The notes under the pieces were generated by a model. It was not told the origin of the DNA and made no database searches. It saw only the letters and a list, made by a program, of their open reading frames with translations. This document shows, piece after piece, positions 1 through 64,000 of a stretch of 64,000 nt of DNA. Position numbers and translations under genes: made by a program. Source of the DNA: Haloflavibacter putidus (GTDB lineage Bacteria > Bacteroidota > Bacteroidia > Flavobacteriales > Flavobacteriaceae); the NCBI RefSeq assembly GCF_006546625.1, contig NZ_VIAR01000002.1, forward strand, positions 1 through 64,000, given 5' to 3'. Positions within the stretch are counted from its first letter, which is position 1; each line of letters starts with the position of its first letter.

Positions 1-190
1 GGTTATTAGCTATAAGTTTTATGCTGTAAGCTGTAAGCGCAGGGATAGCACGTGTCTTAAAAGCTGATAAAATACAAACTCTCATTCCGTTATCAAGAAT
101 TATAGACTACTATAAGCGGTAAGCTGTACGCTATAAAACCCAAAAAGAATTAACATAATGCCTAAAGCATATAGCTTAAAGCTGAAAATT
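1..190. repeat. Gene-free stretch with degenerate AGCTRTAAGC-like words
   Basis: No open frame is supported here. The stretch is littered with loosely related words such as AGCTATAAG, GCTGTAAGC and AGCTTAAAGC (near 8-16, 24-40, 109-137 and 165-184), often next to one another. They look like eroded short interspersed or tandem intergenic repeats. I see no tRNA fold and no promoter that I would defend. The repeat nature is read from the sequence; origin and function are unknown. Confidence 0.4.
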
Positions 191-299
191 GCGTTAAGGA
201 TAGTAGCGGTTACCCTGCAAACAAGCTTTTTTGGGCTTGTTGGAGCGTAATAGCGGATAGCCTGACCCCTCCCCAATTTTTCATTGGGGAGGGGAACGC
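191..299 (+). ncRNA. Candidate structured RNA element (three-way junction)
   Basis: Three nested pairings are visible. GCGTT (191-195) pairs with AACGC (295-299) and closes the element. Inside it are a 7-bp hairpin, AACAAGC (220-226) with GCTTGTT (235-241), and a perfect 12-bp GC-rich hairpin (266-277 with 283-294, loop 278-282). Single-stranded patches such as GGATAGTAGCGG and TAGCGGATAGCCTGACC resemble an intergenic element that I remember as recurrent in flavobacterial genomes, but I cannot name its family with certainty. It may be a dispersed element, an RNA end of an upstream transcript, or a terminator. The closing stem makes a plain terminator less likely. Confidence 0.45.
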
Positions 300-578
300 C
301 TTAATAATTATGCTGTAAAATAAAAAGCCTTCTAAACATTAAAAAAATAGAAACTAACTTTTTAAGAAATATTTTTAGATCACTTACTATTTAGAAGAAT
401 GTTTTAACTTTTTTATTTTAAGTTTTTGCGTTAATTTAAATAATGCTCTTTGTATTTACGCTTTTTAAAAGGTGGCATAAGAATTGACCTATACTAGAGG
501 CAAGTTTGTAAAGCTTGCAGATAAATAAAATAAGTATAATATAAGCTGTGAAACTGACAGTTTGACCAAATATAAACT
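300..578. other. Gene-free upstream region of lon
   Basis: AT-rich non-coding DNA in front of lon. I find no clean TAnnTTTG box. Close to the gene is TGACAG followed directly by TTTGACC (555-567), which resembles half of the TGACAG palindrome seen upstream of dnaK in this window. Lon and DnaK are both classical heat-shock products, so a shared signal is possible, but one half-site is weak evidence. Confidence 0.3.
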
Positions 579-3029
579 ATGGGAAAATCGAATGTATTTA
601 GTATAGACAATTTGTCATTACAAGATATTAACGAAGACGCAGAACTTATTCCGTTGATGACGCCGGAAGATGAAGATGAAATTGAGCGCGAAGAATTGCC
701 GTTAGAGTTGCCAATATTACCACTAAAAAATACAGTATTGTTTCCGGGGGTTGTAATTCCTATTACTGCCGGTAGAGACAAATCTATCGAGTTGATAAAC
801 GATGCTAATAACGGCAATAAAACTATTGGAGTAGTAGCTCAAAAAGATTCTTCTGTTGAGAATCCTGGCGCTAAAGACATATACTCTCTAGGCGTGGTAG
901 CTAAAATCTTGCGGGTTTTAAAAATGCCTGACGGTAATACAACCGTAATTATTCAGGGTAAAAAGCGCTTCGAAATAAGCGAAATAGTTAATGACAATCC
1001 TTATTTAACAGCTTCAATTTCTCCGGTACAAGAAGAAAAACCTGCCAAAGATAATGGAGAGTTTCTGGCTATAATAGACTCTATTAAAGACTTGTCTTTG
1101 CGTATTATTAAAGACAGTCCGGCTATTCCTTCTGAGGCTTCTTTTGCTATTAAAAATATAGAAACTCCGTCTTTTTTAATAAATTTTGTTTCGTCTAATA
1201 TGAACCTTTCAGTAGAGGAAAAACAAAATTTATTGGCTACCAACGACTTAAAAAATAGGGCGTTATCTACCTTAAAGTTGATGAATGTTGAGTACCAAAA
1301 ATTAGAATTGAAAAATGATATTCAATCTAAGGTGCAGAGCGATATGAGCCAACAACAACGAGAGTATTTCTTGCATCAGCAAATGAAAACTATACAGGAA
1401 GAGCTTGGTGGCGCTACCAACGAAGGAGAAATTGAAGAAATGCGTAAACGTGCGCAAAAGAAAAAATGGAATGAAAAAGAGGCGAAACACTTTAAAAAAG
1501 AACTCGCCAAAATGCAACGTATGAATCCGCAAGTGGCAGAATATTCTATTCAAAGAAACTACTTGGATTTATTTTTAGACTTGCCGTGGAATGAATTCAG
1601 TAAAGATAAATTCGATTTAAAGCGGGCGCAAAAAATATTAGATCGCGACCATTATGGGTTAGAAGAAGTAAAAAGAAGAATTATAGAATATCTAGCGGTT
1701 TTAAAACTTAGAAACGATATGAAATCGCCTATTCTTTGTTTGTTTGGTCCTCCGGGAGTTGGTAAAACATCGTTAGGAAAATCTGTTGCAGAAGCTTTGG
1801 GTAGAGAATATGTACGCATTTCTTTAGGCGGTTTACGCGACGAAGCCGAAATACGCGGACATAGAAAAACCTATATTGGAGCAATGCCGGGTAGAATTAT
1901 ACAAAGCTTGAAAAAAGCCGGCACAAGCAATCCGGTCTTTGTTTTAGATGAAATAGATAAATTGAGTAGCGGCCATCAGGGAGATCCTTCTTCGGCTTTG
2001 CTGGAAGTTTTGGATCCTGAGCAAAATAGCGAGTTTCACGATAACTTTTTAGAGTTAGGTTTTGATCTTTCTAAAGTTATGTTTATTGCAACGGCCAATA
2101 GCTTGAGCACCATTCAACCTGCTTTAAGAGACCGGATGGAGATAATAAATATGACCGGTTATACTATAGAAGAGAAAATAGAAATAGCCAAGCAACATTT
2201 GCTTCCTAAACAGGTAAAAGAGCACGGTCTTACTTCTAAAGATATTAAAATTGGTAAGCCGCAACTAGAAAAAATTGTTGAAGGTTATACCAGAGAATCC
2301 GGTGTTCGTGGTTTGGAAAAACAAATTGCAAAAGTGGTGCGGTATGTAGCTAAAAGCATTGCTATGGAAGAAGAATATAACACCAAAATAACTAACGAAG
2401 ATGTTCGTGAAATTTTGGGCCCTGCCAGGTTAGAACATAATAAATACGAAAACAATGAGGTTGCCGGTGTGGTAACCGGTTTGGCGTGGACAAGCGTTGG
2501 TGGCGATATTCTTTTTATCGAATCTATTCTGTCTAAAGGTAAAGGTAATTTGAACATCACCGGAAACCTTGGGAAAGTGATGAAAGAGTCGGCTACAATT
2601 GCAATGGAATATATTAAAGCAAACGCAAAAGAGTTTGGTATAAAACCGGATATTTTTGATAAATATAACGTACACATTCACGTGCCTGAAGGTGCAACTC
2701 CAAAAGACGGACCTAGTGCCGGTATTACGATGTTAACTTCTTTGGTTTCTCTATTTACACAACGCAAAGTAAAGAAAAACATTGCTATGACAGGTGAGAT
2801 CACTTTACGTGGCAAAGTTTTGCCGGTGGGTGGTGTAAAAGAAAAGATTTTAGCGGCAAAACGCGCTAGGATTAAAGAAATAATTCTTTGTGAAGAGAAT
2901 AAAAAAGATGTAGAAGAAATTAAAGAAGATTATTTAAAAGGTTTAAAATTCCATTACGTATCAGATATGAAAGATGTTCTGGAAAAAGCCATTACTAAAC
3001 AAAAAGTAAAAAACGCAAAAACTTTTTAA
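579..3029 (+). CDS. lon: ATP-dependent serine protease Lon
   Basis: Cytoplasmic AAA+ protease that unfolds and degrades damaged and regulatory proteins as a hexamer. The 816-residue product has the expected order: an N-terminal substrate-binding LAN domain (about 45-245), a coiled-coil linker, the ATPase with Walker A GPPGVGKT (390-397) and Walker B VFVLDEID (about 453), and the C-terminal peptidase. The Ser-Lys dyad is visible as Ser713 in KDGPSAG and Lys756 in GGVKEK, 43 residues apart as in E. coli Lon. An acidic 40-residue N-terminal extension precedes the domain, as in other Bacteroidota Lons. The gene stands alone and ends in a strong hairpin terminator. Identification is secure. Confidence 0.97.
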
Positions 3030-3045
3030 AAATCGTTTTACATTA

Positions 3046-3084
3046 TAAAAAAGCAGCTCTTTTATTAAAAGAGCTGCTTTTTTT
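3046..3084. terminator. Intrinsic terminator after lon
   Basis: Near-perfect hairpin AGCAGCTCTTTT ... AAAAGAGCTGCT with an A-run before it and a T-run after it. It lies between the convergent lon and the minus-strand gene at 3107, so it can serve both. Confidence 0.9.
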
Positions 3085-3106
3085 GTTATTTCTATAGAGG
3101 TTAGAA

Positions 3107-3550
3107 TTACCAATCTATACCTAAGAATTTATTCTCTTCTAAAAACTTTCCGTTTTCATCAAATTCCAATTCGGTACCATCAGATAGTTCTACTTCGTGT
3201 TCATTATCGTCCCATTCCCATTCGGTAACTTTTTGTTCAGGAAATTTTTTATTCACGTAATCTTTAATAGACATTGGTAAAAGCTCTGCAGGTATTTCTT
3301 TATTGCCTTTAATTTCGGTTATTTCTCCTTTATCATTAAAGTCAATTTTAGTACCATTTTCATATCGCACTTCATACATTTCATCGCGATCATCCTTATC
3401 TCTATCAATATTTACTCGCTCAACTTTCCAATCTTTGTAATGCTCATTTAAGACACTTTGTGCATTTTTTGGTAAATCTAATATACTTTGTGCATTTGAT
3501 GCACCAAACGCAAATACGCCTAATAAACCAGTTAAAATTATCTTTTTCAT
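3107..3550 (-). CDS. Secreted PepSY-like (DUF2874-type) protein
   Basis: A 147-residue protein with a Sec signal peptide (MKKIILTGLLGVFAFGASNA). The rest is made of two similar acidic, Lys/Asp/Glu-rich units with alternating strands (VRYENGTKIDFNDKGE and VELSDGTELEFDENGK), the pattern of PepSY-like putative beta-lactamase-inhibitor-like proteins common in Bacteroidota. It probably sits in the periplasm or on the surface; no activity can be assigned. I chose the start at 3550 because it begins the signal peptide; an in-frame start 33 bases upstream would add a charged stretch before it. A TATTTTTG-type -7 box reads on this strand at 3580-3573. Confidence 0.75.
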   Translation of the reverse strand: MKKIILTGLLGVFAFGASNAQSILDLPKNAQSVLNEHYKDWKVERVNIDRDKDDRDEMYEVRYENGTKIDFNDKGEITEIKGNKEIPAELLPMSIKDYVNKKFPEQKVTEWEWDDNEHEVELSDGTELEFDENGKFLEENKFLGIDW

Positions 3551-3688
3551 AGTTTTTGCTTTTTGTTTTCTCCAAAAATACAAACAAAGAGTTCTTATTG
3601 ATAATTATTCAAACTAAAATTTTGTGAATTGATAATGTTTTAACATAAATTAATCTTTTGTTATATTTACAATATTCTCTTTCTGTGC

Positions 3689-3732
3689 GTAACCTAAGTT
3701 ACCAAATGCACTGCTTTGACCACCTATCTTTG
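3689..3732 (+). promoter_or_regulatory. Efflux operon promoter with palindromic operator
   Basis: TATCTTTG (3725-3732) matches the Bacteroidota -7 consensus TAnnTTTG. No TTTG/TTG -33 box is present at the usual distance. Instead the perfect-armed palindrome GTAACCTAAGTTAC (3689-3702) sits where the -33 should be, its centre about 41 bases before the expected transcription start. That position and the GTA-N8-TAC form are typical of a class II site for a CRP/FNR-family activator, though a repressor site is also possible. The same palindrome with the same spacing occurs before tilS. Confidence 0.65.
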
Positions 3733-3750
3733 TATCAAAATCAAATACAA

Positions 3751-5058
3751 ATGAGAGGAAGCTTATTTATAATACTAATAATTCTTGCGGGACTTCGCAC
3801 ACAAGCGCAGAATATACAGAGTCTTACAAAAGCCGAAGTCTTACAAAAGGCTAAAACCGACAATACACAAATTAAAATAGCAGAAAAAGATGTTTTGGCC
3901 GCCAAAGCTGCCTACCAACAAACTGCTGCTGTTTTTTTGCCACAAATCAAAGCGTCGCATACAGGCATGGCAACTACCAATCCGTTAATGGCTTTTGGTT
4001 CTAAGTTAAATCAAGAAATTTTAACGCAAGCAGATTTTAATCCCTCTACATTAAACAATCCTTCTCAAATTGAAGATTTTCAAACCAAAGTAGAAGTGCA
4101 AATGCCTTTACTTAATTTAGATGGCATTTACCAACGCAAAGCGGCCAAATCTGCCTGGCAGGCCAATCAATTGCAACAGCAACGCACCGCGCAATATATT
4201 AGTTTGCAAGTAGAACAGGCCTATATGCAATTGCAATTGGCGTATAAAACAAAAAACCTTATAAAAAAATCTTTGGCTGTAGCCGAAGAAAACTTGCGGG
4301 TTGCAGAAGACAATCAAGAGGCTGGATATTTACAGCAAGCCGATGTCTTAATGGTAAACATGCGGGTAACCGAACTAAAAAATAAACTGCAATTTGCAAA
4401 GAGTAATATTCAGAATGCTTCCAATTATTTATCGGTTTTAATGAATGAACCTGCAGATATTCAATTTAAACCAACAGATAGTTTAGAAATGGTTCAAACC
4501 CTTTCCGAAGTATCAGGGAATTTAGAAAATCGTCCGGATATTTTAGCAATGCAACGCGCCAGCGAAGCTCAAAAACAACAATATAAAGCAAGTAAAATGA
4601 ATTTCTTACCAAGACTTAATGCTTTTGGTTCCTACGAATGGCACGACGACGAGATTTTTCAAGCCGGGGCAAACGGCTATCTTTTTGGAGCAGAACTTTC
4701 GTGGAATTTATTCGAAGGCGGTAAACGTTTCGGTAAAACCAAAGAAACCAAAGCGCGTTTTGAAAAAGCGCGTTTAGAAGCCGAACAGTATAAAAATAAC
4801 AGTCAATTAGAACTTCAAAAAGCAAGACGCCAAAAAGCAGATATCAAAAACCAGGTAAACTTAGCAAAAATGGCAATAGACCAAGCAAAAGAAGCTTTAC
4901 GCATTAGAAGCAATCGCTTTGAAGAAGGATTGGAAAAAACAACCGAGTTGCTCCAAGCCGAAGTTTTATACGCCGAAAAACAATTAGAATACTTTCAAAG
5001 CATTTATAACTACAATTATGCGGCAGCTTACCTGCGGTTTTTAACCAATAATTTATAA
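3751..5058 (+). CDS. TolC-family outer-membrane efflux channel
   Basis: First gene of an RND efflux operon. The product is predicted to be a trimeric outer-membrane channel with a long periplasmic alpha-barrel. The 435-residue protein has a signal peptide (MRGSLFIILIILAGLRTQAQ) and two long repeated helical blocks rich in Ala, Gln, Lys and Glu (about 25-220 and 250-430), the internal duplication typical of TolC/OprM-type factors. I placed the start at 3751, the beginning of the signal peptide. An open frame extends to 3658, but that stretch contains the promoter and encodes no sensible N-terminus. The adaptor gene follows after 35 bases. Confidence 0.88.
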   Translation: MRGSLFIILIILAGLRTQAQNIQSLTKAEVLQKAKTDNTQIKIAEKDVLAAKAAYQQTAAVFLPQIKASHTGMATTNPLMAFGSKLNQEILTQADFNPSTLNNPSQIEDFQTKVEVQMPLLNLDGIYQRKAAKSAWQANQLQQQRTAQYISLQVEQAYMQLQLAYKTKNLIKKSLAVAEENLRVAEDNQEAGYLQQADVLMVNMRVTELKNKLQFAKSNIQNASNYLSVLMNEPADIQFKPTDSLEMVQTLSEVSGNLENRPDILAMQRASEAQKQQYKASKMNFLPRLNAFGSYEWHDDEIFQAGANGYLFGAELSWNLFEGGKRFGKTKETKARFEKARLEAEQYKNNSQLELQKARRQKADIKNQVNLAKMAIDQAKEALRIRSNRFEEGLEKTTELLQAEVLYAEKQLEYFQSIYNYNYAAAYLRFLTNNL

Positions 5059-5093
5059 AAAAACAACTAGCAATTAATCCTATACCATAAACA

Positions 5094-6182
5094 ATGAAAA
5101 GAATAGTATTAAGTATAAATTTATTAGCTGTTTTGCTACTTTCTTCTTGTCAAGAAGAAAAAAGTCAAAGCATAAAAGACACCACAACACCGGTTACGGT
5201 TACTACTTACACGATAAGCAACCAAACTTCTGCCAATAAAATTAGCGTTAGCGGAAGTGTTGAAGCAGCCAACACTGCCAATTTGAGTACACGTAACTCC
5301 GGCTATGTAGATAAGGTCTTGGTTTCTTTAGGTGATAAAGTGCAAAAAGGAGAACTTTTAATAAAAATAAACAATGCAGACCTTTCGGCAAAATTAGCGC
5401 AAAGCAAAGCAAATGTAGCCGAAGCCCAAGCCGCTTACCAAACAGCAAAAAAAGATTATGAGCGCTACCAAAGCCTTTTCAATAAAAAAAGTGCTACTCA
5501 AAAAGAACTGGACGATATGCAAGCAAATTTTAAAATGGCGCAAGCTCGTTTAAATGTTGCACAGGAAATGAAAAAAGAAGTGCAAGCGCAATTTTCCTAT
5601 ACCAATATAAAAGCTCCATTTAAAGGTTTAGTTACAAGCAAAAATATTCAAGAGGGAGATTTGGCAAATCCAGGGCAGGTTTTAATGCGTCTAGAAGGTG
5701 AAAAGGCTTTGCAAATTATTGCAATGGTGCCAGAGAGTCAAATAAATTCTATACAAAAAGATAAAAAGGCTAACGTTACCATTAGTTCTATAGAACAAGA
5801 ATTAGAAGGTGAAGTGGTAGAGATTAGTCCGTCTGCGCAAAATACCGGCGGACAGTACTTGGTAAAAGTTCGGTTATTAAATCCTAGCCAAAATATAAAA
5901 CCCGGCATGTTTGCGCGGGTTAATTTTGCAAACTCAGCAAAATCAACTGTAGAAGCAAATAATCCCAACGTACTTATTCCTAAAGCAGCCGTAGTAAAAC
6001 AAGGGCAACTTACTGGGGTTTATACCATTAGTCAGAAAAACACTGCTATTTTACGTTGGTTGCGTTTGGGTAAAACCCATGGCGATCAAGTAGAAGTGTT
6101 AAGCGGTTTAAAAACCGGAGAAACTATTATCCGTCAAGCGGAAGGAAAATTGTATAACGGCGTAAAGCTAACGCAAAAATAA
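5094..6182 (+). CDS. RND efflux periplasmic adaptor (membrane fusion protein), lipoprotein
   Basis: Connects the inner-membrane pump to the outer channel. The 362-residue protein starts with a lipoprotein signal peptide with lipobox LSSC (lipidated Cys19). Then come the barrel-sandwich half-motif SGSVEAANTANLSTRNSGYV, an alpha-helical hairpin (about 100-165), the second lipoyl half with IKAPFKGLVTSKNIQEGD, a beta-barrel and a membrane-proximal domain. This order is that of the HlyD/AcrA family. It lies 35 bases after the channel gene and 7 bases before the pump gene, so the three are almost certainly one transcript. Confidence 0.92.
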   Translation: MKRIVLSINLLAVLLLSSCQEEKSQSIKDTTTPVTVTTYTISNQTSANKISVSGSVEAANTANLSTRNSGYVDKVLVSLGDKVQKGELLIKINNADLSAKLAQSKANVAEAQAAYQTAKKDYERYQSLFNKKSATQKELDDMQANFKMAQARLNVAQEMKKEVQAQFSYTNIKAPFKGLVTSKNIQEGDLANPGQVLMRLEGEKALQIIAMVPESQINSIQKDKKANVTISSIEQELEGEVVEISPSAQNTGGQYLVKVRLLNPSQNIKPGMFARVNFANSAKSTVEANNPNVLIPKAAVVKQGQLTGVYTISQKNTAILRWLRLGKTHGDQVEVLSGLKTGETIIRQAEGKLYNGVKLTQK

Positions 6183-6189
6183 AAAACGA

Positions 6190-9100
6190 ATGAAAGAAGG
6201 ATTTGCAGGCAAAATAGCCAAAGCATTTATCGGCTCTAAGCTTACCATATTATTAATGATTGTTTTTATGGTGGTTGGCGTGTGGAGCTCGTTTTTAATT
6301 CCGCGCGAAGAAGAACCACAAATAGAAGTGCCAATGGCAGATATTTTTGTGGGTTATCCCGGCGCTAGTCCGCAAGAAGTAGAAGCCAGGGTAATCAAAC
6401 CTTTAGAAAAAATTGTTTCTAATATTACGGGTATAAAACACGTGCAATCTATTTCGCAAAAAGACGGCGGAATGTTAATCGCACAGTTTTATGTTGGCGA
6501 AGACGTAGAACGTTCTTACGTAAAATTATATAACGAAATCAACAAACATATGGATATGATGCCACAAGGCGTCACCACGCCATTGGTAAAAACGCGAGCT
6601 ATAGATGATGTGCCGGTTTTGGGTTTAACTTTATGGAGTGAGACTTTAGATGATTATATGTTGCAACAAATTTCTACGGAAGTACTTTCGGAAATTGAGA
6701 AAATACCAAATGTAAGCGGCACTAAAGTAATTGGCGGAAGAAGCAAACAGGTTCGGGTGGTTATAGACAAAGATAAATTGGCCGCCAGCGAATTAGATTT
6801 TTTAGGCGTGGCCAAAATGATTCAGGCTAACAACCAACAATTACATACCGGCAAATTTGACTTAAACGATACTGAATATAGTATAGAAACCGGCAGTTTT
6901 CTTAAAACTCCAGAAGATATAGAAAATTTGGTCGTGGGTTCTAAAGACAATCGGCCTGTTTATTTAAAACAGATAGCAGAAATAAAAGAAGGCGCACAAA
7001 TTCCGGCCAATTATGTTTCGTTAGGCTTTGGTCAAGGAAGCGATTCCGTAAAGAAATACCAAGCAGAATATCCTGCGGTAACAATTTCAGTAGCCAAAAG
7101 AAAAGGCGCAGATGCCATGCAGTTGGCGGAGGTAATTGTTAATAAAATAGAGCATTTAAAAAAGACTACCATAACCAACGATGTAAAAGTAGAAGTAACA
7201 AGAAATTATGGCGAGACCGCTTCCCAAAAAGTAAGCGAACTTTTGTTGCACTTAATCGGTGCAATTATAGCAGTAACTTTGGTAGTTATGCTAGCAATGG
7301 GTTGGCGCGGTGGTTTGGTGGTTTTCCTTTCGGTACCCATTACTTTTGCACTCACGTTGCTAAGTTATTATATGTTAGATTATACCTTAAACCGCATTAC
7401 TTTATTTGCTTTGGTATTTGTAACAGGAATAGTGGTAGACGACTCGATTATTATTGCAGAAAATATGCACCGGCATTTTAAAATGAAACGCTTGCCGTTT
7501 AAAGATGCAGCTTTATATGCAATTAACGAAGTAGGAAATCCAACAATTTTGGCAACTTTTACGGTAATTGCATCTGTATTACCAATGGCTTTTGTAAGCG
7601 GAATGATGGGGCCATATATGAGTCCGATGCCCATTGGCGCGTCTATTGCTATGATTCTTTCGTTGTTTGTTGCATTAACAATCACGCCGTATTTGGGCTA
7701 TATTTTCTTACGGGAAAAAGAAAAGAAATCTAACAAACCCCAAAAACAGAAAAAACCGGAAGATGCTTTTATATATAAATGGTACAATCGTTTAGAAAGA
7801 CCTTTATTAGAAAGCAAAGCTAAACGCTGGGGATTCTTAGGAATTACTTTTTTAATCTTGTTTTTAAGTATTGGTTTATTCTTTACGGAAAGCGTTGCGG
7901 TAAAAATGCTGCCATTTGATAATAAAAACGAATTTCAGGTAGTAATAGATATGCCGGAAGGTACCACTTTAGAACGTACCGCAGTAGTAACTCGCGAAAT
8001 AGGTCAATATTTAAAAAATAGGCCAGAGGTTGTAAATTACCAAAGTTATGTGGGCACTTCGGCGCCAATAACCTTTAACGGTTTGGTACGGCATTACGAT
8101 TTACGTGGGGCCAGCAATACGGCAGATATTCAGGTTAATTTGGTTGGAAAAGGAGAGCGCAGCGCTCAAAGCCACGATATTGCCAAGCTATTGCGCCCTG
8201 AAATTCAGAAAATTGGATTGGTTTATGGCGCTAATATTAAAATTGTGGAAGTTCCGCCGGGACCACCGGTTCTTTCTACTATCGTAGCTGAAATTTATGG
8301 ACCCGATTACGAGAAACAAATAGAATTAGGACAAGAAATAAAAAACATCCTAAACCAAACCGAAGATGTTGTTGACGTAGACTGGATGACAGAAGCAGAC
8401 CACGTTGAATACAATTTCAAAATAGACAAAGAGAAAGCAATGCTTAACGGTATTGCGCCTCAGCAAATTGTGCAAACTATGGCAATGGCTATGGGAAAAA
8501 GTCCTGTTGGCAGAATATACCAACCACAAGCGACAGATCCGGTAAACATAATTTTGACTTTAGAAGAAGCCGAAAAATCTACTTTAGCAGACATTAGTAG
8601 GTTAAAGGTAAAAAGTAAACAAGGGCAAATGATTCCGCTAAGTTCTTTAGTTGAAATCGAAAAACGAACTGCACCCAAAAGCATTTATCGTAAAGATCAA
8701 AAAAGAGTGGTTTTTGTAACCGCAGATCTGGCGGGTGCTTTAGAAAGTCCGGTATATGCAATTTTAGGAATGACCAATAAATTAGAAAAAATAGACTTGC
8801 CACAAGGCTATAAAATTAACGAAATGTATTTGGGCTCTCCCAAAAATGAAGACGATTTTACGGTAAAATGGGACGGAGAATGGCAAATTACTTTAGAAGT
8901 TTTCCGCGATTTAGGTCTCGCATTTCTGGGAGTAATTATCATTATTTACATGTTAATTGTTGGTTGGTTTCAAAACTTTAAAGCACCAATCGTAATGATG
9001 GTTGCCATTCCGTTATCGCTAATCGGGATTATTTTAGGCCATTGGATTATGGGAGCATTTTTTACAGCAACTTCTTTTATTGGTATGATTGCCTTAGCGG

Positions 9101-9384
9101 GAATAATGGTCCGGAATTCGGTTTTACTCATAGATTTTATCAACATTCAATTGGCAGAAGGTAGACCTTTTAAAGAGGCCGTAATAGAAGCCGGCGCCGT
9201 AAGAACAACTCCTATTTTGCTAACAGCCGGCACGGTAGTAATTGGCGCATTTGTTATTTTGTTTGATCCAATTTTTCAAGGCTTGGCAATTTCGCTTATG
9301 GGAGGGACCATTGCTTCTACCTTTTTAACTTTATTGGTAGTGCCATTGGTATATTATTTAGTAGAACGTAAAAAACATCCTTAA
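6190..9384 (+). CDS. RND efflux pump, inner-membrane permease (HAE1-like)
   Basis: Proton-driven exporter, 1064 residues, with the usual 12 membrane helices and two large periplasmic loops formed by internal duplication (helix 1 about 14-33, helix 7 about 550). In helix 4 the motif GIVVDDSIIIAEN carries the paired acidic residues Asp417 and Asp418 of the proton relay, as in hydrophobe/amphiphile pumps such as AcrB. Heavy-metal pumps of the CzcA type normally have a single Asp there (DGAVVIVEN). Substrate is therefore more likely an organic compound or drug than a metal, although the accompanying PII-like gene is usually found with metal pumps. The next gene starts 3 bases downstream. Confidence 0.93.
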   Translation: MKEGFAGKIAKAFIGSKLTILLMIVFMVVGVWSSFLIPREEEPQIEVPMADIFVGYPGASPQEVEARVIKPLEKIVSNITGIKHVQSISQKDGGMLIAQFYVGEDVERSYVKLYNEINKHMDMMPQGVTTPLVKTRAIDDVPVLGLTLWSETLDDYMLQQISTEVLSEIEKIPNVSGTKVIGGRSKQVRVVIDKDKLAASELDFLGVAKMIQANNQQLHTGKFDLNDTEYSIETGSFLKTPEDIENLVVGSKDNRPVYLKQIAEIKEGAQIPANYVSLGFGQGSDSVKKYQAEYPAVTISVAKRKGADAMQLAEVIVNKIEHLKKTTITNDVKVEVTRNYGETASQKVSELLLHLIGAIIAVTLVVMLAMGWRGGLVVFLSVPITFALTLLSYYMLDYTLNRITLFALVFVTGIVVDDSIIIAENMHRHFKMKRLPFKDAALYAINEVGNPTILATFTVIASVLPMAFVSGMMGPYMSPMPIGASIAMILSLFVALTITPYLGYIFLREKEKKSNKPQKQKKPEDAFIYKWYNRLERPLLESKAKRWGFLGITFLILFLSIGLFFTESVAVKMLPFDNKNEFQVVIDMPEGTTLERTAVVTREIGQYLKNRPEVVNYQSYVGTSAPITFNGLVRHYDLRGASNTADIQVNLVGKGERSAQSHDIAKLLRPEIQKIGLVYGANIKIVEVPPGPPVLSTIVAEIYGPDYEKQIELGQEIKNILNQTEDVVDVDWMTEADHVEYNFKIDKEKAMLNGIAPQQIVQTMAMAMGKSPVGRIYQPQATDPVNIILTLEEAEKSTLADISRLKVKSKQGQMIPLSSLVEIEKRTAPKSIYRKDQKRVVFVTADLAGALESPVYAILGMTNKLEKIDLPQGYKINEMYLGSPKNEDDFTVKWDGEWQITLEVFRDLGLAFLGVIIIIYMLIVGWFQNFKAPIVMMVAIPLSLIGIILGHWIMGAFFTATSFIGMIALAGIMVRNSVLLIDFINIQLAEGRPFKEAVIEAGAVRTTPILLTAGTVVIGAFVILFDPIFQGLAISLMGGTIASTFLTLLVVPLVYYLVERKKHP

Positions 9385-9387
9385 ACT

Positions 9388-9693
9388 ATGAAACTATTAA
9401 TTGTTACCGCGGTAGATCAATTTCAGCAAGAAGTCTTAGCGCTTTTTAAAAAAAGTAATATAGAAAGTTTTAGCGGTGCCGAAATTGCCGGTTATAAACA
9501 AGCCAATTCTTTTTTGATGAATGCTGCTTGGTTTCCATCGGCAAGTGCAGGAGCAGATTCGAGTATGTTTTTTTCTTTTACGGAAGAAAAATACATCAAT
9601 AAATTTTTTGAAGAGGTAAAAGCTTTCAATGAAAATTTAGAAACTAACAACCCCATTAAAGCAGTGGTGGTTAATGTAGAAAGATATATTTAA
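9388..9693 (+). CDS. PII-like protein of the efflux operon
   Basis: A 101-residue protein starting 3 bases after the pump gene, so translationally close to it. The pattern MKLLIVTA, a helix, a central variable loop, then a helix and a final strand AVVVNVER is that of a small ferredoxin-like PII/CutA-type protein. PII-like proteins of the PII-NG group are known next to RND-type exporters and are thought to sense a ligand and modulate transport. The uridylylation-loop signature of classical GlnB is absent. The assignment rests on fold pattern and context, not on a catalytic motif. Confidence 0.6.
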   Translation: MKLLIVTAVDQFQQEVLALFKKSNIESFSGAEIAGYKQANSFLMNAAWFPSASAGADSSMFFSFTEEKYINKFFEEVKAFNENLETNNPIKAVVVNVERYI

Positions 9694-9713
9694 AACTTTA
9701 AAACAATAAAATT

Positions 9714-9947
9714 ATGATTAACAGATGGATACGTGCCATTGCAGGTACATTTATTTTAATAAGCCTGTTACTGGCAGTTTATGTAAATATTAATTGGTTA
9801 TGGTTTACCGGCTTTGTCGGGCTTAACCTTCTACAATCATCTATTACCAAATGGTGTTTGATGGAAGATATCCTGGCAAAACTTGGTGTTAAACGCGAAG
9901 GAGATTGTTCTGGCGTCACCAAAACAACAAAAGCTGCCGATTCTTAA
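9714..9947 (+). CDS. DUF2892 family inner-membrane protein
   Basis: A 77-residue protein with two membrane helices (about 6-23 and 27-46) followed by a conserved tail with WCLMEDILAKLGVK. This is the YgaP-like DUF2892 pattern, often fused or adjacent to rhodanese or transport genes. It is the last gene of the efflux operon, 20 bases after the PII-like gene. The function of the family is not established; a membrane partner or accessory of the exporter is a guess from position. Cys residues in the tail (WC, GDC) might bind metal or sulfur. Confidence 0.7.
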   Translation: MINRWIRAIAGTFILISLLLAVYVNINWLWFTGFVGLNLLQSSITKWCLMEDILAKLGVKREGDCSGVTKTTKAADS

Positions 9948-9968
9948 ACCTACAATTTTCTTAAAAGT

Positions 9969-10011
9969 AAAAACCTGTATTTTTTCCGTAAAGGAAAAAG
10001 TACAGGTTTTT
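9969..10011. terminator. Bidirectional terminator after the efflux operon
   Basis: Long hairpin in which AAAAACCTGTA (9969-9979) pairs with TACAGGTTTTT (10001-10011) and TTTTTCC pairs with GGAAAAA inside it. The top contains a copy of the over-represented word TTCCGTAAAG (9984-9993). The flanking genes converge. Confidence 0.9.
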
Positions 10012-10031
10012 TACTTAAAAGCTGTATAAGC

Positions 10032-10445
10032 TTACTTTCCTTCCAAAGAAGCTCCTACCGGAATATCGCAACGGTGACCAGGTTGCCCGTGCGGCGGATT
10101 CACCTTGCCGCTATTTGTATTAGAAGACTTAATAGGATTTCCGGTTACGGTATTTTGTCTGGCTTGTTGATTTTTAGCTTTGGAGTTTAATGGCGCTCCA
10201 ACCGGAATATCGCAACGGTGTCCGGGTTGGCCGTGAGACGGATTGGGATCGTCTCCACTAGGAATTTCCATTTTTGCTGCCGGAGCATTTTTTTGGTTGC
10301 TTGTCGTAGTAGTTTCGGTATTTACTTCTTTTTGCTGCTCGGTTTTTGTGTTTTCATTTTCCTTTTCCTTGCAAGAAAAACTTAGAATACCAGCGGTTAA
10401 TGCAAAAAGTAAAATAAAATTTCGGGTAATTTTTAAAGATTTCAT
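10032..10445 (-). CDS. Small lipoprotein with two HGQPGHRCDIPVGA motifs
   Basis: A 137-residue predicted lipoprotein: signal peptide with lipobox LSFSC, then a low-complexity Glu/Thr/Asn-rich linker, then two copies of a 14-residue motif, HGQPGHRCDIPVGA, about 45 residues apart, the second close to the C-terminus. The same motif occurs in many small uncharacterised Bacteroidota proteins as far as I recall. Its His and Cys residues (H-x5-H-x-C) could bind metal or heme, but that is inference. I chose the start at 10445, which begins the signal peptide; a start 30 bases upstream is also open. It converges with the efflux operon and is not part of it. Confidence 0.75.
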   Translation of the reverse strand: MKSLKITRNFILLFALTAGILSFSCKEKENENTKTEQQKEVNTETTTTSNQKNAPAAKMEIPSGDDPNPSHGQPGHRCDIPVGAPLNSKAKNQQARQNTVTGNPIKSSNTNSGKVNPPHGQPGHRCDIPVGASLEGK

Positions 10446-10604
10446 GGGATAATAAATTTTTTTCTCAAGATACAAATAATATCATACTTGCCAAGAAAGC
10501 ATATAAGACTTAGTAAAATAAATTAAAATTCCTTTCGCTTAAAGCGGAAACTATCATTTTTTATATCTTTACCTTTCAACGAAGTAGTAGCAAACGAAAA
10601 AAAT

Positions 10605-11090
10605 ATGGATAAAACTTACCGAGTAAAAGTAAATAACGATTTGGAGATGGAATTTGGTTTAGACGAAATTCAAAATTTAGACGCCAATTCTATCGAGAAA
10701 AACAAGTATCACGTCTTACAAGAACAGCGTTCGTTTAAAGCAGAAATCGTAAAAAACGATTTTTTAAAACACCATTATTCCGTAAAGATAAACGCCAATA
10801 CCTATCAGGTAGATATTTCTAACGAGTTGGACCAACTTATCGAAAAAATGGGTCTAGAACTGGTAGACACCGCTATGGTAAACGATATCAAAGCGCCAAT
10901 GCCCGGTTTAATTTTAGAAGTAAATGTACAAGAAGGCGACGAGGTAAAAGAAGGCGATTATTTAATGGTATTGGAAGCTATGAAAATGGAAAACGCTTTA
11001 ACCGCGCCGCGCGAAGCTAAAATTAAAGCCATTAATATCAAAAAAGGCGAAACCGTAGAAAAAAATCAGTTGCTTATAGAAATGGAATAG
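10605..11090 (+). CDS. Biotin carboxyl carrier subunit of acyl-CoA carboxylase
   Basis: Carries the biotin that shuttles carboxylate between the carboxylase and the transferase. The 161-residue protein has an unconserved N-terminal half and a C-terminal biotinyl domain (about 88-161) with the canonical EAMKMEN motif; Lys127 is the biotinylated residue. The preceding PMPGLILEVNVQEGDEV is the first half of the lipoyl/biotinyl barrel. It starts a three-gene operon with a biotin carboxylase and a carboxyltransferase. That grouping, with a PccB-type transferase, points to propionyl-CoA or another acyl-CoA carboxylase rather than the fatty-acid acetyl-CoA carboxylase, whose AccA/AccD subunits are absent here. 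Confidence 0.9.
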   Translation: MDKTYRVKVNNDLEMEFGLDEIQNLDANSIEKNKYHVLQEQRSFKAEIVKNDFLKHHYSVKINANTYQVDISNELDQLIEKMGLELVDTAMVNDIKAPMPGLILEVNVQEGDEVKEGDYLMVLEAMKMENALTAPREAKIKAINIKKGETVEKNQLLIEME

Positions 11091-11201
11091 TGGTTTTTAA
11101 TCCTGCAAAATAGTTTCTTAATTATTAGAAGCCAAAAAAACAGGAAACAAAACACCGTAGTTATAACAAACTTGAAAAATTCCATACACAAAATACTATT
11201 T

Positions 11202-12647
11202 ATGAAAAAAATATTAGTTGCCAATAGAGGCGAAATCGCTTTACGGATTATGGAAACCATTCAGAAAATGGGTATCAAAACCGTAGCGGTTTTTTCGGAG
11301 GCAGATAGAAATGCGCCCCATGTAAAGTTTGCAGACGAGGCAGTTTGCATTGGCGAAGCACCTTCCAATAAATCTTATTTACTGGGCGATAAAATTATAG
11401 AAGTCGCAAAAAGTTTAAACGTAGATGGCATTCATCCCGGTTACGGATTCTTAAGTGAGAATGCCGCTTTCGCGGAAAAAGTAGAAAAAAACAACATCAC
11501 GTGGATTGGCCCCGGCTCAAAAGCCATCAAAATTATGGGAAGCAAATTAGCCGCCAAAGACGCGGTAAAAGCTTACGATATTCCTATGGTTCCCGGTATT
11601 GACGAAGCCATAACAGATACCAAAAAAGCAAAAGAAATTGCAAAAGAAATAGGCTTTCCTATCTTGATAAAAGCTTCTGCCGGTGGCGGCGGAAAAGGAA
11701 TGCGCGTGGTAGAAAAAGAAGAAGACTTAGAAGACCAAATGAAACGCGCCATAAGCGAAGCAGAATCTGCTTTTGGCGACGGTTCTGTTTTTATAGAAAA
11801 ATATGTGGCTTCTCCAAGACACATAGAAATTCAAATACTGGCAGATACGCACGGCAATAACCTGCATTTATTTGAACGCGAATGCAGCATTCAACGGCGT
11901 CATCAAAAAGTGGTAGAAGAAGCGCCTTCTGTGGTTTTAGACGAAGCTTTACGGAAAAAAATGGGTGAAGCCGCTGTAAAAGTTGCAAAATCTTGCGACT
12001 ATGTTGGCGCCGGAACTGTAGAATTTTTGCTGGATGAAAACAAAAATTTCTACTTTTTAGAAATGAATACACGTTTGCAGGTAGAACATCCGGTAACAGA
12101 GTTTATTACCGGCATAGACTTGGTAGAAGAGCAAATTAATATTGCCAGAGGAGAAAAATTGGCGTTTAACCAAGAAGATTTAAAAATTAATGGTCACGCT
12201 ATGGAGCTGCGCGTTTATGCAGAAAATCCATTAGACGATTTCTTGCCCAGTGTAGGAAAATTAGAAAAATACCAGTTGCCTTCCGGCGAAAATATTCGTA
12301 TAGATAATGGTTTTGAAGAAGGGATGGACGTACCTATTTATTACGATCCCATGCTTTCTAAATTAATTACTTACGGAAAAACCCGCGAAGAAGCCATTCA
12401 ATTAATGATAGATGCTATTAACAATTATTTGGTAGAAGGCGTGGAAACTACGTTGAGTTTTGGAAAATTTGTGATGGAGCACGAAGCTTTCCGCAGTGGT
12501 AATTTCGATACACATTTTGTAAAAAAATACTATTCGGCAGAAAAGTTGGAAGAAGAAACCAAAGAAGAAGCAAAGTTGGCAGCTTTGATTGCTTTACGCC
12601 AGTATTTAAAAGATCAAAAACAATTACGATTACCCATTACCGAATAA
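11202..12647 (+). CDS. Biotin carboxylase subunit of acyl-CoA carboxylase
   Basis: ATP-grasp enzyme that carboxylates the biotin of the carrier protein encoded upstream. The 481-residue product has the pre-ATP-grasp fold (MKKILVANRGEIALRI), the Gly-rich ATP loop KASAGGGGKGMRVV (about 160-173), the metal-binding FLEMNTRLQVEHPVTE and the C-terminal biotin carboxylase domain ending near 445. It lacks a fused biotinyl domain, consistent with the separate carrier gene. The start at 11202 (MKKILVANRG) agrees with the family; a 10-residue upstream extension is open but unlikely. The gap of 111 bases to the carrier gene holds no terminator. Confidence 0.95.
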   Translation: MKKILVANRGEIALRIMETIQKMGIKTVAVFSEADRNAPHVKFADEAVCIGEAPSNKSYLLGDKIIEVAKSLNVDGIHPGYGFLSENAAFAEKVEKNNITWIGPGSKAIKIMGSKLAAKDAVKAYDIPMVPGIDEAITDTKKAKEIAKEIGFPILIKASAGGGGKGMRVVEKEEDLEDQMKRAISEAESAFGDGSVFIEKYVASPRHIEIQILADTHGNNLHLFERECSIQRRHQKVVEEAPSVVLDEALRKKMGEAAVKVAKSCDYVGAGTVEFLLDENKNFYFLEMNTRLQVEHPVTEFITGIDLVEEQINIARGEKLAFNQEDLKINGHAMELRVYAENPLDDFLPSVGKLEKYQLPSGENIRIDNGFEEGMDVPIYYDPMLSKLITYGKTREEAIQLMIDAINNYLVEGVETTLSFGKFVMEHEAFRSGNFDTHFVKKYYSAEKLEEETKEEAKLAALIALRQYLKDQKQLRLPITE

Positions 12648-12664
12648 AAAGCTGAAAAATTACT

Positions 12665-14206
12665 ATGAGTAAAAATATAGAGAAATTAAACGATAAAATT
12701 AAACAAGCCCATTTAGGTGGGGGCGAAAAAAGAATTGCCAAGCAGCACGCTAAGAAAAAACTTACCGCCCGCGAGCGAGTAAATTATTTGCTGGACGAAG
12801 GTTCTTTTGAAGAAATTGGTATTTTAGTAACCCATCGTACCACAGATTTTGGTATGGATGAGCAAAAATATTATGGCGATGGCGTAATTACCGGTTATGG
12901 TACTGTTAACGGCAGATTGGTATATGTTTTCGCCCAAGATTTCACCGTTTTTGGTGGCGCATTATCCGAAACCCACGCAGAAAAAATCTGTAAAGTAATG
13001 GATTTGGCCGTAAAAGTAGGAGCTCCAATGATTGGTTTAAACGATTCCGGTGGTGCCAGAATTCAAGAAGGCGTAAAATCACTTGGCGGTTATGCAGATA
13101 TTTTTCATAGAAATGTAAAATCTTCCGGCGTTATTCCGCAAATTTCTGCCATAATGGGGCCTTGTGCCGGCGGTGCGGTCTATTCTCCCGCAATGACAGA
13201 TTTTACTTTAATGGTGCAAGACACCAGTTATATGTTTGTTACCGGTCCAAATGTGGTAAAAACCGTAACTAACGAGGAAGTAACTTCAGAAGAATTAGGT
13301 GGCGCCAGTACGCACGCAACCAAATCTGGCGTGACGCATAGAACTGCCGTAAACGATATTGCTTGTTTAGAAGATGTAAAGCAACTTATTAGTTATATGC
13401 CGCAAAACAATCAGCAAAAAACCGAGAAGTTACCGTATAAATTAGGAGACGAAATACGCGAGCAATTAGACAGCATTGTACCGGAAAGTTCTACCAAACC
13501 TTACGATATGCACGAGGTGATCAACGGCATTATTGATAAAGATTCTTTTTACGAAATTCATAAAGATTATGCAGATAATATTATAGTTGGTTTTGCACGC
13601 TTGGGCGGAAGAAGTATTGGTATTGTAGCCAATCAGCCAATGAGTTTGGCCGGGGTTTTAGATGTAGATTCTTCTAAAAAAGCTGCCCGTTTTACCCGCT
13701 TTTGCGATGCTTTCAATATTCCGTTGTTGGTATTGGTAGATGTTCCGGGATTTTTACCTGGAACCGATCAAGAGTGGAACGGAATTATTCTTAATGGTGC
13801 CAAATTGTTATACGCTTTAAGCGAAGCAACTGTGCCAAAAGTAACTGTTATCACGCGTAAAGCTTATGGCGGAGCTTATGATGTAATGAATTCTAAACAC
13901 ATTGGGGCCGACTTAAATTTTGCTTGGCCAACAGCAGAAATTGCGGTGATGGGAGCCAAAGGCGCCAGCGAAATTATCTTTAGAAAAGAAATTCAAGCTG
14001 CAAAAGACAGCGCAGCAAAACTGGCAGAAAAAGAAGAAGAATACGCAGAGTTGTTTGCCAATCCGTTTGAAGCTGCAAAACGCGGTTTTATAGACGAAGT
14101 TATTATGCCAAAAGATACGCGTCGTAAATTGTTAAAAGGCTTTAGTATGTTAGAGCACAAAGAAGTTTTACGTCCAAAACGTAAGCACGGTAATATACCT
14201 TTGTAA
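12665..14206 (+). CDS. Acyl-CoA carboxylase carboxyltransferase subunit (PccB-like)
   Basis: Transfers carboxylate from biotin to an acyl-CoA. The 513-residue, two-crotonase-domain architecture is that of propionyl-CoA carboxylase beta chains. Visible signatures are [20 protein letters not shown] in the N-terminal half, with the oxyanion-hole [12 protein letters not shown], and [18 protein letters not shown] with [15 protein letters not shown] in the C-terminal half. It follows the biotin carboxylase gene after 17 bases. In Bacteroidota such a complex serves propionate/branched-chain metabolism through methylmalonyl-CoA; the exact acyl chain cannot be read from the sequence. Confidence 0.93.
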
Positions 14207-14283
14207 GAAGATTTAGAAATTATAACTGCTTGGTGAGTAAATATTTGTTTTTCTTATCAAGCAGTTTTTTATTCCTTAAAGTG

Positions 14284-15180
14284 ATGAAAAAATTTAAAAA
14301 ATTGGTGGTTTTAGACGAAACCAAAATGAATGCAGAAACTTTACGGAAATTGCAAAGCTATGCAGAAGAAGTAAAAGAATATAAAGAAGTTCCCAAAACT
14401 GAATCAGAAGTAATAAAACGAATAGGAGATGCAGATGCTGTCTTGGTTTCTTGGCGAACAGAAATAGGTGCAAAAGCCATAGAAAAAGCTTCCAATTTGC
14501 GGTATATCGGGATGGCGTGTAGTTTGCTCGATGCTGAAGCTGCCAATGTTGATATAAAAGCAGCAGAAAAGAAGAATATAAAAGTAAGCGGAATTTTTGA
14601 TTATGGAGATCCCGGGGTAGTGGAGTTTGTACTATCTAAAAGTATAGATTTATTACATGGTTTTGGCAAGGAACAATTGGAAGAAATGCCAAGGGAATTA
14701 AGTGGTTGCAAAGTAGGGATTATTGGTTTGGGAACCACCGGTCAACTTTTGGCCAAAGCACTTTTAGCCCTAAATGCAGACGTTTATTACTACAGCCGAA
14801 CCCGAGAAGAAGATTGGGAAGAAAAAGGAGTAGATTATTTAAGTTTAAATAAATTACTGGCAACTTGCACCATTATTTCTTTGCATTTGCCCAAAAACAC
14901 CTGTTTGTTAGATGCAGAAGCGTTTAAAAATTTAGGGGACAACAAGATTTTGATTAACACTTCTTTGGGCTTGCCTTATAAACAAAAAGCACTAATAGAT
15001 TGGTTAGAAGCTACATCTAGTTATACCATTGTAGATGGTGATGCAGCAAACGGTTTTACGGAAAAAATAAAGCACAAAAATTTATTAATCTCAAAAAAAA
15101 GTGCAGGATGGTCTAAAAAAACCCAAAACCGACTTTCCGATAAAGTAGTAAAGAATATAGCTGTTTTCTTAAATAAATGA
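14284..15180 (+). CDS. D-2-hydroxyacid dehydrogenase-like protein lacking catalytic residues
   Basis: A 298-residue protein with the two-domain formate/glycerate dehydrogenase fold. The Rossmann motif KVGIIGLGTTGQLLAKAL (about 142-159) predicts NAD(P) binding. However, the three residues that do the chemistry in this family seem missing: the substrate Arg of NTSRG is Leu here (INTSLG), the following Glu region reads VDGDAANG, and the catalytic His before the GW motif is Ser/Lys (KKSAGW). It may be a non-catalytic NAD-dependent regulator or have another reaction. The start at 14284 fits the family; the frame is open upstream to 14230. It follows the carboxylase operon by 77 bases. Confidence 0.75.
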   Translation: MKKFKKLVVLDETKMNAETLRKLQSYAEEVKEYKEVPKTESEVIKRIGDADAVLVSWRTEIGAKAIEKASNLRYIGMACSLLDAEAANVDIKAAEKKNIKVSGIFDYGDPGVVEFVLSKSIDLLHGFGKEQLEEMPRELSGCKVGIIGLGTTGQLLAKALLALNADVYYYSRTREEDWEEKGVDYLSLNKLLATCTIISLHLPKNTCLLDAEAFKNLGDNKILINTSLGLPYKQKALIDWLEATSSYTIVDGDAANGFTEKIKHKNLLISKKSAGWSKKTQNRLSDKVVKNIAVFLNK

Positions 15181-15208
15181 TAATTTAAAGTTAAGTAGAT
15201 TAAATTAT

Positions 15209-15238
15209 TTTGTTTAGAAACTGAAGCGGTTACCTTTG
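15209..15238 (+). promoter_or_regulatory. Promoter of the DUF4168 gene
   Basis: TTTG (15209-15212), an 18-base spacer, then TACCTTTG (15231-15238): both boxes of the Bacteroidota housekeeping promoter at the expected distance. This would give a leader of about 115 bases before the start at 15359. Confidence 0.65.
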
Positions 15239-15358
15239 AAAATTGGTACTAATAGATTTTGAGTCAGTTATCAAAATTTCTTTATTGTTTTATTGGTAAA
15301 ACGATAAATAACTATTATTATCGAAAATTAAAATAGAAGTACAATTTAAAAATCAATT

Positions 15359-15817
15359 ATGTTTAAATCAATCAAATTAAAAGGCTTATTTTTCTTTGTT
15401 GCAATCTTAAGTTCTGTTGCATATACCAATGCACAAGAAAATAAGATATCTGACGCCGAATTGAATAAATGGGCAAATGCTTATCAAAAAGTGCAGATGC
15501 AAAATCAAGAAGCACAACAACAAATGATGACGATGATTCAAGACGAGGGTATGGAGTTACAACGTTTTAATGAAATTCAGCAAGCGTCTATGAACCCAAA
15601 TCAAAAAGGTAATGCTACTGAAGCAGAAATTAAAAAGCATAAAAGTATTTCCGATAAAATAGAAAAAATGCGTCCGGAACTTGAAAGAAAAGCTACAGAA
15701 GCTATAGAATCTACCGGAATGTCTATAGAGCGTTATCAAGAGATTGCAGCTGTAATACAACAAGACCAAAGCTTACAACAGCGTTTGCAAAAAATCATGA
15801 TGCAACAGCAAGGTTAA
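15359..15817 (+). CDS. Secreted DUF4168 family protein
   Basis: A 152-residue exported protein. A signal peptide ends near TNAQ; the rest is almost wholly helical and Gln/Met/Glu-rich, with the DUF4168 pattern ISDAELNKWANAYQKVQ and a second related block, ISIERYQEIAAVIQQD-like, near the C-terminus (actual residues MSIERYQEIAAVIQQD). The family occurs in many Gram-negative bacteria and cyanobacteria; its role is unknown, possibly periplasmic. It is transcribed alone from its own promoter and ends in a good terminator. Confidence 0.8.
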   Translation: MFKSIKLKGLFFFVAILSSVAYTNAQENKISDAELNKWANAYQKVQMQNQEAQQQMMTMIQDEGMELQRFNEIQQASMNPNQKGNATEAEIKKHKSISDKIEKMRPELERKATEAIESTGMSIERYQEIAAVIQQDQSLQQRLQKIMMQQQG

Positions 15818-15837
15818 AAGCAATCACAACAGAAAAT

Positions 15838-15873
15838 AAAAAAAGCCGTTTCGAGTAGAAACGGCTTTTTTTA
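15838..15873. terminator. Terminator after the DUF4168 gene
   Basis: AAGCCGTTTC (15843-15852) pairs with GAAACGGCTT (15858-15867), preceded by an A-run and followed by a T-run. Confidence 0.92.
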
Positions 15874-16002
15874 TTTTGGTTTTTTCTAAAGTATGCTTAA
15901 AATAAAAGTATTATAAAGGTTTGAATCGCTTATAGTTTCCGTAAAGAAAAACATATTGGTATTTAAAGCGTTAAACTTCTTTTTTTGGCATACACCTAAA
16001 CT

Positions 16003-16039
16003 AATAAAGCCCGCTCATACATAAGAAGCAGGCTTTATT
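16003..16039 (-). terminator. Hairpin terminator downstream of icd
   Basis: AATAAAGCC (16003-16011) pairs with GGCTTTATT (16031-16039), extended by GCT/AGC after one mismatch. It lies between the convergent DUF4168 and icd genes, 57 bases after the icd stop. Confidence 0.7.
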
Positions 16040-16095
16040 AATAGAAACTATAATTAATCAAATACCTAATAACGAGTATTTAACAACTATTTATT

Positions 16096-18643
<2,548 letters not shown>

Positions 18644-18679
18644 AAAGCCATTTCGTTTAAAGTTAAACGAAATGGCTTT
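18644..18679 (-). terminator. Orphan long hairpin in the icd-rplS gap
   Basis: AAAGCCATTTCGTTTAA (18644-18660) is followed after two bases by its exact complement (18663-18679), giving a stem of about 15-17 bp. On the minus strand it is followed by a T-rich tract, so it could end a transcript running leftwards. No gene ends here; rplS already has its own terminator at 18911-18944. It may belong to an unrecognised small RNA between 18680 and 18910. Confidence 0.6.
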
Positions 18680-18910
18680 CTTCAAAATAAATACAAGCAA
18701 ACTAAACCACTTGTATTCAAATAAAAATAGTTAATGTCCTGCTTAAAATAAAATTCGTCGTCTATATATTAAGGACATCTAAAGTAAAAGAAATCCTTTT
18801 GTCATTCTTTCACATCTTAAAGATAGTTTAATTTTTAATTAAACGGAGTTTTTTAAGCAATTAAATATTAACCTTTTATGAACACAGCTTATTAACAATT
18901 GTTCATAAAA
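18680..18910. other. Gene-free stretch between two hairpins
   Basis: No coding frame and no clear TAnnTTTG box on either strand. It is bounded by the orphan hairpin on the left and the rplS terminator on the right, the layout expected of an independent small transcript, but I see no internal structure that proves one. Confidence 0.3.
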
Positions 18911-18944
18911 AAACCGTGTTTAAAACTAGTTTTAAACACGGTTT
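18911..18944 (-). terminator. Terminator of rplS
   Basis: A perfect 34-base palindrome (17-bp arms beginning AAACCGTGTTT), with an A-run on its left that reads as a T-run on the minus strand. It lies 23 bases after the rplS stop. Confidence 0.92.
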
Positions 18945-18966
18945 ATAAATTTTTGTCGTCTTAGAA

Positions 18967-19338
18967 TTAAGCTTTTTTCTCGTTATCGATATAACGGCGC
19001 TCTTTAATTCTAGCTTTTTTACCGGTAAGGTTTCTAAAGTAATAGATTCTTGCACGACGCACACTACCGCGTTTATTTACCTCTATTTTCTGTAAAGCAG
19101 GTAAATTAATTGGGAATATACGTTCTACGCCAACTGTACCACTCATTTTTCTAATGGTAAAAGTTTGGGCAGATCCTATACCTTTTTTTTGAATTACAGT
19201 TCCTTTATAAAACTGTGTACGCGTTTTACTACCTTCTTTAATCTCGTAATAAACGGTAAGGGTGTCTCCAGCTTTAAATTCCGGAAAGTCTTTTTTTTCT
19301 ACAAATTCGTCTTGCACAAATTTAATTAACGATTCCAT
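18967..19338 (-). CDS. rplS: 50S ribosomal protein L19
   Basis: Protein at the 30S-50S interface. The 123-residue product matches bL19: an N-terminal helix (MESLIKFVQDEFVE), then the SH3-like barrel with GDTLTVYYEIKEG, RTQFYKGTVIQKKG and the highly conserved RRARIYYFRNLTGKKARIKE. It lies downstream of trmD, as in many bacteria, but with its own promoter and leader in the 114-base gap, and its own terminator. Confidence 0.97.
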   Translation of the reverse strand: MESLIKFVQDEFVEKKDFPEFKAGDTLTVYYEIKEGSKTRTQFYKGTVIQKKGIGSAQTFTIRKMSGTVGVERIFPINLPALQKIEVNKRGSVRRARIYYFRNLTGKKARIKERRYIDNEKKA

Positions 19339-19441
19339 ATTTGTTGTATGTTTGGATATGGTCTAAAGCAACATGCACGATTTTCGTCAGAGGTTGATTC
19401 AGAATTGGCTGCAAAAATAATTATAAATTATAATATAGCAA
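19339..19441 (-). promoter_or_regulatory. rplS promoter and probable L19 leader RNA
   Basis: Read on the minus strand, TTG (19441-19439), a 19-base spacer and TATTTTTG (19419-19412) form a good Bacteroidota promoter. The leader would be about 70 bases. In it CAAC pairs with GTTG around an inner ACGA-AAA-TCGT hairpin (within about 19363-19392). Autoregulatory leaders upstream of L19 genes have been proposed in flavobacteria, and this may be one; I could not check it against a model. Confidence 0.55.
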
Positions 19442-19452
19442 GCTTTTCTTGT

Positions 19453-20130
19453 TTATTCTTTAAGTAAGTCTGGACGTTTTTCTTGTGTACGCTCGTATGC
19501 TTTTTCTTCGCGCCAAGCTTCTATTTTAGGAAAATTCCCGCTGGTTAGTATCTCAGGAACATCCCAACCTTTATAAGATGCCGGTCTGGTATAAATTGGC
19601 GGGGCAAGTAAATTGTCTTGAAAAGAATCTGTTAAAGCAGAGGTTTCGTCGCCAATCACCCCGGGAATTAAGCGTATTACAGCATCGCATAGTACTGCAG
19701 CTCCCAACTCTCCGCCAGAAAGTACATAATCTCCAATAGAGATTTCTTTGGTAATAAAATGGTCGCGCACCCGTTGGTCTACCCCTTTATAATGCCCACA
19801 TAAAATTATCAAGTTTTTCTGTAAAGATAAGTTATTAGCTGTTCTTTGTTCTAGCGTTTTACCGTCTGGCGTCATATAAATTATCTCATCATAATCGCGT
19901 TCTGCTTGTAATTTGCTAATGCACTTGTCTATGGGCTCTATCATCATTACCATTCCTGCGCCACCGCCGTATTGATAATCGTCTACTTGTTTGTAATTAT
20001 CTGTAGTATAATCGCGCAAGTTGTGCAAATGGACTTCTACCAAACCTTTTTCTATTGCTCGTTTTAAAATAGAAGCTTCAAACGGGCTTTTAAGAATATC
20101 TGGTACTACGGTTAGAATATCTATACGCAT
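19453..20130 (-). CDS. trmD: tRNA (guanine-N1-)-methyltransferase TrmD
   Basis: Methylates G37 of tRNAs with G36, preventing +1 frameshifting; S-adenosylmethionine donor. The 225-residue protein has the SPOUT-family trefoil-knot signatures [31 protein letters not shown] and [14 protein letters not shown]. The N-terminus [10 protein letters not shown] matches the family. It is co-oriented with the coiled-coil membrane protein 33 bases upstream and with rplS downstream. Confidence 0.96.
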
Positions 20131-20163
20131 TGCTAAAGGTAAAATGCTAATTTAAAAATAACT

Positions 20164-20751
20164 TTACTGTTTATTTTTGTTTACTTTATTACGTTCGTCT
20201 TGTAGTTGTCTGCCTAAAATTTGTTGTTTTTCTAGCGCTTTTTTACGGTATAACTCAAATTCTTCTTCGTTTTCATTCAGCTTATGTTTGGCTTCTTTTG
20301 TCAAAGCATTGCTCTTTTTAAAACGGTAGATAAAAAATAATAAAATTAATACAAGACCTAAAACAATTAACCACATAATAGTTTGGTAAGTGCCTTTATC
20401 TGTCGGTAAACCGAAAAATTTAATTTGATCTTTCTCTAGATTAACTTGCTCCAAATCTGCATTGGCCGTATTAAGTTTTTCTTGTAGTTTGTCAATTTGG
20501 CTTTGTTGCTTAGCAATCTTGACGTTAGCAGAATCTATTTCGGTTTTTAACTCCTTAATGTGATTTACCGTGCTTTTTTGTAGGCGTGTAAGCTTATATT
20601 GCTTTACCACTTTATAATCTTGGTAATTATTAGAACTTTCTAAAAGCTCTTCAAATTGTTCATTTATATTTTTATCGCCTGTATTTTGTGCCTGCAGTAT
20701 ACCGCCAAAAAATAAAAAAAGGGTCGCTAAAACAAAAATCTTATGTGTCAT
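20164..20751 (-). CDS. Membrane-anchored coiled-coil protein of unknown function
   Basis: A 195-residue protein with a signal peptide (ending LQAQ), a periplasmic helical/coiled-coil region (about 60-115, heptad-rich with KQQSQIDKLQEKLN), one membrane helix (about 124-142, MWLIVLGLVLILLFFIY) and a basic/acidic cytoplasmic coiled-coil tail. Such proteins sit next to trmD in other Bacteroidota and are sometimes mislabelled as methyltransferases because of that neighbour. No enzymatic motif is present. It is probably the first gene of a trmD-containing transcript. Confidence 0.7.
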   Translation of the reverse strand: MTHKIFVLATLFLFFGGILQAQNTGDKNINEQFEELLESSNNYQDYKVVKQYKLTRLQKSTVNHIKELKTEIDSANVKIAKQQSQIDKLQEKLNTANADLEQVNLEKDQIKFFGLPTDKGTYQTIMWLIVLGLVLILLFFIYRFKKSNALTKEAKHKLNENEEEFELYRKKALEKQQILGRQLQDERNKVNKNKQ

Positions 20752-20988
20752 TACTCAAAATATGCTTTTTAGGATTATTGGCAAAACGTTGCAAAATTTT
20801 GCTTAGTATAATTATGTCTCGGTATTTTTTGCAAATATAAGGTATTGAGACGTAATGTGCCTAGTGTTTTTTAGCTGATTAATTTTACCGTTTATCTATT
20901 ATTTTTTGTTAAAAAATTAGTTTATCGAAATATTCTTGACAAACATCGAGTAATTGCGCTTATAACGGTTACTACCGGCATAACAAAT

Positions 20989-20996
20989 TAATTTTG
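20989..20996 (+). promoter_or_regulatory. -7 box before the YadA-like gene
   Basis: TAATTTTG fits TAnnTTTG and lies 26 bases before the start codon. I see no good -33 box at the right distance. The 270-base gap to the left is otherwise empty. Confidence 0.45.
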
Positions 20997-21021
20997 CAAG
21001 CGCTAAAAAACTACGTTTGTT

Positions 21022-22341
21022 ATGAGCAAAAAACTACACTCTCCAATTTATTTACACTTTTATTTAATAATTTTCATCTTATTTGTAGTAAATTCTGCAT
21101 TTTCGCAAGTAGGAATAAACACAACCAATCCGCATTCCTCTAGTATTTTAGATATTCAAGCAGAAAACCAAGGTCTTTTATTACCACGCGTAGACTTAGG
21201 AGATGTTTCTAACTCTACTACAATCAATAATCCTGCAGAAAGTCTTTTAGTATGGAATACCGATGCGGAAGGTGGAGGCAGCAGACAGGGTTTCTATTTT
21301 TATAACGGACAAACCTGGATTTCTTTCAATAGTAAATTTTTGACTAACAACAGCGCGGTTAATGAAGACTTAACCATTGGTACCAGCAGTAATAATGCCT
21401 TAGATTTTGTAGTAAACAATCAAAATTTTGGTGGTTTAAAACCAAATGGAGCGATAAGTTTAGGGCCAAATTCCAATTCATACGGAGAAGAAGCAATTGC
21501 ATTAGGAAAAAACGCAGGAGCAGAAGATAAGGCCATCGCTATTGGTAAAAACTCTAATTCTTACGGAGACAATAGCATAAGTATTGGCGAGTCGGCTCAA
21601 GCCGAAGATAAAGCCATTGCTATTGGAAAAAACGCTAATGCTTACGGCCAACAATCAATTAGTCTTGGAAACAACGCCAGCGCGGCACAAAATGCGATTG
21701 CTATTGGTAACAATGCCAACGCATACAGCCCTAATACCATTATTCTGGGAACAGACAATACCAAAATTGGTGTAGGAACCAGCCAGCCAACCGAAAAATT
21801 AGAAGTTAACGGAAATGTAAAAATCGTAGACGGCTCGCAAGCAGAAGGTAAGGTTTTAACCTCAGATGCCACTGGTAAAGCTTCTTGGCAGTATATTAAT
21901 AGCGCTTTCGCGGAAGTTTACCTAGACCAAGACGCAGAAATGGAAATTGGACAATATAACAATCAAATTTTCCCCGATGCAGTAGAAGGTTTACATAGCA
22001 ATAATATGCAACTTTCAGATAATGGTATAAAACCTACTATAAACGGAATTTACCGTGTAACTTATACGGTTACTTTTCAGAAAGAAAACAATTCTGGCGC
22101 AGATGAAATTGAGGTTTTCATAAGTAAAAATACCAATCCAATCGCTGGTACTTCCGTAAAGTCTCGTGTAGAAAAAAATAAGAAAACAACTGTAAGCCTA
22201 ACCAAAATGTTAAGCTTACAGGCGTATCAAAAATATTATTTGGGTATTAAAAAGACGGGTGACGTTCCCGGCAACGATACCGAAATAATTTTGTTTGCAA
22301 ATGCTACCAATCTGAGTGTAGAATTGTTACAAGCGCAATAA
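21022..22341 (+). CDS. Secreted protein with YadA-type head repeats
   Basis: A 439-residue exported protein (signal peptide ending SAFSQ). After a first beta domain opening GINTTNPHSSSILDIQAENQ, typical of Bacteroidota fibre-like proteins, residues about 150-250 hold YadA-head repeats (AIALGKNA, AIAIGKNS, SISIGESA, AIAIGKNA, SISLGNNA, AIAIGNNA), which fold as trimeric left-handed beta rolls. A stalk-like segment IGVGTSQPTEKLEVNG follows, then a C-terminal domain (about 295-439) that looks like a C1q/TNF-type beta sandwich. There is no YadA membrane anchor and no T9SS tail, so surface attachment is unclear. It converges tightly (5 bases) with the lyase gene. Role in adhesion is inference. Confidence 0.7.
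   Translation: MSKKLHSPIYLHFYLIIFILFVVNSAFSQVGINTTNPHSSSILDIQAENQGLLLPRVDLGDVSNSTTINNPAESLLVWNTDAEGGGSRQGFYFYNGQTWISFNSKFLTNNSAVNEDLTIGTSSNNALDFVVNNQNFGGLKPNGAISLGPNSNSYGEEAIALGKNAGAEDKAIAIGKNSNSYGDNSISIGESAQAEDKAIAIGKNANAYGQQSISLGNNASAAQNAIAIGNNANAYSPNTIILGTDNTKIGVGTSQPTEKLEVNGNVKIVDGSQAEGKVLTSDATGKASWQYINSAFAEVYLDQDAEMEIGQYNNQIFPDAVEGLHSNNMQLSDNGIKPTINGIYRVTYTVTFQKENNSGADEIEVFISKNTNPIAGTSVKSRVEKNKKTTVSLTKMLSLQAYQKYYLGIKKTGDVPGNDTEIILFANATNLSVELLQAQ
21478..21760 (+). repeat. Coding tandem repeats of the YadA-like head
   Basis: About three 84-base units encoding a 28-residue period: AEDKAIAIGKNSNSYG, AEDKAIAIGKNANAYG and AAQNAIAIGNNANAYS mark successive units. DNA-level similarity is high between the first two, so repeat number could change by recombination. 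Confidence 0.7.
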
Positions 22342-22346
22342 ACGGC

Positions 22347-23546
22347 TTATAAAATTCCAACTTTTTCCATACAGTTTTGCATAGCTTTAAACGTGCGTTC
22401 TATATGATTGTCTAAACCTATAGAAATACGAATAAGGCCGTTGCTTAAACCCATTTCTTCTTGCTCTTCTACAGAAATTTCAGAAGAGGTAGAGGTTCCC
22501 GGCGCGCTAAATAAAGTTTTGTAAAAACCAAGACTTACCGCCAAATAACCCAAATTGCGGTCTTGCATTAATTCCATCAATTGGTTTGCTTTTTCTAGAG
22601 AACCAACATCAACAGTCAACATTCCGCCGTAGCCGTATTCTTGGTTTATCATCTTTTTATAGGTTTCGTGTCCGGGATGCGATTCAAGACCCGGATAAAC
22701 GGTTTTTAAGCCTAAATCTTCAAAATTTTTAGCTAAGTAAAGTGCATTTTCACTGTGTTTTTGCATTCTAATATGTAAAGTGCGTAAGTTTTTTAAAATA
22801 GAAGCCGCTCTAAAAGAATCCATTGTAGCGCCCAAAAGCATACATGCGCCATCGTTTACACTTCGCAAAGCATTAATAAAATCGTTACTACCGCAAATTA
22901 CGCCGCCAACGGTATCGCTGCTACCATTTATAAATTTGGTAAGCGAATGGATTACCACATCTGCTCCCAGGAGTTTTGGCGTAACAGATAATGGCGAAAA
23001 CGTATTGTCTACCACCAATTGCATGTCGTGTTTTTTTGCAATTTTAGCCAAAGCTTTGATGTTTGCTATTTCTAATAGCGGATTGCTAACGGTCTCGCAA
23101 AACAAAACTTTGGTTTTTGGCGTAATTGCCTTTTCTACTTTTTCTAAATTGGTTATATCTACAAAAGAAGTTTGTAAACCCAATTTTGGTAAAAAGTTTT
23201 TCATAAGCGCAAAAGTGCCACCATAAATAGTTCTGCTGGCCACAATATGATCGCCGCTTTCGCAAAGTTGCATTAGGGTAGGAGCAATTGCACCCATTCC
23301 GCTGGCGGTTACTGTTGCATTTTCGGTAGCTTCCATCTGTGCCAAAGCTTCGCCCAAATATAAATTACTGGGCGTAGAATGTCTGGAGTATAAATAACAA
23401 CCTTCTGCATTGCCTTCAAAGGTGTCAAACATTGTTTTAGCCGATAAAAAAGTATAGGTAGAGGAGTCAGATATAGACGGGTTAACGCCGCCAAATTCTC
23501 CAAAATATTGCAAATCTTGAATTTTGTCTGCTGGATTATAAGACAT
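22347..23546 (-). CDS. PLP-dependent Cys/Met metabolism lyase (methionine gamma-lyase-like)
   Basis: A 399-residue PLP enzyme of the cystathionine gamma-lyase/methionine gamma-lyase family. The PLP lysine is in HSLTKFINGSSDTVGG; the phosphate-binding TASGMGAI and the aspartate of VVDNTFSPLS are present. Length and similarity favour methionine gamma-lyase (methionine to methanethiol, ammonia and 2-oxobutyrate). But the active-site Cys of studied methionine gamma-lyases (YGCTFA) is Gly here (YGGTFA), so substrate is uncertain and cystathionine or homocysteine lyase activity is possible. Divergent from an Lrp-type regulator with an Lrp-like box between them, which probably controls it. Confidence 0.8.
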   Translation of the reverse strand: MSYNPADKIQDLQYFGEFGGVNPSISDSSTYTFLSAKTMFDTFEGNAEGCYLYSRHSTPSNLYLGEALAQMEATENATVTASGMGAIAPTLMQLCESGDHIVASRTIYGGTFALMKNFLPKLGLQTSFVDITNLEKVEKAITPKTKVLFCETVSNPLLEIANIKALAKIAKKHDMQLVVDNTFSPLSVTPKLLGADVVIHSLTKFINGSSDTVGGVICGSNDFINALRSVNDGACMLLGATMDSFRAASILKNLRTLHIRMQKHSENALYLAKNFEDLGLKTVYPGLESHPGHETYKKMINQEYGYGGMLTVDVGSLEKANQLMELMQDRNLGYLAVSLGFYKTLFSAPGTSTSSEISVEEQEEMGLSNGLIRISIGLDNHIERTFKAMQNCMEKVGIL

Positions 23547-23616
23547 AATAATAATTTTTTAGGTTTAGGTAAATCTCGTTATATTTAGAAATAATATCAA
23601 GTAGAAATCCTATATT

Positions 23617-23631
23617 TAGAAAATATTTCTA
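23617..23631. promoter_or_regulatory. Lrp-type operator
   Basis: TAGAAAATATTTCTA is a palindrome with 6-base arms. It matches the E. coli Lrp consensus YAGHAWATTWTDCTR at 14 of 15 positions. It sits in the 158-base gap between the divergent lyase and Lrp-family genes. Half-sites (TTAGAAATAATATC at 23585, GTAGAAATC at 23601) lie beside it, at roughly helical-turn spacing. Confidence 0.7.
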
Positions 23632-23704
23632 TAATTTAAAATTTTACGGAAAATAAGTTTACATTAAACCCTGTTTACGTAAAAAACCGAAAAATTTTCA
23701 AAAA

Positions 23705-24163
23705 ATGCGATTAGACCAAACAGATAAAGCTATTTTAAATCTGCTACAAAACGATGCAAAAATCACAACCAAAGAAATTGCATTTCGATTACAATTATCT
23801 ATGACGGCCATTCATGAGCGAATTAAAAAATTAGAAAGAGAAGAAATTATTACCAAATATGTAGCATTAATCAATAAGAAAAAAGTAGAAAAAAACCTGA
23901 TGGTTTTTTGCCATGTAAAGTTAAGTAAACATAATAAAGAGACACTTTCTAAATTTGAACGCGAAATTTTACAATTACCGGAAATTTTAGAATGTGCCCA
24001 CGTTAGCGGCGATTACGATTATATCTTAAAAATCTACGTAAAAAACATGGAAGCTTACCGTGATTTTTTGGTTCATAAGCTTACAGCTATAGATGGTATT
24101 TCTAATACGCACGGTATGTTTACGGTAAATGAAGTAAAAAGCAGTACACAAATTTTCTTATAA
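23705..24163 (+). CDS. Lrp/AsnC family transcriptional regulator
   Basis: A 152-residue regulator with the family layout: N-terminal winged helix (DQTDKAILNLLQNDAKITTKEIAFRLQLS, shown in part: about residues 4-60) and a C-terminal amino-acid-binding RAM domain (about 66-150) with HVSGDYDYILKIYVKNM. Such proteins bind an amino acid and act as octamers on DNA. Its divergent position to a methionine/cysteine lyase and the Lrp box between them suggest that it controls sulfur amino acid breakdown in response to methionine or a similar ligand. The ligand is not deducible from sequence. Confidence 0.92.
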   Translation: MRLDQTDKAILNLLQNDAKITTKEIAFRLQLSMTAIHERIKKLEREEIITKYVALINKKKVEKNLMVFCHVKLSKHNKETLSKFEREILQLPEILECAHVSGDYDYILKIYVKNMEAYRDFLVHKLTAIDGISNTHGMFTVNEVKSSTQIFL

Positions 24164-24244
24164 TCGTACCTAGAAAAACACTACTTGGCTTAAACATTAA
24201 ATTTCAAAATGCAAATAATTTAACAATCCTTTTAATTCCTAACA

Positions 24245-24274
24245 TTGTCGATTGATTTAGTTATCGTATTTTTG
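24245..24274 (+). promoter_or_regulatory. lpd promoter
   Basis: TTG (24245-24247), a 19-base spacer and TATTTTTG (24267-24274) fit the Bacteroidota promoter consensus. The start would be about 30 bases before the lpd ATG. Confidence 0.7.
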
Positions 24275-24307
24275 TAACTGTTTTAAAAAAATCAATAAAA
24301 CTATATT

Positions 24308-25708
24308 ATGAGTACTTACGACGTTGCTGTCATTGGGTCGGGACCCGGAGGTTATGTTGCCGCTATTCGCTGCGCACAGCTTGGGTTAAAAACCGCCATT
24401 ATAGAAAAATATAACACCAAAGGAGGAACTTGCCTAAACGTAGGCTGTATCCCATCTAAAGCTTTGTTAGATTCTTCGCACCATTACGAAGATGCCGTAA
24501 AACATTTTGAAGATCACGGCATAGAATTAGACGGAGACCTAAAGCTAAACCTCAAGAAAATGATGTCTCGCAAAGATAGCGTGGTAGAACAAACCACCAA
24601 AGGCATTGATTTCTTGATGGATAAAAATAAAATAGACTCTTTTCAAGGCGTTGCATCTTTTAAAAATAAAACCCACATTAAAATAGAAGGCGAAGAAAGC
24701 CAAACTATAGAAGCAAAACACAGTATTATTGCCACCGGAAGTAAGCCGGCTAACTTGCCTTTTATAGAGTTAGATAAAGAACGCATTATCACTTCTACAG
24801 AAGCTATTAAGCTTAAAGAAGTACCAAAACACTTGCTAGTTATTGGCGGTGGCGCAATTGGTTTAGAACTTGGCCAAGTGTACAAACGCCTTGGAGCAGA
24901 GGTTACAGTAATTGAATATATGGACCGCATTATTCCAACTATGGATAAAGCCCAGAGTAAAGATTTGATGAAATTCCTTAAAAAGCAAAAAACCAAATTT
25001 GCACTCTCGCATAAGGTCACTTCCGTGGAAAGAGACGGCGACGAAATAACCGTAAAGGCTAAAGATAAAAAAGATAAGGAAGTAGAATTTAAAGGCGATT
25101 ACTGCTTAGTTTCTGTAGGTAGACGTCCATATACAGATGGTCTAAATGCAGATGCCGCCGGCGTAAAAGTAAACGATAAAGGCCAAGTTGGAGTAAACGA
25201 AAACCTGCAAACCAGCGCAGATAACATCTACGCAATTGGCGATGTTGTTAAAGGCGCAATGTTGGCACACAAAGCCGAAGAAGAAGGTGTTTTTGTTGCC
25301 GAAACTATTGCCGGACAAAAACCACATATAGACTATAATTTAATTCCGGGAGTGGTTTATACCTGGCCGGAAGTTGCCTCGGTAGGAAAAACCGAAGAGC
25401 AATTAAAAGAAGATAAAAAAGAGTACAAAAGCGGACAGTTTCCTATGCGGGCTTTAGGACGTTCTCGCGCTAGTGGCGACACAGACGGTTTTGTAAAAAT
25501 CTTAACCGATAAGAAAACAGACGAAGTGCTTGGTGTACACATTGTAGGCGCACGCGCGGCAGATTTAATTGCCGAAGCCGTAACCGCAATGGAGTTTAGG
25601 GCAAGTGCAGAAGACATAGCACGTATGAGCCACGCGCACCCAACTTACGCAGAAGCGGTTAAGGAAGCTGCTTTGGCTGCCACAGAAGACAGACCAATTC
25701 ACGTATAG
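24308..25708 (+). CDS. lpdA: Dihydrolipoyl dehydrogenase (E3)
   Basis: FAD-dependent E3 component of pyruvate and 2-oxoglutarate dehydrogenase complexes; reoxidises dihydrolipoamide with NAD. The 466-residue protein has the FAD motif GSGPGGYVAAIRCAQLG, the redox disulfide Cys42-Cys47 (GGTCLNVGCIPSK), the NAD motif VIGGGAIGLELGQVYKRLG and the C-terminal catalytic HAHPTYAEAVKEAA. The genes of the E1/E2 components are not nearby. It is transcribed alone, with its own promoter and terminator. Confidence 0.96.
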   Translation: MSTYDVAVIGSGPGGYVAAIRCAQLGLKTAIIEKYNTKGGTCLNVGCIPSKALLDSSHHYEDAVKHFEDHGIELDGDLKLNLKKMMSRKDSVVEQTTKGIDFLMDKNKIDSFQGVASFKNKTHIKIEGEESQTIEAKHSIIATGSKPANLPFIELDKERIITSTEAIKLKEVPKHLLVIGGGAIGLELGQVYKRLGAEVTVIEYMDRIIPTMDKAQSKDLMKFLKKQKTKFALSHKVTSVERDGDEITVKAKDKKDKEVEFKGDYCLVSVGRRPYTDGLNADAAGVKVNDKGQVGVNENLQTSADNIYAIGDVVKGAMLAHKAEEEGVFVAETIAGQKPHIDYNLIPGVVYTWPEVASVGKTEEQLKEDKKEYKSGQFPMRALGRSRASGDTDGFVKILTDKKTDEVLGVHIVGARAADLIAEAVTAMEFRASAEDIARMSHAHPTYAEAVKEAALAATEDRPIHV

Positions 25709-25729
25709 AATAATAGAAATAACAATTAA

Positions 25730-25766
25730 AAAAACCGTCTTAAGGAGTTTCTTTAGACGGTTTTTT
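25730..25766. terminator. Bidirectional terminator after lpdA
   Basis: ACCGTCTTAA pairs with TTTAGACGGT, flanked by A- and T-runs, between the convergent lpdA and the minus-strand secreted protein gene. Confidence 0.9.
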
Positions 25767-25787
25767 ATTCCAAACTATTTTTAAAGT

Positions 25788-27827
25788 TTAGTTTATCAAT
25801 AATTTAAAAGCTTTGGAATATTTATCAGCAGAAATTAATTTTAAGAAATAAACCCCCGGGGCTAATTGTTCCCTAATTTTTATAGTATTGCTTAAATCCT
25901 GAATATATGTTGTTGTTGAAAACAATAATTTACCGTTTAAGCTATGTATTTCAATCTCGGTTTTACCTGGAGGAATATTATCTATGTTAAATTTTCCCTG
26001 ATTTGGGTTTGGAGAAACAATTACTTTTTCAAAATAAGCTTTGTCAACATTTAAATTTTGGATTGCAGTTATTTCCAAAGCGTCACTTTCGCCACACCCT
26101 TGTATAGTTTGGGTAACATAATAAGTAGTATTTTCTTCCAGAACCGTATCTGCGGGTAAGACTTGCGTATTTGCTGCATCTGCATACCAAGTAATAATTA
26201 CATCTGCACCAGGCCAAGTGGTAGTATCAATAATTAAATCTTCCAAGGTTTCTCCCTCTGTAAACCATTGTACGCTTTCTCCTTGTGGGACTACAGGATC
26301 TACACAAGGCACAAATTTTGTAATAAAAGAATTTACTTGCGAAGAATTATTAAATGTTGCCTGAAAAGCATTATCACTAGCAATAAAATCGTGACTTTTA
26401 GTTAAACCCACTGCTACCAAAGCATTATTGTTTGTAACGGTAAAAGCCTTTGTCCACGAAGTATATTCATTTTGTGACCCGCCATAATAAGTACCCCACA
26501 ATAAGTTCTGACCATTATAATCAAGTTTACTAATTGCCATTTGAGAACTGTTTCCGAAAAACTCATCCATATAACTTCCTGTCGTAATAATATTGGGGTT
26601 TGCCAAAATTTCACCATAAATATAAACATTGTTTGAGGTGTCGGCTCCTAATGACACGGGGTGTCCAGCTATTGGTCCCAAATAAGTACTCCACATAATT
26701 TGACCATTTTGAGTAAACCTGGCAATAAAAGCACTATTGTTTTGTCCCGGTAAATAATTGGGCTGCCAAGTATTAGGCGTACTTATACCGTTTTGACTTG
26801 TAGTTATACCGGTTAAATAAATTTGATTTCCTCGTAAAACCTCCAGTTTATCCAGTCCTTCGCTTCCTGCCCCTCCAAAATAAGAACCCCAAATGCGTTG
26901 ACCAGATGGTGTGAATTTAGCTATAAAAATATCCCTTTCGCCACCTGCATAATTGCTTTGGTGAGAATTTGGCGTGCTATAGAAATTGGATGTACCATTA
27001 CAGTTGCCACTTATATAAACATTATTATTATAATCTACTCCTAAACCCGATAATACGCTATACCCTCTAGGATTGTCTTGAGCAACTATATCCGGTCCAT
27101 AATATGTTGCCCATAGCAAGTGTCCTGTATCGTTGAACCGCGCTAAAATAGGATAAGAGGGGTAAACGTAAATATCATTATCATCTACATAAGGAGGCGG
27201 AATACTATTTTTAAAGACACCTGGAGAACCTAGATTATCACTTTGGGTAGTACCCCATAAAAAAACATCATTAGCGTTACCCGCACTTACTTGACGTATA
27301 GTGGCAGAAGTGTTGCCTTGAAAATAGCTACTCCATTCCAATTGTCCAGAGGTGTCATATTTGGCAATAAAAGCAGAATTTAAAGGATTTGTATAATTTG
27401 AGGGGGGTTGGTTAAGGTTTTCTTGATAAACCCCTGTGGTAGCAATACCTTGGGTGCTATTGGTATTACCGGTAATATATATATTACCGTTTTTAATAGA
27501 AATACTTCCGGCAAAATCGTCTCCTTCCCCCCCAAAGTAAGTGGCGTACAACAAACTACCATCTGGTGTAAATTTTGCCAAAAACACATCTTTTATCCCA
27601 CCACCATAATTGGTTTGCTGTGCATTTGGAGTAATTATATCGTTCAAAAAAAAACTTTGGTATTGCCTTACTTCCGCCAAGACCCAAATATTTTCTTCGT
27701 TATCTGTATCTACCGAAGTTATTTCAACATTATTAAAATATGTGCCCCATTCCCGTGTAAAGCTTTCGGTTTGCGCAAAAATAGAAAAAGTGGAAAGGGT
27801 TAATATGATAGTGATAAGAAGTTTCAT
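25788..27827 (-). CDS. Secreted beta-propeller-like protein with T9SS sorting tail
   Basis: A 679-residue exported protein. After the signal peptide (ending SIFAQ) come about nine repeats with a core such as DVFLAKFTPDGSLLYATYFG or AFIARFTQNGQIMWSTYLG, the SBBP-type repeat that forms propeller blades. An Ig-like segment follows (about 520-590, with YYVTQTIQGCGESDALEI) and then a type A T9SS C-terminal domain (VSPNPNQGKFNID ... GVYFLKLISADKYSKAFKLL). The tail predicts export across the outer membrane by the type IX system and attachment to the cell surface. Ligand unknown. It lies 3 bases downstream of the next minus-strand gene, so the two are co-transcribed. Confidence 0.85.
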   Translation of the reverse strand: MKLLITIILTLSTFSIFAQTESFTREWGTYFNNVEITSVDTDNEENIWVLAEVRQYQSFFLNDIITPNAQQTNYGGGIKDVFLAKFTPDGSLLYATYFGGEGDDFAGSISIKNGNIYITGNTNSTQGIATTGVYQENLNQPPSNYTNPLNSAFIAKYDTSGQLEWSSYFQGNTSATIRQVSAGNANDVFLWGTTQSDNLGSPGVFKNSIPPPYVDDNDIYVYPSYPILARFNDTGHLLWATYYGPDIVAQDNPRGYSVLSGLGVDYNNNVYISGNCNGTSNFYSTPNSHQSNYAGGERDIFIAKFTPSGQRIWGSYFGGAGSEGLDKLEVLRGNQIYLTGITTSQNGISTPNTWQPNYLPGQNNSAFIARFTQNGQIMWSTYLGPIAGHPVSLGADTSNNVYIYGEILANPNIITTGSYMDEFFGNSSQMAISKLDYNGQNLLWGTYYGGSQNEYTSWTKAFTVTNNNALVAVGLTKSHDFIASDNAFQATFNNSSQVNSFITKFVPCVDPVVPQGESVQWFTEGETLEDLIIDTTTWPGADVIITWYADAANTQVLPADTVLEENTTYYVTQTIQGCGESDALEITAIQNLNVDKAYFEKVIVSPNPNQGKFNIDNIPPGKTEIEIHSLNGKLLFSTTTYIQDLSNTIKIREQLAPGVYFLKLISADKYSKAFKLLIN

Positions 27828-27830
27828 ATT

Positions 27831-28238
27831 TTAGTCGTTAAATACCACATAAATTTCACTACCAATAACTTGCCAAGTAGCTGAAAAGTTACCTTCCGTA
27901 AAGCTCAAATCATAAAAATCACCACAACCTTCTCCTAAACCATGTGCAATTCCAGGATAAGCAAATCTTAGATATTGAAAAATGGGGTCGCCACAAACTG
28001 CAATACTTCCACCTTCGCAAGAATCACAATTAACAAAAGGTGGGCCACCATTCCACATAGAGGGTGATTGCGCAAATGAAGCAATAGACATTTCAGAAGA
28101 AGCATCTAATTGAAATTCGGAATTAGAGTTAACTGTATAAGTGCAATTATCACAATCTATATTGAAAGGGTCAGTACCAGTGGCTACTAAATAAATTAAA
28201 ATATTTTCATTTGTGTTGTTAATAAGATTTAAAGGCAT
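27831..28238 (-). CDS. Cys-rich secreted protein of unknown function, signal peptide out of frame
   Basis: I do not recognise this 135-residue protein. It has CDNC, CDSC and further Cys residues (at least seven), an acidic composition and an aromatic C-terminus, as in an extracellular disulfide-bonded domain. The reading frame starts with ATG at 28238, but in the same frame just upstream it reads FLTLSTFSLYAQSS, nearly the same signal peptide end as its downstream neighbour (LTLSTFSIFAQ). The natural start, ATG at 28303 (MKSILYIFF), lies in the other frame; a run of seven T separates them, and eight T would join them. As written the protein lacks an export signal. Co-transcribed with the T9SS-type gene. 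Confidence 0.6.
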   Translation of the reverse strand: MPLNLINNTNENILIYLVATGTDPFNIDCDNCTYTVNSNSEFQLDASSEMSIASFAQSPSMWNGGPPFVNCDSCEGGSIAVCGDPIFQYLRFAYPGIAHGLGEGCGDFYDLSFTEGNFSATWQVIGSEIYVVFND

Positions 28239-28303
28239 AGAACTTTGGGCGTATAGGGAAAATGTACTTAAGGTTAAAAAAAGATATATAAAATAGATTT
28301 CAT
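28239..28303 (-). other. Frameshifted signal-peptide segment with T7 tract
   Basis: ATG at 28303 encodes MKSILYIFF and then hits TAA. The stop is caused by the T7 run (28275-28282 region, seen as A7 on the plus strand at 28276-28282). With one more T the frame runs MKSILYIFFLTLSTFSLYAQSS into the gene at 28238. It may be a sequencing or assembly slip, an inactivating mutation, or a phase-variable tract. Confidence 0.6.
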
Positions 28304-28338
28304 AATTTATAATTTTTGGTTAATAAAATGTAGGTTAA

Positions 28339-28683
28339 TTAATTTTTTTTAAAATAATATTTTAAGGCTTCTTTAAAAGTCTTTTCAATTGTATAAGTTT
28401 TTATCAAATTTATACTTTTGCCTTCTGCCAGTAATAGATCTTTAGCATACGGTTCAATATAAGCTAATCTTTTTTCTAGTATTTTTTCATTTGTTTTTAT
28501 TGTACTGTCCTTGAAGTTCTCAGGTTTATTCCATATTCTTAAGGCATCTGAAAAATTTGCTTTTGAAACCTGAATACTAGTTTCCGCTTCAGATATATTT
28601 TGAATTTCGGAATCACTATTACAAGAAAAAAGACTGCAAAACATTAGTAAAAATAGAAAAAACGGCAGTTGGTTATTTTTCAT
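28339..28683 (-). CDS. Small lipoprotein of unknown function
   Basis: A 114-residue protein with a lipoprotein signal peptide (lipobox LFSC, FCSLFSCNSDSE) and a helical, Lys/Glu-rich mature part. No domain recognised. It lies 100 bases upstream of the Cys-rich protein on the same strand, with the IS element directly upstream of its own start. Any promoter must lie in the 60 bases between the IS end and the ATG or inside the IS. Confidence 0.6.
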   Translation of the reverse strand: MKNNQLPFFLFLLMFCSLFSCNSDSEIQNISEAETSIQVSKANFSDALRIWNKPENFKDSTIKTNEKILEKRLAYIEPYAKDLLLAEGKSINLIKTYTIEKTFKEALKYYFKKN

Positions 28684-28743
28684 AATAATAAATTTAGTTA
28701 ATTTTTGTTAAAAGTATGAATATTTAGTCGTTAAAACAAATTT

Positions 28744-29847
28744 TTAAGTACACGACAAAAATTGAAATAGGTTAAGATCATATCTATTAGTTCCCGATAA
28801 CAAGCATCTTGAGAGATAGTCCAATCCATACCTAAAGACTGATATAGCTCTTCTTCCGTGTTTTTTGATTCTTATCGCTCTTATTTGAGTATCAATATGG
28901 TCCCCGATTTTATAGCACCACACAAATGCTATCATCACGAGCATAATCAACTTTTCCAGTCTTTCAGGATGTGTAACGTGAGTATCCTCAAGATTGAACC
29001 CGCTGGTTTTTAGAGCCCTGAACAAGGTCTCGATCTGCCATCTTTTACGGTAGTATTCCAAGGCTTCATCTGGTTTGTTGAATGATACTATAATGCAAAA
29101 GTCAACTTTTCCATCTTTAATGTATTTTGTACCCGATAAGTAACAATATTCCCCGTGCATCCTGACTATTTTAGGATAGTGTCTTAGTTCCCCAGCTTTT
29201 AAACTATGAAATAAGTGCTGTGCCGTAATTTCTTTTTGCTTTCTTGGACAGAATACTTTGAAGTTATTACGTATTCGAATGAAGTAGCGTATATTATTTG
29301 AATTAAGGAAATTAAGCCATTGCTCACCCACAAACTCCCTATCTGCCAATAAACAATTGATACAGTCCTTCCCAAAGCAGTCAATGAAATCTTGTACCAA
29401 TGCAATACGCTCAGAAGTATTGGAATTTCCTCTTTTGTCCAGCATTTTGAACATTATGGGAAAAGCTAGGTTTTTATAACTAACACCCAACATAAGGATA
29501 TTGATGTTTTTATCACCAAACTTCCAGTTGGTCCTATCCATAGAGAGAACCAATTTATCTTTCTCTGGAAGAAGGCAAAAAATAAACTTGGCCACCCAGA
29601 TCATAGATAGATCGGCAAGTGCCATAAAGCGTTGAATACGCCTGTAACTGCTTGAAGCATCTACAGATGTGTCAAACCCGGCAGATAACTTTGCAAAATT
29701 GACAGACTTAACTTTGCACAGGGCGTCAATAAACAGACAGATAAGACGGATCCTAGCCAAGTTGAGATGTCCTTTGAAATGGGCTTTGAATAGTGTTAAT
29801 AATTGAGTATCTTTAGTACTTGTACTGGAGTTCTTTTTTAAAATCAT
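28744..29847 (-). CDS. IS4-family transposase
   Basis: A 367-residue DDE transposase of the IS4 family. The triad is visible: Asp104 in SMDRTNWKFG, Asp169 in LLADREFVG and Glu273 in YYRKRWQIETLFRALK, the last being the Y-R-E-K signature of the family. The protein is full length and without frameshift, so the element may be active. The last five codons lie inside the left inverted repeat and the TAA stop comes from the three bases immediately outside it (28744-28746), so the end of the protein depends on where the element landed, if the repeat marks the true border. Confidence 0.92.
   Translation of the reverse strand: MILKKNSSTSTKDTQLLTLFKAHFKGHLNLARIRLICLFIDALCKVKSVNFAKLSAGFDTSVDASSSYRRIQRFMALADLSMIWVAKFIFCLLPEKDKLVLSMDRTNWKFGDKNINILMLGVSYKNLAFPIMFKMLDKRGNSNTSERIALVQDFIDCFGKDCINCLLADREFVGEQWLNFLNSNNIRYFIRIRNNFKVFCPRKQKEITAQHLFHSLKAGELRHYPKIVRMHGEYCYLSGTKYIKDGKVDFCIIVSFNKPDEALEYYRKRWQIETLFRALKTSGFNLEDTHVTHPERLEKLIMLVMIAFVWCYKIGDHIDTQIRAIRIKKHGRRAISVFRYGLDYLSRCLLSGTNRYDLNLFQFLSCT
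28747..28761. repeat. Inverted repeat of the IS, transposase 3' side
   Basis: AGTACACGACAAAAA, exact complement of 29951-29965. It overlaps the last five codons of the transposase. Confidence 0.85.
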
Positions 29848-29950
29848 TACTTGAAGAATAATACTTTAATATACTGAACTCCAGTATTTTATACAATAAA
29901 AAGAAGATAAAAATTCAACTTACTTTGTTATAAATCAAAGATTTAAGTGG

Positions 29951-29965
29951 TTTTTGTCGTGTACT
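29951..29965. repeat. Inverted repeat of the IS, transposase 5' side
   Basis: TTTTTGTCGTGTACT, exact complement of 28747-28761, 103 bases before the transposase start. Confidence 0.85.
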
Positions 29966-30063
29966 AAAAACAATTTTATATCTTTTATTTACGTTACGAA
30001 TGAGGTAAGGAAAACACTTAACACAAATTTTTACTCTAAATGTTTTTTGCAAAAACCTACTCC

Positions 30064-31002
30064 TTAATGAAGAAATAGAATATAACATAAAGAAGTAACT
30101 GAAATTACAATCCATAAACTGCTGCCCAAAACAATGGGTTGTAAGCCGCTTTCTTTAATAGATTGTATGGTTAAACCAGAACCCACCAAAAACAATGTCA
30201 AAACCAATAATTGCTTAGCTACTGCAGGAATACCAACGGTTACTAGGTTGGGTAAATCTACGTACGAGCTAAAAACTACTGCGGCAATAAATAAAAAAAT
30301 AAACCAAGGTATTTTTATACTGTCTGTTTTTCCTTTAAATAAGAACATAGAAACAATAGTTAGAGGTATAATCCATAAAGCTCTGGCCAGTTTTACGGTA
30401 ACGGCAATATCTAAAGCTTCTTCGCCATAAGCCAAAGCCGCTCCAACAACAGAGCTGGTGTCGTGAATGGCCACGGCGCTCCATAAACCAAAATCTGCTT
30501 GTGAGAGATTTAATAAATGTCCTAATGTGGGAAAAACAAATAAGGCTACTGCGTTTAAAAAGAAAACAACGCCCAAGGCAATAGAAATTTGGTTTTCTTT
30601 AGCTTTTACTACGGCAGATACTGCGGCAATTGCGCTTCCACCGCAGATAGCGGTTCCGGAAGAAATTAGATAAGCAATGCCTTTATCTATTTTTAATAAT
30701 TTTCCTAAAAAATAGCCTAAGATTAAAACGGTAACTATAGTAAAAATGGTTAATCCTAAACCTTCTTTTCCTACTTCTAAGGTTTTGTTGAGGTTCATAC
30801 CGAAACCTAAACCAACAATCGAAATTTTTAATAACCATTTTACAATTTTGCCGGTGTATTGCTTAAACGGATTGTAAACCACATTGGTTACAATAAAACC
30901 CATTAATAAAGCTATAGGCGAAGATATAAAAGGGCTTAAGCACAAAAGTGCTAAGATTATAAAAAGTGCTTTGGCTACTGCCGAAGATAAGTTTATACGC
31001 AT
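30064..31002 (-). CDS. YeiH family (UPF0324) putative sulfate/sulfite exporter
   Basis: A 312-residue integral membrane protein with about ten helices. It has the family motifs GLGFGMNLNKTLEVGKEG, LISSGTAICGGSAIAAVSAV and AIHDTSSVVGAALAYG. Relatives are named putative sulfate exporters; in E. coli the homologue yeiH stands beside the LysR gene yeiE. Here too a LysR-type gene lies 67 bases upstream on the same strand, so sulfite/sulfate handling is a reasonable inference. The transport substrate has not been proved for the family. The IS element lies about 100 bases downstream of its stop. Confidence 0.88.
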   Translation of the reverse strand: MRINLSSAVAKALFIILALLCLSPFISSPIALLMGFIVTNVVYNPFKQYTGKIVKWLLKISIVGLGFGMNLNKTLEVGKEGLGLTIFTIVTVLILGYFLGKLLKIDKGIAYLISSGTAICGGSAIAAVSAVVKAKENQISIALGVVFFLNAVALFVFPTLGHLLNLSQADFGLWSAVAIHDTSSVVGAALAYGEEALDIAVTVKLARALWIIPLTIVSMFLFKGKTDSIKIPWFIFLFIAAVVFSSYVDLPNLVTVGIPAVAKQLLVLTLFLVGSGLTIQSIKESGLQPIVLGSSLWIVISVTSLCYILFLH

Positions 31003-31069
31003 CCTACTTTAATTTGATAACAAAGTTCGGGTATTTATCCCGGTATAGGTCAACGTAAATTTTTATGCT

Positions 31070-31957
31070 TTATAACTTTTGGTTATAATCTTTTTGAAAG
31101 AACTTTTTAAGCAAATTTAGAAAAGAAGATTGGTAACCTTGTTTAGAAACAAAATAAAGCGGACGTTTTATCTCAAAATCGTCTATATCTATAATTTGTA
31201 ATTTATTAGCTTTTAATTCTTCCAAGACGGAAAAAATAGAGACAAAGGCGTAGCTGTTACCATAATACAAATAGGTTTTTATGCTTTCTGTACTGCCTAA
31301 AACCATTTCAGTTTGTAAGCTTTTTTTGTCTATTCCTATTTTCTGTAAATGGTTTTCTAAAATATTTCGCGTGCCGGAGCCTTCTTCCCGCAGTACCAAA
31401 GGCAGTTTAGGCAAATCTTCTAAAATGACAGAACTTTGCTTATTTTTGGTGTTGCTTACTAAAACCAACTCGTCATCTAAAAACTTCTCGTATTGTAGTA
31501 AAGGGTTGTGGTTGCTTCCCTCGATTAAAGCAAAAGATAAGGCATTGTTTTCTATTTTCTTTTCTATAGTGGCAGAATTATCGTTTATAAGAGTAAAACT
31601 GGTGTCGGGAAAACGTTGTTTTATTTCTGCCAGAGATTTAGGAAAAATGTATTGTGCAATAGTAGTGCTGGCGCCCAATTTTAGTTCTTTCGGTAATTTT
31701 TTTTGCAAACTCAAAAAATGATCTTCCAACCCATCGTACATAGCTAATATTTTATGGGCATAAGCCAGTAAATCTTCTCCGGCAGGGGTAAGTGCAATAC
31801 TATTACCTTGACGGTCAAATAATTTTACGGCATATTTATTTTCAATTTCTCTAATATGTTTAGAAACCGCCGGTTGCGAAAGGTGCAAACTTTTAGATGC
31901 TTTTGAAAAACTTAAATTCTGCGCAACCTGAACAAAAACCCGTAATCTGAATTCCAT
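31070..31957 (-). CDS. LysR family transcriptional regulator (YeiE/CysB-like)
   Basis: A 295-residue regulator: N-terminal winged helix (FVQVAQNLSFSKASKSLHLS ... VSKHIREIENKYAVKLFDR, about 8-65), linker helix and a periplasmic-binding-like effector domain (about 90-290) with KLGASTTIAQYIFP. It lies upstream of the YeiH-type transporter on the same strand and is divergent from the FMN reductase gene, so it may control either or both. The AAGTTATAACT palindrome at 31970-31980 in the 94-base divergent gap is a candidate site. Effector unknown; sulfite is suggested by analogy to YeiE. Confidence 0.9.
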   Translation of the reverse strand: MEFRLRVFVQVAQNLSFSKASKSLHLSQPAVSKHIREIENKYAVKLFDRQGNSIALTPAGEDLLAYAHKILAMYDGLEDHFLSLQKKLPKELKLGASTTIAQYIFPKSLAEIKQRFPDTSFTLINDNSATIEKKIENNALSFALIEGSNHNPLLQYEKFLDDELVLVSNTKNKQSSVILEDLPKLPLVLREEGSGTRNILENHLQKIGIDKKSLQTEMVLGSTESIKTYLYYGNSYAFVSIFSVLEELKANKLQIIDIDDFEIKRPLYFVSKQGYQSSFLNLLKKFFQKDYNQKL

Positions 31958-32051
31958 AATATAAAGTTATAACTCAAAATTAACTATTTGGCTGGAAATA
32001 AAATTTGTGTAAATGGGCAAATTCTATTTATTTTAGCCGAAAAATAATTCT

Positions 32052-32594
32052 ATGGGCAAAATCTTAGCTTTTGCAGGCTCTAACAGCAAGACTTCTATTA
32101 ATTATGAGTTGGTAAAATTTGTAAGCGATCAACTAATAGAAGAAGAGGTAAAACTAATTAAACTAACCAATTATGATTTACCTATGTACAACATCAATAA
32201 CGAAGAAGACAATGGCTTCCCGCCTGTTTTAGATTTGTTGTATCGAGAGATAAAAGACGCAAAAGCACTTATTATTTCGGTAAACGAGCATAACGGCATG
32301 ATTTCTAGTTTTTTTAAAAATGTGTTAGATTGGCTCTCCCGCGTAGATCGTAACTTTCTTGAAGGTAAAAAAGTTTTGCTTATGAGTACTTCTACCGGTC
32401 CCGGTGCGGCTTCTTTGGCGCGAACTTACGTAGAAGCCGCCATAGAACGCTATAAAGGCGAGGTAGTGAGCAGTTTTGGCTTTCCTTCATTTACCGATAA
32501 TTTTGACCTAGAAAAACAAGAAATAACCAATGAAACTTTGCTCTTGGGCGTAAAAGACACCTTATCAAACTTTCAGCAAGAAATAGCTGAATAA
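32052..32594 (+). CDS. NADPH-dependent FMN reductase family oxidoreductase
   Basis: A 180-residue flavodoxin-like protein. The phosphate loop LAFAGSNSKTSINYELVKF and the loop ISVNEHNGMISSFFKNVLDWLSR (key part EHNGMISSFFKNVLDW) are those of NAD(P)H-dependent FMN/azo/chromate reductases. It probably reduces quinones or other small molecules with NADPH. It precedes the pabB-like gene by 2 bases, so the pair is translated together, although no pathway link is evident. It may be under the divergent LysR regulator. Confidence 0.88.
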   Translation: MGKILAFAGSNSKTSINYELVKFVSDQLIEEEVKLIKLTNYDLPMYNINNEEDNGFPPVLDLLYREIKDAKALIISVNEHNGMISSFFKNVLDWLSRVDRNFLEGKKVLLMSTSTGPGAASLARTYVEAAIERYKGEVVSSFGFPSFTDNFDLEKQEITNETLLLGVKDTLSNFQQEIAE

Positions 32595-32596
32595 TT

Positions 32597-33889
32597 TTGC
32601 GGGTTCAACGTACATTTCCAATAAATGATTCTGGCGCTTTAAAAGCGCAACTTTTGGAATGGGCGCAAGCTTTTGAAGAAATCGTCTATTTAGATTCCAA
32701 TTCGTATTCCGCCCAACACCCGTTTGAAGCTATTTTGGCGGTAGAAGCCTTTACCGCTTTAAAAACCGATTATAAAAATGCATTTGAACAGTTGGACGAA
32801 TACCAAAAAACCACAAAAGATTGGATTTTTGGTTACCTGAGTTACGATTTGAAAAACGACACCGAAAAAATTACTTCTACCAACCACGACGGACTAGCTT
32901 TCCCAGATTTATATTTCTTTCAGCCGCAGCGGCTTATTTTTTTAAAGAAAGATGAAATTTGTTTTGACTATTTAAATTTGGTGGGAGAGGAGATAGAAGA
33001 AGATTTTCTAGCCATTAAAAACTGTAGTGTTGCGAGTTACGCTTCCGCGGAAGCGAAAGAATATACAGTAACCTCAAAAATTTGTAAAGAAAAGTACTTA
33101 GAAAAAGTAGAGCAATTCTTGACACATTTAAAACGGGGAGACATTTATGAAGCTAATTTTTGTCAAGAATTTTATGTAGAAAACGTCCAAATAGATCCAA
33201 AAAAGACATTTCAAAACCTCAACTTGCTTAGCAAAGCGCCATTTGCCGCATTTTTAAAATTGGAAGAATTTTTCTTGCTTTCCGGTAGTCCGGAGCGTTA
33301 TTTAAAAAAAGAAGGAGAAAAAATAATTTCGCAACCCATAAAAGGAACGGCCGCCAGAAGTAAAAATCCTGCCAAAGACCAAGCCTTAAAAGAAGCTTTA
33401 CCAAACGACCCAAAAGAACGTGCCGAAAATATTATGATTGTAGATTTGGTGCGCAACGATTTATCTAAAACTGCAGCAAAAGGAAGCGTAAAGGTAGAAG
33501 AATTGTGCGAAGTTTACAGCTTTAAAACGGTACATCAATTAATTTCTACCATTTCTTCTTCCGTAAAGGAAAATATAGCACCGGTAGAAATTATAAAAAG
33601 CACTTTCCCGATGGGAAGTATGACGGGCGCACCAAAATTATCTGCTATGCAAATAATTGAAGAATTAGAAGAAAGCAAAAGAGGCTTATACTCTGGAGCG
33701 GTTGGCTATTTTACGCCAAATGGTGATTTTGATTTTAATGTTGTAATTAGAAGTGTTTTGTACAATAAAGAGAAAAAATATTGCAGTTTTTCTGTTGGAG
33801 GCGCCATCACTGCCAAGTCTATTCCTGAAAAAGAATACGAAGAATGCACGCTAAAAGCCGCAGCGATGCATAAAGCCTTAAAAATGTAA
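32597..33889 (+). CDS. pabB: Anthranilate/para-aminobenzoate synthase component I
   Basis: A 430-residue chorismate-binding enzyme. The C-terminal two-thirds carry the signatures LKRGDIYEANFCQEF, GSPERYLKK, QPIKGTAARS, MIVDLVRNDLSKTA and PMGSMTGAPKLSAM with the final VGGAITAKS. Stand-alone PabB-type copies without trp genes normally make aminodeoxychorismate for folate, so pabB is the likelier name than trpE. The start is TTG at 32597; no in-frame ATG fits the N-terminus, and it begins 2 bases after the FMN reductase stop. Its stop codon overlaps the palindrome that precedes the tilS promoter. Confidence 0.88.
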   Translation: MRVQRTFPINDSGALKAQLLEWAQAFEEIVYLDSNSYSAQHPFEAILAVEAFTALKTDYKNAFEQLDEYQKTTKDWIFGYLSYDLKNDTEKITSTNHDGLAFPDLYFFQPQRLIFLKKDEICFDYLNLVGEEIEEDFLAIKNCSVASYASAEAKEYTVTSKICKEKYLEKVEQFLTHLKRGDIYEANFCQEFYVENVQIDPKKTFQNLNLLSKAPFAAFLKLEEFFLLSGSPERYLKKEGEKIISQPIKGTAARSKNPAKDQALKEALPNDPKERAENIMIVDLVRNDLSKTAAKGSVKVEELCEVYSFKTVHQLISTISSSVKENIAPVEIIKSTFPMGSMTGAPKLSAMQIIEELEESKRGLYSGAVGYFTPNGDFDFNVVIRSVLYNKEKKYCSFSVGGAITAKSIPEKEYEECTLKAAAMHKALKM

Positions 33890-33929
33890 CCTAAGTTACG
33901 TTTTTCGGTAAAATAATAATGTATATTTG
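33886..33929 (+). promoter_or_regulatory. tilS-dsbD promoter with palindromic operator
   Basis: TATATTTG (33922-33929) fits the -7 consensus. The palindrome GTAACCTAAGTTAC (33886-33899) begins inside the pabB stop codon and ends 22 bases before the -7 box, the same sequence and the same 22-base gap as at the efflux operon. No classical -33 box is present. Confidence 0.6.
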
Positions 33930-33947
33930 AACGGTAAAATTGCTTTC

Positions 33948-35258
33948 ATGCTGCAGCTTTTTAAAAATCACCTCGCAAAAAATTTATCTTATTTAAAACC
34001 GGCCAAACTTTTATTAGCAGTAAGTGGCGGGCTAGACAGTGTGGTTATGGCACATTTATGCAAACAAGCAGAATTGAATTTCGTGCTTGCCCATTGCAAT
34101 TTTAAACTACGTGGGAAAGCTAGCGACCAAGATGAAGATTTTGTAAAAGAACTGGCTACTTCTTTAGATGTAGAAATTTACACCCAAGGTTTTGCCACAA
34201 CAGAGTATGCTAAAGCAGAAAAATTATCTACCCAAGTCGCAGCGCGCGATTTGCGTTACGCTTGGTTTTATGAGCTTTTGGCAGAACACGAATTAGATTA
34301 TGTTTTAACCGCACACCACGCCAACGACAGTTTAGAAACGATGTTAATAAATTTGTCGCGTGGCACAGGGTTAAAAGGTTTGACGGGAATACCAGAAAAC
34401 AACAATAAAATTGTACGTCCGTTACTACCTTTTAACCGAAAAGATTTAGAAAACTTTGCGGAAAAAAACAAAATAAATTGGCGGCATGACCAAACCAACG
34501 ATACAGACGATTATTTTCGTAATAGAATAAGGCATCAAGTAGTGCCACCTTTAGTAGAGGAAAATTCGCAATTGTTTCAGACAATACAAAAAACACAAGC
34601 TAATCTAAAGCAAACCGAAGATTTATTAGAAGATTATACCGCTATCTTATTTTCTAAATTGGTGCAAAACATCAACGGAGAATATTATATTAATGTAGAG
34701 CAATTATTAGAAACTCCACATACCAAAGCAGTTTTATACCAATTACTAAATTCGTTTGGCTTTACGGAATGGAACGATATTTATAATTTATTACACGCGC
34801 AAACCGGAAAACAAGTATTCTCTGCCACGCATAGGTTGGTGAGAGATAGAGCAGTTTTAATTTTGGCTAAAAAACCAAAAGAGCATGAAAAAACTACTTT
34901 TCTTTTTAAAAAGGAGGATCGGAAATTAAACTTTTCGGGTAAGTTGTTAGTCAAAGAGATTATAGAAGAACTTGGCAAGCCCCAAAATAACCTTGCTTTT
35001 TTAGATTATGATAAATTAGATTTTCCGCTTAAGCTTAGAAAATGGCAAGCGGGAGATGCTTTTTGTCCGTTTGGAATGAAAGGTACCAAAAAGCTAAGCG
35101 ACTTTTTAAAAGACGAGAAAGTTTCGCCTATCGAAAAAGAAAATGTTTGGGTTTTAATGTCTGGAGAAAAAATAGTTTGGGTAATAAATCATCGTATAGA
35201 TAATCGTTTTAAAGTAGAAAAAGACACCAAAAAAATAGTAAAATTTAGTTTAGTATAA
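33948..35258 (+). CDS. tilS: tRNA(Ile)-lysidine synthase
   Basis: Converts C34 of the CAU-anticodon tRNA(Ile) to lysidine with ATP and lysine, needed to read AUA codons. The 436-residue protein has the N-type ATP pyrophosphatase loop SGGLDS (26-31), LAHCNFKLRG, the TAHHANDSLETMLINLSRGTGLKGL block (key HHANDSLETM) and a C-terminal tRNA-binding domain with LRKWQAGDAFCPFGMKGTKK. I chose ATG 33948; a TTG at 33927 is in frame but lies within the predicted -7 box. Its stop overlaps the dsbD start (TAATG). Confidence 0.95.
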   Translation: MLQLFKNHLAKNLSYLKPAKLLLAVSGGLDSVVMAHLCKQAELNFVLAHCNFKLRGKASDQDEDFVKELATSLDVEIYTQGFATTEYAKAEKLSTQVAARDLRYAWFYELLAEHELDYVLTAHHANDSLETMLINLSRGTGLKGLTGIPENNNKIVRPLLPFNRKDLENFAEKNKINWRHDQTNDTDDYFRNRIRHQVVPPLVEENSQLFQTIQKTQANLKQTEDLLEDYTAILFSKLVQNINGEYYINVEQLLETPHTKAVLYQLLNSFGFTEWNDIYNLLHAQTGKQVFSATHRLVRDRAVLILAKKPKEHEKTTFLFKKEDRKLNFSGKLLVKEIIEELGKPQNNLAFLDYDKLDFPLKLRKWQAGDAFCPFGMKGTKKLSDFLKDEKVSPIEKENVWVLMSGEKIVWVINHRIDNRFKVEKDTKKIVKFSLV

Positions 35259-37315
35259 TGAAAAAACACCTCTTTTTAATTGTTAGTTTTTTTAGTATCG
35301 TTTTTGCTCAGGCGCAATTTGGAGGCCTTCAGTCTTCGCAAATGCTAGATCCGGTAGATTGGAGTGGTTCTATAGAAAAAACTTCCGACACAAATTACAC
35401 ACTTATTTTTAAAGCAGAAATAGAACCCGAATGGCACGTGTATTCACAGCACACGCCAGATGGAGGTTCGCTTCCTTTAGAAATTGACTTCTTAAATGCA
35501 GAAACTAATTTTTCCCTTGAAGGGGAAACAACCGAAAGCGAAACAGATTCGTTATACAATGAAATTTTTGGGGTAGAAGAAATATTTTTTGCAAATAATG
35601 CAACCTTAAAGCAAAAAATTGTCTTAAACGATGCAAGCGTCAATTTTATAAAAGCAGAACTTAGTTACCAAGTTTGTAAGGAAAGTTGTATAAACCAAGA
35701 GTTTTATTTTGTTTTTGATTTAAAAAACAATGAAGTAAAGGTATTTAGCAAGTACGATAAATTCGAAAACTACGGCGGCGCGATTGCTTCGGCAGATGTT
35801 GATAACAAAGAAGCTAAAACAGACGCTTCTTCTTCTGAACCTAAAAAAATAGAAGCTTCTAACGATGAAGAAGACCGCGGTATTTTTACGATATTTTGGT
35901 TGGCATTTTTATATGGTTTTGTTGCTTTGTTAACGCCTTGTGTTTTTCCCATGATACCAATGACGGTTGGTTTCTTTACTAAACAAAGTAAGACCAAAGC
36001 AAAAGGTATTCGCAACGCTTTGCTTTACGGATTTTTTATTGTTGTAATCTATCTTTTTTTAGGAACTATTATAACTGCCGTTTTTGGAGCAGATTCTCTA
36101 AATGCGCTATCTACCAATGTTACTTTTAATATTGTTTTCTTCTTAGTATTGTTGATTTTTGCAGCTTCATTTTTGGGGGCATTTGAGATTATGCTTCCCA
36201 ACTCTTGGGCAAACAAGGTAGATAAACAAGCCGGAAGAGGCGGCTTGATAGGTATTTTCTTTATGGCTTTAGCGCTGGCAATTGTTAGTTTTAGTTGCAC
36301 CGGACCAATTGTAGGTACGTTGTTGGTGCAAGCGGCATCTAAAGGAGGTTTGGCGCCAATTGTAGGAATGTTAGGTTTCTCGCTAGCCATCGCTATCCCG
36401 TTCGTGTTGTTTGCAATGTTCCCTGCCTGGATGACCAATTTACCGCGTTCTGGTGGCTGGTTAAATTCCGTAAAGGTGGTTTTAGGTTTCTTAGAATTGG
36501 CTTTAGCACTCAAATTTTTATCGAATGCAGATTTGGTATTGGAAGCGCATTGGTTAGAACGTGAAGTATTCTTGGCTTTATGGATAGCTATATTTGGTAC
36601 CTTAACAATGTACTTATTCGGTAAATTAAAACTACCACATGATTCGCCAATTACGCATATTTCTGTTGGCCGATTAGGTTTTGGTTTGGTAGTTTTAAGC
36701 TTTACTATTTATTTAATTCCCGGTTTATGGGGCGCACCATTAAAGATTATTAGCGGTTTCCCACCACCAATGAATTATAGCGAATCTCCATACGGAGTTG
36801 GAAACACAAAATCTACCGGTTTTGGAAACACGATGCCAGAAGGAGATTTTCCGGAACATGCAGAATTAGGACCGCACGATATTTTGGCTTTTACAGATTA
36901 TGAAGCCGGAATGAAATATGCTAAAGAAAATAATCTTCCTGTTTTATTAGATTTTACAGGGAAAGCTTGTATTAATTGCCGTAAAATGGAAGAAAGAGTT
37001 TGGAGTGAACCACAGGTTTTAACTAAACTTAAAAACGATATGGTTTTAATTTCGCTTTACGTAGATATTAAAGAAGAGTTGCCAGAAGACGAGCAGTATA
37101 CTAGTAAAACTACCGGAAAACGCATACGTACCATTGGTAATAAATGGAGTGATTTTCAAATAGAGCATTATAGCACCAATGCGCAACCTTATTATATTAT
37201 GTTAGACCACGAAGGCAACCCGCTTAATTCGCATGTTGGCTACACGCCAGATGTAGAAGAATATAATAGTTGGTTGCAAGAAGGTTTAGACAATTTTAAA
37301 GAAACAAAAAATTAA
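35258..37315 (+). CDS. dsbD: Thiol:disulfide interchange protein DsbD
   Basis: Moves electrons from cytoplasmic thioredoxin across the inner membrane to reduce periplasmic disulfides. The 685-residue protein has a signal peptide, an N-terminal immunoglobulin-like alpha domain with the pair in VCKESC, a central eight-helix membrane domain with the Cys pair in LLTPCVFPMIP and FSCTGPIVG, and a C-terminal thioredoxin domain with Cys571-Ile-Asn-Cys574 (GKACINCRKMEE). The gene overlaps tilS by one base. It belongs to the same promoter as tilS, so a tRNA enzyme and a redox protein share one operator. Confidence 0.93.
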   Translation: MKKHLFLIVSFFSIVFAQAQFGGLQSSQMLDPVDWSGSIEKTSDTNYTLIFKAEIEPEWHVYSQHTPDGGSLPLEIDFLNAETNFSLEGETTESETDSLYNEIFGVEEIFFANNATLKQKIVLNDASVNFIKAELSYQVCKESCINQEFYFVFDLKNNEVKVFSKYDKFENYGGAIASADVDNKEAKTDASSSEPKKIEASNDEEDRGIFTIFWLAFLYGFVALLTPCVFPMIPMTVGFFTKQSKTKAKGIRNALLYGFFIVVIYLFLGTIITAVFGADSLNALSTNVTFNIVFFLVLLIFAASFLGAFEIMLPNSWANKVDKQAGRGGLIGIFFMALALAIVSFSCTGPIVGTLLVQAASKGGLAPIVGMLGFSLAIAIPFVLFAMFPAWMTNLPRSGGWLNSVKVVLGFLELALALKFLSNADLVLEAHWLEREVFLALWIAIFGTLTMYLFGKLKLPHDSPITHISVGRLGFGLVVLSFTIYLIPGLWGAPLKIISGFPPPMNYSESPYGVGNTKSTGFGNTMPEGDFPEHAELGPHDILAFTDYEAGMKYAKENNLPVLLDFTGKACINCRKMEERVWSEPQVLTKLKNDMVLISLYVDIKEELPEDEQYTSKTTGKRIRTIGNKWSDFQIEHYSTNAQPYYIMLDHEGNPLNSHVGYTPDVEEYNSWLQEGLDNFKETKN

Positions 37316-37335
37316 ACTTGTTTAAAGAATCTAAT

Positions 37336-37402
37336 AAAGCCGTCTCAACAGAAAAGTTTGTCAAAATAGCAGACATGACTTTTAAAAGTTTGAGACGGCT
37401 TT
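37336..37402 (+). terminator. Terminator after dsbD with nested hairpin
   Basis: AAAGCCGTCTCAA (37336-37348) pairs with TTGAGACGGCTTT (37390-37402), followed by a T-run. Between the arms a second stem (AAAAGT with ACTTTT, GTC with GAC) can form, an unusually large loop for a simple terminator. A copy of TTCCGTAAAG follows directly at 37407. Confidence 0.75.
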
Positions 37403-37496
37403 TTAGTTCCGTAAAGAAAAAGCAATTCTTACCTTTATAGAACTTATTTTAAATTCATATTTTTATTTCCTTTTTTTAACTGAAAAAATCACCTTT

Positions 37497-39359
37497 ATGA
37501 AATCATCCTTCTCCTATCTTTTAGTGTTTTTTATGCTTTTTGGCAGTGTTTTGCTTTACGGACAAAATCCGGAAACTTATGCTGTAAAAGAACATTATAC
37601 CAAACAAGAAGTAACTATAGAAATGCGCGATGGCAAGAAATTGCACACCACAATTTATTCGCCAAAAGATACTTCTAAGAAATATCCTATTGTGATGCAA
37701 CGCACGCCATATAGTTCACGGCCTTATGGCGAAAATGAATTTCGTTCTAAAATTGGTCCCAATGAGTTTATGATGAAAGAAGGTTATATTGTGGTTTATC
37801 AAGATGTGCGTGGCCGTTGGATGAGCGAAGGAGATTATGATAATATGCGAGCTTTTATCCCTAATAAAAGCGGAGACCAAATAGACGAAGCCAGCGACAC
37901 CTATGATACGATAGAATGGTTGGTAAACAATGTAGAAAACAATAACGGCAGAGTAGGAACCTGGGGAATTTCGTATCCCGGTTTTTATGCCACCTATTCG
38001 TTGTTGTCTGAACATCCGGCTTTAAAAGCAGCTTCTCCGCAAGCTAGTATTGGCGATTTCTTTTTTGATGATTTTCACCATAACGGAGCATACTTTTTAA
38101 GCTATTGGGTGGCAACTGCGCTTTTTGGTGAGCAACACGATGGTCCCACAGATAAAGCTTGGTACAATTTTCCTAAATTGGGTACCAAAGACCAATACCA
38201 ATTTTTCTTAGATAACACCCCGCTTAGTAAATTAGACAAGCATTATAAAGACAACTTTTTTTGGCAACAACTTAAAGAGCATCCCAATTATGATGAGTTT
38301 TGGCAGTCTCGCGGAATAATTCAGCATTTAGAAAACACAGAAATTAAACCTGCAGTAATGACGGTTGGTGGTTTGTTTGATGCAGAAGATTTGTACGGCC
38401 CGTTTAATACCTATAAAACTATTGAGAAAAACAGCGATACTTATAATACATTGGTTTTTGGACCTTGGAGCCATGGCGATTGGGCGCGAACTAAAAAACG
38501 CCAAGCTGTAGGAAATGTATATTTTGGTGATGATATTTCTTTAGATTATCAAAAAAATATAGAAGCTAAATTTTTTCGTCTTTTTTTAAAAGAAAACACC
38601 AATCCAAAAAACATAGATTTACCGGAGGCATTGGTTTTTGATACTGGAACAAAAAAGTGGAACAGATATAAAAACTGGCCGCCAAAAAATACGCAAAAAA
38701 AGACTTTTTATTTAGGGAAAGAACAAAAGTTAAAAAGTTTACCAAACGCAAGTTTTAAAAACAATTTTGTTAGCGATCCTCAGAAACCCGTTCCATATTC
38801 CGAAGATATTAAGGTTGGTTTTACGCCGCGTAAGTATATGACAGACGATCAACGTTTTGCCGCTAGAAGACCAGATGTGTTGGTTTACGAAACAGAAGTA
38901 TTAGAGAAAGACATGAAATTTAGCGGAGATATTTTGGCCAAATTAAAAGTTGCAACCACTGGCTCTGCTGCAGATTGGGTAGTAAAAGTTATTGACGTTT
39001 TTCCGCCCGATGCAGAAAACACAGAAGAGACTCAGGATCATTTACAAATGAGCAATTACCATATGCTGGTGCGCAGCGAAGTAATGCGAGGCAGATTTAG
39101 AAAAAGCTTTAAAAACCCAGATGCTTTTACACCCAATAAAAAAACCGATGTAAATATAACGTTACAAGACATAAACCACACGTTTAAAAAAGGACATAAA
39201 CTTCAAATTCAAGTCCAAAGCACTTGGTTTCCTTTAATAGATATTAATCCGCAAACTTATGTAGATAATATTTTTAAGGCAAAAAAAGAAGATTTTAAAA
39301 AACAAACACACACGGTTTTTGGAGATTCTGCCATAGAATTTTTGTGGTTGAAGAAATAA
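37497..39359 (+). CDS. Secreted CocE/NonD family hydrolase (S15-type)
   Basis: A 620-residue exported hydrolase. After a signal peptide (ending LLYG) comes the alpha/beta-hydrolase core of X-Pro dipeptidyl-peptidase/cocaine esterase: QDVRGRWMSEG, the nucleophile Ser159 in GTWGISYPGFYA, GGLFDAEDLYGPF carrying the Asp and FGPWSHGDW carrying the His. The C-terminal third is the jelly-roll domain (about 400-620), with VQSTWFPLIDINPQTY. Members cleave proline-containing peptides, glutaryl-cephalosporins or esters; the natural substrate here is unknown. Transcribed alone. Confidence 0.9.
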   Translation: MKSSFSYLLVFFMLFGSVLLYGQNPETYAVKEHYTKQEVTIEMRDGKKLHTTIYSPKDTSKKYPIVMQRTPYSSRPYGENEFRSKIGPNEFMMKEGYIVVYQDVRGRWMSEGDYDNMRAFIPNKSGDQIDEASDTYDTIEWLVNNVENNNGRVGTWGISYPGFYATYSLLSEHPALKAASPQASIGDFFFDDFHHNGAYFLSYWVATALFGEQHDGPTDKAWYNFPKLGTKDQYQFFLDNTPLSKLDKHYKDNFFWQQLKEHPNYDEFWQSRGIIQHLENTEIKPAVMTVGGLFDAEDLYGPFNTYKTIEKNSDTYNTLVFGPWSHGDWARTKKRQAVGNVYFGDDISLDYQKNIEAKFFRLFLKENTNPKNIDLPEALVFDTGTKKWNRYKNWPPKNTQKKTFYLGKEQKLKSLPNASFKNNFVSDPQKPVPYSEDIKVGFTPRKYMTDDQRFAARRPDVLVYETEVLEKDMKFSGDILAKLKVATTGSAADWVVKVIDVFPPDAENTEETQDHLQMSNYHMLVRSEVMRGRFRKSFKNPDAFTPNKKTDVNITLQDINHTFKKGHKLQIQVQSTWFPLIDINPQTYVDNIFKAKKEDFKKQTHTVFGDSAIEFLWLKK

Positions 39360-39485
39360 AGCACTTATCCTATAAATTTTCTAAAGCTGATAACAGAAAA
39401 TAATCAGTTGGTCTTGGAAGACTGATTTTTGTCAATTTTTACATCTGCCTAGCTGATTACATTAGGATTTCAAAATAAAATCGAA

Positions 39486-39493
39486 TAACTTTG
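39486..39493 (+). promoter_or_regulatory. -7 box directly before pfkA
   Basis: TAACTTTG fits TAnnTTTG and ends only 6 bases before the pfkA ATG at 39500, so the transcript would be leaderless or nearly so. No good -33 box is visible. Confidence 0.4.
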
Positions 39494-39499
39494 AAGGGT

Positions 39500-40486
39500 A
39501 TGAAGAAACAATTGAATCACATTGGCGTGCTTACTTCCGGGGGCGACTCTCCTGGAATGAATGCGGCCATTAGAGCGGTAACAAGAGCCTGTGCTTACTA
39601 CAAAATTAACTGTAGTGGAATCTATCGAGGTTACCAAGGTTTAATAGAAGGCGACTTTAAAGAACTTACCGCACGGTCTGTTAAAAATCTAATCAACCGG
39701 GGTGGTACGTTCTTAAAATCTGCAAGATCAGAAGAATTTAAATCTCCCGAGGGCCAACAAAAAGCTTACCACAATCTTAAAAAGCAAGGAATAGATGCTC
39801 TGGTGGTAATTGGTGGTGACGGAACTTTTAAAGGTGCAGAATACTTTGGTGAGAGTTTTGATTTTCCAATAGTTGGTATTCCCGGTACCATAGACAATGA
39901 TATTCGCGGCACAGATTTTACGATTGGTTACGACACTGCACTAAATACCGTAGTAGATGCAATAGATAAGATTAGAGATACCGCAAATTCGCACAACAGA
40001 CTATTTTTAGTAGAAGTAATGGGGCGCGATGCCGGAGATATTGCTTTAAATGCCGGTATTGGCGCTGGGGCGGAAGAAATTCTGATTCCTGAAGAAAATT
40101 TAGGAAAAGACCGGTTGTTAGAATCTTTGCAACGCAGTAGAAAATCTGGAAAAACATCCAGTATTATCGTCGTGGCGGAAGGCGACCAAATAGGAAAAAA
40201 CATTTTTGAGCTAGCAGATTATATAGAAAGCAGCTTAGAAAATTATGAAGTCCGGGTAACGGTTTTAGGCCATATTCAGCGTGGCGGCTCCCCGAGTTGT
40301 TACGATAGGGTTTTGGCCAGCAGATTAGGTATTGGCGCGGTAGAAGCTTTACGAAACAATCAACGAGGTATAATGGTTGGTATACAGCATAAAAAAATAA
40401 CCGCAGTACCTTTTAAAGAAGCTATATCAGGTCATAACGAAATAGATTTAGACCTTTTAAGAGTTTCAGATATAACATCGATTTAA
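39500..40486 (+). CDS. pfkA: ATP-dependent 6-phosphofructokinase
   Basis: Glycolytic kinase making fructose 1,6-bisphosphate. The 328-residue protein matches the bacterial PfkA length and motifs: HIGVLTSGGDSPGMNAAIRA with the ATP-binding GGDS, VVIGGDGTFKGA, the catalytic GTIDNDIRGTDFTIGYDTA and FLVEVMGRDAGDIAL. The residue after GGDG is Thr, as in ATP-using rather than pyrophosphate-using enzymes. I chose ATG 39500, matching the family N-terminus; an upstream TTG is part of the -7 box. First gene of an operon with gapA, a sugar kinase and pgi. Confidence 0.96.
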   Translation: MKKQLNHIGVLTSGGDSPGMNAAIRAVTRACAYYKINCSGIYRGYQGLIEGDFKELTARSVKNLINRGGTFLKSARSEEFKSPEGQQKAYHNLKKQGIDALVVIGGDGTFKGAEYFGESFDFPIVGIPGTIDNDIRGTDFTIGYDTALNTVVDAIDKIRDTANSHNRLFLVEVMGRDAGDIALNAGIGAGAEEILIPEENLGKDRLLESLQRSRKSGKTSSIIVVAEGDQIGKNIFELADYIESSLENYEVRVTVLGHIQRGGSPSCYDRVLASRLGIGAVEALRNNQRGIMVGIQHKKITAVPFKEAISGHNEIDLDLLRVSDITSI

Positions 40487-40497
40487 AAAAATATACT

Positions 40498-41499
40498 ATG
40501 AAAAAAATAAATTTAGGAATAAACGGCTTCGGTCGCATCGGACGCTTGGCCTTTAGAATTGCCCATAAAAATGAAAATATCCGCATTGTAGGAATTAATG
40601 ATTTGGTAGAGGTAGAACAGTTGGCTTATCTCTTAAAACACGATTCCGTACACGGTAAATTTGATGCGCAGATTTCTATTAAAAATGGTAATTTGGTAGT
40701 AGACGGCGAAGAAATCCGCGTTAGCGCAGAAAAAAATCCGGAAGACTTAAAATGGAATGCCATAGAAGCAGATTATATTATAGACTGCACAGGTATGTTT
40801 AAAACTAAAGAAAGTGCGAGCAAACATTTACAGGCCGGCGCTAAAAAAGTACTAATTTCTGCACCATCTAAAGACTCGCCAATGTATGTTATGGGCGTAA
40901 ATCATGATGAATTAACTGCGGAAGAAACAGTAATTAGCAACGCATCTTGTACTACCAATTGCTTGGCGCCGTTGGCAAAAGTTATGCACGAAGCTTTTGG
41001 AATAGAAGAAGCATTAATGACTACGGTACATGCGTCTACTTCTTCGCAGTTTGTAGTAGATTCGCCTTCTAAAAAGAATTACAGAATTGGCCGCAGCGCA
41101 ATGAATAACATTATACCTACTACTACCGGAGCCGCAATAGCGGTAACCAAAGTAATACCAGAATTGAAAGGAAGACTTACGGGAATGGCTATGCGCGTGC
41201 CAACCCCAAACGTTTCTGTTGTAGACCTAACAGTAAGTACAGAAAAAGCTACGAGCTTAGAAGAAATAAAAAAAGTATTTAAAGAACAAGCAGAAACCAA
41301 TTTGCAAGGAATTTTAGGTTATACCGAAGAAGCAGTCGTGTCGCAAGATTTTGTTTCAGAACCTCGAACTTGTGTATTTGACGCCGGCGCTAGTATGGAA
41401 TTAAACGAAAATTTCTTTAAATTAATTGCCTGGTATGATAACGAATATGGCTACGCCAGTAAGTTGGTAGATCTGCTTATTTACGCGGCAAAATTATAA
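40498..41499 (+). CDS. gapA: Glyceraldehyde-3-phosphate dehydrogenase
   Basis: Oxidises glyceraldehyde 3-phosphate with phosphate and NAD. The 333-residue protein starts with the Rossmann motif LGINGFGRIGRLAFR and has the catalytic Cys151 in SNASCTTNCLAPL, then WYDNEYGYASKLVDL at the C-terminus. It lies 11 bases after pfkA and overlaps the next gene by one base (TAATG). Confidence 0.97.
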   Translation: MKKINLGINGFGRIGRLAFRIAHKNENIRIVGINDLVEVEQLAYLLKHDSVHGKFDAQISIKNGNLVVDGEEIRVSAEKNPEDLKWNAIEADYIIDCTGMFKTKESASKHLQAGAKKVLISAPSKDSPMYVMGVNHDELTAEETVISNASCTTNCLAPLAKVMHEAFGIEEALMTTVHASTSSQFVVDSPSKKNYRIGRSAMNNIIPTTTGAAIAVTKVIPELKGRLTGMAMRVPTPNVSVVDLTVSTEKATSLEEIKKVFKEQAETNLQGILGYTEEAVVSQDFVSEPRTCVFDAGASMELNENFFKLIAWYDNEYGYASKLVDLLIYAAKL

Positions 41500-42350
41500 T
41501 GATTTTATTGGCAGAAAGCGGTTCGACCAAATGTGATTGGGTAGTTTTAGATGCCGAGGGCAAAGTGGTTTTGCAAACAAAAACCAAAGGTTTAAATCCT
41601 TCAGTTTTTTCGGTAGCTTCTATGCAAAAGCATTTAAGCGAAAATGCACAACTTCTAGAATTGGGTAACAAAATAAAGAAGCTTTATTTTTATGGGGCAG
41701 GTTGCGGTACGCCAAAACCTGCTAAAACTATAGAGGTTATTTTAAAAAAAATGTTTCCTACTGCCAAGGTGTATATTCACGAAGATATTTTAGCCGCTTG
41801 TCTGGCCGTTACAACCCAACCGGGCATAGTTTGTATTTTGGGTACCGGCTCTAACGCCTGTTATTTTGACGGCAAAAAAGCGCATTTACCAATGCCGTCT
41901 CTGGGTTATATTATTATGGATGAAGCCAGCGGAAATTATTTTGGTAAGCAGCTCATTCGCGATTATTATTATGCAAAAATACCAGCAGATTTGGCAAGTA
42001 TTTTTCAAGAAAACTATGCGCTTGACGCAGATATTATAAAGGAAAATTTATACCACCAACCCAATCCAAATACTTATTTGGCAAACTTTGCAAAGTTTAT
42101 TTTTCAACACAAAGCAGATTATCCAAATTACTTTAATACGCTTTTAAATGCCGGAATAAATAAATTTATAGATAACCGAATTTTGACTTTAGAGAAAGAT
42201 AAAAACCTGCCTGTTCATTTTGTAGGTTCTATTGCAAAATTTTCGGAAGATATTATTGAAAATTGTTTAAAAAGTAAGAATTTAGTCCTTGGGAAAATTC
42301 AACGCAAACCAATTGACGGATTGATAACTTATCATAAAAAAAATAATTAA
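41499..42350 (+). CDS. BadF/BadG family ATPase, N-acetylglucosamine kinase-like
   Basis: A 283-residue member of the ASKHA kinase superfamily. The phosphate-1 loop is ESGSTKCDWVVLD, the phosphate-2 region GIVCILGTGSNACYFDG and the adenosine region follows. Similar to the N-acetylglucosamine kinase (NAGK) group rather than to CoA-reductase activases, because no Fe-S Cys pair is evident. It may phosphorylate GlcNAc from amino-sugar recycling or another hexose and feed it to the glycolytic enzymes encoded on both sides. Overlap of one base with gapA and a 3-base gap to pgi make translational coupling likely. Substrate not proved. Confidence 0.75.
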   Translation: MILLAESGSTKCDWVVLDAEGKVVLQTKTKGLNPSVFSVASMQKHLSENAQLLELGNKIKKLYFYGAGCGTPKPAKTIEVILKKMFPTAKVYIHEDILAACLAVTTQPGIVCILGTGSNACYFDGKKAHLPMPSLGYIIMDEASGNYFGKQLIRDYYYAKIPADLASIFQENYALDADIIKENLYHQPNPNTYLANFAKFIFQHKADYPNYFNTLLNAGINKFIDNRILTLEKDKNLPVHFVGSIAKFSEDIIENCLKSKNLVLGKIQRKPIDGLITYHKKNN

Positions 42351-42353
42351 TAA

Positions 42354-43961
42354 ATGGCATTAATTGCTAAAAATCCTACGACTACCAAAGCCTGGAAAGA
42401 GTTAGAAAAGCACTTTACGGAAATTAAAGATGCTAAAATGCAAGATTTCTTTATGGAAGATACTCGGCGGGCAGAAAAATTTAGCATTAAAGCAGATAAT
42501 TTTTTTGTAGACTATTCTAAAAATAGAATCTCGCAAAAAACCATAGATCTTTTGGTACAGCTTTCCGAAGAAATGCAATTAAAAGAAGCGATAGAAGCAC
42601 AATTTAATGCAGAAAAGATAAACCATACAGAAAACAGAGCAGTAAGTCATACCGCTTTGCGAAGCTTGAAAAAACCGGTAGAAGTAAAACAAAACTTGCA
42701 AAAAATTAAAGGCTTTTCCAGAGAGGTTATAAGTGGAGTAAAAAAAGGTTATACCGGAAAAGCTTTTACAGATGTTGTAAATATTGGTATTGGCGGTAGC
42801 GATTTAGGACCTAAAATGGTAGTAGAAGCTTTAAGCTTTTATAAAAACCATTTAAACACCCATTTTATATCAAACATAGACGGTGACCACCCGGCCGAAA
42901 TATTGAAAAAATTAAATCCTGAAACAACTTTGTTTATCGTTGTTTCTAAAAGTTTTACCACCCAAGAAACCTTAACCAACGCTAACACAATAAAAGAGTG
43001 GTTTCTTAATACCGCAGAAGAAGAAGCTATAAAAAAACACTTTGTAGCGGTTTCTGCAAATTTAGATGGTGTGAAAGATTTTGGTATTTCAAAAGAAAAT
43101 ACTTTTCCTATGTGGGATTGGGTAGGTGGCAGGTTTTCTTTGTGGAGTTCTGTTGGCTTATCTATTGCTTGCGCTTTGGGTTTTTCTAAATTTCAAGAAC
43201 TTTTAGACGGCGCTGAAGAAATGGACAGACATTTCCGTAAAGCAGATTTTAAAGATAATATTCCGGTAGTTTTAGGTTTGTTAAGTGTTTGGTATAATAA
43301 TTTTTTTAAAACAGAAACAGAAGCGGTAATTCCGTACACGCATTATTTAGAAAAATTAGTACCGTATCTACAACAAGCCGTAATGGAAAGTAACGGGAAA
43401 CAAATAGACCGTTCCGGTAAAAAAGTAGATTATGAAACCGGAACTATTGTTTGGGGGGCAGCAGGGAGCAATGCACAGCACGCATTTTTTCAATTGCTGC
43501 ATCAAGGTACAAAGTTAATTCCAATAGATTTTATTGGTTTTAAAAAAGCCTTGCATCACAACCAAAAGCATCATACTATTTTAATGGCCAATTTTTTTGC
43601 GCAAACCCAGGCACTTTTAACAGGCAAAACGCAAGAAGAAGTTCAAAAAGAAATAAAAAATTTACTTGAAGCGGAACAAACGCGTCAAGAACCTTATAAA
43701 GTTTTTGAAGGTAATAAACCCAGCACCAGTATTCTTATAGATCAATTAAATCCAAAAAATTTAGGTGGTTTGTTGGCGATGTATGAACATAAGATTTTTG
43801 TACAAGGCGTAATCTGGAATATTTTTAGTTATGACCAGTGGGGAGTAGAGCTTGGTAAAGAATTGAATAAAAAAATAATTCCTCAATTAGAAAGTAAAAA
43901 AATAGCTAAGAATCAAGACAGTTCTACTTCGCAACTTTTAAAGGAATATTTAAAGCAATAA
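42354..43961 (+). CDS. pgi: Glucose-6-phosphate isomerase
   Basis: Interconverts glucose 6-phosphate and fructose 6-phosphate. The 535-residue product belongs to the large PGI family: VNIGIGGSDLGPKMVVEAL, VVSKSFTTQETLTNA, the Glu/His catalytic region GAAGSNAQHAFFQLLHQG and DQWGVELGKELNKKI near the end. Last gene of the pfkA operon, followed by a bidirectional terminator. Confidence 0.96.
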   Translation: MALIAKNPTTTKAWKELEKHFTEIKDAKMQDFFMEDTRRAEKFSIKADNFFVDYSKNRISQKTIDLLVQLSEEMQLKEAIEAQFNAEKINHTENRAVSHTALRSLKKPVEVKQNLQKIKGFSREVISGVKKGYTGKAFTDVVNIGIGGSDLGPKMVVEALSFYKNHLNTHFISNIDGDHPAEILKKLNPETTLFIVVSKSFTTQETLTNANTIKEWFLNTAEEEAIKKHFVAVSANLDGVKDFGISKENTFPMWDWVGGRFSLWSSVGLSIACALGFSKFQELLDGAEEMDRHFRKADFKDNIPVVLGLLSVWYNNFFKTETEAVIPYTHYLEKLVPYLQQAVMESNGKQIDRSGKKVDYETGTIVWGAAGSNAQHAFFQLLHQGTKLIPIDFIGFKKALHHNQKHHTILMANFFAQTQALLTGKTQEEVQKEIKNLLEAEQTRQEPYKVFEGNKPSTSILIDQLNPKNLGGLLAMYEHKIFVQGVIWNIFSYDQWGVELGKELNKKIIPQLESKKIAKNQDSSTSQLLKEYLKQ

Positions 43962-43971
43962 GTTTTTCCAT

Positions 43972-44016
43972 AAAAAAAAAGGCCTGTTTACACTACTTAA
44001 ACAAGCCTTTTTTTAT
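43972..44016. terminator. Bidirectional terminator between pgi and sdaA
   Basis: AGGCCTGTTTA and TAAACAAGCCT form the stem with one bulged C, flanked by A8 on the left and T7 on the right; the genes converge. Confidence 0.88.
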
Positions 44017-44029
44017 GATTTTTTTCAAT

Positions 44030-45463
44030 CTAACAATCGCTTAAATTTACTCTAACTGCCAAACCGCCTTCAGAGGTTTCTTTGTATTTAGAACTCATAT
44101 CTTTTGCGGTATCCCACATAGTTTCTATTACTTTATCTAAAGGTACTTTCGCTTTGCTGGCATCGCTATCTAGAGCAATTTCTGCTGCATTTATAGCTTT
44201 TATTGCTCCCATAGCATTACGTTCTATGCAAGGCACTTGCACTAAGCCAGCAATAGGGTCGCAGGTTAGGCCTAAGTGATGTTCCATTGCAATTTCGCTT
44301 GCCATTAAAACCTGTTCTGGCGTGCCGCCCATTAACTCGGTTAAAGCGCCGGCTGCCATACTAGAAGAAACACCAATTTCTGCTTGGCATCCTCCCATTG
44401 CAGCAGATATGGTAGCGCCTTTTTTAAATAAACTGCCAATTTCGCCAGCTACAAGCATAAATTGTTTTATGTCTTTAAAAGTAGCTTGGTGGTTTTCTAT
44501 GGTCAAATAATACATTAAAACAGCCGGTAAAGTTCCTGCGCTGCCATTGGTAGGAGAAGTAACCACACGACCTAAAGCTGCATTTACTTCGTTTACGCTA
44601 ATGGCGAAACAACTTACCCATTTTAATATTTGTCTAAAAGCAACTTTTGTTTCTCTAATGGCTTCTAACCATTCTTGCGGATTATCGTAAGTAACATCAC
44701 CCATCAAGCGCTTATGCATAGCGTGAGAACGGCGTTGCACTTTTAATCCGCCCGGTAAAATACCGTCTGTATGACAACCTATGTACATAGATTCTAGCAT
44801 CACATCCCAGATATCGTGAAGATTCTTGTCTATCTCTTCATCGCTGCGTAAGGAGCGCTCATTTTCCAATACAATTTCAGAAATACTTTTGTTCTCTTGT
44901 TTACAAAAGGCTAAAAGATCAGTTGCTTTTTCTATAGAAAATGGAAACTGCCGAAAGTTTTCTTGTTTCTTTTTAGTGTTTTTACGTTCTTTTTTTACAA
45001 CAAATCCGCCACCTATAGAAAAGAAGGTAGAAGATGTTTTTTTGCCATTTTCTAAATGCGCGGTAAATTTTATTCCATTAGGATGAAAATCTAAAAACTT
45101 CTTATTAAATATTATCTGGTTTTCAGGATCAAAATCTACTTTTTTCTCTCCGTTTATGCGCATTGTTTTTTCTTCTTGTATTTTTTTTATCGTTGCATCT
45201 AATATGGTCAAATCCATCGTGACAGGATCATAACCGCACAAACCTAAAATAGAAGCGACATCACTGGCGTGACCTTTTCCGGTTAACGATAAAGAACCGT
45301 ATAAATCTACTTTTACAGTTATTATTTGTTCAAAACGCTTGCTTTCTTTTAATTCGGCTATCCAACGTTGCGCAGCACGCCAAGGCCCTAAGGTGTGGGA
45401 GCTGGATGGACCAACTCCTATTTTTAACATATCAAAAATACTGATACACTCTATCTTTCTCAT
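44030..45463 (-). CDS. sdaA: L-serine ammonia-lyase (iron-sulfur type)
   Basis: Deaminates L-serine to pyruvate through a [4Fe-4S] cluster. The 477-residue single-chain protein combines the beta domain (N-terminal, with KIGVGPSSSHTLGPWRAAQRW) and the alpha domain (C-terminal, with PTNGSAGTLPAVLMYYL and the Cys-containing GGCQAEIG, GLTCDPIAGLVQVPCIERNA). The Cys residues of these last blocks are the likely cluster ligands. Transcribed alone, convergent with pgi. The promoter region carries CTGTCAT on this strand, the same half-site as the palindrome before dnaK. Confidence 0.95.
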   Translation of the reverse strand: MRKIECISIFDMLKIGVGPSSSHTLGPWRAAQRWIAELKESKRFEQIITVKVDLYGSLSLTGKGHASDVASILGLCGYDPVTMDLTILDATIKKIQEEKTMRINGEKKVDFDPENQIIFNKKFLDFHPNGIKFTAHLENGKKTSSTFFSIGGGFVVKKERKNTKKKQENFRQFPFSIEKATDLLAFCKQENKSISEIVLENERSLRSDEEIDKNLHDIWDVMLESMYIGCHTDGILPGGLKVQRRSHAMHKRLMGDVTYDNPQEWLEAIRETKVAFRQILKWVSCFAISVNEVNAALGRVVTSPTNGSAGTLPAVLMYYLTIENHQATFKDIKQFMLVAGEIGSLFKKGATISAAMGGCQAEIGVSSSMAAGALTELMGGTPEQVLMASEIAMEHHLGLTCDPIAGLVQVPCIERNAMGAIKAINAAEIALDSDASKAKVPLDKVIETMWDTAKDMSSKYKETSEGGLAVRVNLSDC

Positions 45464-45601
45464 AAACGCTTCTATTATTTTATCTCTTGTCTTACAAATA
45501 TGACAGATTTTTTTGAACTTTTATAGAAGTTAGCGTTTAAAAATAGATTAACCAACAGAATACGGCTTTATGTCAAAATACGTAGCTTTTTAGGTTTAAA
45601 A

Positions 45602-45643
45602 ATGACAGTCTGTCATAAAAAATTTGGTGGCACAAGGTTTGAC
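45602..45643 (+). promoter_or_regulatory. dnaK upstream region: palindrome plus sigma-54-like promoter
   Basis: ATGACAGTCTGTCAT (45602-45616) is a perfect palindrome with 7-base arms. After it comes TGGCAC (45628-45633) and, with exactly 10 bases between the GG and the second element, TTGAC (45639-45643), close to the sigma-54 form TGGCAC-N5-TTGCA except for A in place of C. No TAnnTTTG box is seen. The palindrome suggests a dedicated heat-shock regulator; reading the second part as a sigma-54 promoter is tentative. Confidence 0.45.
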
Positions 45644-45689
45644 TTAGACTAACCGAATTAAAAATTGAAAAAACTAAACAATAATAATT

Positions 45690-47618
45690 ATGAGTAAGAT
45701 AATAGGTATAGACTTAGGTACTACCAACTCCTGTGTTGCTGTTATGGAAGGTAACGAACCTACGGTTATTCCAAACGCCGAAGGAAAACGTACTACCCCA
45801 TCAGTTATTGCATTCGTAGAAGATGGTGAAATTAAAGTTGGAGATCCCGCAAAAAGACAAGCAGTTACCAATCCGGAAAAAACTGTTTCTTCTATAAAAA
45901 GATTTATGGGGAACAAATTCTCTGAGTCTTCAAGAGAAGCAGGAAGAGTAGCTTACAAAGTAAAAAAAGGAGATAATGATACGCCTCGTGTAGATGTAGA
46001 CGGACGTTTATATACTCCGCAAGAATTATCGGCAATGATTCTTCAGAAAATGAAAAAAACTGCCGAAGATTATTTAGGACAAGATGTGAGCGAAGCAGTA
46101 ATTACCGTTCCTGCATATTTTAACGACTCGCAACGTCAAGCAACTAAAGAAGCCGGAGAAATTGCCGGGTTAAAAGTTAGACGTATAATAAACGAACCAA
46201 CTGCAGCAGCTTTAGCTTATGGTTTAGACAAAAAAGGTCAAGACCAAAAAGTTGCCGTATTTGACTTTGGTGGTGGTACGCACGATGTTTCAATCTTAGA
46301 ATTGGGAGATGGCGTTTTTGAAGTACTTTCTACAGACGGTGATACGCATTTAGGAGGAGACGATGTAGACGAAACCGTAATAGATTGGTTGGCAGAAGAG
46401 TTTATTAAAGACGAAGATATAGACTTACGTAAAGACCCAATGGCTTTGCAACGTTTAAAAGAAGCCGCAGAGAAAGCTAAAATAGAATTGTCTTCTGCAA
46501 CGCAAACAGAAATCAACTTACCTTATGTTACCGCAACTTCAAGCGGACCAAAACACTTGGTAAGAAAACTTACGCGTTCTAAATTTGAGCAGCTAATAGA
46601 AGGTTTGGTAAGAAGAACCATCGTGCCTTGCGAAAAAGCTATAAAAGATGCCGGTATTTCTAAAAACGAAATAGATGAGGTAATTTTAGTAGGAGGTTCT
46701 ACCAGAATTCCTGCAGTACAAAAAGCAGTAGAAGATTTCTTTGGTAAAAAACCAAGTAAAGGTGTAAACCCAGATGAGGTTGTAGCAGTTGGTGCAGCTA
46801 TTCAAGGTGGTGTTTTAACCGGTGATGTAAAAGATGTATTATTGTTAGATGTTACCCCACTTTCTTTAGGTATTGAAACTATGGGTGGTGTAAACACGAA
46901 GCTTATTGAAGCAAACACAACAATTCCTTCTAAAAAATCACAAACCTTCTCTACCGCAGCAGATAACCAGCCTTCTGTAGAAATTCACGTTTTACAAGGT
47001 GAGCGTTCTATGGCGGCAGACAATAAAACAATTGGTAGATTTCACTTAGACGGTATACCACCAGCGCCAAGAGGAACTCCTCAAATTGAAGTAACTTTTG
47101 ATATAGACGCCAACGGTATTATAAACGTTAGCGCTACAGATAAAGCTACAGGAAAATCGCAAGATATTCGTATTGAGGCTTCTTCCGGTTTAACCGAAGA
47201 GGAAATCGATAAAATGAAAAAAGAAGCAGAAGCCAACGCAGAAGCAGACGAAAAAGCAAAGAAAAAAGTAGATAAGCTTAACGAAGCAGATGCGATGATT
47301 TTCCAAACCGAAAAGCAATTAAAAGACTTTGGCGATAAATTGTCTGACGATAAGAAAAAACCGGTAGAAGATGCTTTAGAAGAATTAAAGAAAGCATACG
47401 AAACCAAAGAGTTGGAAAAAGTAGAACCTGCTTTAGATAAATTGAATGAAACCTGGAAAAGTGTTTCTGAAGAAATGTATAAAGCACAAGCCGAAGCACA
47501 ACAACAAGGTGGCGCGCAAGGAGCACAAGGTGGTCCGCAACAAGGCGCAACCGGTGCTCAAGGCGAAAGTAAAGAAGGTGACGACGTAGAAGACGTAGAC
47601 TTCGAAGAAGTTAAATAA
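45690..47618 (+). CDS. dnaK: Chaperone DnaK (Hsp70)
   Basis: ATP-dependent folding chaperone. The 642-residue protein shows the Hsp70 signatures [34 protein letters not shown] (usual FDLGGGTFDVSIL) and [14 protein letters not shown], the interdomain linker [19 protein letters not shown], and a Gly/Gln/Ala-rich lid end with [12 protein letters not shown]. grpE and dnaJ are not next to it here. It stands alone between the palindromic upstream region and a strong terminator. Confidence 0.98.
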
Positions 47619-47637
47619 TATAGTCTTCTCTTATATA

Positions 47638-47673
47638 GAAAAAAGCGCAGCAGCAATGTTGCGCTTTTTTTTA
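47638..47673 (+). terminator. Terminator after dnaK
   Basis: AAGCGCA pairs with TGCGCTT around a short loop, preceded by an A-run and followed by T8. Confidence 0.9.
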
Positions 47674-47740
47674 TAAATTTTTTCTTCGGTAAACCGAAAT
47701 TATCCAAAGCCATTACTTAGTTTTTTAAAAGCCCGAAAGC

Positions 47741-47775
47741 TTTGATAGCTAAACTAATTATTTTGTCTATTTTTG
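47741..47775 (+). promoter_or_regulatory. pyrR operon promoter
   Basis: TTTG (47741-47744), a 23-base spacer and TATTTTTG (47768-47775). The leader to the pyrR ATG is about 25 bases, too short for a PyrR-type attenuator. Confidence 0.55.
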
Positions 47776-47802
47776 TATTGAATGCCAAAAAATTATGTTT
47801 AA

Positions 47803-48342
47803 ATGAGCCGGAGAATACTCTTAAACGCTACCGAAATTGATATTATTCTACATCGATTGGCGTGTCAGCTAATAGAAAATTATGACGATTTTTCGGATGC
47901 GGTTTTAATTGGTATTCAACCACGGGGTGTTTTTTTGGCAAACCGCGTACATAAAATTTTAACCGAAGAATACGCTATTAAAAATGTATGTTTAGGAAAG
48001 TTGGACATTACTTTTTATCGCGACGATTTCAGACGTAGCGAAAAACCTTTGGAAGCCAACAAAACTAAAATAGATTTTTTGGTAGAAGATAAACGCGTGG
48101 TTTTTATAGACGATGTTTTATACACAGGAAGAAGCATTCGGGCAGCTTTAACGGCAATACAATCTTTTGGCCGTCCCAAAGAAATAGAATTATTAAGTTT
48201 AATAGATAGACGTTTTAGCAGACATTTGCCTATACAGCCAGATTATAACGGCAGGCAAGTAGATGCAATAAATGAAGAACGCGTAATTGTAAACTGGGAA
48301 GAAAACACCGGCGAAGATTGCGTTTACCTGATAAATAAATAA
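47803..48342 (+). CDS. pyrR: PyrR bifunctional regulator/uracil phosphoribosyltransferase
   Basis: A 179-residue type I phosphoribosyltransferase. The PRPP motif VVFIDDVLYTGRSIRAAL and IGIQPRGVFLA (around residue 48), with the conserved basic DRRFSRHLPIQPDYNG, mark it as PyrR. In Gram-positive bacteria PyrR binds the pyr mRNA; here the short leader leaves no room for an attenuator, so enzyme function or another form of control is more likely. It lies 4 bases before pyrB and opens a long plus-strand run. Confidence 0.93.
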   Translation: MSRRILLNATEIDIILHRLACQLIENYDDFSDAVLIGIQPRGVFLANRVHKILTEEYAIKNVCLGKLDITFYRDDFRRSEKPLEANKTKIDFLVEDKRVVFIDDVLYTGRSIRAALTAIQSFGRPKEIELLSLIDRRFSRHLPIQPDYNGRQVDAINEERVIVNWEENTGEDCVYLINK

Positions 48343-48346
48343 AGCG

Positions 48347-49276
48347 ATGAGCGAGTTGAGTGTAAACCACTTATTAGGAATTAAATACCTCTCTAAAGAA
48401 GATTTGCAGCTAATTTTTGAGACAGCAGATCATTTTAAGGAAGTTATTAATAGGTCTATTAAAAAAGTTCCTTCGCTTAGAGATATTACCATTGCCAATC
48501 TTTTTTTTGAAAACAGTACGCGTACCAAACTTTCTTTTGAGCTTGCAGAAAAACGCTTAAGCGCAGATGTTGTTAATTTTTCGGCGGCATCTTCTTCCGT
48601 AAAGAAAGGAGAAACCTTAATAGATACGGTGAACAATATCTTGTCTATGAAAGTAGATATGGTAATAATGCGGCACCCCAATCCTGGAGCAAGCGTATTT
48701 TTATCGCAACACGTAAAATCTGCAATTATTAATGCCGGAGATGGCGCGCACGAGCACCCAACACAAGCTTTATTAGACTCCTATAGTATTCGAGAAAAAT
48801 TGGGCGAGGTAGCAGGAAAAAAAATAGTAATTGTTGGCGATATTTTGCATAGTAGAGTGGCGCTAAGTAATATTTTTGCCCTAAAATTACAGGGCGCAGA
48901 AGTAAAGGTTTGCGGACCAAAAACTTTGCTTCCCAAGCATATAGAAAGCCTGGGGGTAAAAGTAGAAACCAATTTGCAAAAAGCTTTAAAATGGTGTGAT
49001 GTTGCAAACATGTTACGTGTTCAAAACGAACGGATGGAGATAAGTTATTTTCCTAGTACTAGAGAATATGTGCAACAATTTGGCGTTAATAAAAAATTAT
49101 TAGATTCTTTATCTAAAGAGATTGTAATTATGCACCCGGGACCAATAAATCGCGGCGTAGAAATTACCAGTGATGTGGCAGATTCTCAACACTCTATTAT
49201 TTTAAACCAAGTAGAAAATGGAGTAGCGGTAAGAATGGCCGTAATTTATTTATTGGCTTCTAAAATTAAAAACTAA
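48347..49276 (+). CDS. pyrB: Aspartate carbamoyltransferase, catalytic subunit
   Basis: Second step of pyrimidine synthesis: carbamoyl phosphate plus aspartate. The 309-residue protein has the carbamoyl-phosphate motif FFENSTRTKLSFELAEKRL, HPTQALLDSYSIREK and the aspartate-binding HPGPINRGVEITSDVAD. No regulatory PyrI subunit follows, so the enzyme is probably the small non-allosteric trimer type or joins with others. Confidence 0.97.
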   Translation: MSELSVNHLLGIKYLSKEDLQLIFETADHFKEVINRSIKKVPSLRDITIANLFFENSTRTKLSFELAEKRLSADVVNFSAASSSVKKGETLIDTVNNILSMKVDMVIMRHPNPGASVFLSQHVKSAIINAGDGAHEHPTQALLDSYSIREKLGEVAGKKIVIVGDILHSRVALSNIFALKLQGAEVKVCGPKTLLPKHIESLGVKVETNLQKALKWCDVANMLRVQNERMEISYFPSTREYVQQFGVNKKLLDSLSKEIVIMHPGPINRGVEITSDVADSQHSIILNQVENGVAVRMAVIYLLASKIKN

Positions 49277-49280
49277 GAAT

Positions 49281-49619
49281 ATGAAAGTTACTGAAAAAGA
49301 TAATTACATAATTGTCGAAGACGAAAAAAATAATGTAAAAGGTTTTGCAAATTATTTAGAAAAACACGCAGATAATGTAATTGCCAACAAAAATATTGTA
49401 GTAGATATTTTAAAGTATGGCGAGCTAAAGTTAGAGGAATTACTCTTGTTTTTGCCAATTTCTAATAGACAGCGCGCAGCAAAAAACTCTTTTGTAATTG
49501 CCAACGATACAATAAATATAGATGAAGTGCCGGCAGAATTAATGGTTGTTCCTACGCTAAAAGAGGCTGCAGATGTTATACAAATGGAAGAAATAGAGCG
49601 CGATTTGGGCGCTTTTTAA
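49281..49619 (+). CDS. Conserved protein of unknown function between pyrB and rnz
   Basis: A 112-residue acidic protein. The alternating pattern (short strand YIIVEDE, helix GFANYLEKHADNVI, strand NIVVDILKYG, helix, strand SFVIANDT, helix DAADVIQMEEIERDL-like end) resembles the STAS/SpoIIAA fold, but no phosphorylatable Ser motif is evident. It starts 4 bases after pyrB and ends 9 bases before rnz, and in flavobacterial genomes it is sometimes labelled as ribonuclease Z only because of that neighbour. Function unknown; co-translation with rnz suggests a partner. Confidence 0.6.
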   Translation: MKVTEKDNYIIVEDEKNNVKGFANYLEKHADNVIANKNIVVDILKYGELKLEELLLFLPISNRQRAAKNSFVIANDTINIDEVPAELMVVPTLKEAADVIQMEEIERDLGAF

Positions 49620-49628
49620 AACAACTTT

Positions 49629-50534
49629 ATGCAACTGGATATTTTGGGTTGTTATTCTGCCACCCCGCGCACATTTAACAATCCAACAGCGCAAGTTTTA
49701 ACTTTAAACCACCGCCAGTTTTTAATAGATTGCGGAGAGGGAACGCAGGTTGCAATTAGAAAGCAGAAGATAAAATTCAATAAAATAAAACAGATTTTTA
49801 TCTCGCATTTGCACGGCGATCATTTTTTTGGATTAATTGGGTTAATCTCTACTTTTAGTTTGCTTAACCGACAGACAGAATTGCATATTTACGGTCCAAA
49901 AGGTATTAAGCAAATTATTTTATTACAACTTAAACTTTCCAAAAGCTATACAAGCTATCCGCTTTATTTTCACGAGTTAGAAAGTAAAGAACCAGAACTT
50001 ATTTTTGAAGACGATAAAGTTAGCGTACAGACAATTCCTTTACAGCACAGGGTTTATGCAAATGGTTTTCTCTTTACGGAAAAACCCGGCGATCGTAAAT
50101 TGTTGATAGAAGAAGTGCAAAAATACGATATAGATGTTGCCTATTATCGCAGTATAAAAAAAGGAAAAGATATACGCTTAGACAATGGCAGCATTGTAAA
50201 AAACGAGTTGCTCACTTCTGCGCCCCCGCCTGTCAAAAGCTATGCTTTTTGCAGTGATACTGTTTACAAACCAGAAATTGCCAATCAAATTCAAAATGTG
50301 ACTGCTTTATACCACGAAGCCACGTTTTTAGAAAAACATGAAGATTTGGCGAAAAGCACCAAACATTCTACCACAAACCAAGCAGCTCTTATCGCAAAAA
50401 AAGCCAACGCAAAAAATCTAATTATAGGGCATTATTCTACACGATATAAAAGTATAGAAATCTTTAAGGAAGAAGCAAGCCGTTATTTTAACCCTGTTTA
50501 TTTGGCGCAAGACGGAAAGGTTTTTGAGTTTTAA
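49629..50534 (+). CDS. rnz: Ribonuclease Z
   Basis: Zinc-dependent endonuclease that removes the 3' trailer of tRNA precursors. The 301-residue short-form protein has the metallo-beta-lactamase motif FISHLHGDHFFGLIGL (HxHxDH), the N-terminal QFLIDCGEGTQ, the phosphate/PxKxN-like middle and HEATFLEKHEDLAKSTKHST with the late His ligands and GHYSTRY. It lies in the pyrR-pyrB run. Confidence 0.95.
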   Translation: MQLDILGCYSATPRTFNNPTAQVLTLNHRQFLIDCGEGTQVAIRKQKIKFNKIKQIFISHLHGDHFFGLIGLISTFSLLNRQTELHIYGPKGIKQIILLQLKLSKSYTSYPLYFHELESKEPELIFEDDKVSVQTIPLQHRVYANGFLFTEKPGDRKLLIEEVQKYDIDVAYYRSIKKGKDIRLDNGSIVKNELLTSAPPPVKSYAFCSDTVYKPEIANQIQNVTALYHEATFLEKHEDLAKSTKHSTTNQAALIAKKANAKNLIIGHYSTRYKSIEIFKEEASRYFNPVYLAQDGKVFEF

Positions 50535-50594
50535 ATCTTATGTAAACTTTGCTAAATCACTTTTTCCTTAAAGCGAATTCTTGTAAATTGCAGT

Positions 50595-51242
50595 ATGGAA
50601 AAAAACTTAGAAAATTACCGAAAAAGCTATCAAAAGTACGCTTTAGAGCGTGAAGATTTGGCGGCGCAACCTATAGATTTATTTAAAAAATGGTTTGACG
50701 AAGTAGAAGAAAATGGCAGTGTAGAAGAAGCTAATGCAATGCATCTGAGTACTTTTGGTAAAGATGGTTTTCCTAAAAACCGGGTTGTACTTTTAAAAAA
50801 AGTAAAAGCAGAAGGGTTTGTGTTTTATACTAATTATAACAGCGAAAAAGCCAAAGCCATCGCGCATAATAACAAAGTTTGTTTGTCTTTTTTTTGGCCG
50901 GGACTAGAACGTCAGGTAATTATAAAAGGCACGGCTTCTAAAGTTAGCGAAGAAGAATCTGATGCTTATTTTAATTCCAGACCAAAGGGGAGTCAACTGG
51001 GAGCATTGGCTTCTCCGCAAAGCGATCCTATAGAAAATCGGGAAGTTTTGGAAGAAAACTTAAAAAGTTTAGAAGAAAAATATGCCGACGAGGCCATAAA
51101 GCGTCCGGCAAGTTGGGGTGGCTATTTAGTAAAACCAGACAGTGTAGAGTTTTGGCAGGGTAGGCCCAACCGCTTGCACGATAGATTTTTATATCGCCAA
51201 AACCAGAACGGCGAATGGACAGCAACTAGACTGGCTCCTTAA
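50595..51242 (+). CDS. pdxH: Pyridoxamine 5'-phosphate oxidase
   Basis: FMN enzyme that makes the cofactor pyridoxal 5'-phosphate from PNP or PMP. The 215-residue protein carries the family blocks PKNRVVLLKKVKAEGFVFYT, KVCLSFFWPGLERQVIIKG, the FMN-binding GSQLGALASPQS and the C-terminal signature VEFWQGRPNRLHDRFLYR. The 60-base gap to rnz contains a TTCCTTAAAGCGAA word of the repeated family. 13 bases separate it from the next gene. Confidence 0.96.
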   Translation: MEKNLENYRKSYQKYALEREDLAAQPIDLFKKWFDEVEENGSVEEANAMHLSTFGKDGFPKNRVVLLKKVKAEGFVFYTNYNSEKAKAIAHNNKVCLSFFWPGLERQVIIKGTASKVSEEESDAYFNSRPKGSQLGALASPQSDPIENREVLEENLKSLEEKYADEAIKRPASWGGYLVKPDSVEFWQGRPNRLHDRFLYRQNQNGEWTATRLAP

Positions 51243-51254
51243 ACCAATTATATT

Positions 51255-51740
51255 ATGAAAAAACTAATTATTGTTAGACACGGCAAATCATCTTGGAAAG
51301 AAGATTTGCCAGATAATAAACGTCCGTTAAAAAAACGTGGTTTTAATGATGCAGAGCTTATTATAAAAGCTTTTAAACTTTATTTGCAAAAACCTATTAA
51401 AGCTTATTCAAGTCATGCCGTACGTGCATTAACAACCGCAGAATTGTTTAAAGAAGGCTTAGATATAAAGGACGAAAATTTTACAGTTATCAAAGATCTT
51501 TACACTTTTGATGCTAGTAATTTAATCGGTTTCATAAAAAACCTCGACGATAATTTAGATAAGGTAATGCTATTTGGGCACAATCCTGCCATAACCGAAA
51601 CCGTTAATCAATTAGGTAGTAAAAGTTTTGACAATGTGCCAACTACCGGTTTGGTGGTTATAGATTTTGACACAGATAGCTGGAGCAAAATTAACGATGG
51701 TAGAACCTTGTTAAGTCTTTTTCCGCGAAACTTTAAATAA
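51255..51740 (+). CDS. SixA-like histidine phosphatase
   Basis: A 161-residue branch-2-like histidine phosphatase. The catalytic motif LIIVRHGKSSWKED (His9 as nucleophile) is at the N-terminus, with the second His in LFGHNPAITETVNQL. SixA-type proteins remove phosphate from histidine phosphotransfer domains, but relatives also hydrolyse small phosphate esters. It overlaps ppk1 by one base (TAATG), so it could act in phosphate or polyphosphate signalling. The exact substrate is unknown. Confidence 0.85.
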   Translation: MKKLIIVRHGKSSWKEDLPDNKRPLKKRGFNDAELIIKAFKLYLQKPIKAYSSHAVRALTTAELFKEGLDIKDENFTVIKDLYTFDASNLIGFIKNLDDNLDKVMLFGHNPAITETVNQLGSKSFDNVPTTGLVVIDFDTDSWSKINDGRTLLSLFPRNFK

Positions 51741-53803
51741 TGCTGAAAAATAAATATATAAATCGCGAATTAAGTTGGTTGCAATTTAATGGGAGAGTCT
51801 TGCAAGAAGCAGCAGATAAAAGCGTGCCATTAATAGAACGCTTACGATTTCTCGGAATTTTCTCTAACAACTTAGATGAGTTTTTTAAAGTACGTTACGC
51901 TACCGTAAAGCGAATAAAGCAAGCAGGAAAAGGCGGTAAAAAGGTATTGGGAGGAAAAACAGCCAATAAACTTCTTACTGAGATTACCCAAATTGTAATA
52001 GACCAACAAAGCGAAAGTTTAGAGATTTTAAAAAATATACAAGAAGAGTTAACCAAACACGATATTCATATTATTCGGGAAACTGAAATTAACGAAGAAC
52101 AAGCCCGTTTTATTCAGGATTATTTTTTGCAAAAAGTGAGTCCGGCTTTGGTAACCATTATTTTAAACGATCTAAAAGAAATTCCACATTTAAAAGATAG
52201 CGCAGCTTATTTGGCCGTAAAAATGATTTTAAATTCCAAAGAAAATCAGCTTAACGAAAAGCGCTACATTCTAATAGAAATTCCTTTTGAGATAGATCGT
52301 TTTGTCGAGCTTCCTTCAAAAGATGGTAAGAAATATATTATAATCGTAGACGATTTAATTCGGTATAACCTAAAAAGTTTATTTAGCATTTTCGATTATA
52401 AAAGTATCTCTGCGCATATGATAAAAATTACGCGAGATGCCGAGTTAGATATGGCCGGAGATATAGATAAAAGTTACATAGAAAAGCTTTTATCTAGTAT
52501 TAAAGATCGGTTAGAAGGCGATCCGGTGCGTTTTGTTTTTGATAAAACTATAGATGAAGACACGCTGCAATTTTTGCTCTTAAAAATGGGCATAGACCGT
52601 AGTGATAGTGTTATTCCCGGCGGGCGTTATCACAATCGCAGAGATTATATGAAGTTTCCCAGCCTGGGTGCCAAAGACTTATTATATAAGAAATTCTCGC
52701 CATTACCAATAAAAAATTTACCGTTAAACGGAAGTTTACTGCAAAAAATAGCTGAAAAAGATTTTCTGCAATTTACGCCTTATCATACTTTTTCGTACAC
52801 GGTTAAATTTTTGCGCGAAGCTGCAATAGATCCCAAAGTAAAATATATAAAAATTACTATTTATCGTCTTGCCGAATTTTCACACATTGCCAGTTCTTTG
52901 ATAAATGCAGTAAAAAATAACAAAAAAGTTACGGTTGCAATAGAGCTAAAAGCAAGATTTGATGAGGTAAATAACATTAAATATGCCGAGCAAATGCAAC
53001 GCGAGGGTGTAAAATTAATTTTTGGCGTTCGGGGTTTAAAAGTGCATTGTAAAGCCTGTATTATAGACAGGTTAGAGGGCAAAAAAGTAAAACGTTACGG
53101 ATTTATAAGCACGGGCAATTTTAACGAAAGTACGGCAAAAATTTATACAGATTATACACTGTTTACCGCCAGTCAAGCTATTTTAAAAGATGTAGATAAA
53201 GTATTTTCCTTTTTTGAGACCAATTACAAAGTAAATAAATACAAACACCTTATTGTTTCGCCACATTATAGCAGAGAACGTTTTGAAGAGTTAATTCAGA
53301 CTGAAATTGATAATGCTAAAAGCGGAAAAAAATCAGGTATTAAAATAAAACTTAACAGTTTGTCAGACTATCAAATGATTGATAAATTGTACGAAGCCAG
53401 TAGAGCAGGAGTAAAGATACAATTAATAGTTAGAGGTATCTGTTGTTTAATTCCCGGTGTACCCGGAATGAGTGAAAACATTGAAGCCATTAGTATAATA
53501 GATAAACATCTAGAGCACCCGCGTTTGTTTATTTTTGAAAATGGCGGACACCCGAAAACCTTTATTTCTTCTGCAGATTGGATGCGTAGAAATTTAGATT
53601 ATAGAGTAGAAATTACTTGCCCTATTTACCAAAAAGACATTCAGGAAGAATTGTTAGATACGTTTAACATTTCGTGGAATGATAACGTGAAAGCCAGAGA
53701 ATTTTCAGCAGAAAAAGAAAATGTTTATCGGCATAACGATGCGCCAAAAATGCGCAGCCAGTTTACTATGTATGATTATTATTTAAACCAGTTAAACGCT
53801 TAA
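51740..53803 (+). CDS. ppk1: Polyphosphate kinase 1
   Basis: Membrane-associated enzyme that makes polyphosphate from ATP. The 687-residue protein has the N-terminal NRELSWLQFNGRVLQEA, the head domain, and two phospholipase-D-like C-terminal domains with the phosphohistidine in GLKVHCKACIIDR and a second conserved His in NGGHPKTFISSADWM. Translationally coupled to the SixA-like gene upstream and 10 bases before ppx, so synthesis and breakdown of polyphosphate are encoded together. Confidence 0.97.
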   Translation: MLKNKYINRELSWLQFNGRVLQEAADKSVPLIERLRFLGIFSNNLDEFFKVRYATVKRIKQAGKGGKKVLGGKTANKLLTEITQIVIDQQSESLEILKNIQEELTKHDIHIIRETEINEEQARFIQDYFLQKVSPALVTIILNDLKEIPHLKDSAAYLAVKMILNSKENQLNEKRYILIEIPFEIDRFVELPSKDGKKYIIIVDDLIRYNLKSLFSIFDYKSISAHMIKITRDAELDMAGDIDKSYIEKLLSSIKDRLEGDPVRFVFDKTIDEDTLQFLLLKMGIDRSDSVIPGGRYHNRRDYMKFPSLGAKDLLYKKFSPLPIKNLPLNGSLLQKIAEKDFLQFTPYHTFSYTVKFLREAAIDPKVKYIKITIYRLAEFSHIASSLINAVKNNKKVTVAIELKARFDEVNNIKYAEQMQREGVKLIFGVRGLKVHCKACIIDRLEGKKVKRYGFISTGNFNESTAKIYTDYTLFTASQAILKDVDKVFSFFETNYKVNKYKHLIVSPHYSRERFEELIQTEIDNAKSGKKSGIKIKLNSLSDYQMIDKLYEASRAGVKIQLIVRGICCLIPGVPGMSENIEAISIIDKHLEHPRLFIFENGGHPKTFISSADWMRRNLDYRVEITCPIYQKDIQEELLDTFNISWNDNVKAREFSAEKENVYRHNDAPKMRSQFTMYDYYLNQLNA

Positions 53804-53813
53804 AATAAATAGT

Positions 53814-54707
53814 TTGTTACGTATAAAAAAATATGCAGCCATAGATATAGGCTCCAACGCAGTTCGACTTTTAATTTCTACCATTACCGAACCCGAAAAT
53901 AAAGAACCTACTTTTAAAAAAACAAGTTTGGTGCGCGTACCTATACGCTTGGGAGAAGATGTTTTTGTAAACGGAAGTATTTCTGAAGAAAATATGCAAC
54001 GTATGCAAGACACCATGCAAGCTTTTGATTTACTTATGAAAAGCCATAAAATAGAACGCTATCAAGCTTGTGCAACTTCGGCTATGCGCGATGCAGAAAA
54101 TGGTTCTCTTCTGGCAGAAAAAGTTAAAGAAAAAACCGGTATAGCAATAGATATAATAGATGGCGATCACGAAGCGGCTATTATTGCTGCAACAGATTTG
54201 CACGAATTAATTCAAAAAGATAAAAATTATTTGTACGTAGATGTGGGCGGCGGTAGCACAGAACTCACTTTTTATTCTAACGGAAAAACAGTTGCTTCTA
54301 AATCGTTTAAATTAGGAACCGTGCGTTTATTAAACAATTTGGTAGAAGATAAACTTTGGAAAGAAGTAGAAAACTGGGTTAAAAAAACTACTAAAAATTA
54401 TACCAAAATAGCGCTAATTGGCTCTGGTGGTAACATTAATAATATTTTTAAGTCTAGCGGAAAGAAACCTGGCAAACCTTTGTCTTTTCTGTATTTGAGT
54501 TCCTATTACCAATTACTACAATCTTTAACTTATGATGAACGCGTAGCAGAATTAGGTTTAAATGTAGACCGGGCAGATGTGATTATCCCGGCAGCCAAAA
54601 TCTATCTGTCTGCAATGAAATGGAGTAGGGCGCGCAAGGTTTATGTGCCAAAAATTGGTCTGGCAGATGGCATTGTAAAATCGCTTTATAACGAATACAA
54701 AAATTAA
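53814..54707 (+). CDS. ppx: Ppx/GppA family exopolyphosphatase
   Basis: A 297-residue ASKHA-fold phosphatase for polyphosphate or (p)ppGpp. The signatures are YAAIDIGSNAVRLLI, ACATSAMRDAENG and YVDVGGGSTELTFYS. It is the short, catalytic-domain-only form, as in many Bacteroidota. The start is TTG at 53814, with no in-frame ATG nearby that keeps the first strand. It is the last gene of the plus-strand run that began with pyrR. Confidence 0.93.
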   Translation: MLRIKKYAAIDIGSNAVRLLISTITEPENKEPTFKKTSLVRVPIRLGEDVFVNGSISEENMQRMQDTMQAFDLLMKSHKIERYQACATSAMRDAENGSLLAEKVKEKTGIAIDIIDGDHEAAIIAATDLHELIQKDKNYLYVDVGGGSTELTFYSNGKTVASKSFKLGTVRLLNNLVEDKLWKEVENWVKKTTKNYTKIALIGSGGNINNIFKSSGKKPGKPLSFLYLSSYYQLLQSLTYDERVAELGLNVDRADVIIPAAKIYLSAMKWSRARKVYVPKIGLADGIVKSLYNEYKN

Positions 54708-54725
54708 GCTTTTTTGCAGTTGTAG

Positions 54726-54733
54726 TACATTTG
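54726..54733 (+). promoter_or_regulatory. -7 box before the esterase gene
   Basis: TACATTTG fits TAnnTTTG and lies 14 bases before the ATG at 54748; no -33 box is seen at the right distance. Confidence 0.45.
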
Positions 54734-54747
54734 AAAAAACAAAATCA

Positions 54748-55572
54748 ATGAAAAAAACAATATTTCTTTTACTATCAATCTTGATAATATCTTGTAACAA
54801 TTCGATAAAGCCTGAGATTGAAAAAGAAATAATAAAATCATCTGAATTAGAAACATTTCAATCTAAAAGCCTAAAACAAAATATTCCGTATAAAGTAATT
54901 TTGCCAGAAAATCTAGAAACTAAAAAAGACAGTTTAAGTTTATTGGTTTTGTTGGACGGTGATGATTATTCTGGAATTGCAAAGAATGTTATTTCACTTT
55001 ATGAATTTGGCGATAAAATTTATCCTACAGTAATTATTTCACTGCCAAGCACTAAAGAAAGTAGGTGGACTTACTACACGCCTACAAAGGATACAACTAA
55101 TATTGAAAAAGGTTTTGAGGATTTATATTCGAGAACTGGAAAATTCAATGGATTTGCTGACTTTGTTGGTAACGAACTCATTCCGTCTGTTGAAGAAAAA
55201 TATAAAATAAAATTTAATCAAAAAACAATATTTGGACATTCTCTCGGAGGTTTAGGTTCTTTATCGTTTGCTGTATTAAGACCAGAGATATTTGAAAATT
55301 ATATTTCAGCAAGTCCAAGCACAATGTATGACCAACATTTTATTTTTAAAACAATCGAAGAAAAAGGCAGTTTAGAATTCAATTCTATGTTCATAACAGC
55401 AGGATTAAATGATGCCAATGGTTATCGTGAAAATGTGGAATGGTTAAAAGAATATTTGGACAAACACAAATCCGAAAATCAAAAAGTAGGAATGAAAATT
55501 TACGATAATCAAAATCATTCAACTTCTGGATTAAAATCATTAATCGACGGAATTGAATTCATCGGGAAATAA
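54748..55572 (+). CDS. Esterase D/IroE-type alpha/beta hydrolase, lipoprotein
   Basis: A 274-residue exported hydrolase with a lipoprotein signal peptide (lipobox IISC). The nucleophile Ser is in IFGHSLGGLGSL; the family look is that of putative esterases (ferri-enterobactin esterase IroE-like), with KVILPENLETKKDSLSLLVLL before the oxyanion Asp-Gly. The His of the triad is probably in the late NQNHSTSG. The DNA is more AT-rich and uses different codons from its neighbours, so recent acquisition is possible. Natural substrate unknown. Confidence 0.8.
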   Translation: MKKTIFLLLSILIISCNNSIKPEIEKEIIKSSELETFQSKSLKQNIPYKVILPENLETKKDSLSLLVLLDGDDYSGIAKNVISLYEFGDKIYPTVIISLPSTKESRWTYYTPTKDTTNIEKGFEDLYSRTGKFNGFADFVGNELIPSVEEKYKIKFNQKTIFGHSLGGLGSLSFAVLRPEIFENYISASPSTMYDQHFIFKTIEEKGSLEFNSMFITAGLNDANGYRENVEWLKEYLDKHKSENQKVGMKIYDNQNHSTSGLKSLIDGIEFIGK

Positions 55573-55707
55573 AAACGCGCTACAATACTGTATACGTTTT
55601 CTAACGATAAAGAGTTTTCGCCTACGCTTAAACTGACAATTCCAATAACTTTAAACCGTTGAATATTAAGTAAATAAATACGTAATTACATTTTGATCTT
55701 TACTTTT

Positions 55708-56322
55708 TTATTCCTTAAGGAAAACGCAAAACTGAAAATTTTGTACTTTATTCCTCGGCGTAAGGTGGTCTTTGGTAAAACAATCTACCGCTCTAAATTC
55801 TGGTTCAAAAATAGAAGACAAGCCGTCTGCCGAATAATTGGCTGTAGGTAAACCACTACATTTTGTTGGTCCTTTTTTACTAAAAGCACCAACAATAAGT
55901 TGACCGTTTGGTTTTATAGAAGCATTGCATAGGCTACGGTATTTTTCTATATCTTCTTGGTTGTTTAAAAAATGAAATGTTGCTCTGTCGTGCCAACAGT
56001 CAAACTTAGCATCTGATTTAAAATCTGTTACATCTGCCAAAATCCAGTTTACTTGCTTTGCTTTTTCTCCCAAACGTTTTTGTGCGTTTTTAAGAGCAGC
56101 TTCAGAAATATCTAATACGCTTAAATTGGTATAGCCTAAATTTAAAAGATAATCTACCAAACGACTGTTACCACCGCCAACGTCTATAATGGCGGCGCTT
56201 TTGTCTAGGTTTGCTTTTTGAATTAACGCTATAGAAGTTTCTGGTTTTTCTTGATACCAACTCACCTCTTGCAAATCTTTATTTTTATAAACTTCTTGCC
56301 AATGTTCTACTCGCTTATTCAT
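55708..56322 (-). CDS. Class I SAM-dependent methyltransferase
   Basis: A 204-residue methyltransferase with the SAM-binding motif IIDVGGGNSRLVDYLLN and LADVTDF (about 95). The family is that of small-molecule/thiol methyltransferases annotated across bacteria; the HDRATFHFLN block is typical. Last gene of a minus-strand operon dnaX-miaE-this gene, with 9 bases to miaE. Substrate unknown. Confidence 0.88.
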   Translation of the reverse strand: MNKRVEHWQEVYKNKDLQEVSWYQEKPETSIALIQKANLDKSAAIIDVGGGNSRLVDYLLNLGYTNLSVLDISEAALKNAQKRLGEKAKQVNWILADVTDFKSDAKFDCWHDRATFHFLNNQEDIEKYRSLCNASIKPNGQLIVGAFSKKGPTKCSGLPTANYSADGLSSIFEPEFRAVDCFTKDHLTPRNKVQNFQFCVFLKE

Positions 56323-56331
56323 ATTACATTA

Positions 56332-56913
56332 TTAACCGTGTATGCTTTCTCCTTCGCTAAAGCTCAACATTATTTTTGCTTCATAATCTAATAAAGCATT
56401 CCATTTTTTATTTACTTCATCGGTATTGCCGTATTTCCTGGCAAAATTTAAAAACATGGTATAATGGTTTGCTTCGCTAATCATTAATTTTTTATAAAAC
56501 TTTTTAAGTTCGGGTTCTTGCAATTCTTCAGATAAAAGTTTAAAACGCTCGCAACTTCTTGCTTCTATTAATGCTGCATATAATAGTCTGTGCACCATTT
56601 GGTCTATTCTGCTTCCCCCTTTAGGGAAAAATTTTAGAAGTTCTACTACATAATAATCTTTTCTGTCGCGCCCCATCGTGTAACCACGTTCTATAATTTT
56701 GTCGTGCACCATTTTAAAATGGCTCATTTCTTCTTGTACCAAATCGTTCATAGCTTGCACGAGTTCAGTATATTCGGGAAAGCTTACTATTAAAGAAATA
56801 GCGGTAGAAGCCGCCTTTTGTTCGCAATAAGCGTGATCTATTAAAATTTCTTTTATATTTTTTTCTGCAACGTTTGCCCAACGCGGATCTGTTGGTAATT
56901 TTAATCCTAACAT
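56332..56913 (-). CDS. miaE: tRNA 2-methylthio-N6-isopentenyladenosine hydroxylase
   Basis: Diiron oxygenase that hydroxylates the isopentenyl group at A37 of tRNAs. The 193-residue ferritin-like protein shows the paired metal motifs: Glu in DHAYCEQKAASTAIS, EExxH in QEEMSHFKMVHD and the second pair in EARSCERFKLL and EANHYTMFL. It lies 3 bases after dnaX. Its presence implies that miaA and miaB act elsewhere in the genome. Confidence 0.92.
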   Translation of the reverse strand: MLGLKLPTDPRWANVAEKNIKEILIDHAYCEQKAASTAISLIVSFPEYTELVQAMNDLVQEEMSHFKMVHDKIIERGYTMGRDRKDYYVVELLKFFPKGGSRIDQMVHRLLYAALIEARSCERFKLLSEELQEPELKKFYKKLMISEANHYTMFLNFARKYGNTDEVNKKWNALLDYEAKIMLSFSEGESIHG

Positions 56914-56915
56914 AA

Positions 56916-58631
56916 TTATATATCTAAATCAAATGTGAGTCGTAATTCGTCTAAAAGTGGATTGCTTTCTTTTAATTTTTCGTATTTTTCTTTATTAGTA
57001 AAAATATATTTTTTAGAAACTTCTTCGTTAACCAGAATATCTAAACGAATAAAACTATTTTGGCATTTTTCTTTAATATACCGCATTAACGGCCCTTTTG
57101 CGCGCTCCAATTCTGTTTTCATCGTTGCATTGGGCAATTCTATAGAAATAATTTTATCGTTTAATTTTGGCTTGTCTGTTTCTAAGATAGATGCCAATAT
57201 TTTCTTGCCTTTATTTTTAAGTTTTTCGGTATAATCTAACCAGGCTTCTACAACTTGCTCTTCCGTAAAGCTTTCATCTATCGTTTTTTCTGCCGCGGCT
57301 TTTAATTTTCTTTTTTCTTCTTCCAGCGCTTTTTTCTTTTTTATACTGCTCAAAGAAAACGCCGAAGTTCGTTTTTTATCTTTTACCGGGTTTATAGTTG
57401 TGGTCGGCTCGCTAGCGGCATTTTGCGTTTGCGGAGCTTTTTCTGTGTTTACGGGAGAAGCTTTGGGATTTTCGTTTTCACGGATAAGATTTTTAGCTTC
57501 TTTACGGATTGGTTTAGGAGCCGTAACAAAATTCTTTGCCGGAATTATGAAGGACTTAGACTTTTTTTTTTGGCCTTCGTAAGTTAACGAGGCAAGTTGC
57601 ATTAAGCAAAGTTCTACCAACAACCGCGGATTTCTGCTCGTTTTGTATTTTAAATCACAATCGTTTGCCAGTTCTATTGCCTTCAGTAAAAAATCTTGTT
57701 CACTTTTTTGCGATTGCTCAAAATATTTGGCTTTGGTTTCTTCGCCAACTTCTAACAGCGAAATAGTGGCTTGGTTTTTACACACCAGTAAATCTCTAAA
57801 ATGCGATGCGAGACCGGCAATATAATGATGCCCGTCAAAACCTTTTGCTAAAAGTACATTAAACTGTAAAAGTAATTCTGGTATGTTGTTTTCTAAAATT
57901 AGAGTAGTAGATTCAAAATAAGTCTCGTAATCAAGTACGTTTAAGTTTTCTGTAACGGCTTTTCTACTCAAATCTTTTCCGCTAAAGCTAACCACTCTAT
58001 CATAAATAGATAAAGCGTCACGCATTGCGCCATCTGCTTTTTGAGCTATAATATGCAAAGCGCCATCTTCTGCTTTTACACCCTCTTTTTGCGCTATTTT
58101 TATTAAATAATCTTTCGCATCTTTTACATTTATACGCTTAAAATCAAAGATTTGACAACGCGATAAAATGGTAGGTATAATTTTATGTTTTTCTGTGGTT
58201 GCTAAGATAAAAATAGCATGTTTTGGCGGCTCTTCTAAAGTTTTTAGAAAGGCATTAAAAGCAGATGCTGAGAGCATATGCACCTCATCTATAATGTAAA
58301 CTTTATATTTGCCCACTTGCGGTGGTATTCTAACTTGGTCTATAAGGTTTCTAATATCGTCTACAGAGTTGTTGGAGGCGGCATCAAGTTCAAAAATATT
58401 AAATGCAAAATCTTCTTGCGTGTCTTCTGTAGCTTCTTGATTTATTTTCTTGGCTAAAATTCTCGCGCAAGTAGTTTTACCAACACCTCGTGGACCAGTA
58501 AAAAGCAAGGCTTGCGCAAGATGGTTGTTTTGTATGGCGTTTTCTAAGGTATTTGTAATAGCTTTTTGCCCAACAACGTCATCAAAGGTTTGTGGCCTAT
58601 ATTTTCTGGCAGATACTACAAATTGTTCCAT
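56916..58631 (-). CDS. dnaX: DNA polymerase III subunit gamma/tau
   Basis: Clamp-loader ATPase of the replisome. The 571-residue protein has Walker A GPRGVGKT (46-53), DEVHMLSASAFNAFLKTLEEPP with Walker B, and the sensor SRCQIFDFKRI. The four Cys of the zinc module that normally lies between Walker A and B (CxxCxxC after about 10 residues) are missing; the stretch reads KKINQEATEDTQEDFAFN. A C-terminal region (about 360-571) with a Lys/Glu-rich linker corresponds to a tau-like tail. I chose the ATG at 58631 (MEQFVV). A TATATTTG -7 box lies at 58659-58652. Confidence 0.96.
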   Translation of the reverse strand: MEQFVVSARKYRPQTFDDVVGQKAITNTLENAIQNNHLAQALLFTGPRGVGKTTCARILAKKINQEATEDTQEDFAFNIFELDAASNNSVDDIRNLIDQVRIPPQVGKYKVYIIDEVHMLSASAFNAFLKTLEEPPKHAIFILATTEKHKIIPTILSRCQIFDFKRINVKDAKDYLIKIAQKEGVKAEDGALHIIAQKADGAMRDALSIYDRVVSFSGKDLSRKAVTENLNVLDYETYFESTTLILENNIPELLLQFNVLLAKGFDGHHYIAGLASHFRDLLVCKNQATISLLEVGEETKAKYFEQSQKSEQDFLLKAIELANDCDLKYKTSRNPRLLVELCLMQLASLTYEGQKKKSKSFIIPAKNFVTAPKPIRKEAKNLIRENENPKASPVNTEKAPQTQNAASEPTTTINPVKDKKRTSAFSLSSIKKKKALEEEKRKLKAAAEKTIDESFTEEQVVEAWLDYTEKLKNKGKKILASILETDKPKLNDKIISIELPNATMKTELERAKGPLMRYIKEKCQNSFIRLDILVNEEVSKKYIFTNKEKYEKLKESNPLLDELRLTFDLDI

Positions 58632-58742
58632 AAAAATCAACTATTAAATCACAAATATAAACATAGCTTTTTTGATTTGGAACTACAAGTGTTTTATTCT
58701 ATTAAAAAATTATTTTCATAAAAATTAAAGCTTTCTATTGCT

Positions 58743-58750
58743 TATCTTTG
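58743..58750 (+). promoter_or_regulatory. -7 box of the RNase P RNA gene
   Basis: TATCTTTG fits TAnnTTTG and lies 4 bases before the predicted 5' end of the RNA, the normal distance. Confidence 0.6.
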
Positions 58751-58753
58751 CAA

Positions 58754-59088
58754 AAAAGTAGGTCGTCTTATCGCTTTGGTATTTACCAGAGAGGAAAGTC
58801 CGGACACCAAAGAGCAGCATAGCGGCTAACAGCCGTCATATAAATATTAATAGTATTTGTATAGGACAAGTGCAACAGAAAGAATGTACAGGTAATGCTG
58901 TAGTGAAACCAGGTAAACTCTATGCGGTGCAATGTCATGTAAACCGGTTTTAAAATCTGCTCGATTATTGCCGGAGGGTAGACAGCTTAGAAATTTTTGG
59001 CAACAAAAATTCCAGATAAATGATAAGAAGCTTATCGTGATAATTATTGAGATAAGTGTACAGAATTCGGCTTATAGACCTACTTTTT
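58754..59088 (+). ncRNA. rnpB: RNase P RNA
   Basis: Catalytic RNA that cuts the 5' leader of tRNA precursors. The universal CR-I block GAGGAAAGTCCGGAC is at 58791-58805, ACAGAAAG near 58875 and GCCGGAGGGTAGACAG near 58970 follow. The ends pair: AAGTAGGTC (58756-58764) with GACCTACTT (59077-59085), forming P1. Length about 335 bases fits a type A RNA. The start is supported by the -7 box just upstream. The 3' end reaches the stop codon of the convergent rsmD. A short open frame inside it (58932-59147) is not real. Confidence 0.92.
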
Positions 59089-59626
59089 ATTCTTGTTTAA
59101 AAATACTAAATACCGCGTTTCCGTATTTTCTGGATTGTAATAAATGACCGGTTTCGTTAAGATTAGTATGTTGCGAATGTTCTATGATTAAATAGCCATC
59201 TGCTGTCAAAAGATTTCTTTCAAAAACAAGGCTATTTATTTTGGTTAAATCTTCTGGAGTGAAATCGTAAGGCGGATCTGCGAAAATTAAATCGTACTGT
59301 AAATTGGTTTTTTCTAAAAATTTAAAAACTTCAGATTTTACCGTTTTTATGGGCATATCTAATTTTGAAGCTGTTTGTTTTATAAACTTTACACATCCAA
59401 AATGTTGATCTACAGCAATTATTTCTTCTACACCGCGAGAAGCAAACTCGTAAGAGATATTTCCGGTACCGGCAAATAAATCTAGCACTTTAAGTTCGCT
59501 AAATTCTACGTAATTATTTAATATATTAAAAAGCGCTTCTTTGGCCATATCTGTAGTTGGCCGTACCGGTAAATTGTTTGGGGCTATTAAACGTTTTCCT
59601 TTATTTTTTCCTGATATAATGCGCAT
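59087..59626 (-). CDS. rsmD: 16S rRNA (guanine966-N2)-methyltransferase
   Basis: Methylates G966 of 16S rRNA. The 179-residue protein starts with MRIISGKNKGKRL, and has RPTTDMAKEALFNIL, the SAM motif VLDLFAGTGNISYEFASRG and the catalytic LIFADPPYDF. The stop codon lies at the 3' end of the RNase P RNA on the other strand. It follows DUF3822 directly (start next to its stop), as in other Bacteroidota. Confidence 0.95.
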   Translation of the reverse strand: MRIISGKNKGKRLIAPNNLPVRPTTDMAKEALFNILNNYVEFSELKVLDLFAGTGNISYEFASRGVEEIIAVDQHFGCVKFIKQTASKLDMPIKTVKSEVFKFLEKTNLQYDLIFADPPYDFTPEDLTKINSLVFERNLLTADGYLIIEHSQHTNLNETGHLLQSRKYGNAVFSIFKQE

Positions 59627-60445
59627 CTATAAACTGTTTAATAGTAAATAATTTGTATAATCTGCACGTGCCGTAAGTTGTGCGTTTTCTGCTTTTTTAA
59701 ATTCTGGTGTTTCTGCAAAATCTATATTCCGAATATAGGTAGATAAAATTTTATAATTTTCGGAATCTTTTTCTATACTTCCTGATAAAATTACCGGGGT
59801 TTCTTCTTGCGATAACTCAAATTGTTCAAAACAAAACAAAAGATAATACATAAAATCTTCTGGGGTTTCTATAGCAAAGCTGTTACAAAACAATAGTTTT
59901 TCTTCTTGTATACAACAAACTTCAAAAAAACTCTTATAAAAATTTATAAATACTGTTTTTTTGGTTGGTTTGGTGGTTAGAGAGCTTTCTATTAATATTC
60001 CAATAGAATGCGAATAGGTAAATTCTCCAAACGTATCAAAAAGGTAATTATTAATATTGGCATAAGGTACAAAAACTATATTGGCTGCCGTCTTAGATAA
60101 GGCATCGTAAGCTATAAAATCTGTCTGTAGTAGTTTGATGTTAAACTTGAGATAATCTGTTAAATTTTTTTCATCAAATAGCTTTTGCGGTACTACGCTA
60201 AATAATTGGTTGGTGTAAATTATGCGTACTTCCTCTACTTCGTCTACAGAAAAAGGTGCGGTATGTTCTAAAAAAGATTGTAAACTTTTTAAAAGATTTT
60301 GGGAGGTTTTCTCTTCGGTAAAAAATTTCTGCTCTAGCAATACAAGTTCTTCTTTCTTGTTTTGACCACAAAAAGAAAATCCATCTCGGCTTACCAAGAT
60401 GGATATTTTATAGGTATTTGCTGTTGCTTTATTCGTCATTAGCAC
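59627..60445 (-). CDS. DUF3822 family protein
   Basis: A 272-residue protein of a Bacteroidota-specific family that adopts the actin-like/type IV pilus ATPase-like fold by prediction (beta-strand pattern KISILVSRDGFSFCG and later FINFYKSFFEVCCIQE). Function unknown; it is routinely found next to rsmD. It overlaps the upstream gene by 17 bases and is adjacent to rsmD, so the three are one transcript. No catalytic motif visible. Confidence 0.75.
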   Translation of the reverse strand: MLMTNKATANTYKISILVSRDGFSFCGQNKKEELVLLEQKFFTEEKTSQNLLKSLQSFLEHTAPFSVDEVEEVRIIYTNQLFSVVPQKLFDEKNLTDYLKFNIKLLQTDFIAYDALSKTAANIVFVPYANINNYLFDTFGEFTYSHSIGILIESSLTTKPTKKTVFINFYKSFFEVCCIQEEKLLFCNSFAIETPEDFMYYLLFCFEQFELSQEETPVILSGSIEKDSENYKILSTYIRNIDFAETPEFKKAENAQLTARADYTNYLLLNSL

Positions 60446-61079
60446 CGTAAACTTTGGGCCAGTTACCGCTAGTGTTAATTTCGTTCATAGAACCAACACG
60501 AATGTATTTACCGTTTACACCATCTACAGAGATTACTTGCTCTTCTTGTGCAATTAAATCTTCGTCAAGTCCTTCTAAAATAACGCGTTTAGGAACTTTT
60601 ACTTCAAAAACAGCAATTTTTGTTTCGTTTTTGGTAATGCTTCCGGCATCAATATCAAATTTCTTTTTATCTGTAGTTGGCACATACATCATTTTTTTAT
60701 AACGATCAGATTCTTTAAAGATAGAATCTTTTACAGGATAGGTACCAATAGTATCTACTACTACATCTTGTATCATTTTATCTACCCCGTAGGTTTTTTG
60801 GTACTCTTTATCTAAATAAGAAGTGTCTCTACGTTGGGTAATGGTAAAATCTGCAGTATCTACAAAAGTGATTAAACTCTCAAAATTACCGGCAAATCTC
60901 CCGGTTACTTCTTTGTAAGCTAATTCTGCTTTTCTAATATCTTTTAACCTATCAATTACTTTTTGGTAACGAATTTCTTTTTGTTTATCAAACTGTATTG
61001 GTTCGTATACGGCGTTAAAAGTCAAATAGCCTAAAAATCCAATGACAATCCATAATAGTAATTGAATTACAAGTTTCAT
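60429..61079 (-). CDS. Conserved membrane-anchored protein of unknown function
   Basis: A 216-residue protein with one N-terminal membrane helix (LVIQLLLWIVIGFLGYLTF) and a large periplasmic part with a short helix (about 35-65) and beta-rich region. First gene of the DUF3822-rsmD transcript. A TAGATTTG -7 box lies on this strand at 61122-61115, about 40 bases upstream of the start. Not recognised beyond its conservation in Bacteroidota genomes; the context alone does not suggest a role. Confidence 0.6.
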   Translation of the reverse strand: MKLVIQLLLWIVIGFLGYLTFNAVYEPIQFDKQKEIRYQKVIDRLKDIRKAELAYKEVTGRFAGNFESLITFVDTADFTITQRRDTSYLDKEYQKTYGVDKMIQDVVVDTIGTYPVKDSIFKESDRYKKMMYVPTTDKKKFDIDAGSITKNETKIAVFEVKVPKRVILEGLDEDLIAQEEQVISVDGVNGKYIRVGSMNEINTSGNWPKVYGANDE

Positions 61080-61166
61080 AGTTTTTATCCTTTAATATTA
61101 TATTAGTATACTCGCAAATCTACAACTTTTTTTTATTCGTAAAAGTATAGAAGATAAAAATCCTCT

Positions 61167-61174
61167 TATATTTG
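61167..61174 (+). promoter_or_regulatory. -7 box before the RecD-like gene
   Basis: TATATTTG fits TAnnTTTG and lies 21 bases before the ATG at 61195. Confidence 0.45.
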
Positions 61175-61194
61175 ATGTTTAACCAAGTTGATTT

Positions 61195-62625
61195 ATGACG
61201 GCAGACCAATTTTACAAACTCTTATTACAAGATTTTCCGCACAAAGTAACCAGCCAACAAGATATTGCTTTACAAAAAATTGCCAATTTTGCTTTAAACC
61301 CTAAAAAAGATCAATTATTCTTACTCAAAGGATATGCCGGAACCGGTAAAACGACCATAATTGGTACGTTGGTAAAAAATTTATGGAAGGTTAAAATGAG
61401 TCCGGTTTTGGCTGCTCCCACTGGACGCGCTGCAAAAGTAATGACAAACTATTCTGGTTACCAAGCACATACTATACATAAAAAAATATATTACCCCAAA
61501 AAGGGTAGTGCTTCTAAGGTAGAATTTGTTTTGCAACGCAATAAGCATAAAGACACGATTTTTATTATAGATGAAGCTTCTATGATATCAGACCATTCTC
61601 AAAATTCTAAACTTTTTGAAAACGGTTCTTTATTAGACGATTTGATAGAGTATGTTTATTCCGGCAGAAATTGTAAACTTATGTTTATTGGTGACACCGC
61701 GCAATTACCACCTGTAAAGTTGGCTATAAGTCCGGCTTTAGAAGCCGATAAATTAAGCTTGAGCTTTCAAAAAGATGTAGACCAGATAGAACTTACCGAA
61801 GTAGTGCGGCAAAACCTAGAAAGTGGTATTTTAGAAAATGCCACGAAGTTGCGAGAAGTTTTGGCAGATGAATTTTATGAGAGTTTTAAATTCAATAAAA
61901 ATGTAGGAGGAGATTTTGAGCGTTTAGTAGACGGTTATGAAATTATGGATGCCATTAACGATGCTTACAGCAATTTAGGGCATGAAGAAACAGCTATTAT
62001 TGTTCAATCTAACAAACGAGCAAATATTTATAACCAACAAATACGTTCGCGCATTCTTTTCCGCGAAAGCGAAATAAGCGCCGGCGACTACCTTATGGTG
62101 GTAAAGAATAATTATTTTTGGATTAAACCGAATTCTGAAGCCGGATTTATTGCCAATGGCGATATTTTAGAAATACTAGAGATTTTTGCAATTAAAGAAT
62201 TATATGGTTTTAGGTTTGCCGAAGTAAACGTGCAAATGGTAGATTATCCCAAAATGAAAGCTTTTGAAACGGTGATTCTCTTAGACACTTTAGATATTAA
62301 CGCGCCCGCATTGCCTTACGAAGATAGCAACAAACTTTATCAAGAGGTTAATAAAGATTATGCCGACGAAACTTCTAAATACAAGCGATTTATGAAGGTA
62401 AAAAACAATCCGTTTTTTAATGCTTTGCAAGTTAAATTTAGTTACGCTATAACTTGTCATAAATCGCAAGGTGGCCAATGGAATACCGTTTTTGTAGAGC
62501 AACCTTATTTGCGCGATGGTATTACGCAAGAATATTTACGTTGGTTATACACGGCTTGCACGCGGGCACAAGAAAAGTTATATTTAATAGGTTTTAAAGA
62601 CGATTTTTTTGTCGAGAATTCTTAG
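61195..62625 (+). CDS. RecD2-like superfamily 1 DNA helicase
   Basis: A 476-residue AAA/UvrD-fold ATPase. It carries helicase motif I GYAGTGKTTIIGTLVK, motif II IIDEASMISD, GDTAQLPPVK and the C-terminal motif VI region TCHKSQGGQWNTVFVEQ with YTACTRAQEKLYLIG. This is the RecD/TraA-type helicase set, without nuclease motifs and without neighbours recB or recC. It probably acts in DNA repair or restart. Single gene with its own -7 box. Confidence 0.85.
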   Translation: MTADQFYKLLLQDFPHKVTSQQDIALQKIANFALNPKKDQLFLLKGYAGTGKTTIIGTLVKNLWKVKMSPVLAAPTGRAAKVMTNYSGYQAHTIHKKIYYPKKGSASKVEFVLQRNKHKDTIFIIDEASMISDHSQNSKLFENGSLLDDLIEYVYSGRNCKLMFIGDTAQLPPVKLAISPALEADKLSLSFQKDVDQIELTEVVRQNLESGILENATKLREVLADEFYESFKFNKNVGGDFERLVDGYEIMDAINDAYSNLGHEETAIIVQSNKRANIYNQQIRSRILFRESEISAGDYLMVVKNNYFWIKPNSEAGFIANGDILEILEIFAIKELYGFRFAEVNVQMVDYPKMKAFETVILLDTLDINAPALPYEDSNKLYQEVNKDYADETSKYKRFMKVKNNPFFNALQVKFSYAITCHKSQGGQWNTVFVEQPYLRDGITQEYLRWLYTACTRAQEKLYLIGFKDDFFVENS

Positions 62626-62701
62626 CTATATTTAGCCTTTTAAATTCCCTTTGGTTTAAAAAAGCCTTACATTTGATTAATTATAAAAAAGCAATAATAT
62701 T

Positions 62702-64000
62702 TTGAGTACTACAAATTTGAAGGTTATCGCTATGATACCCGCACGTTACGCTGCAACAAGATTTCCCGGTAAATTAATGCAAGAACTCAACGGGATGTCC
62801 GTAATTAGAAGAACCTATGAGGCTACTGTAGCTACTCAGCTTTTTGATGAAGTATTTGTAGTTACCGATAGTCCTATAATTTATGACGAAATTGTAAATA
62901 ACGGCGGCAAAGCAATAAGAAGTAAAGAACAGCACGAATGCGGTAGCGACAGAATTGCCGAAGCTGTTGCAGATATGGATGTAGATATTGTTGTAAATGT
63001 GCAAGGAGATGAACCCTTTACCAAAAAAGAAAGTCTAGAAAAGGTTTTGGAAGTTTTTAAACAAGAAGATGCAGAAAAAATAGATTTAGCTTCTTTAATG
63101 ACTCCCATAAGTATTCACGAAGAGATTACAGATCCCAATACGGTAAAAGTGGTGGTAGATCAAAATAATTTTGCGCTTTACTTTTCTAGATCGCCAATAC
63201 CTTACCCAAGAGACCAAGAAACCAAGCTTACTTATTATAAGCATAAAGGTATTTATGCATTTAGAAAAAGTGCTTTGTTAGATTTTTATCATCTGCCAAT
63301 GCGGGCGGTAGAAGCTGCAGAAAAGATAGAATGCTTACGTTATTTAGAATATGGTAAAACAATAAAAATGATAGAAAGTAATGCGCAAGGTATCGAGATT
63401 GATACACCGGAAGACTTGCAAGAAGCAAATGAAATTTGGACAGACGATTCTAAAAAAGCCACCTCAAAACCAGTAAAAAAAACCAAAGCAGATCCCGGTT
63501 TTAAAAACTTCCCAATGGTGCCAAAAGTTGTTTTTGGCAAAGGTAGTTTTGATCAATTACCGTTTATACTTAACGAGAAAAGAGCTATTGGAGCGCCATT
63601 TATATTTTTGGTAGATAGCGTATTTGAAAACGAAACCATATTTTTAAATCGTATACATACCAAAGGAAACGATAAAATTATCTTTATTTCTGCGGAAGAA
63701 GAGCCGTCTACAGCTCAAGTAGATGCCTTAGTAGAAAAAATTAAAAATGATTTTCAATTAATGCCAAGCGGTATTGTTGGCATTGGTGGCGGCACTATGT
63801 TAGATTTAGCAAAAGCAGTTGCTATTTTATTGAAAAACCCCGGGAAATCTTCAGAATATCAAGGTTGGGATTTGGTGAAAAGACCAGCATTATATCACGT
63901 TGGCATACCAACAATCTCCGGTACCGGCGCAGAAGTTTCTAGAACAACCGTTCTTACCGGGCCAGAGAAAAAATTAGGAATCAACTCAGATTTTACGCCT
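62702..64000 (+). CDS. KdsB fused to iron-type alcohol dehydrogenase (KdnB-like), 3' end outside window
   Basis: Partial gene, open to the window end, 433 residues seen. Residues 1-245 are a CMP-Kdo synthetase: [56 protein letters not shown] Lys-rich linker (about 249-262) leads to a second domain, from [11 protein letters not shown] on, with the NAD motif [15 protein letters not shown] and the metal-binding block [14 protein letters not shown] of iron-containing alcohol dehydrogenases. KdnB, a dehydrogenase of this family, oxidises C8 of Kdo in making 8-amino-Kdo. I followed the frame codon by codon and found no stop. The likely start is TTG 62702 or 62717; no upstream ATG fits. Confidence 0.85.

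Follow-up and report, generated by a model that had tools for sequence, protein, structure and literature searches.

Kdo8N (8-amino-3,8-dideoxy-D-manno-octulosonate) has been described as a hallmark of Shewanella LPS. According to the work on that genus, KdnB reportedly oxidises Kdo in step 1, KdnA transaminates in step 2 and KdsB activates in step 3. The corresponding kdnA, kdnB and kdsB of Shewanella are three separate, clustered genes, and a single cluster of this kind is usual rather than defining for the Kdo8N pathway. A 2014 review regards Kdo8N as confirmed in other species, with two of the three references cited there dealing with Shewanella (S. algae and S. pacifica) (PMC4052302). A C8 signal at high field, 44.8 ppm, has served to identify Kdo8N (PMC6357163). 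Pathway enzymes have been named outside Shewanella in at least two papers, on Pseudoalteromonas distincta (PMC9966250) and Leptospira interrogans (PMC8510873). A paper on the Capnocytophaga core mentions Kdo, and a core structure has been published for Arenibacter certesii. The literature searched, which was accessible in part and has most subscription journals outside it, yielded neither Kdo8N nor enzyme data for a bacteroidote, and no description of a KdsB-KdnB fusion, of the Kdo8N pathway in Bacteroidota or of KdsB residue 232. Measured against that literature, these last three items are new here, whereas pathway enzymes outside Shewanella have already been named.

The locus considered here lies at the end of the window, by which we mean the whole stretch of 64 kb that was analysed, and its features are collected in Table 1. 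The original prediction had described one unbroken frame in which a complete CMP-Kdo synthetase is joined through a Lys-rich linker to an iron-type alcohol dehydrogenase. The frame is indeed continuous: it starts with TTG, is still open at the window edge after 433 residues, and reaches its stop at contig position 64576 (G000:C22, 327 kb), giving 624 amino acids. Reading beyond position 64000, as had been proposed, completes the dehydrogenase with both of its Pfam halves, and the sequence motifs quoted in the original prediction are present in the translated frame. All Pfam matches on the fusion are above cut-off, namely a full CTP_transf_3 domain at residues 9-221 (168 bits), Fe-ADH at 275-440 (90 bits) and ADH_Fe_C at 454-554 (48 bits). 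An AlphaFold model built on an alignment of 32 fusions shows two folded domains with a mean pLDDT of 78.6, and residues 249-272 between them fall below 50. The Lys-rich linker holds for the copy in the window and not as a general trait, because linker sequence and length differ among fusions and the richness in Lys is not kept outside the window species.

Table 1. Features of the kdsB::kdnB locus and their positions in the window.
Feature	Position	Strand	Basis or remark
kdsB::kdnB fusion gene	62702..64000	+	first 433 of 624 codons; extends to 64576 in the contig
KdsB domain, residues 7-248, predicted CMP-Kdo/CMP-Kdo8N synthetase	62720..63445	+	NF003952, TIGR00466, 1gq9, 1h6j
Inter-domain linker, residues 249-265	63446..63496	+	Lys-rich in the window species, predicted disordered
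KdnB domain, residues 266 onward, predicted Kdo 8-oxidase	63497..64000, to 64573 in the contig	+	5k8c, 3rf7
Asp103 codon (QGDEP), predicted Mg-A ligand	63008..63010	+	motif equivalence to Aquifex KdsB D95; invariant in 32 fusions
Glu232 codon, candidate for a specificity residue; Asp234 follows two residues later	63395..63397	+	Kdn+/Kdn- column comparison
Asp234 codon (IDTPEDL), predicted Mg-A ligand	63401..63403	+	motif equivalence to Aquifex KdsB D219
GIGGGT dinucleotide-binding motif, residues 360-365	63779..63796	+	GGG invariant in 101/101 distinct KdnB
Helicase-like ATPase gene, neighbour	61195..62625	+	adjoins kdsB in 16/16 Mesonia genomes; context, outside the pathway

The N-terminal half can be assigned to KdsB. 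It scores 263 bits with NF003952 (cut-off 193) and 167 bits with TIGR00466 (cut-off 155.2), and it matches the solved structure 1gq9 at 173 bits and 1h6j at a predicted-fold TMt of 0.87. The Mg-A ligands of Aquifex KdsB are D95 and D219 (PMC3149649), and Asp103 and Asp234 of the fusion are their probable equivalents by motif, so both metal-ligand positions appear to be occupied. The fused copy is the single KdsB match above cut-off in the window genome, which also has one such match each for WaaA and KdsA. Scans of named records, plasmids and viral contigs gave no Shewanella KdsB sequence, the plasmids giving zero matches. Nine IMG/VR viral contigs (L268-L276) encode KdsB-like proteins of 30-41% identity.

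The C-terminal half lies nearest to characterised KdnB. Against solved structures, it scores 458 bits with 3rf7 from Shewanella denitrificans and 450 bits with 5k8c, the KdnB of S. oneidensis, compared to 85 bits for the next chain, which is a margin of more than 360 bits over the next family. The predicted fold of the domain superposes on 3rf7 and 5k8c with a TM of 0.94 (target length) at 54-55% identity over the whole domain, while the other alcohol dehydrogenases listed reach 0.67-0.78 at 17-23%. At nine positions, D458, H462, H526, H540, G362, G363, G364, D368 and K371, all 101 of the distinct KdnB sequences carry the same residue, copies with coverage below 85% or an internal stop having been left out. 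From knowledge of the group III alcohol dehydrogenase family, we take the first four to be metal ligands and the GGG motif to be dinucleotide-binding. The KdnB-like identity proposed at the outset is thus upheld by the search of solved structures and the fold comparison, which group the half with KdnB by a wide margin, and its assignment as a generic alcohol dehydrogenase was rejected on the bit scores of that search.

The aminotransferase that had been expected next to the dehydrogenase exists in the genome but at another place. The window genome has 11 DegT-family matches; for the six strong ones, the NCBIfam models shown do not include one for KdnA. The KdnA orthologue (L007, G000:C50:189045-190241) matches 5k8b at 480 bits over residues 1-393, the next chain giving 180, and its K186, presumably the PLP lysine, is kept in all of 26 distinct sequences. 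Since kdnA is on contig C50 and the fusion on C22, the two are not neighbours and kdnA, kdnB and kdsB do not form one cluster; counted to the contig ends, at least about 70 kb separate them. The kdnA gene lies between a nitroreductase-like gene and ribBA, and beyond these flanks follow what we take to be LptF/G-, LolA- and FtsK-like genes, all of these neighbours being named from their sequences. Elsewhere in this genome (G000:C33:240227-242044), the WaaA gene and a further gene for a DegT-family aminotransferase, L004, stand back to back; the best NCBIfam matches of L004 are below cut-off.

Across 60 genomes including that of the window, KdnA (E <= 1e-60) and KdnB (at least 48% identity, weaker alcohol dehydrogenases being uncounted) occur together in the same 24 genomes (Kdn+) and are both absent from the other 36 (Kdn-), with a Fisher p of 3e-17, a statistic that ignores shared ancestry. 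The co-occurrence is partly due to shared ancestry, as the Kdn state changes only four to six times on the KdsB trees. Within Mesonia, 4 of 16 genomes have both genes, and in all four kdnA adjoins ribBA and kdsB is fused to kdnB. None of the 12 Kdn- genomes has kdnA beside ribBA, the nitroreductase-like gene being directly there in 11 of them (G004 has neither), and no kdnB is present at the kdsB locus in any of the 12 within the stretch examined. The surroundings of kdsB are shared, as the helicase-like gene flanks it in 16 of 16 genomes, the 12 Kdn- ones included, and the four Kdn+ genomes have a photolyase gene 3' of the fusion, which in 6 of the 12 others comes directly after kdsB. Two separate loci, ribBA/kdnA and kdsB/kdnB, therefore fill and empty together within one genus. 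Among 296 genomes drawn from across the phylum, KdnA was detected in 20 and the complete gene set in 19, while G188 has KdnA but no real KdnB. Non-fused loci that bring kdnA, kdsB and kdnB together number at least eight (G038, G037, G052, G045, G252, G087, L131 and L134).

The in-frame fusion itself is found in 5 of the 60 genomes, again counting that of the window. Named records contain 552 confirmed relatives, and the analysis covered the best 80: 68 carry the fusion without a stop, 3 have side-by-side genes separated by stops and 9 have a HAD-type gene in between. Further relatives exist, so that the fused count is at least 68. Because the fusion recurs in so many genomes and loci, it is neither a chance event nor an assembly artefact. 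A separating stop, which would have undone the original prediction, is likewise missing from a sister genome (G005, 99% identical) with its TTG start at the same position; the evidence from other copies consists of this genome and the named loci. By record title, the fused genera include Mesonia, Aequorivita, Ulvibacter, Altibacter, Gilvibacter, Aureitalea, Aquimarina and many other Flavobacteriaceae.

All fusions apparently descend from a single origin. The KdnB tree has 67 rows, among them 37 fused ones chosen from those available, and requires two state changes, one origin and one return (L129), and the fork uniting all fusions with L129 has a modest, unstarred support of 80. The KdsB tree, with 73 rows, has a starred clade (98) that unites every one of the 26 fused rows used with L129, the Kdn- genome G022 and 8 of the 12 Kdn- Mesonia sequences; the remaining four lie outside it. 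This placement suits loss of the kdnB half, but given the open branching inside the starred clade these lineages may also never have been fused. At L129 (4001-5848), which the KdnB tree places among the fusions, kdsB and kdnB lie next to each other as two genes parted by two stop codons, and this locus could be either a split fusion or an unfused survivor.

Several candidate fusions did not stand. G044 and G057 (family f9) had been considered as independent fusions and were left out of the count, because a TAA separates the adjacent genes despite a full-length search row. The open-frame lengths of 854 and 871 for G016 and G026 had raised the idea of triple fusions; G016 has three separate genes in the order kdsB-HAD-kdnB, and G026 likewise has a HAD gene between kdsB and kdnB. 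This interposed HAD-type phosphatase gene, which we take to be YjjG-like, occurs in 9 of the best 80 of 552 named loci and in all 20 HAD rows of the trees, for example at L031 2627-3328 (-). It is missing between the domains in the fused loci, and the window genome gives only a weak match (E 7e-5).

When the columns of Kdn+ and Kdn- KdsB are compared, residue 232 ranks first. Glu occupies it in 23 of 24 Kdn+ sequences (Pro in G042) and in 1 of 36 Kdn- sequences (G036), while the other 35 have Gly, Ser, Ala or Pro. These 36 sequences represent 35 genomes, as G019 contributed two and G051 none. In Mesonia alone, Glu232 is present in 4 of 4 Kdn+ and Gly232 in 12 of 12 Kdn- genomes, a separation that several other columns achieve equally well. 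On a tree of 84 KdsB sequences, which is non-random because seven added Kdn- sequences were chosen for genomes holding the DNA pattern, Glu changes twice, and three well-supported independent pairs give on average 0.9 in the same direction, 0.0 in the opposite direction and 2.1 without a difference. Searched as DNA, the Glu motif occurs in 27 of the 296 genomes (backwards control, 1), comprising 14 matches in the KdsB of KdnA+ genomes and 13 in KdnA- genomes. Among the latter, one is in KdsB (G217), six fall elsewhere than in the detected KdsB gene and another six are in genomes without KdsB at E <= 1e-15. Conversely, the motif in its exact form is missing from 6 of the 20 KdnA+ genomes. Position 232 is Glu within a variant motif in G252, Cys in G149, G203 and G246, and Ser in G305; the sixth genome is G188. 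Glu232 could accordingly be seen as a lead for KdsB specificity, weakened by the few independent changes, and it might contact the 8-amino group of Kdo8N.

Two genomes, G036 (L042) and G217 (L255), have a KdsB with Glu232 and no KdnA match. G036 keeps kdsB beside a HAD gene, as if kdnB had recently been lost. A divergent KdnA/KdnB group is seen in G149, G203, G246 and G305 (43-47% and 46-48% identity). With G042 added, such a pair is present in five other Bacteroidota genomes (43-48% identity; L043, L067, L231-L234, L249-L254). Three of these genomes have the two genes next to each other, G246 has 0.9 kb between them, and G042 carries them on different contigs. Accompanied by a KdsB with Pro, Cys or Ser at 232, the divergent pair possibly serves the same pathway by another KdsB solution, or else makes another 8-amino sugar.

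Collectively, these data favour the reading, to which we give a probability of about 0.85, that the fusion gene encodes a bifunctional Kdo8N enzyme, which together with KdnA makes CMP-Kdo8N that is attached by WaaA. The C-terminal KdnB domain would oxidise C8 of Kdo to an 8-oxo sugar, KdnA encoded on C50 would transaminate this to Kdo8N, the N-terminal KdsB domain would activate it to CMP-Kdo8N, and the single WaaA would transfer Kdo8N to the lipid A precursor. This scheme, in its reactions as in their order, is proposed for this organism by analogy with Shewanella, and Kdo8N would then be present in its LPS. The original prediction had also suggested that the fusion would tie the two steps together. 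These steps are not successive, as in the published order KdnB acts in step 1 and KdsB in step 3 with KdnA between them, and a simple hand-over between the fused halves therefore cannot be the point. It is more plausible that the fusion provides balanced dosage, or that it gathers KdnA round one scaffold, where the three activities would be co-localised. Since only one KdsB was found and this one is coupled to KdnB, Kdo8N is likely to be the default core sugar.

The identity of the dehydrogenase half, the destination of the sugar and the integrity of the chain each allow a different reading. The half could belong to the generic group III alcohol dehydrogenases, or could have drifted to another substrate, with its fusion to KdsB being incidental; Pfam names only a generic Fe-ADH, and none of the dehydrogenase matches in NCBIfam reaches its cut-off. 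We regard this as hardly credible in view of the gap between the two KdnB structures and the best other chain, the identity of 54-55% kept across the whole domain, and the presence of KdnA along with KdnB in 24 of 24 genomes. Kdo8N might instead be made and sent to another glycan, such as a capsule or O-antigen, with the lipid A-proximal sugar staying Kdo. That destination seems improbable, as one KdsB and one WaaA were found and the KdsB carries the Kdn+-type residue; a cell in need of CMP-Kdo as well as CMP-Kdo8N would depend on one enzyme to make the two.

A reading that deserves somewhat more weight, but is still unlikely, is that the chain is cleaved or has one inactive half, so that the fusion would amount to co-expression. 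The predicted disorder of the linker and its variable sequence and length would suit cleavage, and separate chains seem to work in L129, with its two stops within the fused clade. On the other hand, the active-site positions of both halves are kept in 32 fusions, those of KdnB in 101 sequences, and the fusion extends across many genera from one apparent origin.

An extension of the bifunctional reading, which we hold tentatively and with somewhat less than even confidence, is a coupled switch formed by the three enzymes. Here, a KdsB with Glu232 would read the 8-ammonium of Kdo8N, the only KdsB would thereby be committed to the amino sugar, and the fusion would place the modification in an essential gene, changing the first sugar of the LPS core throughout the clade. 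Lineages leaving this state would drop kdnA, shed the kdnB half and carry Gly232; Gly232 without kdnA and kdnB is the state of the 12 Kdn- Mesonia genomes. The split inside this one genus offers a natural experiment, and residue 232 provides a one-residue hypothesis for how KdsB discriminates Kdo8N from Kdo. As the complete gene set occurs in 24 of 60 relatives and 19 of 296 genomes across the phylum, Kdo8N, if made, would be a widespread feature of the outer membranes of marine Bacteroidota, where the surface charge would be altered by a free amino group near lipid A.

Compared to canonical KdsB enzymes (E. coli 3k8d, KpsU 1h6j/1gqc, Aquifex 2y6p), the N-terminal half has the same complete catalytic domain with both Asp equivalents and a similar predicted fold, with TMt values of 0.82 for 3k8d, 0.87-0.88 for 1h6j/1gqc and 0.86-0.87 for 2y6p. 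The structure 3k8d shows the E. coli enzyme with CTP and 2-deoxy-Kdo. The canonical enzymes differ in not being fused to KdnB, and the four distinct ones that were aligned (KpsU and the Yersinia, Coxiella and E. coli enzymes) have Gly at the 232 position, where Glu is found here. Other Flavobacteriales groups, arranged kdsB-HAD-kdnB or kdnA-kdsB-kdnB, share the domains and the order of kdsB before kdnB, but keep them as separate genes, one group with the HAD-type phosphatase gene in between. Among the best 80 of 552 named loci, 64 of the 68 fused ones and 8 of the 9 HAD-type ones are followed by an acyltransferase gene, whereas in the Mesonia fusions a photolyase gene follows in its place. The closest described system remains that of Shewanella oneidensis (KdnB 5k8c, KdnA 5k8b, and KdsB), to which the KdnB and KdnA described here are orthologous by sequence, KdnB also by predicted fold, and with which they share the same presumed reactions; what sets the present system apart is that KdsB and KdnB form one protein, that kdnA lies on another contig, and that the host is a bacteroidote.
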